Part shown: positions 1-64,000 of the stretch, one piece after another
Layout of the letters: every line of letters begins with the position of its first letter
How positions within the stretch are numbered: the first letter of the stretch is position 1
From: an uncultured Flavobacteriales bacterium
Lineage (GTDB): Bacteria > Bacteroidota > Bacteroidia > Flavobacteriales_F > PHOS-HE28
Direction: 5' to 3'
Assembly: GCA_937872175.1 (NCBI GenBank)
Contig: CALMPI010000050.1
Span: 62,001 to 126,000, forward strand
Length of the DNA: 64,000 nt
Notes under the pieces: model-generated
What the model was told of the DNA's origin: nothing
The model's input: the letters and a program-made list of their open reading frames with translations, nothing else
Databases searched by the model: none
Made by a program: the position numbers and the translations under genes

Positions 1-168
1 GTTGGGCTCGATGTGCGCCACGGGGATGGTGGCCACGTGGCCCGTGCTGCGCACCGGTGCACCCGCAGCCACACCGATATCGCTGCTCGAAGGCCGTTCG
101 GTGAGGTCCGCGCCGCTGTCCTCCAGGAGGGCGCTCAGGCCACGCCCCAGGCCGCGTTTCTTGGTCAT
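1..168 (-). CDS. parB: ParB chromosome-partitioning protein, N-terminal fragment
   Basis: Only the first 56 residues are in the window; the gene runs off its left edge. The start [17 protein letters not shown] is the classic ParB N-terminus (the GLGRGLxALL box that touches ParA), and the last residues visible, IPVAHIEPN, are the start of the ParB/Srx CTP-binding domain. ParB normally loads at parS and stimulates the ParA ATPase for origin segregation. The ATG overlaps the parA stop by 4 nt (ATGA), so the two are translationally coupled. No parS palindrome was seen in the window. Confidence 0.93.
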
Positions 169-980
169 TGCTCCTCGGGGATGGCGATCACGCGCTCCGA
201 ACCGGGGATGCGTGTCATGTCGTTCTTCTGCAGGATCTCGCGCGCCAGGTTCAGGTAGTTCACCGCGCCCTTGCTGCTCGCGTCGTGCATGATGATGGTC
301 TGTCCATGGCTGGGCGCTTCACCCAGGGCCACGTTGCGGTGCACCACCGTGTCGAACACCAGCTGCTGGAAGTGGGTCTTCACTTCCTCCACCACCTGGT
401 TGGCCAGGCGCAGGCGGCTGTCGTACATCGTCAGCAGCATGCCTTCGATCACGAGCTCCGGGTTCAGGCGCTGCTGCACGATCTTGATGGTGTTCAGCAG
501 CTTGCCGAGGCCTTCCAGTGCGAAGTATTCGCACTGCACCGGCACGATCACGCTGTCCGCCGCGGTCAGCGCGTTCACGGTCACCAGGCCCAGGCTGGGG
601 CTGCAGTCGATGATGATCAGGTCGTACTGGTCGCGCAGCGGGTCGAGCACCTTCTTCATCTGGCGCTCCCGCTCGCTCATGTCGATCATCTCGATCTCGG
701 CGCCCACCAGGTCGATGTGGCCCGGCAGCAGGTCGAGGTTCGGGTTGTCGGTGCCCAACACCACCTCGCTGGCCGGGGTGCCGTTGATGATGCACTCATA
801 GATGCTGGCCTTCACGTTGCGCGGGTCGAAGCCCACGCCGCTGGTGGCGTTGGCCTGCGGGTCGGCGTCCACCAACAGGGTGCGGCGCTCCAGCACGCCG
901 AAGCAGGCGGCCAGGTTGATGGCGGTGGTGGTCTTGCCCACGCCGCCTTTCTGGTTCACAATGGCGATGATCTTGGACAT
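165..980 (-). CDS. parA: ParA/Soj chromosome-partitioning ATPase
   Basis: A 271-residue deviant Walker-A ATPase of the ParA/Soj family. The P-loop KGGVGKTT lies at residues 11-18, the switch motif VDADPQ at about 37-42, and the Walker B segment [10 protein letters not shown] near residue 120. It lacks the N-terminal HTH of plasmid ParA proteins, so it is the chromosomal (Soj) type and should bind DNA non-specifically as an ATP dimer. I chose the ATG giving [10 protein letters not shown] because the frame upstream adds 11 residues not expected in the family. It is the first gene of a parA-parB pair read leftward. Confidence 0.95.
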
Positions 981-1131
981 GGCTGTCGGTCGGCCTGGTT
1001 CAGTGCCCTTCAAGAAAACGTTGGGTCAACGGTTATGGCCGGCGCAAAGAAGGGCAGGGGAGGCTCCCCGTCGATGTTGATAACAAGGCGATTTTTGAAC
1101 AACCTGCTGTCGGCGTGGCGGGGCGTGCCGT

Positions 1132-1494
1132 TCAGCCGTCCTTCCGCTCCAGGTCGTCGAAGTCCACGTCCGTGAACCGGTCGCCGCCTTCGGCCGGCGG
1201 TGTGGCCTCGGGGTCACGCGGCGGTTGGTCGGCCTGGTACTGGCCCGTGGCCCGCAACCGGTCGATCTCGTCGAAGGCGTCGTGCAGGCCATCGAGGAAC
1301 TTGTCGAAGTCCTCCTTGTACAGGAAGATCTTGTGCTTCTCGTAGGTCGCCGTGCCGTCCGGGTTGCTGTGTTTCTTGCTCTCGGTGATGGTGAGGAAGA
1401 GGTCGCGGCCGCGGGTGCTCTTCACATCGAAGAAATACGTGCGCTTGCCGGCCCTCACGGCCTTGGAGTACACATCCTCACGGTCGTCCGCCAT
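1132..1494 (-). CDS. DUF3276 / PUR-alpha-like nucleic-acid-binding protein
   Basis: A 120-residue protein resembling the PUR-alpha-like DUF3276 family common in Bacteroidota. The core AGKRTYFFDVKSTRGRDLFL followed by TITESKK and the KIFLYKEDFDKF segment matches the beta-beta-beta-alpha PUR repeat; family members bind single-stranded DNA or RNA. The C-terminal 35 residues are acidic and proline-rich and probably disordered. A good Bacteroidota promoter lies just upstream (see 1518-1547), so it is likely transcribed alone. The cellular role of the family is not well established. Confidence 0.85.
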   Translation of the reverse strand: MADDREDVYSKAVRAGKRTYFFDVKSTRGRDLFLTITESKKHSNPDGTATYEKHKIFLYKEDFDKFLDGLHDAFDEIDRLRATGQYQADQPPRDPEATPPAEGGDRFTDVDFDDLERKDG

Positions 1495-1517
1495 CGCTGG
1501 GTCCGGTTTCGGTCAAC

Positions 1518-1547
1518 CAAAGATAGAAGGACATCCGGACCGGGCAA
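1518..1547 (-). promoter_or_regulatory. Bacteroidota-type promoter for the DUF3276 gene
   Basis: On the minus strand TATCTTTG (1525 to 1518) matches the -7 consensus TAnnTTTG exactly, and TTG (1547 to 1545) sits 19 nt further upstream as a -33 element. The start codon is 24 nt downstream, giving a short leader. Confidence 0.6.
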
Positions 1548-1556
1548 GGGGGCGCC

Positions 1557-3434
1557 TCACGCCTCACGCGCCTCCTCCAGCAGCTGCTCCTGATGCAGGC
1601 GGGCATAGATGCCGCCCTTCGCCAGTAGGGTCGCGTGGTCGCCCTCCTCGGTCACCCGACCGTGGTCGAGCACCAGGATGTGGTCCGCATCCTGCACGGC
1701 GCTGATGCGGTGGCTGATCAGGACCGTGGTGCGACCGGTGTCGCGTTGCGCGCGGAGGTCGCGCAGGAAGGCCGCCTCCGTGGCGGTGTCCACGGCGCTC
1801 AACGGGTCGTCCAGGATGAGGATGCGGGGCCTCGTGGCCAGGGCCCTGGCGATGCTCACCCGCTGCTTCTGGCCGCCGCTGAGCGTCACGCCGCGCTCGC
1901 CCAGCAACGTATCGTACCCCTTCGGGAAGCCCGTGATGTTCTCGTGCACCTGGGCCTGCCGGGAGGCCGTGGTGATAAGCGCCTCGTCCGCGCCATCGGC
2001 GCCGAAGGCGATGTTGTCCGCGATGCGCTCGCTGAACAGGAACACGTCCTGCGGCACATGCCCGATGTGGCGGCGCAGCCCGGCCAGGTCGTACTCCGGC
2101 AGCGGTACACCGTCGATCAGCACGGCGCCCGCCGTGGGGTCGTAGTGCCGGACGAGCAGATCGGCCACGGTGCTCTTGCCCGATCCCGTGTGGCCCACGA
2201 TGGCCAGGGTTCCACCGGGGGGCACATGGAAGCTCACCTCGCGCAGCGCCTCGATGCCCGTATCGGGGTAGGTGAAGCTCACGCGCTCGAACCGCAGGTC
2301 GCCCTTCAGGTCGGCCGGCACCCGATGGCCGGGCCGCACGTTGGGGCGCGCGTCCAGGAACTCGTTGATGCGCTCCATGCTGGCCGACGCCTGCTGCACC
2401 AACGACACCACCCAGCCCACCGAGGCGAAAGGCCAGGTGAGCATGTTCACGTAGATGATGAACTCCGCGATGTTCCCCACGGTCACCGTGGGATCGCCGG
2501 CGATGAGCATGCGGCCGCCGATGTAGACCGTGAGGATGGAGCTGATGCCGATGAGCAGCCCGATGGCCGGCATGAACAGGGCGTCCACACGCGCCTGGGC
2601 CAGGCTGAGGGTGCGGTAGCGCGCACTGCTCGCCAGGAACCGGTCCGCCGCGTGATCCTCGCGCGAATAGGCCTTCAGCACGCGGATGCCGCTGAAGGAC
2701 TCCTGGGCCAGGGTGCTCAGCACGCTCTGCTGGCGTTGCACATCGAGGCTGCGGCGGTTGATGAGGTCGCTGACGCGGTAGATCACCAGGCTCATCAGCG
2801 GCAGGGGCAGCAGGGTCCATAAGGTCAAGGTGGGGTTCACCGACAGCATGAAGCCGATGCACATGATGAAGAGCACCACCAGGTTCACCGTGTACATCAC
2901 CGCCGGGCCGAGGTACATCCGCACCTTGCCCACGTCCTCGCTGATGCGGTTCATGAGGTCGCCGGTGCTGTGGCGTTTGTAGAACGCGCGGTCAAGCGAC
3001 TGGTAGTGGTCGAAGATCACGTTCTTCAGGTCGTACTCGATCAAGCGGCTCATCACGATGATGGTCTGCCGCATGAAGAACATGAACAAGCCTTTCAGCA
3101 GGGCGAACACCAGGTAGAGCGCGGCGAGCAGGAGGGCGCACCGGGTCACGGTGGCGGCGATCTCGTCGCGGTCGGCGAGGTCGTCCAGCATGCCGGGCAG
3201 GTCGAGGCCGGTCCAGCCCACCCAGAGCTGCAGGGTGGCCGGCACGCTGAGGGCCCGTTCCGCGGCAGGCCGGTCGGCCTGGGCGATCCCGGCAGCGATG
3301 AGGTCCACCGCCTCGCGCACCACCTGCGGGCTGTACACCGCGAACAGGTTGCTGAGCACGATGAACAGGAAGCCGAGCAGCAACCGGCCCCGATAGCGTC
3401 GGAAGTAGGGGTTCAGCGCGAGGAGCGGGCGCAT
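1557..3434 (-). CDS. ABC transporter, fused permease and ATPase (exporter type)
   Basis: A 625-residue half-transporter of the MsbA/LmrA exporter class. The N-terminal half carries the six-helix transmembrane domain with the family segment YDLKNVIFDHYQSLDRAFY; the ATPase half has Walker A GHTGSGKST near residue 415, signature LSGGQKQR near 516 and Walker B ILILDDPLSAVD with H-loop ISHR. Like homologues it should work as a homodimer. About 55 extra residues between the first two helices (around 50-100) are longer than in MsbA. Substrate cannot be told from sequence; lipid or drug export is the usual role. Confidence 0.9.
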   Translation of the reverse strand: MRPLLALNPYFRRYRGRLLLGFLFIVLSNLFAVYSPQVVREAVDLIAAGIAQADRPAAERALSVPATLQLWVGWTGLDLPGMLDDLADRDEIAATVTRCALLLAALYLVFALLKGLFMFFMRQTIIVMSRLIEYDLKNVIFDHYQSLDRAFYKRHSTGDLMNRISEDVGKVRMYLGPAVMYTVNLVVLFIMCIGFMLSVNPTLTLWTLLPLPLMSLVIYRVSDLINRRSLDVQRQQSVLSTLAQESFSGIRVLKAYSREDHAADRFLASSARYRTLSLAQARVDALFMPAIGLLIGISSILTVYIGGRMLIAGDPTVTVGNIAEFIIYVNMLTWPFASVGWVVSLVQQASASMERINEFLDARPNVRPGHRVPADLKGDLRFERVSFTYPDTGIEALREVSFHVPPGGTLAIVGHTGSGKSTVADLLVRHYDPTAGAVLIDGVPLPEYDLAGLRRHIGHVPQDVFLFSERIADNIAFGADGADEALITTASRQAQVHENITGFPKGYDTLLGERGVTLSGGQKQRVSIARALATRPRILILDDPLSAVDTATEAAFLRDLRAQRDTGRTTVLISHRISAVQDADHILVLDHGRVTEEGDHATLLAKGGIYARLHQEQLLEEAREA

Positions 3435-3453
3435 GGGTGACCGGCGAACGTGC

Positions 3454-3461
3454 TAGTTTTG
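3454..3461 (+). promoter_or_regulatory. Probable -7 element for the leucine dehydrogenase operon
   Basis: TAGTTTTG fits TAnnTTTG. It lies in the short divergent gap between the ABC transporter and leucine dehydrogenase. No convincing TTTG -33 element at the usual spacing. Confidence 0.45.
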
Positions 3462-3542
3462 CGCCGCCCCGGAGGACCGGCCCGTCAAAGGTAGCCGCCC
3501 CGCATGCCTCCGGTGTTCCCTCACCCGCAAGCACGCACATCC

Positions 3543-4643
3543 ATGGCCACCACCACCGCCAAGGCCACCGAGGCCGCCGCCATCATCGGCCGCATGGAGC
3601 AGCACGATCACGAGGAAGTGTTGTTCTGCTTCGATCGCCCCACCGGTCTGCGGGCCATCATCGCCATCCACGACACCACCCTGGGGCCCGCCCTGGGCGG
3701 CACCCGCATGTGGCCTTACACCAGCGAGGCCGAGGCCATCAGTGATGTGCTTCGTCTCAGCCGCGGCATGACGTACAAGAGCGCCCTCGCCGGGCTCGAC
3801 CTGGGCGGGGGCAAGGCCGTCATCATCGGCGACGCCCGCGTGGACAAGACCGAGGCCATGTTCCGCCGCTTCGGCCGCTTCGTACACAGCCTCAACGGCC
3901 GCTACATCACCGCCGAGGATGTGGGCATGAGCACCGCCGAGATGGTGAACATCCGCAAGGAGACCCCGCATGTGGCCGGCCTGCCCGAAGAGATCGGCGG
4001 CAGCGGAGACCCCAGCCCGGTCACCGCCTACGGCGTGTTCTGCGGCATGAAGGCCGCGGCAAAGACCGCCTACGGCAGCGAGAACCTCAGCGGTCGCAAG
4101 GTGGCCATCCAGGGCGCGGGCAACGTGGGCCGCCACCTGGCCACCCACCTGGTGAAGGCCGGGGCGCAGGTGTTCCTCACGGACATCCATGAGGAGAAGC
4201 TGGCGGCCATCAAGGCCGAACTGCCCGCCATCACCCTGGTGAAGCCCACGGAGATCTACGACCTGGACATGGACATCTATTCGCCCTGTGCGCTGGGCGC
4301 CACGGTGAACGATGACACGCTGCCCAGGCTCAAGTGCAGCGTCATCGCCGGGGCCGCCAACAACCAGCTCGCGAACGAGAGCGTGCACGGCCCGGAGGTG
4401 ATGAAGCGCGGCATCCTGTACGCGCCTGATTTCCTGATCAACGCGGGAGGCATCATCAACTGCGCCTGGGAGCGGAAGGGCTATGATCGCAAGGCGGCCA
4501 TGATGCAGACCGAAGCCATCTACAGCACCGCCCTGGCCATCTTCAAGCGCAGTGCCGACGAAGGCATCCCCACCTATCTGGCCGCCAACCAGGCCGCCGA
4601 ACAGCGCGTCCGCAGCATCCGTCAGGCCGGACTGCGATCCTGA
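3543..4643 (+). CDS. Leucine dehydrogenase (Glu/Leu/Phe/Val dehydrogenase family)
   Basis: A 366-residue NAD-dependent amino-acid dehydrogenase that interconverts branched-chain amino acids and 2-oxo acids with ammonium. The substrate-binding glycine loop LGGTRMWPY, lysines of TYK79 and GGGK91, and the Rossmann motif GAGNVG at 191-196 are all present, and the length fits octameric leucine dehydrogenases rather than glutamate dehydrogenases. I chose ATG 3543; an in-frame ATG at 3504 would add 13 poorly conserved residues. It heads the nusB-DUF1573-yajC-coaE run, an arrangement familiar in Flavobacteriia. Confidence 0.92.
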   Translation: MATTTAKATEAAAIIGRMEQHDHEEVLFCFDRPTGLRAIIAIHDTTLGPALGGTRMWPYTSEAEAISDVLRLSRGMTYKSALAGLDLGGGKAVIIGDARVDKTEAMFRRFGRFVHSLNGRYITAEDVGMSTAEMVNIRKETPHVAGLPEEIGGSGDPSPVTAYGVFCGMKAAAKTAYGSENLSGRKVAIQGAGNVGRHLATHLVKAGAQVFLTDIHEEKLAAIKAELPAITLVKPTEIYDLDMDIYSPCALGATVNDDTLPRLKCSVIAGAANNQLANESVHGPEVMKRGILYAPDFLINAGGIINCAWERKGYDRKAAMMQTEAIYSTALAIFKRSADEGIPTYLAANQAAEQRVRSIRQAGLRS

Positions 4644-4676
4644 ACGTCCGTCGCCCGCAACAGCCCACCCGCCCGC

Positions 4677-5627
4677 ATGCTCAACCGGCGCTACCTGCGC
4701 ATCAAGGTCTACCAGTCGCTCTATGCCTATTGGCAAAGCGATTCCTCCAGCGCCGCGCGCATCGAGAAGGAGCTGTTCCTGAGCATCGAACGCACCTTCG
4801 ACCTGTTCGTTTCGCTGTTGCTCACCTTCGGCGAGCTGCGCCGCGCCAGTGAGCTCCGCATCGAGGAACGACGGCTGAAGCGCCTGCCCACCGCCGAGGA
4901 CCTCAACCCCAACCGGCGCTTCGTGGACGGTACCCTGCTGAACGCGATCGCGGGCTCGTCCGTGCTGGAGGCCGAAGCCGGCAAACGAAAGGTGGGGTGG
5001 ATGGGGCAGGGCGACCTGTTCCAGCGGATCCTCAAACAGATGGACCAGGATGAACGCTACAAGGCCTTCGTCGCCACCCCGGCCGACGATCTGCGCAGCG
5101 AGCAGCAGTTCCTGCTCCACCTGTTCGTCGAGCTTGTCGCCAACGCGGAGGAACTGCACGATCATTTCGAGGCGCGCAGCATCTACTGGCTGGAGGACCT
5201 CGACCTGGCCTGCGCACTGGTGAAGCGCGTGCTCGAAGGCCTTCGCGCTCCGGCCGCGTTCGACCCGGCCGTGGTCGACGTGCTGGCCGCCCCGTCCGCT
5301 GAACAGCATTTCGTCAGCACCCTCTTCCGGACAAGCATCGAGCAGGGCGATGAGCACGGTCGACTCATCGCCGAGAAGGCCGCCAACTGGGAGGCTGACC
5401 GGATCGCCCTCAGTGACATGATCCTCATGCGCATGGCCCTCACCGAGGCGCGCACCTTCGAGGACATCCCGGTGAAGGTGACCCTCAATGAGTACATCGA
5501 GGTGGCCAAGGCCTACAGCACCCCCAAGAGCAAGAACTTCATCAACGGCATCCTCGACAAGCTGTTCCAGGAGCTCAAGGAGCAGGGCGCGATCCGCAAG
5601 GTGGGCCGCGGGTTGCTGGAGGGCTGA
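4677..5627 (+). CDS. nusB: NusB transcription antitermination factor, long Bacteroidota form
   Basis: A 316-residue protein; the N-terminal MLNRRYLRIKVYQSLYAYWQ and the C-terminal ALTEARTFEDIPVKVTLNEYIEVAKAY followed by KNFINGILDKLF are diagnostic of NusB. The C-terminal third is the RNA- and NusE-binding helical bundle; the extra roughly 150 N-terminal residues are the usual Bacteroidota extension compared with the 139-residue E. coli protein. Acts in the rRNA antitermination complex. It follows leucine dehydrogenase by 33 nt and is 11 nt ahead of the DUF1573 lipoprotein, so it is probably co-transcribed. Confidence 0.92.
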   Translation: MLNRRYLRIKVYQSLYAYWQSDSSSAARIEKELFLSIERTFDLFVSLLLTFGELRRASELRIEERRLKRLPTAEDLNPNRRFVDGTLLNAIAGSSVLEAEAGKRKVGWMGQGDLFQRILKQMDQDERYKAFVATPADDLRSEQQFLLHLFVELVANAEELHDHFEARSIYWLEDLDLACALVKRVLEGLRAPAAFDPAVVDVLAAPSAEQHFVSTLFRTSIEQGDEHGRLIAEKAANWEADRIALSDMILMRMALTEARTFEDIPVKVTLNEYIEVAKAYSTPKSKNFINGILDKLFQELKEQGAIRKVGRGLLEG

Positions 5628-5638
5628 ACGTGACCAAG

Positions 5639-6160
5639 ATGGTGCATCCGAACGCCACCTTCCTTCCCTGCCAGAACCCCTTGCGGCGGGTGCTGTCCGC
5701 CGCCTTCGTCCTTGTCGTTCTTCTCCTCGGCGGCTGCCGCATCACCGACCATAGCGAGCACGCTTCGGACGAGGTGGACCCCACGGCCCTCGACGGCCGG
5801 GCCTCCGGTTACACCGACGCCTCCGGTGAGCTGCCGGTGATGACCTTCGACAGCACCCTGATCCACATGGGCCGCATTTCCCAGGGCACCGTGGTGGAAC
5901 GCCGCTTCCGGTTCCGAAACACCGGTGTGGGCGATCTGGTGATCGCCGATGTTCGCGGCAGCTGCGGGTGCACCGTGGGCAAGGACTGGCCCCGGCGGCC
6001 GATCGCACCCGGCGACACCGGCGCCATCACCGTTTCCTTCGACAGTGAAGGGCGGGAAGGCATCCAGGAGAAGACCGTTTCGGTGGTCGCCAATACGCGT
6101 CCGCCCACCACCATCCTCACCATCAAGGGCGAAGTGCTCACTCCGCTCTCCAACCCCTGA
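5639..6160 (+). CDS. DUF1573 domain lipoprotein
   Basis: A 173-residue predicted lipoprotein. A hydrophobic stretch ends in the lipobox LLGGC (Cys33), followed by an acidic linker and one DUF1573 domain (about 65-170) with the hallmark ERRFRFRNTGVGDLVI and SCGCTVGKDWPRRPIAPGDTG split across it. The domain has an Ig-like (ASPM/SPD-2/Hydin) fold. I chose the ATG at 5639; a GTG three codons upstream is also possible. Function unknown, probably periplasmic or outer-membrane attached. Located between nusB and yajC. Confidence 0.85.
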   Translation: MVHPNATFLPCQNPLRRVLSAAFVLVVLLLGGCRITDHSEHASDEVDPTALDGRASGYTDASGELPVMTFDSTLIHMGRISQGTVVERRFRFRNTGVGDLVIADVRGSCGCTVGKDWPRRPIAPGDTGAITVSFDSEGREGIQEKTVSVVANTRPPTTILTIKGEVLTPLSNP

Positions 6161-6174
6161 ACCCGACCAACCGC

Positions 6175-6507
6175 ATGATGTTCCCGCTCTCCTTCCCCCT
6201 GCAGGCCGCCGGCCAGCAAAGCCCGTACAGTTTCTGGATCATGATGGGCCTGCTGATGGTCGTCTTCTACTTCTTCATGATCCGCCCGCAGCAGAAGAAG
6301 GCCAAGGATGCCCGCAAGTTCCGCGAGTCCATCCAGAAGGGCATGAAGGTGGTCACCATCGGCGGTGTGCATGGCAAGGTGGCCGAAGTGAACGACAAGA
6401 CCGTGCTGCTGGAGGTGGACACCAACGTGAAGATCCGCTTCGAGAAGAGCGCCCTCGCCATGGACAGCTCCCAGCAGCTGAACGAAGAGGCCGTGAAGGC
6501 CAGCTGA
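6175..6507 (+). CDS. yajC: YajC, Sec translocon accessory subunit
   Basis: A 110-residue single-span inner-membrane protein: the helix FWIMMGLLMVVFYFFMIRP (about 21-39) is followed by the invariant PQQKKAKD and the cytosolic beta domain KGMKVVTIGGVHGKVAEV. YajC associates with SecDF-YidC. Starts 14 nt after the DUF1573 gene and belongs to the same run of genes. Two consecutive ATG codons open the frame. Confidence 0.93.
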   Translation: MMFPLSFPLQAAGQQSPYSFWIMMGLLMVVFYFFMIRPQQKKAKDARKFRESIQKGMKVVTIGGVHGKVAEVNDKTVLLEVDTNVKIRFEKSALAMDSSQQLNEEAVKAS

Positions 6508-6570
6508 TCCATCGGTGAGCACCCGCCGGATGCGAACCTGCCACCCGAACGGAACCAGGCTCGGGCATCC

Positions 6571-6584
6571 GCGCACAGGTGCGC
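6571..6584. repeat. Short perfect inverted repeat upstream of coaE
   Basis: GCGCAC-AG-GTGCGC is a perfect 6-bp inverted repeat in the 148-nt gap between yajC and coaE. It could be an operator half-site pair or a weak hairpin; nothing else stands out in this gap. Confidence 0.35.
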
Positions 6585-6655
6585 AGGAGCGCATGACCAC
6601 ATGGGCGGAGGTGCACCCATGACGATCTGGGGGTCGCCCAACGAGCGTTGAGCCC

Positions 6656-7246
6656 ATGCGGAGGATCGGCATCACCGGCGGCATCGGCAGTGGGAAATCC
6701 ACCGTCTGCCGCGTGTTCGCGGTGCTGGGGGTTCCCGTGTTCGATGCGGACGCCGCAGGCAGACGCCTGCTCGTGGAGGATCCCGCGGTGAGGAAGGCGG
6801 TGATCGAAGCGTTCGGTGCGGACGCCTACCCGGCCGGAGCCTTGGATCGCGGGTTCCTGGCAAGGGCGATCTTTTCCGACGCCCACGCGCGAACGCGATT
6901 GAACGGCATCGTCCACCCTGCGGTCCGTGCCACCTTCGCACAGTGGGCGGGCGTGCAGGATGCCCCTTACGTGTTGATGGAGTCCGCGATCCTGGTGGGC
7001 AGCGGTGGTGCCCGTGCGCTGGACGGCCTGGTGCTGGTGACCGCACCCGCGGACCTTCGGTTGCGCCGCACCATGCTGCGTGACGGTGCTGATGAACAGG
7101 CCGTGCGCGATCGCATGGCCGCCCAGGACACCGAGGAGGACATGCGGGCGGCCGCAGGGTTTGTGATCCTCAATGATGATCTCCATCTGGTGATCCCGCA
7201 GGTGCTCGACGTGCATCGCGGCCTGGTGCAACAGGATCCCGCATGA
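6656..7246 (+). CDS. coaE: Dephospho-CoA kinase
   Basis: A 196-residue CoaE: it phosphorylates the 3' hydroxyl of dephospho-CoA, the last step of coenzyme A synthesis. P-loop GGIGSGKST at residues 8-16, the conserved DADAAGRRLL segment near 35, and LNGIVHPAVR near 85 are all family hallmarks. Its end overlaps the next gene by 4 nt (ATGA). Confidence 0.93.
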   Translation: MRRIGITGGIGSGKSTVCRVFAVLGVPVFDADAAGRRLLVEDPAVRKAVIEAFGADAYPAGALDRGFLARAIFSDAHARTRLNGIVHPAVRATFAQWAGVQDAPYVLMESAILVGSGGARALDGLVLVTAPADLRLRRTMLRDGADEQAVRDRMAAQDTEEDMRAAAGFVILNDDLHLVIPQVLDVHRGLVQQDPA

Positions 7247-7524
7247 ACGACCTGGAACGGGTGCCCTGGTCACGGACGGCGCGGTCGCTGGCGGTGCTCA
7301 GTCTGCCGGCGGCCCTGCTGGCGCAATTGGTGGTGCCCGCCCTGTTGATGGCCGTGTGCGCGCTGGTGCTCGCCCTTCGCGGGCGTGCGCGGGCCGCGAG
7401 CCTTCCGCACCGGTTCGGTCCGGCCGGCGAGCGCCACGCGCGGATCTCCATCCGCCTGGCGGTCCTGGGTGCGGCGCTGTCGCTGGTGCTGTGGGCGTTG
7501 TACGCCGCGGCGGTGCTTCCTTGA
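7243..7524 (+). CDS. Small two-helix membrane protein
   Basis: A 93-residue protein with two predicted membrane helices: roughly residues 15-45 (AVLSLPAALLAQLVVPALLM) and 70-92 (AVLGAALSLVLWALYAAAVL), separated by a basic loop rich in Arg. I do not recognise the family. Translational coupling to coaE through the ATGA overlap supports it being real. It converges on the exonuclease gene with a 9-nt gap. Confidence 0.6.
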   Translation: MNDLERVPWSRTARSLAVLSLPAALLAQLVVPALLMAVCALVLALRGRARAASLPHRFGPAGERHARISIRLAVLGAALSLVLWALYAAAVLP

Positions 7525-7533
7525 AGCCCCGGA

Positions 7534-8091
7534 TCAGGCCCTGGCCTCCCGGGCCGGATGGTGGATGGCCCGTGCCACCCGCTCCGCGCCGAACCCATCG
7601 ATGAAGCGCCCCAGCAACGCGGCGGTGGCGCGTGCATCGTTCAAGGCGCGGTGGCGACCGGTGAAGGGGATGCCGAAGTGGCGGCACAGGCTGCCCAGGT
7701 TGTGATGGCTGAGCTGCGGCACCAGCTGGCGGCTGAGCCGCTCCGTGCACAAGGTCGACCGGTCGAACGCCGCGCCCGCCCGACCGCATTCCGCCGTCAG
7801 GGCCGCCATATCGTAGCGCGCATTGTGCGCCACGATCACCCGGGTGTCGGTGAGCAGCAGCAGGCGGGGAACGATCCGATGGAACCGCGGCGCGTGGCGT
7901 AGCTCGTCCGGTGCGATGCCCGTGAGCATCCGTGCGAAGGCCGGCACGGGCACGCCAGGGTCCACCAAGGCGCTCCAGGCGATGTGTCCGTCCGCATCCG
8001 GCAGCACCAAGGCCAGCTCCATGATCCGGCCCCGCAGCGGGTCGCCCAAGGTCGTCTCCACATCCACCACGGCGTAGCCCATCTGCTCCAT
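7534..8091 (-). CDS. DnaQ-like 3'-5' exonuclease (DEDDh)
   Basis: A 185-residue exonuclease of the DNA polymerase III epsilon / RNase T superfamily. Exo I is VVDVETT (Asp10, Glu12), Exo II is HNARYDMAAL, and Exo III is HRALNDARAT, giving the full DEDDh set. The length fits a stand-alone epsilon-like nuclease with no polymerase or UvrC-type fusion. I chose the start MEQMGYAVVDVE; the frame is open 15 codons further upstream but without family similarity. Probably DNA proofreading or repair. Confidence 0.85.
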   Translation of the reverse strand: MEQMGYAVVDVETTLGDPLRGRIMELALVLPDADGHIAWSALVDPGVPVPAFARMLTGIAPDELRHAPRFHRIVPRLLLLTDTRVIVAHNARYDMAALTAECGRAGAAFDRSTLCTERLSRQLVPQLSHHNLGSLCRHFGIPFTGRHRALNDARATAALLGRFIDGFGAERVARAIHHPAREARA

Positions 8092-8159
8092 GGGGCGCTC
8101 ATACGGCGGGCGGGGCGCCCGGGTTCCTGCGAGCATTGCCTTTGATACCTTGCCCGCCC

Positions 8160-8537
8160 ATGGAGGCGATCGACCTGCGACTGGCCGTGCTGTGCGTGCG
8201 TGCGGACGGCATCCTGGAGATCCGCTTCAAGCCCGGTCTGCTCACCGATGCCGCGGGTGTGCAGGAGGTGGTGGAGGGGCGGCGTCGGCTCTGCGAGGGC
8301 GCACCCCGCCGGGTGATGGTCGTGCTGGCCGAGGATGTGGACTTCGAACTGGAGGTGACCACCACGGACAATGCACCGCAGGTGGCCGACCGCACCGTGG
8401 CCGAGGCCACCGTGGCCACCACCACCCTCAACAACAAGGTCGCCTCCATGTACTACCGCTACATCCACCATCCGTACCCCACCAGTGTGCACGTCTCGGA
8501 GGACAGCGCGGTGGAGTGGTTGCTGCAACAGACATGA
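8160..8537 (+). CDS. Conserved hypothetical protein, possibly SpoIIAA/STAS-like fold
   Basis: A 125-residue soluble protein without signal or membrane segment. The pattern (strand, helix VQEVVEGRRRLCEG, strand RRVMVVLAEDVDF, then an alanine-rich helix and a C-terminal VSEDSAVEWL) resembles small STAS/SEC14-like proteins seen in Bacteroidota, but I cannot name a family with certainty. The start ATG 8160 is preceded at 8146-8153 by TACCTTGC, a near-match to the -7 element only 6 nt from the ATG. Divergent from the exonuclease and 4 nt ahead of the acyltransferase, so likely co-transcribed with the latter. Confidence 0.6.
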   Translation: MEAIDLRLAVLCVRADGILEIRFKPGLLTDAAGVQEVVEGRRRLCEGAPRRVMVVLAEDVDFELEVTTTDNAPQVADRTVAEATVATTTLNNKVASMYYRYIHHPYPTSVHVSEDSAVEWLLQQT

Positions 8538-8541
8538 CCGC

Positions 8542-9090
8542 ATGTTCAGGCTGTTCTCCCTCCTGATGTTCCGCCTGTTGGGCTGGCGGATCGAGGACCA
8601 TCGCCCCCGCGACCTTGACCGCTACATCGTGGTGGTGGCGCCGCACACCAGCAATTGGGACTTCCTCATCGGGCTGTTCACCCGCAGCATCGCCCGCATG
8701 GGCGATGTGCGGTACCTCGCCAAGCGCGAACTGTTCCGCCCGCCCTTCGGCGCGGTGTTCCGCTGGTTGGGCGGCTATCCGGTGGACCGCGGCCAAAAGA
8801 GCCAGCTCGTGGACCAGGTGGCCGACCTGTTCCGCACCGAACCGGGCTTCAAGATCGCCATCACACCGGAGGGCACACGCAGGCGCGTGGACACCTGGAA
8901 GACCGGCTTCTACCACATCGCCGTGAAGGCGAAGGTGCCCATCATCCTGGCGGCGATGGACTACGGCCGCAAGTGCGTCTCCTTCTCCACGCCCTTCTGG
9001 CCCACAGGCGATGTGGACGCCGATGTGGAGGCCATGAAGGCCCATTTCCGCCCCGTGCGCGGACGCAACCCGGAACAGGGCGTGCACTGA
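8542..9090 (+). CDS. 1-acyl-sn-glycerol-3-phosphate acyltransferase-like protein
   Basis: A 182-residue PlsC-family acyltransferase. The catalytic HX4D box is PHTSNWD (His35, Asp40), followed by the Arg/Glu motif YLAKRELF, then FRWLGGYPVDR, and the TPEGTRRR acceptor motif. It is shorter than E. coli PlsC (245 residues), as in a compact subfamily common in Bacteroidota. Likely acylates a lysophospholipid or related lipid at the inner membrane. Confidence 0.82.
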   Translation: MFRLFSLLMFRLLGWRIEDHRPRDLDRYIVVVAPHTSNWDFLIGLFTRSIARMGDVRYLAKRELFRPPFGAVFRWLGGYPVDRGQKSQLVDQVADLFRTEPGFKIAITPEGTRRRVDTWKTGFYHIAVKAKVPIILAAMDYGRKCVSFSTPFWPTGDVDADVEAMKAHFRPVRGRNPEQGVH

Positions 9091-9119
9091 TGGCATCATT
9101 CCTGCAACACAGCACCACC

Positions 9120-9656
9120 ATGCGCACTCTCCACTTCGTTGTCGTGCTGCTGGCCGCCCATCTCGCTGCGCCTGCCATCGCCCAGACGGCCACCTTTCCA
9201 CCACTGGAAGGAGAGAAGGCCGACGGAAGCCGTGTGCGGTTGCCCGACCCGGCGGCCAAGGGCTTCACCGTGGTCGGGCTGGCCTACAGCCAGAAGGCTT
9301 CACCGATGCTGGAGGAGTGGGCCGAACCGGCTTTCCTCCGGCTGGTGGCCAAGCACGGCCTCTTCGCCGGCACCTACGAGGCCGACGTCTGGTTCATCCC
9401 CATGTTCATCGGGGGCAACAAGGCGGCCTACGAGCCGAGCATGAAACGCTTCCGCAAGAGCGCCGATCCAGAGGTGGCCGAGCACGTCCTCTTTTATCAG
9501 GGCGGGATCGAGGTCTTCGAACAGGCGCTCGGGCTGCATGACAAGGACATCCCGTACTTCTTCGTGCTCGACCGCGAGGGCCGGGTGGTCCACCGCACCG
9601 AGGGCACCTTCTCCCTCGAGAAGCTGGATGCCATCGAGGAACGGCTCATGGAGTGA
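9120..9656 (+). CDS. Secreted thioredoxin-fold-like protein without CxxC
   Basis: A 178-residue protein with a signal peptide (MRTLHFVVVLLAAHLAAPAIA followed by Q). The mature part begins FPPLEGEKADGSRVRLPDPAAKGFTVVGL in two segments and ends PYFFVLDREGRVVHRTEG, a layout like TlpA/redoxin proteins; the active-site CxxC is absent (AYSQKASPM where it would lie), so a redox role is doubtful. A longer start at 9090 overlapping the acyltransferase stop is possible. Family not confirmed. Confidence 0.6.
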   Translation: MRTLHFVVVLLAAHLAAPAIAQTATFPPLEGEKADGSRVRLPDPAAKGFTVVGLAYSQKASPMLEEWAEPAFLRLVAKHGLFAGTYEADVWFIPMFIGGNKAAYEPSMKRFRKSADPEVAEHVLFYQGGIEVFEQALGLHDKDIPYFFVLDREGRVVHRTEGTFSLEKLDAIEERLME

Positions 9657-9692
9657 GCCACCGCGTATTTTCGCGCCCACTTCACGCCGACC

Positions 9693-10376
9693 ATGCGCAC
9701 CTCACTCTCCCTCTCAGCGTTCTGGACCCTGCTGCTGGCCTCCTGTGCCCCATCCGGTGACGGTGGTGGGCAAGCCACAGCACCGGCCGTCGATCCCCTC
9801 ACCACCACTGAACAAGCACCCATGAGCACCGATCCGTCGGAAGGCGTCTTCGCCAAGATCACCACCAACAAGGGCGTCATCACCATCCGCCTGGAACATG
9901 AGAAGGCCCCGGTGACCGTGGCCAATTTCGTCGGACTGGCCGAAGGCTCCGTGAAGAACACCGCCCGTGCCCAGGGGCAACCGTACTACGATGGGCTCAC
10001 GTTCCACCGTGTGATCGCGGACTTCATGATCCAGGGGGGCGACCCCACCGGGACCGGGTCCGGAGGTCCGGGCTATGCCTTCCAGGACGAGATCCATCCC
10101 GACCTGAAGCACGACCGCGCGGGCACGCTGAGCATGGCCAATGCCGGTCCGGCCACCAACGGCAGCCAGTTCTTCATCACGCACAAGGAGACGCCGTGGC
10201 TGGACGGCCGCCACGCGGTGTTCGGCCATGTGACCTCCGGTCAGGACGTGGTGAACGCCATCGCCCAGGGCGACCGCATCGAGAGCGTGCGCATCGAGCG
10301 GGTGGGGGAGAAGGCCAAGGCCTTCGACGCCACCCAGGTGCTGGCCGCCAATGCCGGCATGTTCAAGGCGCGCTGA
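9693..10376 (+). CDS. Lipoprotein cyclophilin-type peptidyl-prolyl isomerase
   Basis: A 227-residue cyclophilin with an N-terminal lipobox (LLASC, Cys18) and a Ser/Thr/Pro-rich linker to about residue 48. The isomerase domain shows the catalytic FHRVI, then FMIQGGDP, the GSQFFIT signature and the [10 protein letters not shown] segment. Probably assists folding in the periplasm. TATTTTCG at 9665-9672 is a weak -7 candidate. It converges on the helicase gene with a 1-nt gap and no visible hairpin between. Confidence 0.92.
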
Positions 10377-10377
10377 A

Positions 10378-11643
10378 CTAGCGCCGGCCGCGACCGCCAC
10401 CGCTTCGGCCTCCGCCGCTGCGTCCGGCGGCGCCGCTGCGTGAGCCGCTCCGTGCACCGCCGGCTCCGTCCCTGCGCTTCGGTGCATCGGGCCGGTATTC
10501 CGGTCCGGGACCGAACTCCGCGGGCAGGGGCACCTTGCGCACGGCGTAGCCGATGAGCTTCTCGATGCGCCCGAACTCGCGCATCTCCTTGTCGTTGATG
10601 AAGGTGACGGCCTGCCCCTTGCGGGCGGCACGCGCCGTGCGCCCCACGCGGTGCACGTAGTCCTCGGGATCCTGCGGCACGTCGTAGTTGATCACCATGT
10701 CGATGTCGTCGATGTCGATGCCGCGGCTCACCACGTTGGTGGCCACGAGGATCCGCAAGCGGCGGTTCCGGAACCGCAGCAGCACCTCTTCGCGCTCGCT
10801 CTGCTCCAGGTCGCTGTGCATCGCTTCGGCATCGAAGCCCTTGCGCTTGAGGTGGCGGGCCAGGTTGCGCACCTCGCTCTTCCGGCCGGCGAACAGCACG
10901 ATGCAGCTGGCCTCGGTGGTGCGCAGCAGGTGCTCCAGCACGGGCGCCTTCTGCATCTCATGCACCACGAAGGCCTGCTGGTCCACCCCCTCGGCCGGTT
11001 TGCTCAACGCGATGGTGATCTCCACCGGGTCCTTCAGGATGCGTTTGGTGAGCTCACGGATAGCCGGGGGCATCGTCGCGCTGAACAGCAAGGTCTGCCG
11101 GTCCTCGGGCAGGAAGCTGATGATGCGCATGATGTCGTCGATGAAGCCCATGTCCATCATCCGGTCGGCTTCGTCGAGCACCAGGAACTCCAGGCCCTTC
11201 ACCGGCACATAGCCCAGGTTGAGGTGGCTCAACAGTTTGCCCGGGGTCGCGATGATCACTTCGGTGCCACCGGTCAGGGCCGATTTCTGCTGGTCGAACG
11301 ACGCGGCATCGCTGCCGCCGTAAACGGGGATCGAGGTGATGGGGGTGAAGTAGGCGATGGCCTGCAATTGCTGGTCGATCTGGAGGGCGAGCTCGCGTGT
11401 GGGCACCACCACCAGGGCACGGATGCTCCCCTCCACCTTGGGCCGGTAGCTGTGCACCACGTCCATGATGGGCAGCAGGAAGGCCGCGGTCTTGCCCGTG
11501 CCGGTCTGTGCGCAGGCGATCAGGTCACGGCCATCAAGCGCCGCCGGGATGGCCTGCTGCTGGATGGGCGTGGGTGTGCGGATGCCCATGGCGGAAATGC
11601 CCTCGAGCAGGTCGGGGCTGAGCCCCAGTTCATTGAACCCCAT
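10378..11643 (-). CDS. DEAD-box ATP-dependent RNA helicase (RhlE-like)
   Basis: A 421-residue helicase with all motifs: Q motif TPTPIQQQAIP, I AQTGTGKT, Ia PTRELALQ, II DEAD, III SAT, V RGIDIDD and VI HRVGRTAR. The last ~35 residues are a basic Gly/Arg/Ser tail of GGGR type typical of RNA-binding extensions in RhlE-like helicases. Likely role is RNA remodelling in ribosome assembly or decay. The start MGFNELGLSPDLLE is clear from the family; the frame upstream is not coding. Confidence 0.93.
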   Translation of the reverse strand: MGFNELGLSPDLLEGISAMGIRTPTPIQQQAIPAALDGRDLIACAQTGTGKTAAFLLPIMDVVHSYRPKVEGSIRALVVVPTRELALQIDQQLQAIAYFTPITSIPVYGGSDAASFDQQKSALTGGTEVIIATPGKLLSHLNLGYVPVKGLEFLVLDEADRMMDMGFIDDIMRIISFLPEDRQTLLFSATMPPAIRELTKRILKDPVEITIALSKPAEGVDQQAFVVHEMQKAPVLEHLLRTTEASCIVLFAGRKSEVRNLARHLKRKGFDAEAMHSDLEQSEREEVLLRFRNRRLRILVATNVVSRGIDIDDIDMVINYDVPQDPEDYVHRVGRTARAARKGQAVTFINDKEMREFGRIEKLIGYAVRKVPLPAEFGPGPEYRPDAPKRRDGAGGARSGSRSGAAGRSGGGRSGGGRGRR

Positions 11644-11719
11644 GTTCAGGTGCGGTGCCCGTGCACCGGTCGGTCGGTGCGCGAAGCGGCGCGAAGATAG
11701 GTCCGCGGGGGGGAGCCCT

Positions 11720-13621
11720 TCATCCAACGGCGCGCAGGGGAGCCTCGCCCCAGGAGGCCAGCAGTTCCACCCGGTGACCGTCACCGGCACACACGCGCAG
11801 CTCACCTTCCAGTTGCTCGCTCAGCGCGTGGACCAGATCATGGCCGAAGCTGCCGGCGCAAAGCCCGCTCGCCGAGGCCAGGCCCACCCCGTCATCCTGG
11901 TAGGAGAGGCGCAGACCGTGGCCGTTCCAAGCCTCCAGCTCCAGGCCGATCGATCCGGTGCGCCCTTCCGGGAATCCGTGTTTCAGCGAGTTCATCACGA
12001 GCTCGTTCACCAGCAGCCCCAAGGGGATCAGCATCGTCGTGGGAACCGCTTCCACCGTGCAGAGCACCGTGACGGCCACCCGCTGCTCCGCAGCGAAACT
12101 GCGCACCACACCGGTGACCAGTTCCTGCAGGTGCTCGCCCAGGCCGATGTGGCGAAGGTCGCTCGAGCGGTACAGGCGATCGTGCACCAGGGCCATGGCC
12201 TGCACGCGGCGCTCCAGGTCCTCCAGGGCCTCCCGCGACCCATCGGAGGTCTCATGCAGGGCACGCAGGCGCACCAGGGTGCTCACCACCTGCAGGTCGT
12301 TCTTCACCCGATGGTGGATCTCGCGCAGCATCAGGTCCTTCTCGCTCTCGGCCATCAATGAACGGGCCAGCCGTGCGTTCTGTCGCTGCAGTTCCAGGTT
12401 CTGTGCCTGAAGTTGGTCGCCCTGCTCGCGGATCAACCGGTTCTTGTGCCGCACCCGGCCGATCACGCGACGGACGTGGAACAGGGTGGTGCCGAACAGG
12501 ACCACCACGGCGGACACCAGGCCCAGCAGGATCAGCAGCAGCCGGCTGCGCCGTTGCGCCGATCCGGCGATCGCTTCGTTCATGGCGCTCCGTTCGCGGA
12601 GCATGGCGTTGTCACGGTCCTTGTTGGACACCTGATAGAGCGCCTGCAGTCCTGCCAACTGTCGGGCCATTTGCGCGTTCAGCAGGGAGTCCTTCAGCTT
12701 CATCTGCTGGTCGAGGAAGACGAGGGCCTCGCGTTCCGCGCCAAGCGCGCGTGCCTGTTGCTGGCGAAGGTCCAGATAGTGAAGGCGTTCGGTCCGGTCG
12801 CCGGTGCGGGTGAGCAGCACCTCCAACGAGTCCAGGTGCCGGTCGGCGCCACGCATGTCACCCAGAGCGAGCGCGGCACGGGCCTGTTCCTTCCACAGGG
12901 CGGTCCACAGCACCGGTGAACCGGAACGCCCCAGGAGGGAGGCGGCCTTGCCCATGCAGGGCAGGGCATCCGCCGGCTTCCGCTGATCAAGGAGCGCGGT
13001 GGCGCTCAGCACCCACCGACGGGCTTGTTCCTGCACATCCGCACGGCGCGCGAGGACGGCATCGGCCAGGTGGCCCTGCTCCTGCGCTTCGCGGTAGCGA
13101 CCGACGGCGATCATGCGCTCCATGACGTCCAGGTGCGCGTGGGCCAGCCGCAGGCTGTCACCCAGGTCGCGCACCGCCAGCAGGGCCCGTTGGCTCTCCT
13201 CCATCGCCCGGATGGGCTGCCCCATCTCGGCGTACGTCCGGCTCAACCAGGCCAGGTCGTTCGCCACCACGGCCGGGCGTTGCAGCACCTGCGACACTTC
13301 CAGCGCGCGCAATGAGGCCTTGAGGAGGCCGTCCAGGCCACCGGCGTTCAACTCGTTCTGCCGCAGCTCCACGAGCACCCGGTGCACCAGTTCGAGGTCC
13401 TTCGATTGCTCGGCGAAATGAAGGGCGGTGCGGCGTTGCGCCAGGGCTTCCACGGGCCGTTCGGGATCCAGCGTCCTCGCCAGCTCCAACAGCACACGGG
13501 CGCGGTCGCGCGCGCCGGACATCCCGGTGGCGCGTTCGGCGCGACCATGCTCAAGGCGCGAAGCGGACACCGGGGACCATGGCCCGGAGAGGAGCAGGAG
13601 GACGAACAGCGCGGTACGCAT
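11720..13621 (-). CDS. TPR-containing sensor histidine kinase (HisKA_2/HWE type)
   Basis: A 633-residue kinase. Signal peptide (about 1-20), a helical TPR-like sensor region (about 40-330), one membrane helix near 362-380 (LLLILLGLVSAVVVLFG), a coiled coil, then the H-box REIHHRVKNDLQ with the phospho-acceptor His near 435, and an ATPase domain with NELVMNSLKHGF (N box) and DDGVGL (G1). The periplasmic TPR plus HisKA_2 layout is common in Bacteroidota, where such kinases often pair with LytTR regulators; no response regulator lies nearby. Divergent from cutC. Confidence 0.88.
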   Translation of the reverse strand: MRTALFVLLLLSGPWSPVSASRLEHGRAERATGMSGARDRARVLLELARTLDPERPVEALAQRRTALHFAEQSKDLELVHRVLVELRQNELNAGGLDGLLKASLRALEVSQVLQRPAVVANDLAWLSRTYAEMGQPIRAMEESQRALLAVRDLGDSLRLAHAHLDVMERMIAVGRYREAQEQGHLADAVLARRADVQEQARRWVLSATALLDQRKPADALPCMGKAASLLGRSGSPVLWTALWKEQARAALALGDMRGADRHLDSLEVLLTRTGDRTERLHYLDLRQQQARALGAEREALVFLDQQMKLKDSLLNAQMARQLAGLQALYQVSNKDRDNAMLRERSAMNEAIAGSAQRRSRLLLILLGLVSAVVVLFGTTLFHVRRVIGRVRHKNRLIREQGDQLQAQNLELQRQNARLARSLMAESEKDLMLREIHHRVKNDLQVVSTLVRLRALHETSDGSREALEDLERRVQAMALVHDRLYRSSDLRHIGLGEHLQELVTGVVRSFAAEQRVAVTVLCTVEAVPTTMLIPLGLLVNELVMNSLKHGFPEGRTGSIGLELEAWNGHGLRLSYQDDGVGLASASGLCAGSFGHDLVHALSEQLEGELRVCAGDGHRVELLASWGEAPLRAVG

Positions 13622-13669
13622 CGGCCCTTGTACGCCGCCGCCGGTGGGGCGGTTGCACCACGCCCGTGC

Positions 13670-13677
13670 TACGTTTG
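13670..13677 (+). promoter_or_regulatory. -7 element 4 nt ahead of the cutC start codon
   Basis: TACGTTTG matches TAnnTTTG exactly. With the usual spacing, transcription would start at or next to the ATG at 13682, giving a leaderless mRNA. A TTG at 13653-13655 is closer (14 nt) than the standard -33 spacing. Confidence 0.5.
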
Positions 13678-13681
13678 GCCC

Positions 13682-14419
13682 ATGAAGGTGCGGGTCGAGG
13701 TCTGTGTGACCGGTATCGCCGAGGCGCATGCGGCGGCGCGGGCCGGAGCGGACAGCGTAGAACTGTGCACCTGGCCGGACTGCGGCGGGGTGACCCCGAG
13801 CTACGGGTTGGTGAACGCGGTGAAGGAGGAGCTCGGGATCCCACTGCGCGTGCTCATCCGGGCCACCCCGGGCGGCTTCACGTACAGCATGAGCGAACGA
13901 CAGGCCATGCTTCGTGACGCCCTGCTCATCGGCATGAGCACCCCGGGCCTGGTGATCGGAGCGCTGGATGAGGCGGGCGCTCCCGATATCCCCTTCATCC
14001 GCGCCGTGCGCATGGCCGCTCCGGAGGCGGAGGTCACCTTCCATCGGGCCATCGACCGCAGTCCCGACCCCGGGTTGGCCTTCGCCACCTGCCTCGCCGA
14101 AGGGGTCCAGCGCGTGCTCACCAGCGGTGGCCGCACCCTGGCGATCGACGGCGCCCTCACCATCAAGGCCATGGTGGAGGGTGCACAAGGCCGCTTGCGC
14201 GTGGCCGCCGCCGGAGGCATCACGCCGCAGAACGTGGTGGAACTGGTGGAGCGCACGGGCGTGACGGAGGTGCACTTCGCCGCGCAACGCAAGTTGCCGC
14301 CCGAACCCCATGAGGTGAGCATGAGCTCCGCCCATCGCGGGTTGAGCTTCGAGAGCGTGCCCGATGAGGCCAAGATCGATGGGGTGCTCAACGCGCTGGC
14401 GAAAGCCCACTTGCGATGA
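13682..14419 (+). CDS. cutC: CutC family protein (copper homeostasis)
   Basis: A 245-residue TIM-barrel CutC protein. Typical segments are VEVCVTGIAEAHAAARAGAD, VELCTWPDCGGVTPS, the VLIRATPGGFTYS strand, EVTFHRAIDRSPDP and RVLTSGGRTLAIDG. CutC was linked to copper tolerance in E. coli, but the biochemical function remains uncertain. Its stop overlaps the GH2 start by 4 nt (ATGA), so both are probably on one mRNA from the promoter at 13670. Confidence 0.92.
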   Translation: MKVRVEVCVTGIAEAHAAARAGADSVELCTWPDCGGVTPSYGLVNAVKEELGIPLRVLIRATPGGFTYSMSERQAMLRDALLIGMSTPGLVIGALDEAGAPDIPFIRAVRMAAPEAEVTFHRAIDRSPDPGLAFATCLAEGVQRVLTSGGRTLAIDGALTIKAMVEGAQGRLRVAAAGGITPQNVVELVERTGVTEVHFAAQRKLPPEPHEVSMSSAHRGLSFESVPDEAKIDGVLNALAKAHLR

Positions 14420-16599
14420 GGCTCGCCATGCTGCCCATGGCGGGCCTCTGTGCCTTGTCGACCGTCGCCCAGCCGCTTCGACAGGCCATCCGCGAAGGAT
14501 GGCGGTTCCGCGAACTCGGCACTGAGCAAGGGTGGTCCGCCCACGTGCCGGGGACCGTCCAGCAGGACCTCCTGCGCAACGGCCGCATCCCCGACCCGCT
14601 CCGCAACGCGAACAGCGACAGTGTGCGCTGGGTCGAGCTCCGGGATTGGGAGTACACGGTGCGCTTCGAGGCCGATGCCGCCTGGGCCGAGCACCCGGAC
14701 GCTCACCTGGTGTTCAAAGGCATCGACACGTTCGCCGACGTCCGGCTCAACGGCGTGCGGCTCGGCGGTGCGGACAACATGTTCCGCACCTGGAGCTGGC
14801 CCGTGCATGGCGTGCTGCGTGAAGGGACCAACGACCTGCGGGTGGTGCTCCGAAGCCCTGTCCGCGAAGGGGCCCAGCTCCGCGTCGAATACGGGGTGCA
14901 GCTTCCGCACGACAGCGATCCGGGCGGCACGAGCCCGTACGTGCGCAAGGCCGCCTACCAGTTCGGATGGGACTTCGCCCCACGACTGGTCACCATGGGC
15001 ATCTGGAAGGAGGTGGCGTTGGAACTGCCGGCGGCGCCGGTGCCACCCGCGCAGCCGTCGGTGTCCTTGGATCAGCGGCCGGACAGCGTCGGCCGCGCGT
15101 TCCGCTTCCTGCGCAACGGCCGCCCGCTCTTCATCAAAGGCTGCAACCTGGTGCCGCCGTCCATGTTCCCGGGCGCGGACAGCCTGTGGGTGGCGCGGGT
15201 GCGCGACATGCAGCGGGCGGGCATGAACATGGTGCGCGTATGGGCAGGCGGTGTGTATCCGCCTGACGCGTTCCATGCCGCCTGCGACACGTCCGGCATC
15301 CTGGTGTGGCAGGACCTCATGTTCGCGAACATTCCACCCGCCGAAGGCGCCTTCCTGGACAACGTACGCGCCGAGGTCGCCGACCAGGCCGGGCGCTTGG
15401 GCCGCTGGTCGGGGCTGGCGCTGTGGTGCGGCAACAACGAATTGGAGGTGGCCTGGCACAACTGGGGCTGGCAGGACCGCTATCGCATCCATGGACCGGA
15501 TTCCGTGCGCGTTCGCGATGCCATGCACCGGTTCTTCAACCAGGTCCTTGTGGAGGCCCTTCCGGACCACCAGCGCTACACGCCCACCTCGCCCCTGAGC
15601 AATTGGGGCAACGCCACTGGCCTGCGGAACGGCGATCTGCACTATTGGGGGGTGTGGCACGGCGACAGCACCTTCGCCTCGTTCGGCCGCAACGTGGGCC
15701 GCTTCGTGAGCGAATACGGTTTCCAGAGCTATCCGGACAGTGTTACGCTCGCCACCCAGATCGATCCCGAGCACCTGCACCTCGGGGACCCGATCCTCGC
15801 CGCGCGGCAGCGCAGCTACAAGACCGACCGGCCCATCCTGGAGGCCATTGAACGGGAGTTCGGCGTTCGGCCGCGAACGCTCGGTGAGCTCATCCGATTC
15901 AGCCAGCTGGCGCAGGCCGAGGCCTACCGGCAGGCCATCTGGGCCCACATCACCGCGCAGCCGCACTGCATGGGCACCCTGTTCTGGCAGCTCAACGACG
16001 TGTGGGCCGGCCCCAGCTGGAGCACCGTGGACCACACCGGCACCTGGAAGGCGGCGATGTACGAGGTGGCGCGGAGCTACCGGTCCGTGGTCCTCGACCT
16101 GCGGCAGGAGGAAGGTGATGTGGTGGCGCGCATCTGGAATGAGGACGCCGATCGACGGATGCTTCTGGCCGTGACCCAGGTGCTCGACACGGAAGGGAAG
16201 TCGATCCGTTACGACAGTCTATGGATCCAGCCCACTGTTGGCATGAGTGAGCTGATGCGGCTGTCGGTGCCCCGAGTGCTGGCCGGATCGCCACCGGAGC
16301 GGACGCTGGTGCATGTGCGTGTCCTGGACCACCAGGGCGGGCTGCTGGCCGATCGCCTGCTCTCCATGGCCCCCTGGGGCCGGATGGAGTGGCAACGACG
16401 ACCCCGGGTCGAACTGATGGCCGACCCGGCCCGGGCCGGACGCTACCGGCTGACCACGGACAAACCCGTGCCCGTGGTGCACCTGCGAGCGGGCGATGCC
16501 GGCCTCAGCGACAACGACTTCTTTCTGCTGCCAGGCATGGACCGTTGGGTGGAGGTGGCGGGCGGGGAACCTCCCACGTGGGAGGTTTGGCCGCCCTAG
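14416..16599 (+). CDS. Secreted GH2 beta-mannosidase, middle Ig-like domain missing
   Basis: A 727-residue glycoside hydrolase family 2 protein closest to beta-mannosidases, which cleave the Man-beta-1,4-GlcNAc core of N-glycans or mannobiose ends. Signal peptide about 1-18; sugar-binding jelly roll about 20-205; catalytic TIM barrel from about 228, with FIKGCNLVPPSMFPG, acid/base Glu342 in LWCGNNE and nucleophile Glu433 in SEYGFQSYP. In the family an Ig-like domain of about 100 residues joins these two; here only a Pro-rich linker of about 20 residues (205-227) remains. Translationally coupled to cutC. Confidence 0.85.
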   Translation: MRLAMLPMAGLCALSTVAQPLRQAIREGWRFRELGTEQGWSAHVPGTVQQDLLRNGRIPDPLRNANSDSVRWVELRDWEYTVRFEADAAWAEHPDAHLVFKGIDTFADVRLNGVRLGGADNMFRTWSWPVHGVLREGTNDLRVVLRSPVREGAQLRVEYGVQLPHDSDPGGTSPYVRKAAYQFGWDFAPRLVTMGIWKEVALELPAAPVPPAQPSVSLDQRPDSVGRAFRFLRNGRPLFIKGCNLVPPSMFPGADSLWVARVRDMQRAGMNMVRVWAGGVYPPDAFHAACDTSGILVWQDLMFANIPPAEGAFLDNVRAEVADQAGRLGRWSGLALWCGNNELEVAWHNWGWQDRYRIHGPDSVRVRDAMHRFFNQVLVEALPDHQRYTPTSPLSNWGNATGLRNGDLHYWGVWHGDSTFASFGRNVGRFVSEYGFQSYPDSVTLATQIDPEHLHLGDPILAARQRSYKTDRPILEAIEREFGVRPRTLGELIRFSQLAQAEAYRQAIWAHITAQPHCMGTLFWQLNDVWAGPSWSTVDHTGTWKAAMYEVARSYRSVVLDLRQEEGDVVARIWNEDADRRMLLAVTQVLDTEGKSIRYDSLWIQPTVGMSELMRLSVPRVLAGSPPERTLVHVRVLDHQGGLLADRLLSMAPWGRMEWQRRPRVELMADPARAGRYRLTTDKPVPVVHLRAGDAGLSDNDFFLLPGMDRWVEVAGGEPPTWEVWPP

Positions 16600-16649
16600 C
16601 CGAAGAGGCGGGTTTTCAACAGACCCTGTGCGAACGTCCTGCATCCGGC

Positions 16650-16681
16650 TTGGCCGTTCCGCTGGACAACACCTACCTTCG
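16650..16681 (+). promoter_or_regulatory. Probable promoter of the T9SS CUB-like protein
   Basis: TTG at 16650-16652, a 21-nt spacer, then TACCTTCG at 16674-16681 (one mismatch to TAnnTTTG). The ATG follows 33 nt later. Confidence 0.45.
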
Positions 16682-16714
16682 GCAACCATCCAACCGGTCA
16701 ACACGACCCCACGC

Positions 16715-18619
16715 ATGAGCGCATTTCGACACATCACCCAGGCACTCGTTCTCGTTTCGGCCCTCGCGCCGACCGCTGCCGGTCTTGCCCAAGGGAACTG
16801 CCAGAATCCCAGCCAGTTCGGACAGGCCACGCCCGATCCTTTCGGTGCGGTGACCATCATCAGCACATGCAGCTTTGAGTCCGAGTACTCCGTCGTCACC
16901 GGCATCATCGCTGGAGCCACCTACCAGTTCACCCTGAGCTCGGGCGGGTATATCACGGTCCGGGAGGACTTCCCCGGGGGCACCGTGATCGGCCAGGGCT
17001 ACAGCCCCGTCACCGTCACGGCGGTGACGGGTGGTGACCTGTACCCCCATTGGAACGTGGACGACCTCTGCAATCAGCAGTCCAACTGTGTGGAGACCAC
17101 GGTCCAGCTCTTCCTGAACTGCACCCCCGTGGTGGCCAGTTACAGCGTGCTGGATGATTGCAACACCAACAGCTTCACCATCGACGTGAACGTGGCCAGC
17201 ACCGGGGACGGTTCCTTCGTGAACATCGACCACAGCGTCAACGGCACACCGCAGGCGCAGATCCCCGGGCAGGGCGTCGGGGTCATCACCCTCGGGCCGT
17301 TCACCGTCGGTGCGCTAGTGGACATCGTAGTGGGCCACGAGTTCGAGGCGGCCTGCAGCGTGAGCTTCTTCAACGTACAGAGCACCGGGAACTGCCCCAT
17401 CATCCTGACCTGTGGCGGGGTGGAGTTCAATGACACGTACTGTTATCAGCCGAACGACACCAAGACCTGGTGGTACCAGAGCTCCACCAACGACCCCTTG
17501 GCGCTGCTCTTCTCCACGGGTACGATCGAATCGTCCACGTGGGATGTGCTCACCATCTACGACGGTCCGAACAACGGAAGCCCCATCCTCTGGCAGCACA
17601 ACGGCCCCACCCTGGACCTGAGCACCTTGCCCCCGATCGTGTCCACCGGTCCCAACCTGTTCATGGCGCTCACCTCCGATGGCTCGGTGCAGTGCTCCAC
17701 CAACCCCAGCTGGGAGTGGAACTGGACCGTGGGCTGCCTGGACTGCGATGTGCCCGCCGCTACCTTCACCGTGGTGCCCGATTGCATCCACCGCGAGTAC
17801 AGCATCGAGGTGAACGTGACCTCCACGGGTGACGCGGCCACGGTGGACCTGGTGATCCCCGGGGATACCCTCTTCGGCATCGGCACCGGCATCCAGAACT
17901 TCGGACCCATCGGCATGGACACGGTCGTCAACATGGCCGTCTTCAACGGCGACAACAGCTTGTGCCGGATCTTCAGCGGCCCGGTGGTGGCCTACGAGGA
18001 CAGCTGCGTCATCCCGGCCTGCCTCAACGTGAACACGTCCTACTGCTATGAGAACACGGACGACGCCTGGTTCGTCTACCAGTCCAGCGACCCCAACCTG
18101 CCCATCACGATGACCTTCCTGCAAGGCGAATTGCTGGTGGACGACAAGGTGGTGATCTACAATGGCGCCTATGACCTCTCCGGTGTGCTCTTCAACGGCA
18201 ACCTGGGCGGAAACCTCTCCGGACTCTCCATCAGTTCCCAGAACCCGGACAACCTGCTGACCCTTCGCGTGCAGTCGAACACCACGGGCTCCTGCGACGA
18301 TGGGCAGGCGACCATCCCGTTGGTGTGGGACGTGGGCTGTGGCCTGGTGGGCATTGACGAGGCGGACGCGACGGGCTTCGTGCTCTACCCGAACCCCACC
18401 ACGGGTGCGGTGACGATCCAGCTCGGCCTCGACCAGCTGACCAACGCGGTGGTGCGGGTGTTCGACCTCACAGGCCGTCAGGTGCTCGATCTGCCGGTGC
18501 GCACGGTGAACGACCGTTCCGTGCTGGTCGACCTGTCCGGCCTGCAGAACGGCAACTACCTGCTGCAGGTGCACGCGGACGAGTTCGTGCGCACGAAGGC
18601 CGTGCAGGTGGCGCGCTGA
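16715..18619 (+). CDS. Secreted T9SS protein with duplicated CUB-like modules
   Basis: A 634-residue secreted protein: signal peptide about 1-26 (ending GLAQ), and a C-terminal T9SS type A sorting domain from about 548 (FVLYPNPTTGAVTIQL, ending in the YLLQVHADEFVRTKAVQV strand). The middle is an internal duplication: a Cys-rich beta module (about 135-228 and 341-432, each opening with a SYSVLDDC/TFTVVPDC-like strand and containing NVxSTGD) alternating with a CUB-like module (about 232-338 and 434-543, each with YCY, W(W/F)xYQSS and the V(L/V)IYxG strand). Likely surface-attached adhesin or glycan binder; the binding target is not evident. It ends at a strong terminator. Confidence 0.85.
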   Translation: MSAFRHITQALVLVSALAPTAAGLAQGNCQNPSQFGQATPDPFGAVTIISTCSFESEYSVVTGIIAGATYQFTLSSGGYITVREDFPGGTVIGQGYSPVTVTAVTGGDLYPHWNVDDLCNQQSNCVETTVQLFLNCTPVVASYSVLDDCNTNSFTIDVNVASTGDGSFVNIDHSVNGTPQAQIPGQGVGVITLGPFTVGALVDIVVGHEFEAACSVSFFNVQSTGNCPIILTCGGVEFNDTYCYQPNDTKTWWYQSSTNDPLALLFSTGTIESSTWDVLTIYDGPNNGSPILWQHNGPTLDLSTLPPIVSTGPNLFMALTSDGSVQCSTNPSWEWNWTVGCLDCDVPAATFTVVPDCIHREYSIEVNVTSTGDAATVDLVIPGDTLFGIGTGIQNFGPIGMDTVVNMAVFNGDNSLCRIFSGPVVAYEDSCVIPACLNVNTSYCYENTDDAWFVYQSSDPNLPITMTFLQGELLVDDKVVIYNGAYDLSGVLFNGNLGGNLSGLSISSQNPDNLLTLRVQSNTTGSCDDGQATIPLVWDVGCGLVGIDEADATGFVLYPNPTTGAVTIQLGLDQLTNAVVRVFDLTGRQVLDLPVRTVNDRSVLVDLSGLQNGNYLLQVHADEFVRTKAVQVAR

Positions 18620-18635
18620 CCGACGATGTCCTCCA

Positions 18636-18662
18636 GGAAGCCCGGCCGTGAGCCGGGCTTCC
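18636..18662 (+). terminator. Rho-independent-type hairpin after the T9SS gene
   Basis: Perfect 11-bp stem GGAAGCCCGGC / GCCGGGCTTCC with a 5-nt loop, followed by CGCGTTTCC. Lies between two convergent genes, so it may act in both directions. Confidence 0.75.
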
Positions 18663-18679
18663 GCGTTTCCAATGGGTGC

Positions 18680-21637
18680 TCAGCGGGCCGGTCCGGCCTC
18701 GATGCCGATCTCGTCCAGGAAGATCCAGCTCGCTCCGCCTTTGCTCGGATGCCAGTCCGGGCAGGGCCCCGCGTTCTTCGCCATCACCTTCACATAGCGG
18801 GCCCGCTTGCCGATGGGGCCGGTGCGCAGTTCCATCCGCTGGGTGCCGTCCGCATCGCGGGCCACGGTGTGCGTCAGCACCGTGCTGCTCCACTGCCGTC
18901 CGTTGATGCTCCACGCCACGTCCACGTATTCCGGGTACCAGATCCACGAGCGCTGGTCCTGCAGCATGCCGACGCTCACGGCATCCAGCCGGCGTTCGCC
19001 GCCCAGGTCGATCGTGGCCAGCACATCCTGTCCCTGGAAGCCCTGCCATTCGCCCGACCGGAACTCGGTGCTGCCGCGCAGCCCGTCCACCAAGGCCTGA
19101 TCGCCACCGGCCGCATATTGGTTGGCGTAGGTGCTCTGGAGGCTCACCGTGTGCCGCACGTCCAGCCGCTCGAACCGCGCCTCCACCACCGGACCCGTAC
19201 GCCCGTCCAGGGCGAGACGCGCCTGCACCGTGCCCGTCTGCCGCAGCGTCAGCAGCTCCGGCGCTGCGCGCCATTGCTTCACGCCGCCCTCCTTCATCCG
19301 GTACTCCACCTGGCCGTAGGGGATGGGGCGCACGAAGTGCACGGCCAGGGTGTCCGTGAATGTCCGTGAGGGGGCGTTCACCCAGGGCGCGGGCAGCGGC
19401 CGTTCGAGCGACAGTTCCGGCTCTCCCAGGTCAGGGTAGGAGGGGGCGCCGCCCGGACGGGGGCCGAGGCGAAAGGCAAGGGTGCCGCCGTCCATCAGCC
19501 GGTCGTGGCTCAGCTGCCGGAAGACCTCCGGTTCGCGCCCGTTCCAGGTGACCTCCTCCACGTAGCGCGCGTCGGCATGCGTGCGCTCGGCCGTGATGCG
19601 CAGGTCGCGTCCATGGGCCAGCTGCACGGTGGCCTCGTCGAAGAGCGGCACCCCCAGCGTGTACTGTGGCGAGCCGGGGCAGATGGGGTAGATCCCCAGG
19701 GCGCTCAGCACGTACCAGCTGCTCATCTGGCCGCAGTCCTCATTGCCGATCAGGCCGTCCGGCGCATCGCGGTAGAACTCATCGCGGATGCGACCCACCA
19801 GACCGTCCATCCAGGCCGGAGCGTCCGTGCGGGCGTAGAGGTAGGCCATGTGGTGGCTGGGCTCGTTGCCGTGGGCGTACTGCCCGATCAAGCCCGTGAT
19901 GTCCGCCTGCTCGCGTCCTGTCGTGCGCACGTCGGCGTCGAAGAGCTCATCCAGCCGGGCGCGCAACGCACTGCTGCCGCCCGCATCGCGCAACAGGTCG
20001 TCCAGATGGTGCGGCACGAAGAGCCCGTACTGCCAGGCATTGGCCTCGGTGAAGTGGTAGTTCACCTCGTAGGGGTCGAAGGGCTCGATCATGCCACCGT
20101 TGCGCCGGGCGCGGAAGAAGCGCGTGCCTGGGTCCAGCAGGTTCTGCCACGAGTAGGCGCGTTGCGTGAACGCGGCCGCGAGGCTGTCCTCCCCCAGGGC
20201 CTCTGCCAGCTGCGCGATGCACCAGTCGTCGTAGGCATACTCCAGCGTGCGGCTCACGCTCTCCGCCTGGTCCTCGCTGCTGATGTAGCCCCGGGTGCGG
20301 TAGGCGTTGAGCCCCGGCTCGTCACGCATGGCCCCGGCCACCAGCGCCTCCAACGCCAGCCGGGCGTCGTAGCCCCGGATGCCCTTGCTGTGCGCATCGG
20401 CGATCACGCTGGCGCTGTGGTAGCCGATCATGCAGTCCGTTTCGTTGCCCCAGAGCTCCCACACCGGCAGCCGGCCGCCCTGCTGATAGTGCAGCAGAAA
20501 GGTGCGGATGTAGTCGTTCACCCGGTCGGGCTCCAGCAACGTGAACAGCGGGTGCGTGGCGCGAAAGGTGTCCCACAGGCTGAAGATGGTGTAGACGTTG
20601 TGGTCCGCCCGGTGCACCGCGCCATCCATGCCGCGGTACTGCCCGTCCACGTCGTTGAACACGCAGGGCGCGATGAGGCTGTGGTAGAGCGCGGTGGCGA
20701 AGATGCGCTGCTGCTCGGGCGTGCCGCCTTTCACCTGCACCTTGTTCAGCTCGGCGTTCCAGGCGGCCTCGGCCTCCGCCCGCACCCGGTCGAAGTCCCA
20801 GTGCGGCACCTCGGCCTCCAGGTTCCTCCGCGCGCCCTCGATGCTCACCGCACTGATGCCGACCTTGACGATGAGGGGGCCGGGAGCCTCGCGCTTCACG
20901 GCGATGGCGGCCTTGGTGCTGTCGGCGTTGTAGGTGAGGGTGATCCCAACGGGTCCGCTGCTGCGCCCGATGCGCATGCAGAAGAACATTCGCTGATCGA
21001 CGGCCCAGGACGAGCTCCTGCGTTCACCCACCACGTCCAGACCCTCTTGCCGGATGTGACCGGCGAGCAGCTTGTCGCGGTGGCTCAGGTCGATCACCAG
21101 GTATTGCTCCCGATCCTGCGGGATGGTGTACCGATGGACCCCCACGCGGGCCGTGGCCGTCAGCTCGGCGTCGACGCCCTCATCCTCCAGGTGCACGCGG
21201 TAATAGCCCGCATGGGCCGCCTCGTTCGCATGGCTGAAGGTCGACCGGTATTCCTTGGGGTCCAGGGACCATCGTCCGCTCATCGGCATCACCAGCACAT
21301 CGCAGAGGTCCGCCACACCGGTGCCGCTCAAGTGCGTGTGGCTGAAGCCGTAGATCACGCTGTCGCTGTGGTGGTAGCCCCCACAACCGTCCCAGTCGTT
21401 GATCCCATCGGGCCGGGTGTCCGGGCTCAGCTGCACCAGTCCGTGCGGCACGCAGGCGCCGGGGAAGGTGTGCCCATGGCCCCCGGTGCCGACGAAGGGG
21501 TTCACGAGGTCGCGCGCGGGGTTCTGGGCGTAGGCCGTCATTCCAACAGTGGCGGCGAGCACCAGACAAAGGCCCTGTAGCGTCGACCCACCGGGTCGAC
21601 CATCTTGGATGCGATGAAGGGTACCGATCATGGTCAT
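18680..21637 (-). CDS. Secreted GH92 alpha-mannosidase with C-terminal F5/8-type module
   Basis: A 985-residue GH92 exo-alpha-mannosidase (Ca-dependent, inverting), usually active on alpha-1,2/1,3/1,6 mannose of N-glycans. Family marks: VNPFVGTGGHGHTFPGA near the N-terminus, GFSHTHLSGTG, WELWGNETDCMIGYH, and GNEDCGQMSSWYVLSALG carrying the general acid Glu. After the catalytic part come a chitobiase/hexosaminidase C-terminal-like segment (about 790-840) and a discoidin-like F5/8 type C module (about 850-985) ending SWIFLDEIGIEA. The signal peptide n-region is encoded by a palindrome (see repeat at 21582). An in-frame TTG at 21643 overlaps the kinase stop. Confidence 0.92.
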   Translation of the reverse strand: MTMIGTLHRIQDGRPGGSTLQGLCLVLAATVGMTAYAQNPARDLVNPFVGTGGHGHTFPGACVPHGLVQLSPDTRPDGINDWDGCGGYHHSDSVIYGFSHTHLSGTGVADLCDVLVMPMSGRWSLDPKEYRSTFSHANEAAHAGYYRVHLEDEGVDAELTATARVGVHRYTIPQDREQYLVIDLSHRDKLLAGHIRQEGLDVVGERRSSSWAVDQRMFFCMRIGRSSGPVGITLTYNADSTKAAIAVKREAPGPLIVKVGISAVSIEGARRNLEAEVPHWDFDRVRAEAEAAWNAELNKVQVKGGTPEQQRIFATALYHSLIAPCVFNDVDGQYRGMDGAVHRADHNVYTIFSLWDTFRATHPLFTLLEPDRVNDYIRTFLLHYQQGGRLPVWELWGNETDCMIGYHSASVIADAHSKGIRGYDARLALEALVAGAMRDEPGLNAYRTRGYISSEDQAESVSRTLEYAYDDWCIAQLAEALGEDSLAAAFTQRAYSWQNLLDPGTRFFRARRNGGMIEPFDPYEVNYHFTEANAWQYGLFVPHHLDDLLRDAGGSSALRARLDELFDADVRTTGREQADITGLIGQYAHGNEPSHHMAYLYARTDAPAWMDGLVGRIRDEFYRDAPDGLIGNEDCGQMSSWYVLSALGIYPICPGSPQYTLGVPLFDEATVQLAHGRDLRITAERTHADARYVEEVTWNGREPEVFRQLSHDRLMDGGTLAFRLGPRPGGAPSYPDLGEPELSLERPLPAPWVNAPSRTFTDTLAVHFVRPIPYGQVEYRMKEGGVKQWRAAPELLTLRQTGTVQARLALDGRTGPVVEARFERLDVRHTVSLQSTYANQYAAGGDQALVDGLRGSTEFRSGEWQGFQGQDVLATIDLGGERRLDAVSVGMLQDQRSWIWYPEYVDVAWSINGRQWSSTVLTHTVARDADGTQRMELRTGPIGKRARYVKVMAKNAGPCPDWHPSKGGASWIFLDEIGIEAGPAR
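21582..21600. repeat. REP-like palindrome inside the GH92 leader
   Basis: GTCGACCC-ACC-GGGTCGAC, 8-bp perfect arms with a 3-nt loop, sits in the coding frame of the GH92 signal peptide, just before the hydrophobic core. It has the look of a short interspersed palindromic element; no second copy was noticed in the window. Confidence 0.55.
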
Positions 21638-21639
21638 GG

Positions 21640-22539
21640 TCAATGGGAAACCAACGCCGCCGCCCCCAGGATCCCCGCATCATCCTCGGGCAGCGCGCTG
21701 AGCACCAGGTTCACCTGGCCGTGGTAGATGGAGAGCAGATCGTGCGCGAACCGTTCGCGCAGCGGGCCCAGGAGCAGGTCGCCGTTGCGGGCGATGCCGC
21801 CGAAGAGCACGATGCGTCGGGGCGTGGTCAGCGCCACGGCATTGCTGAGGCCCACGGACAACCAGCGGGCCGTGCTGCGGAAGGTCTGCACCGCCTCGTC
21901 CACCCCGGCCCGCGCCGCCTCGGCGATGGGCAGCACGCCCTCGTTCCGCAGCACGGCCGCATCGCCGCCGAGCTCGCGGAAGGTCTCGCGCATCCCGCGG
22001 ATGCTCACGTACGCCTCCAGGCAACCGCTGCGCCCGCAGGTGCAGGCGCGACCGTCGATCACCACGATGGTGTGGCCGAGCTCGCCGGCGTTGCCGTGCG
22101 GTCCCAGCAGCAGGCGCCCGTCCACGATCAGCCCGCTGCCCAGGCCGGTGCCGAGGGTCACCACCAGCAGGTCGTCGATGCCCCGGCCGGCGCCGTAGCG
22201 CCATTCGCCCAGTGCCGCCGCGTTGGCGTCGTTGCCCAGGGTGCAGGGCACGCCCAGTCGTTCGTGCAGCATCGCCGCCAAGGGGACATCCTCGCGCCAG
22301 GGCAGGTTGGGGGCCTGCACGATGGTGCCGCTGTGCTGGTTGCCGTTGGGGGCGCCGATGCCCACGCCGGCGAGCACCACCTCTCCGGCCAAGGTGCGCA
22401 CCGCATCGGACAGTGCATCGGCGAAGGCGTTCGCGTCGGCATGGCCCCCCGTGGGGATGCGCGTGCGGGCCATGATGCGGTCGCCCTCCACCAGGCCCAG
22501 CTTGCTGCTCGTTCCGCCGATGTCGATGCCCGCGATCAT
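21640..22539 (-). CDS. ROK-family sugar kinase
   Basis: A 299-residue ROK kinase. Phosphate-1 motif AGIDIGGTSSKLG at the N-terminus, GNDANAAALGEWRYGAGRG for the sugar-binding Asn-Asp, and the zinc motif CTCGRSGCLEAY. No N-terminal HTH, so an enzyme rather than a NagC-type repressor; glucose or mannose are the likely substrates. The stop/start ATGA overlap with the upstream transporter and tight spacing to GH92 indicate one operon: transporter, kinase, alpha-mannosidase. Confidence 0.88.
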   Translation of the reverse strand: MIAGIDIGGTSSKLGLVEGDRIMARTRIPTGGHADANAFADALSDAVRTLAGEVVLAGVGIGAPNGNQHSGTIVQAPNLPWREDVPLAAMLHERLGVPCTLGNDANAAALGEWRYGAGRGIDDLLVVTLGTGLGSGLIVDGRLLLGPHGNAGELGHTIVVIDGRACTCGRSGCLEAYVSIRGMRETFRELGGDAAVLRNEGVLPIAEAARAGVDEAVQTFRSTARWLSVGLSNAVALTTPRRIVLFGGIARNGDLLLGPLRERFAHDLLSIYHGQVNLVLSALPEDDAGILGAAALVSH

Positions 22540-23903
22540 GACCGCTGCGATCCCCGGAAGCCGTACCAGGTGAGGAACCCGTAGCACAGCGCCGGCAGCA
22601 GGAAGCTCAGGTGGAAGCCGACGTCCGCATCATCCCCGCCCTGGAACAGGTCGATGAACAGGCCCTGGAGCGGGGGCACCAACGCCCCGCCCACGATCAT
22701 CATCACCAGCAGGCTGCTGCCCTGCCCGGTGGCCGGCCCCAGTCCGTCGATGGCCAGGGTGAAGATGTTGCTCCATTGGATGGAGTTGAACAGGCCGATG
22801 GCCACCACGGCCCACAAGGTCCATGCTCCGCCCGTGGCCATCACCGCCAGACACAACGCCAGGGCGGTGGCGGCGAAGAAACCCAGCACCTGTCCGGGCC
22901 GCCGGCCGGCGACCATGAACACGACCATGTTGGCCAGGATCAGCACCAGCATGGGCCACAGGTGCTCCACGGCAAGGGCGCCGGAGAGCCGGTTGATGCC
23001 CCACAGCAACGCGAACATTACCAGCGCCAGGGCCGGGAGCAGGAGCTGGCGGCGCCGTACGCTCATGCGGCCGGACAGCGCCACCGCGCCCAGGAAGCGG
23101 CCCACCATGGCGCCGCCCCAATAGAGGCCCAGGAAGTTCTTGCTGTCGGTCTCCGGCAGCCCGAGCACGCTGTCCAGCTTCAGCAGATTGATGATGAGGC
23201 TGCCCACGGCCACCTCGGCGCCCACGTAGCAGAAGATGGCCAGCATGCCCCAGCGCAACGGCCGGTGCTGCAGCGCATCACCGCGGGAGCCGGGCTCCGC
23301 CACAGGCTCGGGCAGCGGCGTCAACCGCACCCACAGCGCCTGGATCAGCAACAGCGCACCGAAGGCGGCGTAGGGCCACCGCACCGCTGCATCGCCCCGG
23401 AAGAGGTCGAAGATGAGCGCTCCACCGATCAGCGGGGCCAGGGTGGTGCCGAGCGAGTTGAAGGCCTGCGCCAGGTTCAACCGGCTGCTGGCCCCTTCGG
23501 GCGCGCCGATGATGGCCACGAAGGGGTTGGCGGCGATCTGCAGCAGGGTGAAGCCCAGGCCCAGCACGAACAAGGCCAGCAGGTACATGCCGTAGGTGTG
23601 CAGGTAGGTGGCCGGCACGAACAGCAGGCTGCCCGCCGCGCTCACCACCAGGCCGGCCACCACCGCGCGCTTGTAGCCCAGCCGGGCGATGGGGTCGCCG
23701 CTGCTGCGCGAAACGGCGTAGTACGCCAGCGAACCCAGGAAGTAGGCGCCGAAGAAACTGAACTGCACCAGCAGGCTCTGCGCGTAGGTGAGCGTGAACA
23801 CCGCCTTCAGGTGCGGAACCAGCACGTCGTTCATCACCGTCATGAAGCCCCACATGAAGAACAGGGTGGTGAGCACCACCATGGGGCGGATCGGAGCGCG
23901 CAT
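22536..23903 (-). CDS. FucP-type MFS sugar:H+ symporter
   Basis: A 455-residue 12-helix MFS transporter of the FucP/GluP group: TTLFFMWGFMTVMNDVLVPH in helix 1, QFSFFGAYFLGSLAYY in helix 2, and LGLGFTLLQIAANPFVAIIG in helix 4 are typical of fucose/glucose/galactose permeases. In Bacteroidota glycan loci such permeases move the released monosaccharide across the inner membrane; here with an adjacent GH92, mannose is the natural guess. First gene of the operon; TACCTTTC (minus, 23927 to 23920) is a candidate -7 element 17 nt upstream of the ATG. Confidence 0.88.
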   Translation of the reverse strand: MRAPIRPMVVLTTLFFMWGFMTVMNDVLVPHLKAVFTLTYAQSLLVQFSFFGAYFLGSLAYYAVSRSSGDPIARLGYKRAVVAGLVVSAAGSLLFVPATYLHTYGMYLLALFVLGLGFTLLQIAANPFVAIIGAPEGASSRLNLAQAFNSLGTTLAPLIGGALIFDLFRGDAAVRWPYAAFGALLLIQALWVRLTPLPEPVAEPGSRGDALQHRPLRWGMLAIFCYVGAEVAVGSLIINLLKLDSVLGLPETDSKNFLGLYWGGAMVGRFLGAVALSGRMSVRRRQLLLPALALVMFALLWGINRLSGALAVEHLWPMLVLILANMVVFMVAGRRPGQVLGFFAATALALCLAVMATGGAWTLWAVVAIGLFNSIQWSNIFTLAIDGLGPATGQGSSLLVMMIVGGALVPPLQGLFIDLFQGGDDADVGFHLSFLLPALCYGFLTWYGFRGSQRS

Positions 23904-23919
23904 GGGCGAAGGGTGGCGG

Positions 23920-23927
23920 GAAAGGTA
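23920..23927 (-). promoter_or_regulatory. Candidate -7 element of the mannosidase operon
   Basis: TACCTTTC on the minus strand, one mismatch to TAnnTTTG, 16-nt gap to the transporter start. No standard -33 element recognised. Confidence 0.35.
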
Positions 23928-23941
23928 GGACCCTGAATGCA

Positions 23942-23974
23942 GAAGGCCCGCTGCGCAGCGCACAGCGGGCCTTC
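23942..23974 (-). terminator. Terminator hairpin downstream of the 261-residue T9SS gene
   Basis: Perfect 12-bp stem GAAGGCCCGCTG / CAGCGGGCCTTC with a 9-nt loop, 16 nt past the stop codon at 23990. It separates that gene from the transporter operon, which is read in the same direction. Confidence 0.75.
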
Positions 23975-23989
23975 GCGAAGTGTCTGCGA

Positions 23990-24775
23990 TCAGTCGACCA
24001 GCGTGATGCGCTGGGTGTTCACGGTGTTACCCAGGTCCGTACGCACCATGTAGGTCCCTGCGGCCAGGCCGGAGAGGTCCATGTGGTAGGTGCCGCCCAG
24101 GGTGCGGGTGGTGGTCACGCCTTGGAGCAGGCGGCCGTTCAGGTCGAGCACCTCGATGCGGCGAGCTTCAGCGCTCACCGTGACGGTGAAGAGACCCGTG
24201 GTCGGGTTCGGGCTGATCAGGACGGGACCTTGGGCGGCGACCTCCTCGATGCCGATCGTGGCACAGTCGGTGGCTGCACTGGCGGTGCAGGTGATGGACG
24301 GAAAGCCATTGTCGACGGCCTGGTTCGAGGACGTGCCGCATGCGCCTTGCTCAGAGACCACGATCAGGTAGGTCCCGGACTCGGTCGCGGTCCAGGTAAG
24401 CGCGCAGTTCGAACCCGCGTCGAGGCCGAACGCATCGGGCGTGCCCGAAGGATTGATGATCGTGAACGAAAGGGGCCATGCGCTACCGCCGACACCATTG
24501 CACGCGCTGAACGTGTAGGTGCCACCGGCTTGCACGTTCGTCATGGCATAGGCCTCGTCCGCCCATACCTCGAACGCGGTGATCTCGTTCACGGGGCAAA
24601 CGCCGCTGGTCGCGCAGGGCGCCCCGTTGAAGGTGGTCACGAAATCGCTCCATCCGCTGGAATCGGTCGGGTTCACCCAGGTGAGGCACTGGGCGTTGCT
24701 CATTGTCGGAGCAGCCAGCAGGGCCGCAATGGCCAGCTTCGGGAGGTTGTTGATGATGGTGTACAGGTGCTTCAT
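23990..24775 (-). CDS. Secreted protein with T9SS sorting domain
   Basis: A 261-residue protein. Signal peptide about 1-29 (LAIAALLAAPTMSNA then Q), a beta-sandwich with cysteines (CLTWVNPTDSSGWSDF, CATSGVCPVNE, NVQAGGTYTFSACNGV, WTATESGTYLIVVSEQGAC), and a T9SS type A domain from about 180 (VLISPNPTTGLFTVTV to NTQRITLVD). The sandwich is of the pre-peptidase or PKD-like kind that often accompanies secreted enzymes. No catalytic motif seen; likely surface or extracellular binding function. Placed between the mannosidase operon and glycosylasparaginase. Confidence 0.82.
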   Translation of the reverse strand: MKHLYTIINNLPKLAIAALLAAPTMSNAQCLTWVNPTDSSGWSDFVTTFNGAPCATSGVCPVNEITAFEVWADEAYAMTNVQAGGTYTFSACNGVGGSAWPLSFTIINPSGTPDAFGLDAGSNCALTWTATESGTYLIVVSEQGACGTSSNQAVDNGFPSITCTASAATDCATIGIEEVAAQGPVLISPNPTTGLFTVTVSAEARRIEVLDLNGRLLQGVTTTRTLGGTYHMDLSGLAAGTYMVRTDLGNTVNTQRITLVD

Positions 24776-24796
24776 GTTCGTGTGGTTTAAGCGCTT

Positions 24797-24804
24797 CAAA
24801 CTTA
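24797..24804 (-). promoter_or_regulatory. -7 element for the 261-residue T9SS gene
   Basis: TAAGTTTG on the minus strand matches TAnnTTTG exactly, 21 nt upstream of the ATG at 24775. It is next to the palindrome AAGCGCTT (24789-24796), which falls about where transcription would begin and could be an operator. Confidence 0.5.
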
Positions 24805-24981
24805 ACGGTCTTTCCCGATCCACCTCCCCCAAGGGATCAGCATTGATGAACAAGGGGTCGGTGAATTCAGCCGGGGCGGACGTACCGATCCGTACAGCTC
24901 CGTAACGCGGCAGTTGAACGTACACGCTTGGCCCGCGATCCCGTTCTTGGAACATCCTCTTTGTCTTTAACCTTGTCCCCG

Positions 24982-25959
24982 ATGCCCTTGGACCGCCGCC
25001 GCTTCCTGCGCCTCAGCTCCACCGGTGCCCTGGCGTCCGCGGTGCCATGGGCACGCGCGGCCGACCTGTTGCTGCCACCCCCTTCACCGGTGCTGATCAG
25101 CACGTGGGACCACGGCCTCGATGCCAACACCAAGGCGTGGCAGGTGCTCGGTGAGGGCGGCTCCGTGCTGGATGCGGTCGTGGAAGGGGTGGCCGTGGTG
25201 GAGAACGACCTCACCAACCGCAGCGTGGGGCAGGGCGGACGTCCCGACCGCGACGGTCACGTAACGCTCGATGCCTGCGTGCAGGACCACGACGGCCGCG
25301 CGGGGAGCGTCGCCTTCGTGGAGCACTTCCCCAATCCGGTGCGCATCGCCCGGGCCGTCATGGAACGCACGCCGCACGTGATGCTCGTGGGCGAGGGCGC
25401 CGAACAATGGGCAAGGGAGAACGGCTTCGCCGAACGCCGGATCACCCTGCCCGGCGTGCAGGCCGAGTGGAAGGAGTGGGCCGTGAAGAGCGACTACAAG
25501 CCTGTGGCAAACATCGAGAACCACGACACCATCGGTCAGCTGGCCGTGGACACGCAGGGGCGCCTGGCCGGCAGCTGCACCACCAGCGGCATGGCCTACA
25601 AGGTGCACGGCCGGGTGGGCGACAGCCCCATCATCGGCGCGGGCCTCTTCGTGGACGGCGAGGTGGGTGCGGCCTGCGCCACCGGCACCGGCGAGCTGGT
25701 CATCCGCGTCGCCGGCAGCCATACCGTGGTGGAGCTCATGCGCCAGGGGGTGGACCCCACCGAGGCCTGCCGCCAGGCCGTGGACCGCATTGTGCGCCGC
25801 TCCGGCAACATCGACGGCCACCAGGTCGGCTTCCTCGCCCTGCGGGCCGACGGCGCGTTCGGGGCCTTCAGCATCTACAACGGCTTCACCTACGCGGTGA
25901 GCGACGCGTCCGGCCATCGCCTGCTCGAATCGGGCCACGTGCGGCGCTGGGAGCCCTGA
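24982..25959 (+). CDS. N4-(beta-N-acetylglucosaminyl)-L-asparaginase, Tat-exported
   Basis: A 325-residue Ntn-hydrolase of the glycosylasparaginase family, which splits the GlcNAc-Asn bond left after N-glycan trimming. The autocleavage site is ENHDTIGQLAVD: self-processing between Asp182 and Thr183 would free Thr183 as nucleophile. GSCTTSGMAYKVHGRVGDSP and ATGTGELVIR are family segments. The N-terminus DRRRFLRLSSTGALASA is a twin-arginine signal, so the enzyme is exported folded. TAACCTTG at 24968-24975, 6 nt before the ATG, is a near -7 element. The neighbouring alpha- and beta-mannosidases fit N-glycan breakdown. Confidence 0.92.
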   Translation: MPLDRRRFLRLSSTGALASAVPWARAADLLLPPPSPVLISTWDHGLDANTKAWQVLGEGGSVLDAVVEGVAVVENDLTNRSVGQGGRPDRDGHVTLDACVQDHDGRAGSVAFVEHFPNPVRIARAVMERTPHVMLVGEGAEQWARENGFAERRITLPGVQAEWKEWAVKSDYKPVANIENHDTIGQLAVDTQGRLAGSCTTSGMAYKVHGRVGDSPIIGAGLFVDGEVGAACATGTGELVIRVAGSHTVVELMRQGVDPTEACRQAVDRIVRRSGNIDGHQVGFLALRADGAFGAFSIYNGFTYAVSDASGHRLLESGHVRRWEP

Positions 25960-25968
25960 GCTCGGGGA

Positions 25969-26000
25969 TTTGGATCCCGCTGGCGCGGCGCCTACCTTTG
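25969..26000 (+). promoter_or_regulatory. Consensus Bacteroidota promoter, probably leaderless
   Basis: TTTG (25969-25972), a 20-nt spacer and TACCTTTG (25993-26000): both elements and spacing are perfect matches. The ATG at 26005 lies 4 nt after the -7 element, so transcription should begin at or within 1-2 nt of the start codon. Confidence 0.7.
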
Positions 26001-26004
26001 CCGC

Positions 26005-26331
26005 ATGCGCACCCTTCTTCTGGCGTTGCTGTTGGTGGGTTCAGGCTTCAGCGTCCGCGCGGGCGGTGGTGAGCACACGGGTTCGGCCCGCGTGGAATGC
26101 AGCCGGGCCTCCGGCCTCATCCGGCTCCATCTCGACGCCGAGCGGCGCATCGGCCGCGTGGTGCTCCAGATCGCCGACGCCAACGGACGCCTGCTCTATC
26201 GGGAGGAGGGCCGTGCCCTGCGCGAGGAACTCGTGCGCGTCCTCGACAAAGGGCTGTTCCCGAAAGGGGACATGGTGCTCACCGTCAAGGCGCGCGACCT
26301 GGACCTCACGCAGCACTTCACCATCGAGTAG
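26005..26331 (+). CDS. Small secreted protein of unknown function
   Basis: A 108-residue protein with a signal peptide (MRTLLLALLLVGSGFSVRA) and a single small beta domain (about 28-108): GLIRLHLDAERRIGRVVLQI, DANGRLLYREEG and DMVLTVKARDLDLTQHFTIE. The pattern resembles the beta-sandwich of T9SS C-terminal domains (strand, ADANGRLLY turn, final strand), but it is all there is to the protein. It starts right at a consensus promoter and converges on the anti-sigma gene. Family not recognised. Confidence 0.65.
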   Translation: MRTLLLALLLVGSGFSVRAGGGEHTGSARVECSRASGLIRLHLDAERRIGRVVLQIADANGRLLYREEGRALREELVRVLDKGLFPKGDMVLTVKARDLDLTQHFTIE

Positions 26332-26337
26332 GCCCGC

Positions 26338-27222
26338 TCACCAGGCGGCCCGCATCAAGCTGCGCAGGTCGGCGTTGCTGCCTCCCAGCGAGGCTGACGC
26401 CTCCCCATCCGAAGCGGATGCTTTCCGCCGCGACCGGCTTGTAGCCGCCACCTCGGCCATGCTCACCTCCCGTTGTTCGTCACTCAGGGTCTCGTAGTGC
26501 TGGGTGAGGGTTGTGGATGCGGGTGCCGCAGCAGCTTCCCGGGTGGAGGCCAGGTCCTCCCGTGGTTCTGCGTCTTTCATCTCCGCTTCCAGGGCGACGG
26601 CATCATCCGCCGAGGCCGGCACTTCGGCCAGGGCCGCACTGCTGAGGCCGGCCGCGGGGCGCGCGGCGGGCGCAGGTTCGGTGACCTCGATGTTCGCGGC
26701 GGTCTCCCGGTCCGCCTCCGCCTGATCACCAACGGTCGGCCGTGGGGCTTCGGTCGCGCTTTCCTCTTTCGCTGCAGCGGTGGTCTTGTCCTGCAGGACC
26801 ACCGGCTTCAGCTCGGCGAGGCCTTCCTGCTCCAGCCCGGGTCCGGGCATCCACACGGCCACGCCCACGGCGATCAGCAGGGCCAGGGTGCCGAAGGCCA
26901 GCGCCGGCCGCCAGTATTGCGCCGGGCTGGGCGGGGCCAACCAGGTGCCCACGGTGTTGAGCCAGATGCGCCACGCGGGGCGACGGGCTTCGCGGAAGGC
27001 GGCCAGCACCCGGTCGCGCACCTCCGGATCGGCCGTCACCATGGGGCCGGGGCGGCCGTGCGCCCGCACCTGCGCCAGGGTGGCCCGCAGCGTTTCGTAC
27101 TCGGCCCGGTCGGCCACATGCCGCAGCACGAAGGCCCGCTCCTCGGCCAGCAGCTCATCGAAGGCGCGTTCGCTCAACAGCGCCTCCAGGTCCTCGGGGT
27201 CGTATCGCTCACGCGCGTCCAT
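26338..27222 (-). CDS. Putative anti-sigma factor, single-pass membrane protein
   Basis: A 294-residue protein whose start overlaps the end of the ECF sigma gene by 14 nt, the standard arrangement for sigma/anti-sigma pairs. N-terminal helical cytosolic domain (about 1-100), one membrane helix (about 106-126, LAFGTLALLIAVGVAVWMPG), then a long Ala/Glu/Pro-rich periplasmic region without clear domains and a Ser/Arg-rich tail. It lacks the HxxxCxxC zinc motif of ZAS anti-sigmas. Identity rests mainly on context. Confidence 0.65.
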   Translation of the reverse strand: MDARERYDPEDLEALLSERAFDELLAEERAFVLRHVADRAEYETLRATLAQVRAHGRPGPMVTADPEVRDRVLAAFREARRPAWRIWLNTVGTWLAPPSPAQYWRPALAFGTLALLIAVGVAVWMPGPGLEQEGLAELKPVVLQDKTTAAAKEESATEAPRPTVGDQAEADRETAANIEVTEPAPAARPAAGLSSAALAEVPASADDAVALEAEMKDAEPREDLASTREAAAAPASTTLTQHYETLSDEQREVSMAEVAATSRSRRKASASDGEASASLGGSNADLRSLMRAAW

Positions 27223-27814
27223 GGTGGGGTAGGGGCATCGGGCCGAACTCCTTGAGGCGCTCGGCCAGTTTCTTCAGGGTATAGAACAGGCGGCTTTTCA
27301 CGGTGCCTTCCGAAATGCCGAAGGCCAGCGCGATCTCCTTGATGGCCAGGTCCTCCTCGTACCGCATCACGAAGGTGGCCTTCTGGTCGGGGTCCAGTTT
27401 GTCGAGCTCCTGGTCCAGCCGCCGGCGGAAGCTCGCCCGGTCCACCGCCTCGCCGGCCTGTGGTTCCTGCACCGCGCGGCCGTTGTGCCGAAGCTCGGGC
27501 ACGGCGGCGCGCCGCACCTCCTCACGGCGGTACTCGTTCTTGCACATGTTGTTGGCCACGCTGAAGAGCCAGGTGCGGAAGGGCCTCGACGGATCGTACT
27601 GGTCCGGCCGCTGTGCCAGCTTGGCGAACAGGTCCTGCAGCATGTCCTGCGCCCGTTCCCGATCGCTCCATAGCATGCGGTGGAAGTAGTTCAGCACGCG
27701 CCCGTGGTAGCGGTCGTACAGCTCGGCGAACGCGCGTTCGTCCCCGCGCACCACGAGCTCCATGAGGCGCTCGTCGCTGGCGTTCCGCCGGTCGGTGCCG
27801 AACAGGGATCCCAT
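27209..27814 (-). CDS. ECF sigma factor
   Basis: A 201-residue sigma-70 family ECF factor. Region 2 spans DERAFAELYDRYHGRVLNYF to DMLQDLFAKLA and FRTWLFSVANNMCKNEYRR; region 4 has LDPDQKATFVMRYEEDLAIK and the HTH EIALAFGISEGTVKSRLFYT. The linker (about 95-125) is longer than minimal. It lies 2 nt after the stop of the upstream 362-residue gene and overlaps the anti-sigma gene, so the three are probably one operon. Regulon unknown. Confidence 0.9.
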   Translation of the reverse strand: MGSLFGTDRRNASDERLMELVVRGDERAFAELYDRYHGRVLNYFHRMLWSDRERAQDMLQDLFAKLAQRPDQYDPSRPFRTWLFSVANNMCKNEYRREEVRRAAVPELRHNGRAVQEPQAGEAVDRASFRRRLDQELDKLDPDQKATFVMRYEEDLAIKEIALAFGISEGTVKSRLFYTLKKLAERLKEFGPMPLPHHGRA

Positions 27815-27816
27815 GG

Positions 27817-28905
27817 TCAATGCGGCAGCACGCCGAGGCGGTACAGTTCGTTGGTGGCGCCGATGCGGTCGGCCAGCCGGCGCAGTTCCTGCTCGGTGCG
27901 GGCCATGCCCGCTTCGTCGTTCACGGCGCGGTAGTGGCGCAGCAGCACGCTGCCGGCCACCAGGTAGTTCCAGGAGAGCGGGCCCGCCTCGGCGGTGCGG
28001 TGCATGCGCTGCCAGCGGGTGGCCAGTTCGGCGATGGGTTCGCCGTTGCCCCCGGCCCGGAGGGTCAGGCCGGTGAGCGCCGACCGGTCGTGCCACGGGG
28101 CCAGCAATTCGCCCGGCAGGCTCAGCCCCAGATGGACCGGCCTTGCGGTGGCCTGTGGCAGGGCGTTCACCACGCCCTGTGCGGTACCCGGTGGTGTACC
28201 CGTCGCGCCCGCCTCGCGCCAGACGCGCTCGCGGTACGCGGCGTCCGCCAGCAGGCGTGCGTCCACCACCAGCACATCGGTCCGCCGGCCATCGCGCTGC
28301 TGGGCGGCGATGGCGGGGTAGGTGTCCAATTCACCGCCCAGCAGCAGCACGCCTCCCCGGTCCACCGAGGCCAGCAGGTCCTCCGCCATCAGTTGAAGGC
28401 CCCTGGCCACCAGCTCGCGGTCGCGCAGTTCCACGGCGGCCAGCTTCAAGCCTGCCTGATCACCCTGACGGAGGGCCCGCGTCATCCGCGGTACCACCAG
28501 GTCCGCCGCACTGCGGTCCAGTGCCAGCGCGGCGTCCAGCGAGGAGAAGGCCGTGGCTTCCGGGAAGTGCTGGTAGTAGGTGGCGAGGTGGGCGTTCACG
28601 CTGCCCGGCGCGATGCGCTCCAGGTCGTGCGCCGCCTCCTCCAGGCGCGCGGCGTCGGCGGCGGCGATGCGGCCGTTGCCACGGGCCAGCGCGGCCTGGC
28701 GTTCGTTGCTGTACCACTGGTAGCGGGCCGCGGCATCGTCCGGATGGGCGTTCACCGCAGAGTTCCACGCGTTGCTGTTGCGCAGCAGGTCGCGCTCGTT
28801 CCAGGGCCCCTGCAGGTTGTTGGCCGGGGCGGGCAGGCTGGGCGCGGCCTGGCCGAAGGACCGACCGCACACGGCCAGCAGCGCGAGAAGGAGAAGGGCA
28901 CGCAT
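27817..28905 (-). CDS. Secreted protein of unknown function upstream of an ECF sigma gene
   Basis: A 362-residue protein with signal peptide (MRALLLLALLAVCGRSFGQ). The rest is largely alpha-helical and Ala/Leu/Arg-rich with TPR-like stretches in the first half (NAWNSAVNAHPDDAAARYQW, DAARLEEAAHDLERIAPGSV), then an alpha/beta part (GGVLLLGGELDTYPAIAAQQ, RTDVLVVDARLLADAAYRER) and a final helical part. No family recognised. Its position 2 nt ahead of the sigma factor suggests co-expression. The start faces a palindromic divergent promoter at 28963-28977. Confidence 0.7.
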   Translation of the reverse strand: MRALLLLALLAVCGRSFGQAAPSLPAPANNLQGPWNERDLLRNSNAWNSAVNAHPDDAAARYQWYSNERQAALARGNGRIAAADAARLEEAAHDLERIAPGSVNAHLATYYQHFPEATAFSSLDAALALDRSAADLVVPRMTRALRQGDQAGLKLAAVELRDRELVARGLQLMAEDLLASVDRGGVLLLGGELDTYPAIAAQQRDGRRTDVLVVDARLLADAAYRERVWREAGATGTPPGTAQGVVNALPQATARPVHLGLSLPGELLAPWHDRSALTGLTLRAGGNGEPIAELATRWQRMHRTAEAGPLSWNYLVAGSVLLRHYRAVNDEAGMARTEQELRRLADRIGATNELYRLGVLPH

Positions 28906-28962
28906 GGGTTCCGAAGCCCTGTACACGCCACGTGCCGATCGGTTCGATCGCCGGGCCGGGGC

Positions 28963-28977
28963 TACCTTTGCAAGGTA
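28963..28977. promoter_or_regulatory. Palindromic divergent promoter element
   Basis: TACCTTTGCAAGGTA is a perfect inverted repeat. Read on the plus strand it gives TACCTTTG (exact TAnnTTTG) 12 nt before the DUF493 gene; on the minus strand TACCTTGC (one mismatch) for the 362-residue gene and the sigma operon. The same 15 bp would serve both directions. Confidence 0.55.
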
Positions 28978-28982
28978 CGCGC

Positions 28983-29258
28983 ATGCTGAGCGAAGAGGTG
29001 AAAGAGCGGCTCCGGCAACGGCTGGACCAGGTGCACGAGTGGCCCTCGGTGTACATGTACAAGTTCATCTTCGAGCCCGACGACCAGCGGCTGGCCGCCG
29101 TCACCGCGCTCTTCCCGCCCGAGGCCGAGATGCTCCGCAAGTACTCCACCGGTGGCCGCTACCTCAGCCTCACCGTCACCGAGGTGATGATGAGCGCCGA
29201 GGATGTGGTGGACCGGTACGACCGCGCGTCCGCCATCGAGGGCCTCATCGTGCTGTGA
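28983..29258 (+). CDS. DUF493 / YbeD-like protein
   Basis: A 91-residue protein of the DUF493 (YbeD) family: small alpha-beta fold with WPSVYMYKFIFEPDDQRL and the YLSLTVTEVMMSAEDVVDRY segment ending in AIEGLIVL. YbeD has an ACT-like fold and has been discussed as a regulatory domain, but the function is not known. Followed after 9 nt by a small membrane protein and a beta-barrel gene, probably one operon. Confidence 0.82.
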   Translation: MLSEEVKERLRQRLDQVHEWPSVYMYKFIFEPDDQRLAAVTALFPPEAEMLRKYSTGGRYLSLTVTEVMMSAEDVVDRYDRASAIEGLIVL

Positions 29259-29267
29259 TCCCTGACC

Positions 29268-29642
29268 ATGGAGAACCTGCGGATCGCCCTCACCATCACG
29301 CTCAGCATCCTGCTGGTGCTGGTGCTGTTCCGGCGTTTCCGCGACCGGGTGGTGCGGCACGAGCTGCCCGTGGCCGGGCATGCCGAGCTCCTCGGCCTGC
29401 AGGTGGCCTACCATCCCGCGCGGCTGCTGGTGCGGGTGCGCATGCCCCAGGCCCGCTCGCTGTCGTGGACCCTGCTCGACGAGGCCCACCGTGAACTGCA
29501 TCGCTGGCCGGACCAGCCCCTCCACGCCGGTGAGCAGGCGGTGGAACTGGCGCTCGATGCCCGCGCCGACGGCATCTACCACCTGCAGATGGCCTCGGAC
29601 GGCCAACGCACCATCCGCCGGTTCCGGCTCGCCCAGGCATGA
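29268..29642 (+). CDS. Small membrane-anchored protein
   Basis: A 124-residue protein with one N-terminal membrane helix (IALTITLSILLVLVLF, about 6-21) followed by RRFRDR, so the C-terminal domain's side is ambiguous. The rest is a beta-rich domain (LQVAYHPARLLVRVRM, SLSWTLLDEAHRELHRW, VELALDARADGIYHLQM) that looks like a T9SS-domain-like sandwich. No family recognised. Overlaps the next gene by 4 nt (ATGA). Confidence 0.6.
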   Translation: MENLRIALTITLSILLVLVLFRRFRDRVVRHELPVAGHAELLGLQVAYHPARLLVRVRMPQARSLSWTLLDEAHRELHRWPDQPLHAGEQAVELALDARADGIYHLQMASDGQRTIRRFRLAQA

Positions 29643-30313
29643 TCCGCACGCTTCGCCTCCTGCCCCTGGCCGCGGCCGCCCTGCTGGCCCTCCGCGTCGA
29701 CGCGCAGAAGCGCCAGCCCCTGCCCGAGCCGTCCTTCACGCTGAAAGGCACCCTCGTGCTGCCCGTGCCCGTGGGGATCCCGCTCTTCAACGACCTCACC
29801 GAGAGCGTGGGCGGCTTCGACCTCTGCGCCCAATACCCGTTCTGGAAGGGGCTGGGCGTGGGCGTGGGCGGCCGGGCCACCTGGTTCGGCCTGGAGGAGC
29901 GTTCCTTCGCCCCGCAGAACATCAGCGGCGAGATCGTGCGGGCCACCTGGTTCGGCAAGCTGCAATGGGAGAAGTACACCGGTGGGCGCACCTTCATCGA
30001 ACTGGCGGGCAAGGCCGGGGTCTCCGATTACCACTACACCAGCAGCGGGGTGGGGGAGCGGCGCACCGTAAAGGCCTCCGGCCTGCACTGGGGCGGCCAG
30101 TTCACCTTTTACCTGCACGCCACGGACAACCTGGCCTTCGGCGTACAGGTGGGCTATGAGCAGGATGCCCAGACCATGAGCCCGGACAAGTTCGCTCTGG
30201 AGACCTTCCCCGGCCGCACCGTGCAGACCGAAGGGCCGCCCTTCGGGTTCCTCACGGTGGGCCTGGGCTTCAGCACGCGGTTCAGGAAGAGCGCGGATCG
30301 GGGGGAGTGGTAG
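29639..30313 (+). CDS. Outer-membrane beta-barrel protein
   Basis: A 224-residue protein with signal peptide (LRLLPLAAAALLALRVDAQ) and alternating amphipathic strands with aromatic girdles: TLKGTLVLPVPVGIPLF, GLGVGVGGRATWFGLEE, FGKLQWEKYTG, ELAGKAGVSDYHYTSS, QFTFYLHATDNLAFGVQVGY, and a last strand FLTVGLGFSTRF ending near the C-terminus. This fits a small 8- to 10-strand barrel. No specific function. It ends at a strong terminator. Confidence 0.72.
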   Translation: MIRTLRLLPLAAAALLALRVDAQKRQPLPEPSFTLKGTLVLPVPVGIPLFNDLTESVGGFDLCAQYPFWKGLGVGVGGRATWFGLEERSFAPQNISGEIVRATWFGKLQWEKYTGGRTFIELAGKAGVSDYHYTSSGVGERRTVKASGLHWGGQFTFYLHATDNLAFGVQVGYEQDAQTMSPDKFALETFPGRTVQTEGPPFGFLTVGLGFSTRFRKSADRGEW

Positions 30314-30322
30314 CGGCCAACG

Positions 30323-30351
30323 TAGAACGGCCCGCTCATCGCGGGCCGTTC
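30323..30351. terminator. Bidirectional terminator between barrel gene and clpC
   Basis: Perfect 12-bp stem AGAACGGCCCGC / GCGGGCCGTTCT, loop TCATC, between convergent genes ending at 30313 and 30372. Confidence 0.78.
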
Positions 30352-30371
30352 TGCATGGAGGATGAGAACCC

Positions 30372-32972
<2,601 letters not shown>

Positions 32973-33078
32973 GCGGTGGTTCGGCGGTGGTGCGTCCGTG
33001 GGATGAAGGTACGGTGACGAGCACCGGGGGCAAGCTATCCAATCGGGCTTCGTGCCCCCCGGTGCGACCATCGTGCTT

Positions 33079-33111
33079 TTATCCACAAGGAACTGTGCGG
33101 TCTGTGGAAAA
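33079..33111. promoter_or_regulatory. Two opposed DnaA-box-like 9-mers in the clpC-gyrA gap
   Basis: TTATCCACA at 33079-33087 is the perfect DnaA box; TGTGGAAAA at 33103-33111 is, on the other strand, TTTTCCACA, a common variant. They face each other across 15 nt in the 234-nt divergent gap. No A+T-rich unwinding element follows. Confidence 0.55.
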
Positions 33112-33140
33112 ATACGGGGGCCTCGAACCCCTCAACGAAG

Positions 33141-33148
33141 TACTTTCG
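33141..33148 (+). promoter_or_regulatory. Candidate -7 element for gyrA
   Basis: TACTTTCG, one mismatch to TAnnTTTG, 58 nt upstream of the gyrA ATG and 29 nt past the second DnaA-like box. No clear -33 element. Confidence 0.35.
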
Positions 33149-33206
33149 GGCTCCCTTTTCGGCACCCCTGGTATCACGGACCGTGCCAATGACGAATTGA
33201 CAGCCC

Positions 33207-35762
<2,556 letters not shown>

Positions 35763-35786
35763 ACCGAAGACACGACCGACCCCCTC

Positions 35787-36962
35787 ATGAAGCGTACCCT
35801 CATCCTCCTGTTCGCCGCCGGCACCCTGGGCCTCCACGCCCAGAACAGCAACGTGGTGAACGCCTACAACTACCTCCAGGACGGCGATCTGGCCAAGGCG
35901 GCCGAGTTCATCGAGCCCGCCGTCACCAACGAGGCCACCATGGGCAAGGACAAGACCTGGCGCTACCGGGGCGACATCTACCGCCTGATCGCCCTGGGGC
36001 AGGACGAGACCCTCAAGGCCCAGTTCCCCGAGGCCATGCAGCGCGCCATCGACAGCTACATCAAGGCGCAGGAGCTGGACACCAAGGGGAGCTACAAGAA
36101 CGAGATCCAGCAGAACCTGCTCGCCCTGCAGGCCGCGTCGCTCAACAAAGGCAACGATGCCTTCAGCGCCAAGGAGTATGACAAGGCCATCGCCCTCTAC
36201 GGCAACAGCGAGCGCATCGCCAAGGCCTTCGGCGCGGTGGACACGAATGCCATCTTCAACAGCGCCCTGGCCTACGAGACCAAGGGGGACGCCGCCATGG
36301 CCATCCAGCGCTACGGGGAGTGCCTCAGCCTGGGCTACGACAAGCCGGAGATCTACCGCTACAAGGCCAACCTGCAGAAGAAGTCCGGTGATGTGGACGG
36401 TGCGATCGCCACGGTACGCCAGGGCCGTACCAAGCATGTGGGCAACAAGGACCTGATCCTGGACGAGATGAGCTACCAGCTTGAGGCCGGCCGCACCGAG
36501 GAGGCCGAGAAGAGCGTGAACGAGGCCATCGCCGCCGACCCGGAGAACGCCGTGCTCTACAGCATTCTGGGCAGCCTGTACGACGCCAAGGCCAATCCCA
36601 AGGAAGGCCCCGCGCCCGCCGAGGCCGATGTGGCCAAGTGGACCGACCTGGCCGAGGAGAACTACAAAAAGAGCCTGGAGCGCGACCCCAAGTTCTTCGA
36701 CGCCTACTTCAACATCGGCGTGCTGTACAACAACCGCGCGGCCACCTGCTACAGCAAGGCCAACGGCATCAAGGACAACGCCGCCTATGAAAAGGCCAAG
36801 ACCGCCTGCGATGGGGTCTTCGTGAAGGCCGTACCGTACTTCGAAAAGGCGCACGAGCTCCGTCCGGACGACGTGCAGACGATCCAACAGCTGATGAAGC
36901 TGTATGCCAAGACCGACGACCAGGCCAAGTATGCCGCCATGAAGGCGAAGCTCGGACAATAA
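35787..36962 (+). CDS. Secreted TPR-repeat protein
   Basis: A 391-residue protein with a signal peptide (MKRTLILLFAAGTLGLHAQ) and tetratricopeptide repeats: units around GDLAKAAEFIEPAV, GNDAFSAKEYDKAIALYGNS, GDAAMAIQRYGECLSLGY, SGDVDGAIATVRQG, GRTEEAEKSVNEAIAADPEN and AVPYFEKAHELRPDDVQTI. Lys- and Asp-rich. Starts 24 nt after gyrA and may be read through from it; ends at a terminator. Probably a periplasmic scaffold protein; no specific partner evident. Confidence 0.8.
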   Translation: MKRTLILLFAAGTLGLHAQNSNVVNAYNYLQDGDLAKAAEFIEPAVTNEATMGKDKTWRYRGDIYRLIALGQDETLKAQFPEAMQRAIDSYIKAQELDTKGSYKNEIQQNLLALQAASLNKGNDAFSAKEYDKAIALYGNSERIAKAFGAVDTNAIFNSALAYETKGDAAMAIQRYGECLSLGYDKPEIYRYKANLQKKSGDVDGAIATVRQGRTKHVGNKDLILDEMSYQLEAGRTEEAEKSVNEAIAADPENAVLYSILGSLYDAKANPKEGPAPAEADVAKWTDLAEENYKKSLERDPKFFDAYFNIGVLYNNRAATCYSKANGIKDNAAYEKAKTACDGVFVKAVPYFEKAHELRPDDVQTIQQLMKLYAKTDDQAKYAAMKAKLGQ

Positions 36963-36983
36963 GGCCGTTGGCGCGTTAAGGGT

Positions 36984-37011
36984 GAGAGCTCCGGTCATGG
37001 CCGGGGCTCTC
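36984..37011. terminator. Terminator between TPR gene and fkbM-type gene
   Basis: 11-bp stem GAGAGCTCCGG / CCGGGGCTCTC (one G-T wobble), loop TCATGG, followed by TGCGTTTCC on the plus strand. Lies between convergent genes. Confidence 0.7.
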
Positions 37012-37025
37012 TGCGTTTCCAGCGG

Positions 37026-37868
37026 TCAGCGTTCGCGCAGCCACAGGATGTCCTCGCGCAGGTCCCGGTGGGCCATCACGTCCACCGCTTCGGTGCGCCC
37101 GTCCATCCGCGCCCGAAAGGAGCGGAAGCCCGCCGCGCGCAGCAGGTCGTCGATCGCCTGCACCTCGGCCCGCGACCGGTCCAGCAGGGTGGTCTCCACC
37201 ATGACGCGGGCGATGCGCCCCTCGGCCAGCATCCGCTTGGCGCCCCGAAGGGCCGGAAGCTCCGATCCCTCGATGTCCAGCTTCAGGAAGTCGATGCGGT
37301 CGATCCCCTGTTCGGCGCAGAACGCGTCCACCGTGGTCACTTGCACGGGGTATGGGATCTTGTCCGTGGGGTCGAAGGTGCCCTCCAGGCAGGCAAAGCC
37401 CCGCACCATCACCCGGGGGGTGTCGTAAAAGGTGTGCGTGCCGGTGTGGTCGGTGAGCGCCAGGTCCCACAGCGACCACGTGCGGAAGGCGCCGAGGTCG
37501 TTCATGCGACGGATCTGGGCATTGGCCGTGCGCGAGGGCTCGAAGGAGTGCACATGGCCCGCAGCGCCCACCAGGCCCAGGCAATGCGCCGCGAAATAGC
37601 CCATGTTGGCACCCGGGTCGAACACGATCATGCCCGGACGCAGGGTGCGGGAGAGGTAGTTCATGATGTTGACCTCGTAGAGACCGAAGTACATCATGCG
37701 GTGCTGCCGGATGCCGAGGTCCAGCGAAAGCCGGACGCCGTTCAGGACCAGTTCGACCGGCTCACCGCTGTTCGTCCATTCGCCGACCAGGTCGGCCAGG
37801 CGATGACGGCCCCGGACGGGAAGCCGGGTGAGCTGGCGGGTGATGGAGCGGAGCGGAGCGCGCCACAT
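37026..37868 (-). CDS. FkbM-family SAM-dependent methyltransferase
   Basis: A 280-residue methyltransferase with the FkbM pattern: SAM loop VFDPGANMGYFAAHCLGLVG, GHVHSFEPSRTANAQIRRMN with the acidic ribose contact, and DRIDFLKLDIEGSELPALRG with the characteristic KLDIEG motif. FkbM enzymes O-methylate sugars or polyketides; in this genus of bacteria often surface glycans. Alone here, not in a glycan-synthesis cluster. Upstream TACCTTCG on the minus strand near 37880 is a weak -7 candidate. Confidence 0.85.
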   Translation of the reverse strand: MWRAPLRSITRQLTRLPVRGRHRLADLVGEWTNSGEPVELVLNGVRLSLDLGIRQHRMMYFGLYEVNIMNYLSRTLRPGMIVFDPGANMGYFAAHCLGLVGAAGHVHSFEPSRTANAQIRRMNDLGAFRTWSLWDLALTDHTGTHTFYDTPRVMVRGFACLEGTFDPTDKIPYPVQVTTVDAFCAEQGIDRIDFLKLDIEGSELPALRGAKRMLAEGRIARVMVETTLLDRSRAEVQAIDDLLRAAGFRSFRARMDGRTEAVDVMAHRDLREDILWLRER

Positions 37869-37954
37869 GGCCGGCGAAGGTAGTCCAGCCGGTCGGGTGG
37901 GCGGGGATCGGGATCAGCGGGCTATAGGCCTGAGCATCAGAAATCTACAACTTA

Positions 37955-37972
37955 ACATAATATAAATTATGT
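37955..37972. repeat. A+T-rich palindrome over the epimerase stop codon
   Basis: ACATAAT-ATAA-ATTATGT, 7-bp perfect arms and a 4-nt loop, in an A+T-rich patch (about 37.92-37.98 kb) that contrasts with the G+C-rich surroundings. The TAA stop of the epimerase lies within it. It could be an unusual terminator or an operator. Confidence 0.5.
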
Positions 37973-39019
37973 GCCAATCGGGATATCGAACAGGCCCTCG
38001 ATCGGTTCCACGCCCAAGCCGGTCGGCCCCTGGCTTCTGTAGGCACCGTCCACCAAGGCGAAGCCCCGGAACGGATCGTTGGCGATCAACCAAGGACCGT
38101 CCAGGTCGCACAGGTCGGCCAGCCCACCGAGCGACGCCATCGCCGCACAGCCCAGGCTGCTTTCGCTCATGCTCCCCAGCATCACCAGCATGCTCCGCAC
38201 ACGCGCCCAGGCGATCATCCGCTCCGCATGGTCGAGCCCACCGCACTTCATCAGCTTCACATTCACCCCGGTGAAGGCCCAGCCACGCGCCTCCAGGTCC
38301 TCGGGCCCTTGTACGGACTCGTCTGCGATGACCGGTACCGCGGTCTCTTGGCACAGGTCGGCATGCCGGTCCAGGTCATCCCTGTGGAACGGTTGTTCGA
38401 GGCCCACCACCCGGTCCGGCCCGCCTGCCGCCTCCACAAGACCCAAGGCCTGTTCAACCTTGGTCAATCCCTGGTTCGCGTCCAACAACAACGGCCGCTT
38501 GGACCGTTGGGCGAGCCAGCGCAGCACCTTGGGGTCGTCCGGCGTTCCGTTCAGCTTGACCTTCAGCACAGGTGCGTCGTTCGCTTCGTTCAGTTTCTCA
38601 TTCAGTTCGTACAAGGCACTGGTTCCCAAGGTGTAGATCGCCTTGCCCGGTGTATGGATGCCGATCGGACCACGAGTTGAACCATGGATGTCTTTTCTCC
38701 TTAGGATCAGGTCCATGAAGGCCATGTGAAGGCCAGCGCGCGCGGCTGGATGCGTTCGGCCGTCCAGTACCCGGTCAATGGAGCTTGAAAGCGACTTCAG
38801 ATCGGATGCGTCAATGGCCTGAATATCAATGCTCCTATAGAGTTCGATGATGCTGGCTTGGTCCTCGCTGACGTAGGGTGGCGTGGTGGCCTCGCCGTAC
38901 CCGCAAGGGCCACCGTCGCTCAGGCGGATCAGCACGCTGTCGGTGCCGTCCCGCAGTCCATGCGCCGTGCCGAAGGGGCGCTTGAACCGCAGGCGATACG
39001 GCCGGATGTCCAGCTTCAC
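37967..39019 (-). CDS. Dipeptide (L-Ala-D/L-Glu) epimerase, enolase superfamily
   Basis: A 350-residue muconate-lactonizing-type enolase-superfamily enzyme. KVKLNG (KxK) carries one catalytic Lys; metal ligands are in LLLDANQG, GLEQPF and VIADESVQ; the second Lys is in VNVKLMKCGGL. This is the pattern of dipeptide epimerases that act on murein peptides. The start is GTG with no in-frame ATG giving a better N-terminus (KLDIRPYRLRFKRPFGTAHG is the family start). Its downstream third (38.55-38.85 kb) is visibly less G+C-rich than neighbours, hinting at transfer. Confidence 0.88.
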   Translation of the reverse strand: MKLDIRPYRLRFKRPFGTAHGLRDGTDSVLIRLSDGGPCGYGEATTPPYVSEDQASIIELYRSIDIQAIDASDLKSLSSSIDRVLDGRTHPAARAGLHMAFMDLILRRKDIHGSTRGPIGIHTPGKAIYTLGTSALYELNEKLNEANDAPVLKVKLNGTPDDPKVLRWLAQRSKRPLLLDANQGLTKVEQALGLVEAAGGPDRVVGLEQPFHRDDLDRHADLCQETAVPVIADESVQGPEDLEARGWAFTGVNVKLMKCGGLDHAERMIAWARVRSMLVMLGSMSESSLGCAAMASLGGLADLCDLDGPWLIANDPFRGFALVDGAYRSQGPTGLGVEPIEGLFDIPIGT

Positions 39020-39092
39020 GGCACCAAGGTCGTTCGAGGCACCCGCCGGTCAGCGTCCTGCGGCCCCCGAGTTCCGAACAGCCGGGAACGAA

Positions 39093-39121
39093 CAAGCCCC
39101 GGAGCCGGACCCCGGGGCTTG
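39093..39121 (-). terminator. Terminator after the SRPBCC gene
   Basis: 10-bp perfect stem CAAGCCCCGG / CCGGGGCTTG with a 9-nt loop, 22 nt past the stop at 39143 on the minus strand, and before the epimerase start. Confidence 0.7.
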
Positions 39122-39142
39122 CGGTGAACCGCTCAAGCGGTC

Positions 39143-40180
39143 CTACTTGATGGGGTACACCACCCGGGTGAGCCACTTGGCCGTGTCGGGTTCCGTGCCG
39201 GGGTCGGTGATGTACTCCTCGAGCACCACATCGCTCATCGTGGCGCCGTCGGCCTTGATCTTCCTGTCGATGGCCATGTGGGCCTTCTCCGTGTTGGCGT
39301 AGGGCCCGTAGTGGTCGATGGTGTAGGCCTTGCCGGCCGGGACCTCCACGAGGGTCATGCCCTTCAGCTTGTCCTTGGTGCTGGCCGAAACGGGGATGCC
39401 TGCCAGCATGTCCGCCTCCTGCTTGGCCTCGTTCCACTCGTAGAACAACCCGCTTGGCGCGCCGGCCGGTTCCACGCCCGCCGCCTGCATGATGCCCATG
39501 GCCTTGCCGAAGGTGCTGCCGAAGAAGGCCTCCATGTTGCTCCATTTCACGCGCTTGCGCTCGCCGAGGTACCACATCGCCGGACGGTCCACGACATTCA
39601 CCTCGAAGCCGTCGACCATCCTGGCCTTCTGCTCGGCGATGGCCTTGGCGTCGGCCTCGGCCAGGCCCTTGAGGTTGGTCAGGCCTTTCTCGAAGTCGGG
39701 CCCCAGCATCTTGTCCATGTCCATGAACACGCCCATCACTCGGCCCACGAAGCCGTTCTCGCCCTGCAGGCCCCAGGTGATGCGGGTGCTGTCGCCCATC
39801 GCCTCCAGGTCGTAGGTGCCCTCGTTCACGGCCTCCATCGGCTCCAGGAAGGTGAGCTTGGTGCGCACGCTCTTGTTGGCCTCGATGGTCACGATCTCCT
39901 GCATGCCCTTGCCCACGGTGTCGCCTTCCCACTTCCACACGGCGCCCACCGTGCCATCGGTGCCTTCGATGCTCTGCACCTGGTCCTTGTCCATCTCCTG
40001 CCAGGGCCCCCAGTTCTTCATCTCGCCCAGCTTGCCCACCCGGTTGAAGACCACCTCGGCCGGGGCGGCGATCACCGCGCTGCGTTCCACGCGGAAGGTC
40101 TTCGGGCCCATGAGGCCCAGGATCACGAACAGGCCCGCCAGGGCCAGCAGAATGATGAGGATGGTCTTGAGGGCTCTCAT
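39143..40180 (-). CDS. SRPBCC plus GyrI-like effector-binding protein, membrane-anchored
   Basis: A 345-residue protein with an N-terminal membrane helix (TILIILLALAGLFVILGLMG), an SRPBCC/polyketide-cyclase domain (about 25-165: RVERSAVIAAPAEVVFNRVG, NWGPWQEMDKDQ, TRITWGLQGENGFVGRVM) and a GyrI/AraC-type effector-binding domain (about 195-345: FEVNVVDRPAMWYLGERKRV, ending VVLEEYITDPGTEPDTAKWL). Such fusions probably bind hydrophobic small molecules; no known enzyme activity. ATG at 40180 chosen, with GTG two codons upstream as an alternative. Confidence 0.8.
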   Translation of the reverse strand: MRALKTILIILLALAGLFVILGLMGPKTFRVERSAVIAAPAEVVFNRVGKLGEMKNWGPWQEMDKDQVQSIEGTDGTVGAVWKWEGDTVGKGMQEIVTIEANKSVRTKLTFLEPMEAVNEGTYDLEAMGDSTRITWGLQGENGFVGRVMGVFMDMDKMLGPDFEKGLTNLKGLAEADAKAIAEQKARMVDGFEVNVVDRPAMWYLGERKRVKWSNMEAFFGSTFGKAMGIMQAAGVEPAGAPSGLFYEWNEAKQEADMLAGIPVSASTKDKLKGMTLVEVPAGKAYTIDHYGPYANTEKAHMAIDRKIKADGATMSDVVLEEYITDPGTEPDTAKWLTRVVYPIK

Positions 40181-40289
40181 GGCCACGTTGGGTTTGGGAG
40201 GTCAAAGATGCGCCTTGCCCCGGAATGGCATCGGCCGTGGGTCGGATGGTTGGCACGCTCTTTTCTTGGCCGGGCCACACCCCCATCCC

Positions 40290-40853
40290 ATGCGCCACAC
40301 GTTCCGCCTCCCCTTCCTCCTCCTGGCCGCCGTCGCCCTGCTCTCCGCCTGCAGCAAGAACACCTCGCCTGCGGGCAACAAGGTGAAGCAGCCCTTCAGC
40401 GGCAGCGCCTACGAGAGCAACAACCGCTTCTTCCGCGGCACGGGCCAGGGCGTGAGCGCCAAGCAGAACATCGCCCGCAGCAAAGCCGACCTCGACGCCA
40501 AGAACCAGCTGGCGGCCCAGGTGGGCACCAACATGCGGGCGGTGACCGACCAGTATCTGGGCCAGACCGAGAACGCCGGCGCCGCTGATGTGGCCGACAA
40601 GTTCCAGACCCTGGTGCGCGAGGTGATGAACACCGAACTGGCCGACCTGCGCAAGATCGGTGAGGAGACCTACCACAACCCCGAGACCCAGGCCTACACG
40701 GTGTATGTGGCCTACGAGATCCGCAAGGCGGCCATGTGGCGCTTCATGAAGAAGCAGGCCCGCACCAACGCCAAGGTGAGCGAGCAGGAGCTGAAGGTGA
40801 TGGACGAGATCCTCGACCAGCAGATCAAGGCGGCCGAAGCCGAGGGCGAGTGA
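40290..40853 (+). CDS. LPP20-like lipoprotein
   Basis: A 187-residue predicted lipoprotein: lipobox LLSAC with Cys21. The mature part has FRGTGQGVSAKQNIARSKAD followed by LDAKNQLAAQVGTNMRAV, the ExxAxxxAxxxLA pattern of LPP20/FlgT-N-like proteins, then TYHNPETQAYTVYVAYEIRK. The C-terminal helix is Lys/Glu-rich. The role is likely structural in the envelope. Convergent with nothing; 102 nt ahead of the zinc peptidase. Confidence 0.72.
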   Translation: MRHTFRLPFLLLAAVALLSACSKNTSPAGNKVKQPFSGSAYESNNRFFRGTGQGVSAKQNIARSKADLDAKNQLAAQVGTNMRAVTDQYLGQTENAGAADVADKFQTLVREVMNTELADLRKIGEETYHNPETQAYTVYVAYEIRKAAMWRFMKKQARTNAKVSEQELKVMDEILDQQIKAAEAEGE

Positions 40854-40955
40854 CCTGCCATCTTTGCCGACCGACCTGCCGAACCGACCCGTACCCCGCG
40901 CTGTTCCCTGAACGGAACCGGAATTGCAGGGTCCGCAGCAAAACCTGAACGACCC

Positions 40956-41636
40956 ATGATGGGAGCCTACCTCATCGGCATCGTGGTGATGCTCGTGAGC
41001 ATGCTGGTGAGCCACCAGCTGAAGAGCCGATTCCAGAAGTACAGCGCCACTCCGCTGGCCAACGGCATGAGCGGGGCGGAGATCGCCCAGCAAATGCTGC
41101 ACGACCACGGCATCACCAACGTGAAGGTGGTGAGCGTGCCCGGCCAGCTCACCGACCACTACAACCCGGCCAACCGCACGGTGAACCTCAGCGAGGCCGT
41201 GTACCATGCCCGCAACGCCGCCGCTGCGGCGGTGGCCGCCCACGAGTGCGGGCACGCCGTGCAGCACGCCACCGCCTACCAGTGGCTCACCATGCGCAGC
41301 AAGCTGGTGCCCGTGGTGCAGGTGGCCAGCAGCTTCATGCAGTGGGTGATCCTGGGCGGCATCCTGCTGATCAACAGCTTCCCGCAGCTGCTGCTCATCG
41401 GCATCATCCTGTTCGCGATGACCACCTTGTTCGCCTTCATCACCCTGCCGGTGGAGTACGACGCCAGCAACCGGGCCCTGGCCTGGATCAAGCGCAACGG
41501 CATCGTCACCGCCGGCGAGTACGCCATGAGCGCCGACGCCCTCAAGTGGGCCGCCCGCACCTACGTGGTGGCCGCCGTCGGCTCGCTGGCCACGCTGCTC
41601 TACTACGTGTCCATCTTCATGAACCGCCGGAACTGA
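40956..41636 (+). CDS. Membrane zinc metallopeptidase, YugP type
   Basis: A 226-residue membrane metallopeptidase of the YugP/DUF2200-like 'zinc metallopeptidase' family. Active-site HExxH is HECGHAVQH (His96, Glu97, His100), preceded by NLSEAVYHARNAAAAAVAAH. Membrane helices near 3-20, 120-155 and 205-222. Function unknown; the family is widespread in Firmicutes and Bacteroidota. CATCTTTG at 40869-40876, one mismatch to TAnnTTTG, could be a promoter with an 80-nt leader. Confidence 0.85.
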   Translation: MMGAYLIGIVVMLVSMLVSHQLKSRFQKYSATPLANGMSGAEIAQQMLHDHGITNVKVVSVPGQLTDHYNPANRTVNLSEAVYHARNAAAAAVAAHECGHAVQHATAYQWLTMRSKLVPVVQVASSFMQWVILGGILLINSFPQLLLIGIILFAMTTLFAFITLPVEYDASNRALAWIKRNGIVTAGEYAMSADALKWAARTYVVAAVGSLATLLYYVSIFMNRRN

Positions 41637-41654
41637 TCCCCCTCACCCGTGCGG

Positions 41655-41684
41655 GAAGGGCCACTGCTTCGGCGGTGGCCTTTC
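41655..41684. terminator. UUCG-loop terminator after the zinc peptidase
   Basis: 13-bp stem GAAGGGCCACTGC / GCGGTGGCCTTTC with two G-T wobbles and a TTCG tetraloop, followed by GTTTTCC. Lies between convergent genes. Confidence 0.75.
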
Positions 41685-41694
41685 GTTTTCCGGC

Positions 41695-43230
41695 TCAGCG
41701 GCGACGCGGGCGCACGCCCAGCACCCCCAGCAGCCCGCGGGTGAGCTCGCGCACCAACGTGTTGCCCACCTGCCGCACCATGGTGTTGCGGCTCAGGTCC
41801 TCCACGATGGACCGCTCCGGCTTGGCGGGCTTCGGCGCGGGGTCGGCCTTTTTGCGCGCCTCTCCCCCGCCATCGTCCTCCGCCTTCAGCCGCTTCTCCA
41901 GCAGCTCGAAAGCGCTGTCGCGGTCGATCACCTCGTTGTACCTGGCCGCCAGCGCGCTGCGCGCCACCAACCCGTCCACTTCCACCGGCGACAGCACGTC
42001 CATGCGGGTGGCCGGCGCGCGCATCAGCGTGTGCGCCAGCGGGGTCGGCGTGCCCTTCTCGCTCAGGGCCGTCACCAGCGCCTCGCCGATGCCGAGCGAG
42101 GTCAGCAGCGTCTCCGTGTCGTAGAAGTCGGTGAGCGGGTAGTTCTCGGCCGTGCGCTTGATCGCCGTGCGGTCCTTGGCGGTGAAGGCGCGCAGCGCGT
42201 GCTGCACCTTCAACCCCAGCTGGCCCAGCACCTCGTCCGGCACATCGGTGGGCGTTTGCGTGCAGAAGAAGACCCCCACCCCCTTGGAGCGGATCAGCTT
42301 GATGATGGTGCCGATCTGTTCCAGCAGCGGCCGGGTGGCCGTGTCGAAGATCAGGTGGGCCTCGTCGATGAAGAGGCAGAGCTTCGGCTTCTCCGGGTCG
42401 CCCACCTCGGGGAAGGTGGCGTACACCTCCGCCAGCAGGCACAGCATGAAGGTGCTGAAGAGCCGCGGCTTGTCCTGGATGTCGGTGAGGCGCACGATGT
42501 GCACCACGCCCTTGCCATCGCGCTGCGCCAGCAGGTCGTTGACGTCGAAGCTGCGCTCCCCGAAGAAGCGTTCGGCGCCCTGCTGCTCGATCTCGATCAG
42601 CTTGCGCAGGATGGTGTTCACCGTGGCGGGGCTCACGGCGCCGTACTGCTTCTGCACCTCGGCCTTGCCCTCCTGGGTGGTGAACTGCAGCACGCGCCGC
42701 AGGTCCTTCAGGTCCAGCAGCGGCAGGCCGTTGTCGTCGCAGTACTTGAACACCAGGGCCAGCACGCTCTGCTGGGTGTCGTTGAGCTCCAGGATGCGGC
42801 CCAGCAGCACGGGGCCGAACTCGCTCACCGTGGCGCGGAGGCGCGCGCCCTTCTCGTCGCTCAGGCTCAGCAGCTCCACCGGCAGGGCGGCGGGCTCGTA
42901 GGGCAGCCCGAGGCGGGCGTGGCGCTCGTCGATCTTCGGGTTCGGCGTGCCCGGCGCGGCGATGCCGCTCAGGTCGCCCTTGATGTCCATCAGCAAACTG
43001 GGGACGCCGTGCAGGCTCAGCTGCTCGGCCAGCGTCTGCAGGCTTTTCGTCTTGCCGGTGCCCGTGGCCCCGGCGATGAGGCCGTGCCGGTTGAGGGTGC
43101 GCAGGGGGATGCGCACCGGCGCGGCCGCCACGCTGGTGCCTTGGTACAGCGGGGCGCCCAGCACGATGGAACCGCCCTGCACCGCGTAGCCCGCCTGCAT
43201 CGCCTGGGTGAACTCCTCGGTCGTTCGCAT
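41695..43230 (-). CDS. HerA-like ATPase, DUF853 family
   Basis: A 511-residue HerA/FtsK-superfamily ATPase of the DUF853 group. Walker A GATGTGKTKSL, LLMDIKGDLSGIA, and Walker B LCLFIDEAHLIFD with the following CTQTPTDVPDEVLGQLG (DUF853 hallmark). C-terminal 60 residues are basic and hydrophobic (RELTRGLLGVLGVRP). The bacterial function is unclear; the archaeal relative HerA translocates DNA in end resection, but this group lacks a NurA partner here. Preceded by TACTTTCG near 43240 as a possible -7 element. Confidence 0.85.
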   Translation of the reverse strand: MRTTEEFTQAMQAGYAVQGGSIVLGAPLYQGTSVAAAPVRIPLRTLNRHGLIAGATGTGKTKSLQTLAEQLSLHGVPSLLMDIKGDLSGIAAPGTPNPKIDERHARLGLPYEPAALPVELLSLSDEKGARLRATVSEFGPVLLGRILELNDTQQSVLALVFKYCDDNGLPLLDLKDLRRVLQFTTQEGKAEVQKQYGAVSPATVNTILRKLIEIEQQGAERFFGERSFDVNDLLAQRDGKGVVHIVRLTDIQDKPRLFSTFMLCLLAEVYATFPEVGDPEKPKLCLFIDEAHLIFDTATRPLLEQIGTIIKLIRSKGVGVFFCTQTPTDVPDEVLGQLGLKVQHALRAFTAKDRTAIKRTAENYPLTDFYDTETLLTSLGIGEALVTALSEKGTPTPLAHTLMRAPATRMDVLSPVEVDGLVARSALAARYNEVIDRDSAFELLEKRLKAEDDGGGEARKKADPAPKPAKPERSIVEDLSRNTMVRQVGNTLVRELTRGLLGVLGVRPRRR

Positions 43231-43260
43231 GGCGACGAAAGTACAGGCGCGCCGCGCCCC

Positions 43261-43698
43261 TTATTTGAACAGGCCGCCCAGCAGGCCCTTGGCCATGCCG
43301 GCCAGGTCGCCGCCCTTGCCCAGTTCGCCCAGCAACCCCTGCAGGTTGCCGGCGTTGCCGCCGATCTTGTCGCTGAGCAGTTGGGTGAGCAGCGGCAGCA
43401 CCAGGGCCATCACGCCGCCGGCCTGCTGGCCGTTCAGCCCCACCTGGCCGGTGAGCTTCTGGTTGAACACGCTGCCGATCTGGTCCAGGAGGCCGTTGGC
43501 GCCGGCGCTGTTCTGGGCGCTGCTGAAGAGGTTCAGCACGTCGTCCATTCCGAAGCCGTCCGCGCCGCCGAGCACCTGTTTCACGCTGTCGCCGGCCGCG
43601 GCGATGGAGCCCTGCGCCTGGCCCTCGTTGAGGCCGAGCTGGTTCACCAGCTGCGGGCCCACCTGGCCCTGCAGGGTGGAAAGGAGTTGGTCGAGCAT
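43261..43698 (-). CDS. DUF937 / YidB-like protein
   Basis: A 145-residue Gly/Gln/Leu-rich protein of the DUF937 (YidB-like) type: MLDQLLSTLQGQVGPQLVNQ at the start, SVFNQKLTGQVGLNGQQAGG and VMALVLPLLTQLLSDKIGGN in the middle, and repeating GLLGELGKGGDLAGMAKGLL at the end. Short repeats of helix-Gly helix. Function not known. TACCTTGT, on the minus strand just upstream (about 43711-43704), lies close to the ATG. Confidence 0.75.
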   Translation of the reverse strand: MLDQLLSTLQGQVGPQLVNQLGLNEGQAQGSIAAAGDSVKQVLGGADGFGMDDVLNLFSSAQNSAGANGLLDQIGSVFNQKLTGQVGLNGQQAGGVMALVLPLLTQLLSDKIGGNAGNLQGLLGELGKGGDLAGMAKGLLGGLFK

Positions 43699-43851
43699 GG
43701 GGACAAGGTAGGGGCTGCGGCCGCGGTCGGCGACGACCCTCGGGCGGCCCATGGATGGGTGGTCTGCACAACCAAGCACACGCGACCGACTATCTTTCCA
43801 TCGCTACACACCGTTCGATGACGTTGAACGAACCACCGGTCATGACGAGCG

Positions 43852-43870
43852 GCGAAGTCACAGACTTCGC
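43852..43870. repeat. Small hairpin in the accessory segment
   Basis: GCGAAGT-CACAG-ACTTCGC, 7-bp perfect arms. It lies within the 253-nt gap between the DUF937 gene and the A+T-rich gene, which otherwise shows no convincing gene. Confidence 0.4.
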
Positions 43871-43951
43871 GAGCCAGCCTGGTGGCTTCGCGACAGGCAT
43901 CCGCCGCACAAGTCGCCCCGCGCGAACCCAGGCGCGGGAAGAGGTGCGCGA

Positions 43952-44350
43952 CTAAATGCCGTATTTATCATTGAAGTGTTTATGGTAATTTGGAGGTTTT
44001 GGTCTAGGTTCTTTAATGCCATAATATACACCAAGAAGGCCCAGAATTATCATTGAAACAAATCTCTCAATAGTTAAACTCAATCGTTCTTTATCGCTAG
44101 GCTCCCATCCATCGTAAACTTCTGACGAAGAACCCATAGACGTGTACGTTACTATGGCGACAAAGAGAGACAATGTTAGAACCATATATACTGCTTTTCT
44201 GTAATTGGGGTATTCATCTTTCCGTGCGACCCAATTTTCATTTCTTGCAGCTAATGCACACAACGAAAACCAAAATAACGCCTTTCCAATAGTCCAAAAA
44301 TACTCAATTAAGTTTTCGTAAATAGCCTTAATATCTATCATTTCACTCAT
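43952..44350 (-). CDS. A+T-rich gene for a small membrane protein, likely acquired
   Basis: A 132-residue protein with predicted membrane helices near 18-36 (FWTIGKALFWFSLCALAA), 50-70 (AVYMVLTLSLFVAIVTYTSM) and 95-112 (FVSMIILGLLGVYYGI), and a Lys/Pro/His-rich C-terminus. Codon use and composition differ sharply from the rest: positions 44041-44100 hold only 19 G or C of 60, against roughly two thirds in the window. No family recognised. A promoter fits upstream (44403-44434). A cargo gene of horizontal origin is the simplest reading. Confidence 0.75.
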   Translation of the reverse strand: MSEMIDIKAIYENLIEYFWTIGKALFWFSLCALAARNENWVARKDEYPNYRKAVYMVLTLSLFVAIVTYTSMGSSSEVYDGWEPSDKERLSLTIERFVSMIILGLLGVYYGIKEPRPKPPNYHKHFNDKYGI

Positions 44351-44402
44351 TGTACTTGTCTGTATTTAGTTGCCATCAAAATGCCGCTTGGAGCTTCACG
44401 AT

Positions 44403-44434
44403 GCAAGGTAGGGCGCAACCTCTAAATCGCACAA
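44403..44434 (-). promoter_or_regulatory. Probable promoter of the A+T-rich gene
   Basis: On the minus strand TTG (44434 to 44432), a 21-nt spacer, and TACCTTGC (44410 to 44403), one mismatch to TAnnTTTG; leader about 50 nt. Confidence 0.4.
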
Positions 44435-44485
44435 TTTCACACCCTGCTGCACTCAGGGCCTGTCGAAGCCGGGACGGGGGTGGCG

Positions 44486-44507
44486 CCGGGACGGATGCCC
44501 CGCCCGG
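44486..44507. repeat. G+C-rich hairpin
   Basis: CCGGGACGG pairs with CCGCCCGG around a 5-nt loop (one bulge). It sits in a run of short G+C-rich palindromes and looks like part of an interspersed non-coding element. Confidence 0.4.
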
Positions 44508-44648
44508 GATCGCAGCGGTGGCCCAGCGCAGCCCAGAGCGTGCGGTGCACGACACGTAGAGGCGAGCAACGGGAGCCCCGCAGGGCGATGCATCGCAGCC
44601 CGCAGCCAGACGGCCACAGCGGAGAGCCCGACAGGTTGCCCAGTCATG

Positions 44649-44691
44649 CCCTCACTCGACACGCACTGCCTTCCTACGGGCTGAGCCGAGC
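44649..44691. repeat. 43-bp diverged direct repeat, copy A
   Basis: Begins CCCTCACTCGACACGCAC and ends GGCTGAGCCGAGC. Identical to copy B (45506-45548) at 37 of 43 positions counted by eye. The two copies bracket the coiled-coil gene 44773-45189. In copy A the inner arm CTCGAC has lost one pairing base against GCCGAG. Confidence 0.7.
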
Positions 44692-44772
44692 AAAAACCTA
44701 CGGGATGGCCGAAACGGTTGCAGGCATCGTTCCGGCCTCTGGTAGTTTCTAAGAAGTTCGGGTGCTCGGAGG

Positions 44773-45189
44773 CTAGGGAAAGAACTTCGTGACTGCCGAG
44801 GACGGCGCATCGGCGCCATATTCACCCATGGGCTTATCATTCTTCCTGTGAATGCGGAGGCTACGATAGGACGGCTCGAACTTGCTCTCTTGCACAATGC
44901 TAACCACGACCGTGGTGGTCTTTGCGCTGGGCGGAAAGGTTGCTGTGATCGAGCCAATTTCTCCCGTGGTGACGGGGGCGCGCATGGTAATCTCAACGTC
45001 TTTGAACCCGGCATTCTCCAAGTCGCTCTTTGCCCTCTCCAACAGTCGATGGACCTTTTGGTATAGTTCTTCACACGCCTTCATCTCCTCTCTTTGGGCG
45101 GCATCGGCGATGCTATTGTCGGCTTTCTCCTGGGCGGCGAAGCGGTCAGCCTCTTCCTTCAGCTTATGCAGGCGTTCTCTTTCGGTCAT
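44773..45189 (-). CDS. Coiled-coil protein of unknown function
   Basis: A 138-residue soluble protein. The first 60 residues form a charged helix or coiled coil (ERLHKLKEEADRFAAQEKAD, CEELYQKVHRLLERAKSDLE), the rest a small beta domain (FKDVEITMRAPVTTG, ITATFPPSAKTTTVVVSIVQ, YRSLRIHRKNDK). No signal peptide or membrane segment. Lower in G+C than the chromosomal norm, though not as extreme as the gene to its left. Bracketed by the two repeat copies. Not recognised. Confidence 0.6.
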   Translation of the reverse strand: MTERERLHKLKEEADRFAAQEKADNSIADAAQREEMKACEELYQKVHRLLERAKSDLENAGFKDVEITMRAPVTTGEIGSITATFPPSAKTTTVVVSIVQESKFEPSYRSLRIHRKNDKPMGEYGADAPSSAVTKFFP

Positions 45190-45498
45190 GTTCTTGTGCT
45201 TGAATGTTCAGCGGACCAGTTAGCAACAATCACGCCTGTTGTCCTTTGCTGCCAGTATACCCGCTGCGAGGCACGATGACTGACACGTGGGCAGACTTAA
45301 CTGCCCTCCCCGTTGGTGCTCGCTGGGCTCCGTTTCCTCGTCGACGCTAGTGCACCGCCCGACCATGCGGGTGTTGCCGCTTGTGTTGGCCAGTGCGGTG
45401 GGTTTCGGTGTCGTGCGTGGCGCAAGGGATAGGGCGTCCTCGCCCGTCGGCTATCCGGGCAACATACCAGGGCTTTGACCCGGCGGGCCGGAGGCCCT

Positions 45499-45560
45499 AC
45501 GGATACCCTCACTCGGCACGCACGGTCTTCCCGCAGGCTGAGCCGAGCGGGAACATCCGT
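45499..45560. repeat. Nested inverted repeat
   Basis: Outer arms ACGGAT (45499-45504) / ATCCGT (45555-45560) and inner arms CTCGGC (45512-45517) / GCCGAG (45542-45547) would fold into a two-level stem. It contains the whole of repeat copy B, so the copy may be a structured unit rather than a random duplication. Confidence 0.55.
45506..45548. repeat. 43-bp diverged direct repeat, copy B
   Basis: CCCTCACTCGGCACGCAC to GGCTGAGCCGAGC; same orientation as copy A, 857 bp away. Inner arms are intact here. Confidence 0.7.
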
Positions 45561-45672
45561 GAGGAACAGCCCGCAGTTCCGCCACCTGCTCGATCGCGGC
45601 CTCCAGGTGCTCAGGGCGACAACCGCCAGGGGGTGGTGAGGGGGCAGTTTTGCCTCACCAACACCGACCCCC

Positions 45673-46188
45673 ATGACCCGCAGCCTCCTCCCCCTCGCCT
45701 TCCTGCTGTCCTCCTTCGCCCACGCCCAGCTGAGCACCGTGCCCGCCGACGTGGAGCACATGGCCCTGCTGCGCGCCAGTGGCCGCACGAGCCAGGTGGA
45801 TGCGCAGGTGCGCTATGAGCGCGTGGACGCCTCGTTCCACCCCTCCCCGACCGGCGAGTTCCTGCGGGTGGTGAGCCCGGCCGATGGCGAATACAGCGTG
45901 CGCATCACCGGCCCCACGGGCAGCCTGCGCATGACGGGCACTTACCGGGACGCGGATCTTCGTGTAGCCCACGGCGCCTTCGCGTACCACCATCCCAACG
46001 GCCGCTTGGAGAGCACGGGCACCTACGTGGACGGTCGAAAGCACGGCGTATGGCTGCGCTACGATGCAGTGGGCCGGGCCCTGGCCGAGCGCTGCTATGG
46101 CATCACCGAACCGGAAGCCATGCTGGAAGCCCACGGGTGGGCCAGCCGGGCCGCGATGGTGGACGGGGCGCGCGCGGCGACGCGGTAA
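45673..46188 (+). CDS. Secreted MORN/YwqK-like protein
   Basis: A 171-residue protein with a signal peptide (LLPLAFLLSSFAHAQ). Near the C-terminus it has the MORN-like YwqK unit HHPNGRLESTGTYVDGRKHG followed by VWLRYDAVGR, preceded by two weaker beta units (GSLRMTGTYRDADLRV). Such repeats are common in secreted Bacteroidota proteins and mean little for function. It marks the right border of the accessory segment. Confidence 0.7.
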   Translation: MTRSLLPLAFLLSSFAHAQLSTVPADVEHMALLRASGRTSQVDAQVRYERVDASFHPSPTGEFLRVVSPADGEYSVRITGPTGSLRMTGTYRDADLRVAHGAFAYHHPNGRLESTGTYVDGRKHGVWLRYDAVGRALAERCYGITEPEAMLEAHGWASRAAMVDGARAATR

Positions 46189-46194
46189 GGCTGC

Positions 46195-46236
46195 AAGCCT
46201 CAAGCCTCCAGCCTCGAGCTTCAAGCCTCAAGCTTC
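46195..46236. repeat. Six tandem 7-bp units (nAGCYTC)
   Basis: AAGCCTC, AAGCCTC, CAGCCTC, GAGCTTC, AAGCCTC, AAGCTTC in an unbroken row directly after the stop codon of the upstream gene. The last unit also forms the left arm of the terminator hairpin at 46230-46257. Confidence 0.85.
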
Positions 46237-46257
46237 CTGCCGCAAGCGGGAGGCTTT
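46230..46257. terminator. Terminator built on the heptamer repeat
   Basis: 11-bp stem AAGCTTCCTGC / GCGGGAGGCTT (two G-T wobbles), loop CGCAA, then TTCGG. Lies between convergent genes. Confidence 0.6.
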
Positions 46258-46274
46258 CGGCGTTGCGGCCACCC

Positions 46275-47492
46275 TCAGCGTTCGTGGACCAGGATGCGGG
46301 TGAAGCGGCCCGGCAGCTCGCGATCGCGCAGCAGGTAGGTGCCCGGCCTCACGTCGAGATCGAGCGTGCGGTCGCCAGCGGGCTCGGTGGTGCTGAGCAC
46401 CAGGCGGCCGGTGGCGTCGAACAGGTCCAGGGTGGTGGGCCGAGCGAGGGAGACCGTGATGCGGCCGGTGCTCGGGTTGGGGAAGACGACCAGCGGTGCG
46501 GCGGTCGTTGTTTCGGGCACCGAGGCCGCCTGCAGGCCGCACGCCGCCGGAAGGCCGCACACCACGTTGGCGAGGAAGTCGACCACGATGGCCTCGGATC
46601 CCTGGGGGTCGGAGTTGAAGTAGCCCACGTGGCCGGTGCCCGGGTACAGCAGGAAGCAATGCTCCAGGCCGATGGCCTCGGCATGCTGATGGATGTGCGC
46701 GCTGCCGCTGGCGATGAGGCCCGTGGGGATGCCGAAGACGCTCACCTCCTGCGTGTAGCACGGCACGATGGCGTCGCCCGTTTCATGCACGCTGACCAAG
46801 GGCTGGTCGCCGGGCACGATCCAGCTGGTGTCGCCGATGGCGCCGCTGTAGCTGTAGCAGGCCAGCACCTCGCTGGAGTAGTTGGGCGTGCCCGAGTTGC
46901 CCTCGATGCCGCCGAGCGCGGCCGAGTCGGGCACCAGCACCGCGGGCAGTTCGGCCGGCTGGTCCAGGTAGGTGGCGTGGATGGCGGCGATGGCCCCGGC
47001 GGAGACGCCGCCCACGATGATGCGGTCCACATCGATGCCGTAGGGGTTGCCGTCCTCGGCGACGGTCTTGCGCAGGTGGCGCACGCAGGCGCGCATGTCG
47101 TGTGCGCCGCGCATCACGGCCTGCTGGGTGGTGGTGGCATTGGGGAAGAAGAAGCCCACCCGGTAGTCCGGGGCCACGGCCACATAGCCGCGGTGCGCGA
47201 AGGCCTCGCAGAGCTCCGCCACATCGGCCCGCGACCCGGCCACGAAGCTGCCGCCGAAGGCCACCAGCACCACCGGCCGCTCGGAAAGGGTGTCGCCGGC
47301 GGGCTCGTAGACGTCCATGTAGAGCGTTTGCAGCGTGCCCCCCACGCCGGTGTTGGCGCCGAAGGGCACGCCGAGCGTGACCGTGAGGCTGTCGAACAGG
47401 GTCGGGTCGCTGTAGCGGCCGGTGCCACATTCGTTCTGGGCGGCCAGCGCGGCCGGCAGGATGACGGAGAGCAGGAGTACGGTACGGCGCAT
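46275..47492 (-). CDS. Secreted alpha/beta-hydrolase (esterase) with T9SS sorting domain
   Basis: A 405-residue protein. Signal peptide about 1-18; alpha/beta-hydrolase domain (about 20-300) with oxyanion-like VAFGGSFVAGS, VAPDYRVGFFFP, nucleophile elbow GGVSAGAIAA (GxSxG), and the late GTGHVGYF His; T9SS domain from about 325 (LVVFPNPSTGRITVSL to GRFTRILVHER). This resembles feruloyl/carboxylesterases of the Esterase_phd or BD-FAE kind. Likely secreted to the surface; substrate unknown. Confidence 0.85.
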   Translation of the reverse strand: MRRTVLLLSVILPAALAAQNECGTGRYSDPTLFDSLTVTLGVPFGANTGVGGTLQTLYMDVYEPAGDTLSERPVVLVAFGGSFVAGSRADVAELCEAFAHRGYVAVAPDYRVGFFFPNATTTQQAVMRGAHDMRACVRHLRKTVAEDGNPYGIDVDRIIVGGVSAGAIAAIHATYLDQPAELPAVLVPDSAALGGIEGNSGTPNYSSEVLACYSYSGAIGDTSWIVPGDQPLVSVHETGDAIVPCYTQEVSVFGIPTGLIASGSAHIHQHAEAIGLEHCFLLYPGTGHVGYFNSDPQGSEAIVVDFLANVVCGLPAACGLQAASVPETTTAAPLVVFPNPSTGRITVSLARPTTLDLFDATGRLVLSTTEPAGDRTLDLDVRPGTYLLRDRELPGRFTRILVHER

Positions 47493-47527
47493 GAGCGGGG
47501 TTTGGCCGCTCAAGATAGACGGACCGC

Positions 47528-48778
47528 TCAGTAGTTGCAGAAATAGCGGATGGCCTCGGCCGCCTTGGCCGCGCCGAGCTCCTGGCTGCGCTGCAGCTCC
47601 CGACAGCCCTCGTAGATCTGGTAGGCCATCACCAGGGCGATGCCCTTGTTGTAATGCGGCTGCGCGGCATCGGGATCCAGCTGGATGGCGCGGTCGTAGT
47701 GGGCCACGGCCTCGCTGTGCTCGCCCAGCAGCAGGTGGATGCTGCCCTTGAGGTCCCACGCGTCGGGGTCGTCGGGCCGCAGGGCGATGGCCTGCTCGGC
47801 ATCGTACAGGGCGCCGACGTGGTCGCCGAGCTGCTTGCGGGCGAAGCTGCGGTTGAACAGGGCCTCCATGGTGCCGGGTGACAGGCCGATCACGCGGCTC
47901 TGGTCCTGCAAGGCGCCTTCCATGTCGCCCAGTTCCTTGCGGGCGAGGGCCCGCTCGAACCAGAGCTGGGGCAGGTCGGTGACCAGCGCCAGCGCCGTGT
48001 CCAGGTCGGCTGCAGCGGCTGCGGCGCGGCCGGCGGCGCGATGGGCGCGGCCTCGGTTGAACCAGGCCATGGCGAAGCCCGGGTCCAGGCCCACGGCGCG
48101 ATCGAAGGCGATGAACGCTTCCTCTGGACGACCAAGCCGTTCATAGGCCAGCCCCCGCAGGTCGTGCGCGATGGCCAGCGTGCTGTCCAGCGTGAGGGCC
48201 ACGGCCGCTTCATCCAGCGCCTGCACCGGTTGTTCGGCCTGGAGGTGCGCCAGCGCCTTCTTCAAGTGCAGCCACGGGTCGTTCGGGGTGCGCCCCAGCA
48301 TCACGGACAGGCTGCGGATGGCCTTCAGCGGTTCCTGCATCAGCAGCTGTTCATCGGCCCGGTGCTCCATCATCAGGGAGTCGTACGGCGCCAAAGACAC
48401 CGCCCGGTCGCGGTCCTCCTCCGCTCCCTTGTAGTCCGTCATCAGCACCTTCAACCGCGCCCGCCGGTCCAGGATGTGCTCCGAGTACGGGTTCAGCTCC
48501 AGCGCCCTGTCCATGTCCTGCAGGGCCCCGGTGTACATGCCCAGCCGCTGGTAGAGGCTCGCCCGCTTCATGTACGCATCGCCGTAGCCCGGGTCGGTCT
48601 GGATGGCGTTGGTGTAGTGCTGCAACGCGCGCTCGCTGTTGCCCAGGCGGAGTTCGATGTCGCCCTGCTGCAGCAGCTGCGCGGCGTCCATGCGGTAGGT
48701 GCTCTGCGCGTTCACCACAGCCGTGAAGGCCAGGGCGATGCTGGTCACGATGGCTGCCGTGTGATGCGTCCTCATCAT
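47528..48778 (-). CDS. Secreted TPR protein
   Basis: A 416-residue protein: signal peptide to about residue 25 (IVTSIALAFTAVVNAQ), then at least nine tetratricopeptide repeats, e.g. GDIELRLGNSERALQHYTNA, YQRLGMYTGALQDMDRALEL, YERLGRPEEAFIAFDRAVGL, LLGEHSEAVAHYDRAIQLDP, each with the W/L-G-Y-A-F-A-P pattern. The C-terminal helix ends in YFCNY. Probable protein-protein scaffold; no enzymatic domain. Confidence 0.82.
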   Translation of the reverse strand: MMRTHHTAAIVTSIALAFTAVVNAQSTYRMDAAQLLQQGDIELRLGNSERALQHYTNAIQTDPGYGDAYMKRASLYQRLGMYTGALQDMDRALELNPYSEHILDRRARLKVLMTDYKGAEEDRDRAVSLAPYDSLMMEHRADEQLLMQEPLKAIRSLSVMLGRTPNDPWLHLKKALAHLQAEQPVQALDEAAVALTLDSTLAIAHDLRGLAYERLGRPEEAFIAFDRAVGLDPGFAMAWFNRGRAHRAAGRAAAAAADLDTALALVTDLPQLWFERALARKELGDMEGALQDQSRVIGLSPGTMEALFNRSFARKQLGDHVGALYDAEQAIALRPDDPDAWDLKGSIHLLLGEHSEAVAHYDRAIQLDPDAAQPHYNKGIALVMAYQIYEGCRELQRSQELGAAKAAEAIRYFCNY

Positions 48779-48807
48779 GGAGTGAACGTGTGGCGTGCTG
48801 GATCGGT

Positions 48808-50040
48808 TCAGGTGGCCCGGCGTGCGGCATGCACCCCGGCGACGTGCCCCGTGCTCCACGCCGACTGAAAGTTAAAGCCGCCGGTGATGCCGTCGATGTC
48901 GAGCACTTCGCCGGCGAAGAAGAGCCCCGGCACCACGCGGCTTTCCAGGGTGCGCGGGTCCACCTGGGCCAGGTCGATGCCGCCGGCGGTGACGAACTCC
49001 TCCTTGAAGGTGGTCTTGCCTTGGGCCGGAAAGGTCTGGTTGGTGAGCACGGCCATGAGCTTGTCGCGGCCGCGGCGCCCCAGCTCGTCCCAGGGCTTGG
49101 TCTCCGGCAATTCCGCGGCCAGGCACAGCGACGTCCACAGGCGGGTGGCCAGCCCGAACAACGGCGTGTTGGCCACGCGCTTGCGCGGATGGTCGGCGAT
49201 GGCGTGCTCGAGGGTCTTCACCACGGCGGCCTCCCCCACGCCTCCCGTCCAGTCCACCAGCACCGTGTAGCGGTAGCCCCGTTCGTGCAACACCCGCGCA
49301 CCGAACGCGCTGAGGCGCAACACCGCCGGACCGCTGAGGCCCCAATGGGTGATGAGCACCGGCCCGGTGGCCTCCAGGCCCAGGCCCGCGAGGCGCACCC
49401 GCACGGGGTCGGCGGACACGCCCATCAAGGTGCGCAGCGCCGGGTCGGGGATGTTGAAGGTGAAGAGCGATGGCACGGGCGGCACGATGCAGTGCCCCAG
49501 GTGCTGAAGCCAGGCCAGGCCCTCGGCTTTGGGGCTTCCTCCGGTGGCCACCACCACGGCCGAAGCGTCCACGCTGCCGAAGGGACCGGTGACCCGCCAT
49601 CCGTCGCCCGCAGGTTCAAGGACGCGCACCGGATGCTGCAGGCGGGTGACCACACCGGCACGTCGGGCAGCCTCGGTGAGGGCGTCGATCACGGTGCGCG
49701 AATCGTTGGTGCTGGGGAACATGCGTCCGTCGGCCTCGGTGTGCAGCCGCACGCCATGGGCGGCGAACCAGGCCACCGTGTCCGGCTGGCCGAAGGCCTC
49801 GAACACCTTGCGCACGAACGGTCCTCCGCGCGGGTAATGGCGCGCCAACCGCGCCGGCTCCGCGCAGGCGTGCGTCACGTTGCAGCGACCGCCTCCGCTG
49901 ATGCGCACCTTGGCGAGCAGCTTGTCGCTGCCCTCGAGCAACAGCACGCGGGCCCCCTGGGTGGACGCGGCGATGGCGGCCATGTGGCCGGCCGCGCCGC
50001 CGCCGATCACCACCACGGTCCGTTCCTCCGCCCTTGCCAT
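48808..50040 (-). CDS. HI0933/BaiN-type FAD-dependent oxidoreductase
   Basis: A 410-residue flavoprotein. Dinucleotide motif VVVIGGGAAGHMAAI at the start, the family block AKVRISGGGRCNVTHACAE, VVVATGGSPKAEGLAWLQHLGH, and a C-terminal GLFFAGEVLDIDGITGGFNFQ with SAWSTGHVAG. The family includes BaiN and YhiN; the reaction is mostly unassigned in non-gut bacteria. Complete. Confidence 0.9.
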   Translation of the reverse strand: MARAEERTVVVIGGGAAGHMAAIAASTQGARVLLLEGSDKLLAKVRISGGGRCNVTHACAEPARLARHYPRGGPFVRKVFEAFGQPDTVAWFAAHGVRLHTEADGRMFPSTNDSRTVIDALTEAARRAGVVTRLQHPVRVLEPAGDGWRVTGPFGSVDASAVVVATGGSPKAEGLAWLQHLGHCIVPPVPSLFTFNIPDPALRTLMGVSADPVRVRLAGLGLEATGPVLITHWGLSGPAVLRLSAFGARVLHERGYRYTVLVDWTGGVGEAAVVKTLEHAIADHPRKRVANTPLFGLATRLWTSLCLAAELPETKPWDELGRRGRDKLMAVLTNQTFPAQGKTTFKEEFVTAGGIDLAQVDPRTLESRVVPGLFFAGEVLDIDGITGGFNFQSAWSTGHVAGVHAARRAT

Positions 50041-50093
50041 GCCGCGAAGTTCGGCCGGGCGAACGTTGCGTATCGTTGTGGTGTTCCCCTGCC

Positions 50094-50699
50094 ATGAAGT
50101 GGACGCTGTTCATCACGGCCGCGACGGTCGTGCTCTTCCTGGTGGCGCAGCTCGTGAGCCTGTGGGCCGTGCGCCGGGTGGAGCAGGTGCCTTACCGGGT
50201 CGTGGAGCGCCTGCGCGATGCGGAGGTGCGTTCCTATCCGGCGCATTGGGCCGCGGGGCATAGCACGCGGAACACGCGGTACACCGAGGCCGGCACGCTG
50301 GGCTTCCGACGCCTGGCGCGCTACATCTTCGGCGGCAACGACCTGGAGGAGCGCATCGCGATGACCGCGCCGGTGACCCTGGAGCAGGGCGATGGCGGCT
50401 ACACGGTGTTCTTCGGCATGCCGGGCGGTCGCACGGACCATGACCTCCCCGTTCCCGACGATCCCACGGTGCTGGTGGTGCAGCGCCCTTCGGTGCGGAT
50501 GGCCTGCGTGCGCTTCGGCGGACGCGCCACGGATGCGCGGATCGCAGCGGAGGTGGAGCGGCTGGATCGCGCGTTGGCGGGTTCGCCCTGGCGGCCGGTG
50601 GGGCGTCCGGTGGTGATGGGCTACGACCCGCCGTGGCAGCTGCTGGGGCGCCGCAACGAGGTGAGCATCGCCGTGGAACGCGCTGACGGCCAGGGATGA
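50094..50699 (+). CDS. SOUL-type heme-binding protein, membrane-anchored
   Basis: A 201-residue SOUL/HEBP family protein. N-terminal membrane anchor (TLFITAATVVLFLVAQLVSLW), then VPYRVVERLRDAEVRSYPAH, GFRRLARYIFGGNDLEERIA, MTAPVTLEQGDGGYTVFFGM and the C-terminal VVMGYDPPWQLLGRRNEVSI, all SOUL landmarks. Binds or buffers heme/porphyrin; the bacterial role is unclear. Confidence 0.87.
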   Translation: MKWTLFITAATVVLFLVAQLVSLWAVRRVEQVPYRVVERLRDAEVRSYPAHWAAGHSTRNTRYTEAGTLGFRRLARYIFGGNDLEERIAMTAPVTLEQGDGGYTVFFGMPGGRTDHDLPVPDDPTVLVVQRPSVRMACVRFGGRATDARIAAEVERLDRALAGSPWRPVGRPVVMGYDPPWQLLGRRNEVSIAVERADGQG

Positions 50700-50750
50700 C
50701 CGGCCTTTGGCACGCGGCTTAATAAAGGAGCGTCGGCAACAGCCAACGCC

Positions 50751-51365
50751 ATGAAAAAGCTCCTGCTCATCGCTGCCCTCGTGCCCCTGGCCGGCGCGGC
50801 CTCCGCCCAGTTCCAAGTGAACCCGCAGCTGGGCCTCACCTATCAGCACCTCACCGACGACGACCCGAACGTGGAGTTCCGCGGCACGGTCGGCTGGCAG
50901 GTCGGCACCGACTTCCGCATCGGCAACCGCGCCTATGTGCAGCCCGGGGTGTTCTTCGGCCGCAACGTCACCGCCGTCAAGACCAGCCTCAACGACTCGG
51001 TGGTGGCCGAGGGCGACATCATCCGTACCAATCTGCGCTTCAAGCTGCTCGGCGGCTACCGCATCGTGGACAGTTACCAGTTCGACCTGCGCTTCTTCGC
51101 CGGCCCCACCTACGACGTGCTCCTGAGCGTGGACGACCGCGATGACGACATCGGATGGAACAAGGGCGACTTCAACAACGGTTCCTTCAACGTGGATGCG
51201 GGCCTGGGCTTCGACATGGGGCTCTTCACCCTGGAACCCAGCGTGAGCTTCGGCCTGAGCCGGGTGTTCAGCGACAACATCCGCGTGAAGGACATCGGCT
51301 CGCGCTACCTCACCTACGGGTTGACCGTGGGCCTGAACTTCGGCGACGACGACAAGAACGACTGA
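50751..51365 (+). CDS. Outer-membrane beta-barrel protein (PorT/OmpW-like)
   Basis: A 204-residue protein with a signal peptide (MKKLLLIAALVPLAGAASAQ). Alternating strands follow: QVNPQLGLTYQHL, FRGTVGWQVGTDFRIGN, AYVQPGVFFGRNVTAV, IIRTNLRFKLLGGYRIV, YQFDLRFFAGPTYDVLLS, FNVDAGLGFDMGLFTLEPSV, ending LTYGLTVGLNFGDDD. Fits an 8-strand barrel of the PorT/OmpW kind in Bacteroidota. Complete; ends at a terminator. Confidence 0.8.
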   Translation: MKKLLLIAALVPLAGAASAQFQVNPQLGLTYQHLTDDDPNVEFRGTVGWQVGTDFRIGNRAYVQPGVFFGRNVTAVKTSLNDSVVAEGDIIRTNLRFKLLGGYRIVDSYQFDLRFFAGPTYDVLLSVDDRDDDIGWNKGDFNNGSFNVDAGLGFDMGLFTLEPSVSFGLSRVFSDNIRVKDIGSRYLTYGLTVGLNFGDDDKND

Positions 51366-51386
51366 GCGCCACCAAGCGATGAACGG

Positions 51387-51413
51387 ACCCCGCGCCTCCA
51401 GGAGGCGCGGGGT
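51387..51413 (+). terminator. Terminator after the beta-barrel gene
   Basis: ACCCCGCGCCT / AGGCGCGGGGT with a 5-nt loop (CCAGG), a perfect 11-bp stem 22 nt past the stop. Confidence 0.72.
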
Positions 51414-51493
51414 TCATCGTTCCATGACCTGGCGCATGGTTCCGGCAGGGTATTTGACATTCCTTGTCGCAACCCATCCAAGGGTCAACCACA

Positions 51494-53896
51494 ATGAGCA
51501 CGTTCCGCACCCTGGGGATCGCCGGCCTGATGGCCGCCACCCCGCTGATCGCGCAGGAGGAATGGCCGCTCCGCTTCACGGCGGAAGGCACCGAATATCA
51601 GGTGTTCGCCCCGCAGCCCGAGCGCCTTTCGGGCAACCACTTCGCCGCGCGCATGGCCGTGGCCGTGAAGCGCCCCGCCGACAAGGCGGCGGTGTTCGGT
51701 GCGGTGTGGGGCGATGGCATGCTGGAGATGGACCGCGGCAACCGCATGGGCCGTCTGATGGCCTTCAGCGTCACCGACGCCCGCTTCCCCGGCATCACCG
51801 ACGAGGGGGAGCTGCTGCGCCTGCGCACCACCCTGAGCACCGAGATCCCCAAGCGCACGCCCCAGCTGAGCATGGACCTGCTGGTGGCCGCCCTGGAGGA
51901 TGAGCGCTCCCGCGAGGACGGGCTGAACAACGATGCGCCCGAGATCATCTACACCGAGTCGCCGAGCGCCCTGCTCTTCATCGACGGGGCGCCGCGCTAC
52001 GAAACACTGGACGATGTGCCCGACACCGACGACCCCGTATACCGGTCGGCCAAAAGCGCCCGGGTGGAGCGCGTGTCCAACACACCCTTCCTGGTGCTGC
52101 GGCACAACGGCCAGCACTACCTGTACGGTTCGGGCCTGTGGTACCGGAGCGCGGCGCTGGAAGGCCCTTGGAGCGTGCAGCGCGATGTGCCCCAGGTCCT
52201 GCGCGAACTGGCGGCGAAGGCCGGTGACAGTGCGGCCCTCACCTCCTCCGCTGGTCCGGAGGGCCAGGTGCCGGTGATCGTGATGCGCACCACGCCGGCC
52301 GAACTGCTGGACCTGGACGGACCGCCCCAGTACGAGCCCGTGGAGAACACGGGCCTGCTGGCCGTGATGAACACCGATCGCAACCTGTTCCTGGAGATCG
52401 CCACGCAACAGCACTACGCCCTGTTGAGCGGCCGCTGGTACCGCACGAGCGACCTGCGCAGCGGGGCTTGGACCTTCGTTCCCTCCGCGGACCTTCCCCG
52501 CGATTTCCAAGCGATCCCCGAAGGCAGCAAGAAGGACGCGGTGCTGGCGCATGTGGCGGGCACACCCGCGGCCCGTGAGGCGGTGCGCGATACCCGCATC
52601 CCCCAGACCGCCAAGGTGGACCGGCGCAGCGCGAGCCTCACGGTGACCTACGCCGGTGCGCCGGAGTTCGAGCTTGTACCAGGCACATCGGTCGAGCTCG
52701 CGCGCAACGCCAGCACCAGCGTGCTGCGCATCAACGGACGCTATCACGCCTGCGACAACGGCATCTGGTTCGAGAGCGCAACGCCGGACGGACCGTGGAT
52801 GGTGAGCACCGCGGTGCCTGATGCGGTGAACGACATCCCGCCCAGCAGCGAGGCGTACAACCTGCGCTACGTGTACATCTACGACCACACACCGGACTGG
52901 GTGTACATGGGCTACACCCCGGGCTACATGGGCGCGTACGTGCAAGGCGGTGTGGTGGTGTACGGCACCGGGTTCTATTACGACCCGTGGCCGCGGTTCT
53001 GGCGGCCGCGCCCCTTCACCTGGGGCTTCGGCATGTTCTACGACCCGTGGGGCGGCTGGGGCTTCGGCGGTGGCTGGGGCTACAACTGGTACGGCCCCGG
53101 TTGGGGCTGGGGCTGGGGCGGCTGGAACTGGGGCTGGGGCGGCTGGGGCTGGGGTGGTTGGGGCACCGGTGGCTGGGGCTGGTGGGGTCCCTGCCAGTAC
53201 GTGCCGCCCTGCTGCCACGGCACGGTGAACAGCTACTACGGCCATCGCGGCACGCTGAGCGCCTCCCGCAGCACGACCGGCACGGCGGCGCCCGCGAACA
53301 GCCTGTACGCCTCGCGGCAGCGACCGGGTGTGACGGCCAGCCAGGTGACCCGCGCGACACCGACGCCGAACGTGAACAAGCAACCTGCGCCGGACCACTT
53401 CACCGATGCGGCCGGCAACGTGTACCGCCGCAGCAACGGCACGGCCGAGCGCTACACCGGCAACACGTGGGAGAAGGTGCCCGCTCCGCCTCCATCTCCA
53501 TCCGGCGCTGCCGATCGCGCACGACCTGCGACCCAGCCGGAGACCCGGCCCGCCCCGCAGCCGGCCCCGGGCACACGACCCGCACCCGAGGCGAGGCCCC
53601 AGGCGCGGCCCGATGCGCAGGACCCGTACCGGATCCAGCAGGACCGACAGCGTGCGGTGGAGCGGGATCGCACCTATCAGCAATACCGCACGCAGCCCTC
53701 GATCCCGCGGCGTGATGTGGCGCCTCCGCAGCGCAGCGCCCCCACGACCCGGCCCAGCGTGCCGCAACGGAACTACAGTCCGGCGCGCCCCGGTGGATCG
53801 GCCCGGCCTTCCGCTCCGAGCCCCTCGCGGTCCGGCGGAGGAGGTGGCGGCCGGGCGCCCTCCGGTGGCGGCGGCAGCCGTTCACGCGGGCGCTGA
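51494..53896 (+). CDS. Large secreted protein with GPW repeats and W/G-rich segment
   Basis: An 800-residue secreted protein with signal peptide MSTFRTLGIAGLMAATPLIA. N-terminal domain of about 150 residues; three spaced copies of a motif Y-(x)n-G-x-W-(Y/F)-x-S/T-(x)n-G-(P/A)-W at about 199-227 (YLYGSGLWYRSAALEGPWSV), 298-329 and 410-437 (YHACDNGIWFESATPDGPWM); an aromatic block YVYIYDHTPDWVYMGYTPGY; a run of Gly, Trp and Asn at 516-569; and a Pro/Arg/Gln-rich tail of about 150 residues ending in Ser/Gly/Arg. Similar W/G-rich surface proteins are sometimes labelled carbohydrate-binding; I recognise no exact family. Confidence 0.7.
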   Translation: MSTFRTLGIAGLMAATPLIAQEEWPLRFTAEGTEYQVFAPQPERLSGNHFAARMAVAVKRPADKAAVFGAVWGDGMLEMDRGNRMGRLMAFSVTDARFPGITDEGELLRLRTTLSTEIPKRTPQLSMDLLVAALEDERSREDGLNNDAPEIIYTESPSALLFIDGAPRYETLDDVPDTDDPVYRSAKSARVERVSNTPFLVLRHNGQHYLYGSGLWYRSAALEGPWSVQRDVPQVLRELAAKAGDSAALTSSAGPEGQVPVIVMRTTPAELLDLDGPPQYEPVENTGLLAVMNTDRNLFLEIATQQHYALLSGRWYRTSDLRSGAWTFVPSADLPRDFQAIPEGSKKDAVLAHVAGTPAAREAVRDTRIPQTAKVDRRSASLTVTYAGAPEFELVPGTSVELARNASTSVLRINGRYHACDNGIWFESATPDGPWMVSTAVPDAVNDIPPSSEAYNLRYVYIYDHTPDWVYMGYTPGYMGAYVQGGVVVYGTGFYYDPWPRFWRPRPFTWGFGMFYDPWGGWGFGGGWGYNWYGPGWGWGWGGWNWGWGGWGWGGWGTGGWGWWGPCQYVPPCCHGTVNSYYGHRGTLSASRSTTGTAAPANSLYASRQRPGVTASQVTRATPTPNVNKQPAPDHFTDAAGNVYRRSNGTAERYTGNTWEKVPAPPPSPSGAADRARPATQPETRPAPQPAPGTRPAPEARPQARPDAQDPYRIQQDRQRAVERDRTYQQYRTQPSIPRRDVAPPQRSAPTTRPSVPQRNYSPARPGGSARPSAPSPSRSGGGGGGRAPSGGGGSRSRGR

Positions 53897-53944
53897 GGAA
53901 CACGCATTGACGGGCGGGGTGTACCTTTTCGGCACATCCCGCCC

Positions 53945-55753
53945 ATGCGTTCCGCACTCGCCCCTCTCCTCCTCGCCGCACTGCCCGCTGCGGCCCAGCC
54001 GGTGACCAACATCCAGGTGACCGATGCCCTCGTGGAGCAGGTGCTCCGCGGCCAGTACGATCCGGCCCTGTATGCCTCGTCCTCACCCATCACGGACCAT
54101 GGCACCATGCTCTGCGAGATGCGGCATGCGCTGGAGGCCGACTCCTTGCGCGCCTCCCTGGAGGTGCTGGAGCGCTTCCACACGCGGCACTCCTACAGCG
54201 ATACGATCAGCGATGTGCACGGCATCGGTGCCGCACGGCGCTGGGCCCTGTCGCACTTCGCCCGCTCCGCCCAGGCGAACGAGGGGCGACTGCTGACCGC
54301 CTACCTCCAGTTCGACTGGCCCAACGGCTCGTGCGGCGATGCGTTAGGCTGGCGCAACGTGCTGGCCGTGCTTCCCGGCAGCGACACGAGCGACCACCAG
54401 CTGGTGCTGATCGAAGCCCACCTGGACAGCCGGTGCGCGGGCGACTGTGACGTGGACTGCCCGGCCCCCGGGATGGAGGACAACGGCAGCGGCTCGGCCC
54501 TGGTGCTTGAACTGGCCCGCGTGATGAGCCGCTACACCTTCCGGCACACCCTCGTGTTCATGCTCACCACCGGCGAGGAGCAGGGCCTTGTGGGTGCCGA
54601 GGCCATGGCCCAGTGGTGTGCCCAGGAAGGTATCGCCATCAAGGCGGTGCAGAACAACGACATCGTGGGCGGTGTGCTTTGCGGGCAGACCTCCAGCGCT
54701 CCGTCCTGCGCGCCCCCTGGATCGGTGGACAGCCTGCGGGTGCGGCTCTTCGCGGCCGGCACCGTGGCCGCCCCGCACCGCACCTTCGCCCGCACCGTGC
54801 GGCTGATGTACCAGGAGAAGCTGCAGGACCAGATGGCCGTGCCCATGGCCGTGGAGGTGATGGACCGCGAGGACCGCGACGGACGCGGCGGCGACCACAT
54901 CCCGTTCCGGGCCCAGGGCTACCGCAACGTGCGCTTCACCAGCGCCAACGAGCACGGAAGCGCCGAGGTGGACAGTGCGTGGTACACCGACCATCAGCAC
55001 ACCAGCGATGACGTGCTGGGTCAGGACACCGACGGCGACCTGGCGGTGGACAGCTTCTTCGTGGACTTCAACTACCTGCAGCGCAACACGCTGATCAATG
55101 GCATGGCGGCCGCCCTGATGGCGCTCGGTCCTGCCGAGCCCGAGTTCGTGGTGCACGACGAGCCCGCCGGCCTTCGGGTGAGCTTCACCCCGGCCCCCGG
55201 TCACATGGCCTACCGGGTGGGTGTGCGACGCACCAACAGTGGTCCCGACTTCGACGCGGTGTACCGCACGGCCGACACCAGCTTCCTGGTGCCGGGGCTG
55301 ACGGCGGGGCTTGGGTACGCCATCAGTGCGGCGGTGGTGGACAGCAGCGGGGTGATGAGCCCCTTCTCCCGCGAACAGGTGAAGGGCAACGATGCGGACA
55401 CGCCGCCGCAGCCTGTGGACGACCTGCCCTACGGCCTTTCCTGCTGGGGCATCGGGGTGCCGGAGGCCGATGCGGCCGCGTCGTGGACCTGGTTGAGCCC
55501 GCCCACACCGGACCCCTTCACGGAGGAGGCCCTCTTCACCGTGAACGCCCCACCCGGACTTGCACCGCGCGCGGAGGCCTACCTGCTGTTCCGCGCCGCG
55601 GACGGGCGCTCCCTGGGCCGCATGCCCCTGCGGCTCGCGCCAGGGCGTACCGATGTGCGCTACCATCATACCGGCGCGGCGGGGGTGCACACGGCTTCCC
55701 TGGTCATCGATGGGCGCGTGGTGGCCACCGAACGCTTCGTTGTCACCCGCTGA
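53945..55753 (+). CDS. Secreted M28-family zinc peptidase
   Basis: A 602-residue M28 aminopeptidase-like protein with signal peptide (RSALAPLLLAALPAAAQP). Metal ligands are in LVLIEAHLDSRCAGDCDVDC (HxD) and MEDNGSGSALVLELARVM (Asp), the catalytic pair in LTTGEEQGLVGAEA (Glu-Glu), and late His in WYTDHQHTSDDV. After about 395 there is a fibronectin-like module (VRVSFTPAPGHMAYRVGVRR-type), then a beta-domain ending the protein (ASLVIDGRVVATERFVVTR) like a T9SS-type C-terminus. Likely degrades peptides outside the cell. Confidence 0.87.
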   Translation: MRSALAPLLLAALPAAAQPVTNIQVTDALVEQVLRGQYDPALYASSSPITDHGTMLCEMRHALEADSLRASLEVLERFHTRHSYSDTISDVHGIGAARRWALSHFARSAQANEGRLLTAYLQFDWPNGSCGDALGWRNVLAVLPGSDTSDHQLVLIEAHLDSRCAGDCDVDCPAPGMEDNGSGSALVLELARVMSRYTFRHTLVFMLTTGEEQGLVGAEAMAQWCAQEGIAIKAVQNNDIVGGVLCGQTSSAPSCAPPGSVDSLRVRLFAAGTVAAPHRTFARTVRLMYQEKLQDQMAVPMAVEVMDREDRDGRGGDHIPFRAQGYRNVRFTSANEHGSAEVDSAWYTDHQHTSDDVLGQDTDGDLAVDSFFVDFNYLQRNTLINGMAAALMALGPAEPEFVVHDEPAGLRVSFTPAPGHMAYRVGVRRTNSGPDFDAVYRTADTSFLVPGLTAGLGYAISAAVVDSSGVMSPFSREQVKGNDADTPPQPVDDLPYGLSCWGIGVPEADAAASWTWLSPPTPDPFTEEALFTVNAPPGLAPRAEAYLLFRAADGRSLGRMPLRLAPGRTDVRYHHTGAAGVHTASLVIDGRVVATERFVVTR

Positions 55754-55859
55754 TCCGTCCTGCACGACCTCCGCTCATGCGGATCGTGTCCCGTTCATCC
55801 GAAGTGCGCGATCCGGTCCGCACCGTGGGATCACCTTCACGTCCACAACCTCCACGTCC

Positions 55860-56258
55860 ATGGACCCCAATGCCCGGCTCCGCACCCTTTCCGCCCTGCA
55901 CTACGCCTATGGCGCCTTCGTGTGTTTCTCCGGTCTGGCGCTCCTGGCCCTCGTGTTCATCGGCAGTTTCATGGGCAGCGACTGGTTGGCCGGGCAGGCG
56001 AACAGCGACGTACCCGCCTGGGTAGGCACCATCCTCAGTGCGTTGGGCTGGGTGCTCTTCGCGCTGGTGGAGATCGTGGGCATCCTGAACCTGCTGTGCG
56101 GGAGCTGGCTGGCCAAGCGCACCAACCGCACCGCGTGCATGGTGGTGGCGGCCTTTGACCTCTTGAACGTGCCGCTGGGCCTGATGCTGGGTGTGTTCAC
56201 CCTGGTGTCGCTGAGCGACGATCGCGTGTCGGCCCTCTTCCAGGCACCGCGTTACTAG
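55860..56258 (+). CDS. Small membrane protein of unknown function
   Basis: A 132-residue protein with three predicted membrane helices: about 17-37 (GAFVCFSGLALLALVFIGS), 53-78 (VGTILSALGWVLFALVEIVG) and 92-117 (CMVVAAFDLLNVPLGLMLGV). The layout resembles small DUF4064-like proteins but I cannot assign a family. It ends 5 nt before the convergent phospholipase-like gene. Confidence 0.65.
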   Translation: MDPNARLRTLSALHYAYGAFVCFSGLALLALVFIGSFMGSDWLAGQANSDVPAWVGTILSALGWVLFALVEIVGILNLLCGSWLAKRTNRTACMVVAAFDLLNVPLGLMLGVFTLVSLSDDRVSALFQAPRY

Positions 56259-56263
56259 GAGGC

Positions 56264-57271
56264 CTACTCCGGATGGTCCCGGCCGAAGGCCTGCCGGGCG
56301 ATGCGGAACTGCTCCTCTTCGGCGGCGATCACGCGCTTGAGGCTGTCGCTGACGTCCTTCTGCTCCAGGCGATCGAGGTCGGGCTGGCCGGCGTCCACCC
56401 ACGCGGAGTACCAGAAGCTTCCGAGGACGATGATGCTGGCGTTCATCCGCCGCTCCACCATGCCGTCCATGGCGGCTTCGTAGGCGGCCGTGTATTCGCG
56501 GCTGTAGGTGCGCATGCCGGTGCGGCCCCGCTCCTCCATCATGTACTGCCGGTCGTCCGACCACGCCTCATCCACGCTGCGCTCGATGGCCAGCACGCTG
56601 TCCACCGCGGCGTGGCTGTCGCGCACGGCCTCCCATGCGGTGCGCAAGGGTGCGTCCAGGTAGCGCGCGCGACCCACGAGGTGGTCGTAGCCTTCGGCGC
56701 TGAGCTCGGGGATGCGGCTTTCCCAGAAGGCGTGGATGCCGTGCTGGCCGGTGAGCTGGCCGTTGTAGTTCTCGGTGGTGTGCAGCGGCACATGCGCATC
56801 GCCCACGTAGTGGCCGAGGTCCGCCGCGTAGCGCAGGATGCGGTCCACATCCCCCCGCTGGAAGGCGTTCACCAGCCGTCCGTACATCACGTTCACATGC
56901 CAGGGCACGATGCCGTACGCCTTCAGGGTGTCCTCGGTGAACTTGGCCACGGCGTCGTTCCAGCGCTCGGGCATCACGGCGAAGGGATCCTGCCCGCCGT
57001 GGGCGTAGTGGTCGATGTCGATGTAGTGGCGGGGCGCCTCCTCGGGGTCGGCGTAGCGGCGACGGTCGGGGTCCACCGCATGGTCGCTGATGAAGTCGAT
57101 GTGGCGTTTGAAGAAGGGGAACATGGCCGGCGGCAGGGTGAAGCAGGCCATCCGGTTGATGCGCTTGTGGCCGTAGAAGCCCCAGGAGCCGGCCTCCTCG
57201 GCGAGCAGCACGGGCCAGGCCAGCAGCGTGGCCACCAGCACCAAGGGGAGGATGGTACGGCTGCCGGGCAT
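56264..57271 (-). CDS. Zinc-dependent phospholipase C / S1-P1 nuclease-like protein
   Basis: A 335-residue secreted protein: signal sequence (TILPLVLVATLLAWPVLLAE), then SWGFYGHKRINRMACFTLPP (Trp and His metal ligands), PRHYIDIDHYAHG, and the key HYVGDAHVPLHTTENYNGQL followed by HGIHAFWESRI. These match the tri-zinc site of zinc phospholipase C and S1/P1 nucleases, with spacing like the Bacteroidota 'zinc-dependent PLC' group. Last gene of the glycosyltransferase-gcvT-comB operon; 2 nt after comB. Confidence 0.85.
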   Translation of the reverse strand: MPGSRTILPLVLVATLLAWPVLLAEEAGSWGFYGHKRINRMACFTLPPAMFPFFKRHIDFISDHAVDPDRRRYADPEEAPRHYIDIDHYAHGGQDPFAVMPERWNDAVAKFTEDTLKAYGIVPWHVNVMYGRLVNAFQRGDVDRILRYAADLGHYVGDAHVPLHTTENYNGQLTGQHGIHAFWESRIPELSAEGYDHLVGRARYLDAPLRTAWEAVRDSHAAVDSVLAIERSVDEAWSDDRQYMMEERGRTGMRTYSREYTAAYEAAMDGMVERRMNASIIVLGSFWYSAWVDAGQPDLDRLEQKDVSDSLKRVIAAEEEQFRIARQAFGRDHPE

Positions 57272-57273
57272 GA

Positions 57274-58035
57274 TCAGGCCACGCGTTCGGGCTTCATGGG
57301 CACCAATGCACCGTCCTGCAGCATGGGGATCACCGTGCTGGTGTCGGCGGTGAGGCAGAACTTCACATCGGGCAGCATCTGCAGCTGCTCGATCCTGCGG
57401 CGGCGCGGCGCGGCCTTCAGGATGCTCATGAAGTTGTCGCGGGCCGCGTGGTAGAGGTATTGTGCCGCGATGCTGCTGTCCTCCTCCAGGCCGAACCGGC
57501 CGCTCTCCAGCAGGCGGTCCATCACGGCGCCGGCGAATGTGCTGTCCTCCAGGTTGAACTTGCCCTTCCAGCCGGCGCAGAGCAGCAGCACGTTGCCGTC
57601 CTGACGCACCAGCCAGTCGCTGAGGGCGGTGAGGTTGAGAAAGGCGCCGATCACCATCCGCTTCGCCCCCTGGGCCAGCGCGATCGTGCGGGTGCCGTTG
57701 GTGGTGGTCATCACCAGCGTCTTGCCGGCCACCTCCGGGCCCCGGAAGGCCAGCGGTGAGTTGCCGTAGCTGAAGCCCTCCACCACCTCGCCGTTGCGCT
57801 CGGCGGCCACGATGTGGCCCTCGCGCCCCAGATACTGCCGGGCCTCCTCCACGGTGCTCACCGGGATGATCCGCTCAACCCCGTGGGCGAACGCCGTGAC
57901 CATGGCACTGGTGGCGCGCAGCACATCGATCACCACCACGATGTCCATGTCCTGCGCGTACAGCGGGTACTGGTCGGGCAGGAAGCAGACCTCCACCCGG
58001 TAGCGGTAGTCGGGGTTGATCTCGCGCGCGCTCAT
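57274..58035 (-). CDS. comB: 2-phosphosulfolactate phosphatase
   Basis: A 253-residue ComB-family protein: [53 protein letters not shown] with TNGTRTI, and the metal/phosphate site region [20 protein letters not shown]. ComB removes phosphate from phosphosulfolactate in coenzyme M synthesis. Bacteroidota do not make coenzyme M, so another sulfonate role (for example in sulfonolipid or sulfolactate metabolism) is likely. Overlaps gcvT by 4 nt. Confidence 0.88.
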
Positions 58036-59147
58036 GCCGGTGCCTTGTAAAAGGGCAGCGCCACCACCTGCGCGCGCAGGGCCTTGCCGCGCACATCGAT
58101 GAACAGCTCCGACCCCGGTGCGGCCAAGGCCGTGGGCACGTACGCCAGTCCGATGGCCTTCTGCAGGGACGGGCTGTGGGTGCCGCTGGTCACCGTGCCG
58201 ATCACGGCCCCGGTGGCGTCCACCACGCTGTGTCCGTGGCGAGGGATGCCGCGGTCCACGAGCTCGAAGCCCACCAGCCGCCGCGCCGTACCGCTGTCCT
58301 TCTGTGCTTTCAAGGCCGCAGAATGTATGAAGTCCTTGGTGAACTTGGTGATCCAGCCCAGGCCGGCCTCGATGGGCGACGTGCTGTCATCGATGTCGTT
58401 GCCATACAGGCAGAAGCCCATCTCCAGCCGCAGGGTGTCGCGCGCGGCCAGTCCGCACGGCTTGATCCCGTGGGCCGCGCCCGCCGCCATGATCGCGTTC
58501 CAGGCCTTTTCGGCCAGGGGGTTGGGCACGTACACCTCGAAGCCGCCCGCACCGGTGTAGCCCGTGGCGCTGATGAGCACCAAGCCCACGCCCTTCATCT
58601 CGGCATACTGGGCCGTGTAGTAGGCCATCGCTGAAAGGTCCACCTCGAAGAGACCCTGCAGGGTGGCCGTGGCCTTGGGACCCTGCACGGCGAGCAGGCC
58701 CATGTGGTCGCTGATGTCCTCCAGTGCGGCGTCGAACGTGTTGTGCGCGTTGATCCAGTTCCAGTCCTTGGCGATGTTGCCCGCGTTCACCACCAGCACG
58801 TAGTGGTGGTCGTCCTGGTGCTGCATCCGGTACACGAGCAGGTCATCCACGATGCCGCCGGTGTCGTTGGGCAGGCAGCTGTACTGCACCTTGCCCACGG
58901 TGAGCTTGGAGGCATCGTTGCTGGTGACGCGCTGGATGAGGTCGAGCGCACCGGGGCCGCGGACGAGGAACTCGCCCATGTGGCTCACGTCGAACAGGCC
59001 CACCCCGTTGCGCACGGCGAGGTGCTCGTCGGTGACGCCGCTGTACTGCACGGGCATCAGGAAGCCGGCGAAGGGCACCATCTTGGCGCCGAGGGCTTCA
59101 TGCACGTGCCGCAGCGCGGTGGTCTTCAGTTCGGTGTGGGTTTCCAT
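58032..59147 (-). CDS. gcvT: Glycine cleavage system aminomethyltransferase (T protein)
   Basis: A 371-residue GcvT: transfers the methylene from aminomethyl-lipoyl H protein to tetrahydrofolate. Start [38 protein letters not shown]; folate-site [35 protein letters not shown] with the catalytic Asp area; C-terminal [17 protein letters not shown]. Complete. Unusually its first 50 nt are shared with the end of the upstream glycosyltransferase, and gcvH/gcvP are not nearby. Confidence 0.95.
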
Positions 59148-60231
59148 GGGTTCTGATGAGGTGGTTGAACAGGTCGATGTAGTGGTCGCGCCAGGCCACG
59201 GTGGAAAAGCCCTCCTCCACGGTCCGGCGCGCAGCGCGGCCCAGCCGGCCACGAAGGTCGGCATCCTGGATCAGCAGGCCCAGCTTCTCCAGCCATTCCG
59301 CCTGGTCCGCGGCCAGGAAGCCGTTCTCCCCGTCGCGCACGATGCCGGTATTGACGCCCACGGGCGACATCACGGGGGGCACGCCCATGGCCATGTACTG
59401 CAGGCCCTTGAGCCCGCATTTGCCCCGGCTCCACGGGTCGTCGCGCAGGGGCATGATGCCGATGTCCATCGGGGCCAGGTCCTCCGGCTCGGTGCTGCTT
59501 CGCCAGGGCACGTTCTCCACGTGCAGCCCCGGCAGCGTGAAGGGGCGGTCGCTCACCACCCGCAGGCGGATGCGGTCGCCCCAGCGCCGCCCAAGCTCCT
59601 GCAGCATGGGCGTCACCTTTCGCAGGTGGGCCATGCTGGTCTGGCTGCCGGTCCAGCCGATCACCACAGGCCCGGCGGATGGCCCGTGGACCCGTGGCCG
59701 GTAGCGCTCCGTGTCGATCACCGTGGGGATCACCTCCACCTGCGGATTGTGCTTCAGGGCGTAATCCGCCAGGTAGGCATTGCCTGCGATCACATGGTGG
59801 GCGAGCCGGATCAGGGTGGCCGTCTTTCCGGGGTCCTTCAACCAGCGCAGCCGACGGTTGCCGTCACTGACGTCCATGTGCCAGATGGCATCGTCGAAGT
59901 CGTAGATCACCGGGGGGCCGCTGCCGGCCAGGGCCCGCTCGAAGCGCGTGCTCCCGGTCATGAAGGCCTCGCGCTGGATGAAGACCAGGTCGAAGTGCGC
60001 GGCCATGGCCACATGCTGCCGGCGCAAGCGGTAGCTCTTGAGGAAGATCCGCGCCTTGGCCGCCAGGTTGCCGGGGGTGTAGAAGACCGCATCATCGGCC
60101 TCATCGATCAGCGAGGCGTAATGGACGGAGAAGCCATGCTCTTCCCAGTAAGGGATGAACTGGTCGAACCGGTAGCGCTGGCTCGGGGAGCGGTCGCGTC
60201 GGTGCGCGCCGATGAACAGGATGCGGGGCAT
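59098..60231 (-). CDS. GT4-like glycosyltransferase
   Basis: A 377-residue GT-B fold glycosyltransferase. N-terminal [40 protein letters not shown], then the C-terminal nucleotide-sugar half with [40 protein letters not shown] and [20 protein letters not shown]. It resembles GT4 transferases involved in surface polysaccharides. It lies divergent to the sugar epimerase/dehydratase gene, which supports such a role. The C-terminal 16 codons overlap gcvT. Confidence 0.85.
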
Positions 60232-60298
60232 CGGGGACCGCAAAGAAAACCCACGGCCGCGACGCGCAGGCGTCCCGTACCTTGGCCCGGCACGCTGC

Positions 60299-62179
60299 AT
60301 GGAACGCGCGAAGGCCTTTCCCCGCTGGGCGGTCCTGTTGCTGGACCTCGGCCTCTGCCTGACGGCGCTGGTGGCCGCCTACCAGCTTCGCTTCAACTTC
60401 CAGGTGCCGCCGCTCGAGTGGCGGCTGCTGGGCCCCGTGCTCCCCATTTATCTGGCCGTGCGGTCGGGCTCCTTCCTGCTGGCCGGCATCCAGCGCGGCA
60501 TGGTGCGCCATACGGGCACGGAGGACGCGCGCCGCATCTTCTTCACCGTGGTGGCCGGATCGGTGGTGCTGGCCCTGCTCAACCTGGTCCGGGAAGCCGT
60601 GGTGGACGGCCGCTACCTTCTCCCCTTCTCGGTGCTCATCATCGAGACGATGGGCGCCCTCATCGCCATGATCGCCTCGCGCATCGCCGTGAAGCTGCTC
60701 TACCTGAAGGCCCGTGGAAGTGGAAAGGAACGGGTGAACGTGGTGATCCATGGGGCGGGCGAGGCCGGGTTGATCACCAAGCGCACACTCGAGCGGGAAG
60801 GCTCGGCACGTTATGCCGTGGCGGCCTTCGTGGATGATGATCCGCGCAAGACCGGACGCAGGCTCGAAGGCGTGGAGGTGTGGCACACCGACCGGCTTCC
60901 CGGCCTGCTCGCCGGTGGCGAGGTGCAGCAGGTGATCATCGCCATCATGAACCCCGATCCGGAGCACCGGCGGAAGGTGGTGGACGCCTGCATGGCCGCC
61001 AGGGTGCAGGTGCGCAGCATCCCTCCGGTGAACGCCTGGATCAATGGGCAGCTCAGCGCCGGCCAGATCCGCGAGGTGCACATCGAGGACCTGCTCGGCC
61101 GCCCCATCATCCGGCTGGACGATTCGGTGGTGCGCTCGCGGTTCGCGGGCGAGCGCGTCCTGGTGACCGGTGCTGCGGGCAGCATCGGCAGTGAACTGTG
61201 CCGCCAGCTGGCGGCCCTCGGGGTGTCGCGACTGGTGCTGCTGGACCAGGCGGAGAGCCCGCTGCACGATCTTTCCGTGGAATTGGACCGCACCGGGCCG
61301 GATCTCGAGCTCGCCACCGTGGTGGGTGATGTGCGCGAGGCGGATGCCGTGGACCGGCTGATCGCGCTGCACCGGCCGACGGTGGTCTTCCATGCAGCGG
61401 CCTACAAGCACGTTCCGCTCATGGAGCTGCAACCCGCCGAGGCGGTGCGCACCAATGTGGGCGGAACGCTGAACGTGGCCGAAGCGTGTGTTCGGCACGG
61501 GGTGCGCGACCTGGTGCTGGTGAGCACCGACAAGGCCGTGAACCCCACCAGCGTGATGGGCGCCACCAAACGTGTGGCCGAGCTCTGCCTGCGCGCCCTG
61601 CACGCCCAAGGCACGTCCACGCGGTTCATCACCACGCGCTTCGGCAACGTGCTCGGTTCCAGCGGGTCCGTGATCCCCCTGTTCCGCAGGCAGATCGCCA
61701 CCGGTGGACCCGTGACGGTGACCCATCCCGAGGTGACGCGCTACTTCATGACCATCCCCGAGGCCTGCCGGCTGGTGTTGGAGGCCGGGACCATGGGCCA
61801 GGGCGGCGAGGTGTACGTCTTCGACATGGGGGCGCCCGTGCGCATCCAGGACCTGGCCGAGCGCATGATCCGCCTCAGCGGCAAGGAACCCGGGCGCGAC
61901 ATCGCCATTCGGCACACCGGTCTGCGTCCGGGCGAAAAGCTCTACGAGGAACTGCTGGCGGCGAGGGAGGATACTCAGCCCACACACCACCCGCGCATCC
62001 TCATCGGCCGTGATCAGGGCGCTCCGCCGCCCGGAACCCTGGAGGAGATCCGGTCCATCGCCACCATGGCGCACGTGGCAGCGCCCGAGGTGCTCGTGGC
62101 CCGCATGAAGGCCCTGGTGCCCGAGTACCGCAGCCGGAACTCCGTCTTCGAGGCGCTCGATGAGGCCCGGCCGCACTAG
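60299..62179 (+). CDS. FlaA1/CapD-type nucleotide-sugar epimerase/dehydratase
   Basis: A 626-residue membrane-bound polysaccharide biosynthesis protein. Four N-terminal helices (about 12-130: WAVLLLDLGLCLTALVAAYQ, VLPIYLAVRSGSFLLAG, TVVAGSVVLALLNLV, LLPFSVLIIETMGALIAMIA), a CoA-binding-like Rossmann domain (GAGEAG) and the catalytic SDR domain: GAAGSIGSELCRQLAALG, STDKAVNPTSVMGATKR with Met420-x3-Lys424 in place of the Tyr-x3-Lys, and RFGNVLGSSGSVIPLF. Matches PglF/WbpM-like C4,6-dehydratases of UDP-GlcNAc. Upstream of surface glycan work; divergent to the glycosyltransferase. Confidence 0.92.
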   Translation: MERAKAFPRWAVLLLDLGLCLTALVAAYQLRFNFQVPPLEWRLLGPVLPIYLAVRSGSFLLAGIQRGMVRHTGTEDARRIFFTVVAGSVVLALLNLVREAVVDGRYLLPFSVLIIETMGALIAMIASRIAVKLLYLKARGSGKERVNVVIHGAGEAGLITKRTLEREGSARYAVAAFVDDDPRKTGRRLEGVEVWHTDRLPGLLAGGEVQQVIIAIMNPDPEHRRKVVDACMAARVQVRSIPPVNAWINGQLSAGQIREVHIEDLLGRPIIRLDDSVVRSRFAGERVLVTGAAGSIGSELCRQLAALGVSRLVLLDQAESPLHDLSVELDRTGPDLELATVVGDVREADAVDRLIALHRPTVVFHAAAYKHVPLMELQPAEAVRTNVGGTLNVAEACVRHGVRDLVLVSTDKAVNPTSVMGATKRVAELCLRALHAQGTSTRFITTRFGNVLGSSGSVIPLFRRQIATGGPVTVTHPEVTRYFMTIPEACRLVLEAGTMGQGGEVYVFDMGAPVRIQDLAERMIRLSGKEPGRDIAIRHTGLRPGEKLYEELLAAREDTQPTHHPRILIGRDQGAPPPGTLEEIRSIATMAHVAAPEVLVARMKALVPEYRSRNSVFEALDEARPH

Positions 62180-62185
62180 GCGGGG

Positions 62186-62193
62186 TACCTTTG
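62186..62193 (+). promoter_or_regulatory. -7 element between the sugar dehydratase and 134-residue gene
   Basis: TACCTTTG, exact match to TAnnTTTG, starts 7 nt after the preceding stop codon; ATG follows after 23 nt. No -33 element at standard spacing. Confidence 0.45.
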
Positions 62194-62216
62194 CCGCCCT
62201 CATCCACCACCCGCCC

Positions 62217-62621
62217 ATGACCCGAGACAAGAACCTGGACATCGCCAAGGTGCAGAAGGAGATCGCCGAGCACATCGGCGTGGGGCCGGACGGGCTGGTC
62301 TTCAACTTCGAGCCGGCGCCCGGAGGACGCACGAAGCTCTACCTCATCACCATCAATCCGCGCCACAACCAGAGCTTTCTGTTCCACAGCACCGACGGAA
62401 GCGACCGGCTGGATGCCCTCCGGGCCATGCTGGACTACGTGCGTGTCTACAAGGAACGCGAAAGCTCCTACACCATCCAGTGGACGATGCGCGGGGAGAA
62501 TCTGCTCCAGACCTCGTACTTCCGGGCCAAGAACGTGCTGGATGCGCTCGACAAGCTCTACTACGACCGTGATCCGAACAGCATCGTGGTCTTCTCGGTG
62601 ATCCTGAACCCGATGTCCTGA
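62217..62621 (+). CDS. Small conserved hypothetical protein
   Basis: A 134-residue soluble protein: MTRDKNLDIAKVQKEIAEHI, VGPDGLVFNFEPAPGGRTKL, FLFHSTDGSDRLDALRAMLD, YVRVYKERESSYTIQWTMRG, NSIVVFSVILNPMS. Alpha-beta, no signal. I do not recognise the family. It has its own -7 element and is 2 nt ahead of the thioesterase, so probably in an operon with it and DUF4197. Confidence 0.65.
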   Translation: MTRDKNLDIAKVQKEIAEHIGVGPDGLVFNFEPAPGGRTKLYLITINPRHNQSFLFHSTDGSDRLDALRAMLDYVRVYKERESSYTIQWTMRGENLLQTSYFRAKNVLDALDKLYYDRDPNSIVVFSVILNPMS

Positions 62622-62623
62622 AC

Positions 62624-63043
62624 ATGGCCGTGCGCGTGGCCACCATCCCCGTGCAGGTGCGGTTCGCCGACGTGGACATGGCCCGCCATGTGCATAACGC
62701 GGTGTACCTCCAGTATTTCGAACTGGCGCGGATGAGCTACCTGAACCCGCTCTTCGGAGCGGAGCATGACTGGACCAGCGAAGGGCTCATCCTCGGTCGC
62801 AACGAGGTGGACTATCGGCGTCCGGTGCGGCTGAACGACCGGGTGGAGGTGGACTGCTGGTGCACCCGTGTGGGTGGCAAGAGCTTCGAGCTGGCCTATG
62901 GGGTGCATGTGCTGGACGGCGCGGCACGGACCTTGTGTGCCGAGGGCCGCAGTATGATGGTGTGCTTCAACTACCTCACCCACGCCACGATCCCCATCCC
63001 CGAACGCATCCGCATCGTCCTGGACCAGGACGCACGACCATGA
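62624..63043 (+). CDS. Acyl-CoA thioesterase (4HBT hotdog)
   Basis: A 139-residue hotdog-fold thioesterase of the 4HBT group: VRFADVDMARHVHNAVYLQY with the catalytic Asp (Asp16 or Asp18), FELARMSYLNPLFG, VDYRRPVRLNDRVEVDCWCT and SFELAYGVHV. YbgC-like. Short-chain acyl-CoA hydrolysis is the usual activity. Overlaps the next gene by 4 nt (ATGA). Confidence 0.87.
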   Translation: MAVRVATIPVQVRFADVDMARHVHNAVYLQYFELARMSYLNPLFGAEHDWTSEGLILGRNEVDYRRPVRLNDRVEVDCWCTRVGGKSFELAYGVHVLDGAARTLCAEGRSMMVCFNYLTHATIPIPERIRIVLDQDARP

Positions 63044-63783
63044 GAACACCGATCCACGTCGTGGGCCTCATCGCCCTCCTCGCCATGCCGCTCACCCCAC
63101 GGGCACAGGACCTGCAGGGGATCCTGGGCACCGCCGGCCAGATCCTTGGTGGGGGGGGAAGCGGTGCCGGCCTGAGCAACGAGGAGGTGGTGCGCGGGCT
63201 GAAGCAGGCGCTGGAGGTGGGCAGCCAGCGCAGCGTGGACCTGGCGGGCGCCGAGGGCGGTTTCTGGAACGAACCACGCATCCGCATCCCCTTCCCCGCC
63301 GAGGCCGAGAAGGTGCGCACCACCCTGCTGGGCCTGGGCATGACCAAGCCGGTGGAGGACTTCGAACGCATCATGAACAAAGCCGCTGAGACCGCGGTGA
63401 AGGAGGCCGTGCCGGTCTTCGTGGACGCCATCACCGGCCTTAGCGTGGAGGACGGCTTCGCGATCCTCAAGGGCGGGCCCGACGCGGCCACCACGCTCCT
63501 GCGGCAACGCACCACGGAAGCCCTCACCGGTCGTTTCCGTCCCATCGTGGAAAAGGCCACCGCCCAGGTCGCCCTCACGAGCACTTGGACACCGCTGGCC
63601 AACGCGTACAATGGCGCGGCCATGTTCACCGGAGGAAAGGCGGTGGACCCCGACCTCAATGCCTATGTCACCGACAAGGCCATCACCGGGCTGTTCACCC
63701 TGCTGGCGGACGAGGAGCGCAAGATCCGCGAGAACCCCCTGGCGCGCACCACAGACCTGCTGAAGCGGGTGTTCGGCAACTGA
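63040..63783 (+). CDS. DUF4197 domain protein, secreted
   Basis: A 247-residue protein with signal peptide (IHVVGLIALLAMPLTPRAQ), a short Gly-rich linker (GGGGSGAG) and a DUF4197 domain: LSNEEVVRGLKQALEVGSQR, EPRIRIPFPAEAEKVRTTLL, FERIMNKAAETAVKEAVPVF, FTGGKAVDPDLNAYVTDKAI, GLFTLLADEERKIRENPLAR. Family function unknown; found in many Gram-negative periplasmic proteins. Complete. Confidence 0.87.
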   Translation: MRTPIHVVGLIALLAMPLTPRAQDLQGILGTAGQILGGGGSGAGLSNEEVVRGLKQALEVGSQRSVDLAGAEGGFWNEPRIRIPFPAEAEKVRTTLLGLGMTKPVEDFERIMNKAAETAVKEAVPVFVDAITGLSVEDGFAILKGGPDAATTLLRQRTTEALTGRFRPIVEKATAQVALTSTWTPLANAYNGAAMFTGGKAVDPDLNAYVTDKAITGLFTLLADEERKIRENPLARTTDLLKRVFGN

Positions 63784-63791
63784 TCCATCGC

Positions 63792-64000
63792 ATGCGCCCC
63801 ACACGCCTGATCCCTGCCGGCAGTCCTCTGGCCGATAGCGAGCTCGTGTTGGGCCCCGATGGTTCGGTGTACCACCTCGGCCTGCGCCCCGAGCACGTGG
63901 GCGACCTGGTCCTGGTCGCCGGCGACCCCGGCCGCATCGCCACCATCAGCGCGATGTTCGAACGCATCGAGCACCGGGCCCGGAACCGTGAGTTCGTGGC
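63792..64000 (+). CDS. Nucleoside phosphorylase, N-terminal fragment
   Basis: The first 69 codons of a gene cut by the window edge. YHLGLRPEHVGDLVLVAGDP and GRIATISAMFERIEHRARNREF match the start of uridine-phosphorylase-like nucleoside phosphorylases, which use the GDP(G)R loop for phosphate. It starts 8 nt after DUF4197. Specific base cannot be told. Confidence 0.85.
   Translation, partial: MRPTRLIPAGSPLADSELVLGPDGSVYHLGLRPEHVGDLVLVAGDPGRIATISAMFERIEHRARNREFV

Follow-up and report, generated by a model that had tools for sequence, protein, structure and literature searches.

Probable orphan REP-like hairpins of the RAYT type around a single gene in an uncultured Flavobacteriales bacterium

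The window, which is the whole stretch of 64,000 nucleotides analysed, covers positions 62,001 to 126,000 of contig C50 in the own genome (G000; 4.3 Mb, 52 contigs) of an uncultured Flavobacteriales bacterium. It has an island of ~1.8 kb with two open frames, of 138 and 132 residues, the former bracketed by two diverged repeats, A and B, and the latter adjoining another repeat element, REP2 (Table 1). The flanking genes, named from their translations, encode a HerA-like helicase and a DUF937-like protein on one side and MORN-like, esterase-like and TPR proteins on the other. Past the MORN-like gene, 14-bp tandem repeats (GCCTCAAGCCTCCA-like) are found at 46190-46247 and also at the syntenic place of a sister MAG, G005 (L131 6714-6772, reversed strand).

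Regarding the 138-aa gene, it has no Pfam match, its NCBIfam match to PME_inhib is below the cut-off (22 bits vs 36), and one distant relative (38%) was found in the other 44 genomes of the genus. It was considered as a RAYT and rejected, as the HUH motif is also missing. The 132-aa ORF matched no family and has no homologue in the same 44 genomes.

Table 1. Positions of the features in the window, with strand and remarks
Feature	Position	Strand	Remarks
Island absent from the syntenic site in G029, G006 and G005	43720..45531	.	edges by G029
Second-family REP-like element REP2	43851..43951	+	at the island's left end
132-aa ORF, AT-rich	43952..44350	-	stop codon abuts REP2
REP-like element copy A, module M1	44646..44705	-	profile 50.6 bits, E 4e-14
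Copy A, stem arms	44651-44660 and 44685-44694		loop 24 nt
Copy A, foot	44695-44698	-	GGTT
Bracketed gene, 138 aa	44773..45189	-	open frame
Accessory hairpin GGGCC-GGA-GGCCC adjoining M1	45485..45497	.	from sequence
REP-like element copy B, module M1	45503..45562	-	profile 53.3 bits, E 6e-15
Copy B, stem arms	45508-45517 and 45542-45551		loop 24 nt
Copy B, foot	45552-45555	-	TGTT

The sequence-only reading of this locus described a match between A (44649-44691) and B (45506-45548), in the same orientation and identical at 37 of 43 bases, around the 138-residue gene. This match was reproduced, with a start-to-start spacing of 857 bp, and extends to about 60 bp at 78% identity (47/60; limits in Table 1), beyond which the flanks have no more homology to each other. 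The differences within the 43 bp lie mainly in the loop, as had been proposed (five of six, the other one being in the stem), and the nested arms described at B were also found, as a stem CTCACTCGGC/GCCGAGCGGG with CGGAT/ATCCG outside it. The DNA fold of copy B has a z of about -2 on both strands. Copy A alone folds no better than its shuffles (z +0.6/+0.7), and it retains 10/10 standard pairs of the family stem, via wobbles. A pattern search allowing three mismatches returned A and B as its sole matches.

When a 106-bp query around B was searched against the whole own genome, it retrieved A (E 6e-8) together with a third copy, C46:27678-27718 (E 1.4e-6), thus placing the A/B repeat beyond chance. 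The third copy is truncated and located ~40 bp past the stop of a 233-aa ORF; at this locus (L004 7679-8662, G000:C46) it adjoins a transposase remnant that includes an integrase core (rve_3). All three have CTCAGC and GGAAG in common, and their loop is shorter by 3-6 nt than that of the copies of G005 and G006, which suggests that they may form a lineage-specific subfamily.

Among the 45 genomes of the genus, matches were restricted to G000, G005 and G006, with three, nine and one copies by BLAST, respectively, these numbers being lower bounds from BLAST-type searches and fetched stretches. Copy B is 74-83% identical to those of G005 and G006, most of which also have the GGGCC-GGA-GGCCC hairpin beside M1. 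The M1 copies elsewhere in the genus are mainly intergenic, in tandem clusters free of genes, such as the one on C124, located in a gap between genes. A distant BLAST of a plasmid collection gave no match. ParE-type toxin genes and a recombinase C-terminal remnant were observed between or beside REP clusters in both genomes, at L023 7531-8564 (G006:C35; Pfam PF05016) and L022 6001-6289 (G005:C30).

In G005, M1 is part of a composite unit of ~300 bp, in tandem on C124, with which window positions 45471-45557 (copy B and its neighbouring hairpin) can be aligned. This unit holds two related hairpin modules, M2 and M3, which are oriented oppositely to M1. On the strand that carries GTT, M1 has the stem CTCGCTCGGC/GCCGAGTGAG, M2 has GCCGCTC../..GAGCGGC and M3 has GGCGCTCGGC/GCCGAGTGCC; the stems have a length of 10 bp in common and a fourth pair that is mostly G·T, and most copies have GTT immediately 5' of the stem. 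The feet are mostly NGTT in G005/G006 and TCCC in G033/G034, the canonical REP tetranucleotide GT[AG]G being absent 5' of the stem.

The covariation of the stem was evaluated over 20 distinct arm pairs, whose rows are concatenated arms brought into register manually and with a pairing search, a procedure biased toward structure: standard pairs occupy 92% of the cells vs 24-43% when the arms are slid, the covariation score is 0.463 vs 0.242 in shuffled rows, and two-sided changes amount to 26 cells vs 10.1 shuffled and 0-8 in the slid controls. Pairs 1, 2, 9 and 10 swap orientation, and the module-level swaps CTC/GAG, GGC/GCC and GCC/GGC can be read straight from the sequences. The stem thus appears to have been kept through compensating changes. 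According to the sequence-only reading, a lack of other copies and of covariation would have left only a local old duplication; other copies and covariation were both found.

The G005 contig C108 carries a RAYT gene (5386-5922, 178 codons, P0001), first seen as a weak Y1_Tnp match. An M1 copy lies on either side of it (5281-5335 and 5972-6025), and M3 modules occur around it. The gene product reaches 98 bits with the NCBIfam model REP_Tyr_transpos (NF047646, cut-off 80) and stays below the cut-off of the IS200 model (NF033573). Its length of 178 aa and its motifs HLH, WQ and YIxxNP fit TnpA-REP subclass 2.6 (RAYT group 5, Bacteroidetes). This subclass is mostly from Bacteroidetes and has flanking atypical structures without GT[AG]G, its REP elements being presented in the literature consulted only as atypical and spotted by manual inspection (PMC6006769). 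RAYTs 57-60% identical to that of G005 are present in at least three more genomes, G021, G033 and G034, flanked by hairpins GGCGCTCGG[CG]../..[CG]CCGAGTGCC with a stem nearly that of M1, and further relatives occur in Runella, Fulvivirga and Chitinophagaceae. A loss of catalysis in some RAYTs with Phe for Tyr in the 'KSYTAK' motif was considered and discarded, since the invariant tyrosine is that of YIxxNP, the listed Y motif (PMC6006769). A general count of hairpins gives 0.51 per kb in RAYT loci vs 0.23 in control loci, which is weakly supportive.

Two RAYTs are encoded in the own genome, with 46% and 42% identity to that of G005; none closer than 46% was found in it, and the repeats around both loci are from families other than M1. 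One of them (L046 3449-7253, G000:C17) lies amid several ~119-bp repeats with a CCAGTTTGCAACTGG-like palindrome, and the second has GCGTCGCACAGGCGTCCCGCCTGTG palindromic repeats downstream (L047 4828-4928 and 7051-7151, G000:C17). REP2, with the palindrome GCGAAGTCACAGACTTCGC, is 86% identical to DNA located 10 bp downstream of the own RAYT gene C17:48144-48647, and its family is found just downstream of RAYTs or RAYT remnants in G000, G009, G015 and G006.

Considering the island, its flanking genes are syntenic in the three relatives that lack it, and its edges are 43711-45577 when set by G005/G006. Compared with G029, the right edge falls within the loop of hairpin B, as G029 keeps 37 bases that are 76% identical to B's right half and flank, a match equalled by 1/2000 shuffles, while the left edge is ~130 bp outside REP2. 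An insertion in G000 and a deletion in G029 would account equally for this arrangement.

Taken together, A and B are very probably diverged orphan REP-like hairpins of the RAYT/TnpA-REP type, the one served by an HUH Y1 enzyme of subclass 2.6/RAYT group 5. What is observed is the repeat family, the covarying hairpin, the G005 RAYT flanked by M1 and the presence or absence of the ~1.8-kb stretch; mobility of the element is suggested by its anatomy. The reading is also supported by the RAYTs of G021, G033 and G034 with their flanking hairpins, and by the second REP family of the window, found beside RAYTs or RAYT remnants. By analogy with the TnpA-REP literature, the RAYT would recognise the single-stranded hairpin, which has the GTT foot 5' of the 10-bp stem and the conserved G-T wobble at pair 4, then nick near it and help the element to be copied or moved from one intergenic site to another. 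The cognate RAYT, of the G005 type, may have been lost from the window lineage, and A, B and the third copy would be remnants, as no close relative of this enzyme was found there. Several points count against this reading: the RAYT-REP link for the window copies runs through a relative, G005, as the two RAYT loci of the own genome carry other repeats; only three M1 copies were found in the own genome, REPs being usually more numerous; copy A alone folds no better than its shuffles; and the way in which the covariation rows were put in register favours the structure. The GT[AG]G foot is missing too, as it reportedly is in subclass 2.6 (PMC6006769). From the three options of the sequence-only reading, the REP-like element is thus favoured, by the copies that flank the G005 RAYT and by the stem covariation, and the recombination site and non-coding RNA are disfavoured.

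It is also conceivable, but unlikely, that A and B are REPs that in addition moved the genes between them, or that REP2 and B did so, with the RAYT acting on two ends in the manner of IS200/IS605. This would agree with a two-gene stretch missing in three relatives and ending on both sides at or close to REP-type elements, with a right edge inside hairpin B against G029, and with a REP2 end that coincides with the stop of the 132-aa frame. Against it, no second case of M1 copies bracketing a cargo gene in this way was found, the left edge lies ~130 bp outside REP2, and a deletion in G029 or an insertion by other means fits equally. The IS200/IS605 ends likewise combine an HUH Y1 enzyme and subterminal hairpins, but the G005 RAYT is below the IS200 cut-off (NF033573). 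The wider proposal, that the RAYT-served hairpins of this genus are breakpoints or ends for moving short segments of one or two genes, with domesticated REP transposases shuffling accessory genes as well as REPs, is a long shot. Orphan REPs and a second REP family, in an intergenic region that gained or lost DNA, are the simplest account.

A structured non-coding RNA or terminator-like transcript end is improbable: the conserved stem, the intergenic placement and the position of A, 68 bp past the 3' end of the 138-aa gene, would suit it, but the Rfam scan of the window gave no family at the gathering score, the modules occur in both orientations within one composite unit, the stem is not followed by a T-run, and the association with a single-stranded DNA transposase explains the hairpin. 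The integron-like cassette, with A and B as attC-type recombination sites, is hardly credible, even though a single gene lies between hairpin sites of the same orientation with GTT at the stem foot, in a stretch missing from relatives. The feet read GTTCTCG/GTTGGCG/GTTGCCG, not the attC core GTTRRRY, and the RYYYAAC partner is absent. No integron integrase exceeded the cut-off in G000, G005 or G006, where the TIGR02249 matches (best 121 vs 265 bits) are sub-cut-off tyrosine recombinases, likewise seen in 14/14 control genomes. As for the cassette arrays suggested by the sequence-only reading, the copies elsewhere form tandem intergenic clusters without genes, and the sole gene seen between two close M1 copies is the RAYT itself. 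That 60 bp were simply duplicated locally long ago, as two copies in the window would allow, is refuted by the third copy on another contig and those in two other genomes.

Compared to TnpA-REP subclass 2.6 (PMC6006769), the system shares the length and the HUH/WQ/YIxxNP motifs of the G005 RAYT, hairpins without GT[AG]G and further genomic copies, and differs in that no such RAYT accompanies the window copies, and in the 10-bp stem with a GTT foot and a G-T wobble at pair 4, set in a three-module tandem unit of ~300 bp, that is described here. As in the gammaproteobacterial REP/BIME/REPIN elements, there are short intergenic hairpins in alternating orientation and in clusters, and a RAYT flanked by its own elements, but GTAG/GTGG is absent, the loop is longer (24-30 nt) and the copies are few.

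The window repeat is thereby explained as ordinary mobile-element debris. The genus offers a clear example of subclass 2.6 in which foot, stem and wobble are defined, and it includes both orphan remnants and several diverged pairs of RAYT and hairpin, so that the coevolution of enzyme and hairpin becomes testable outside Proteobacteria.
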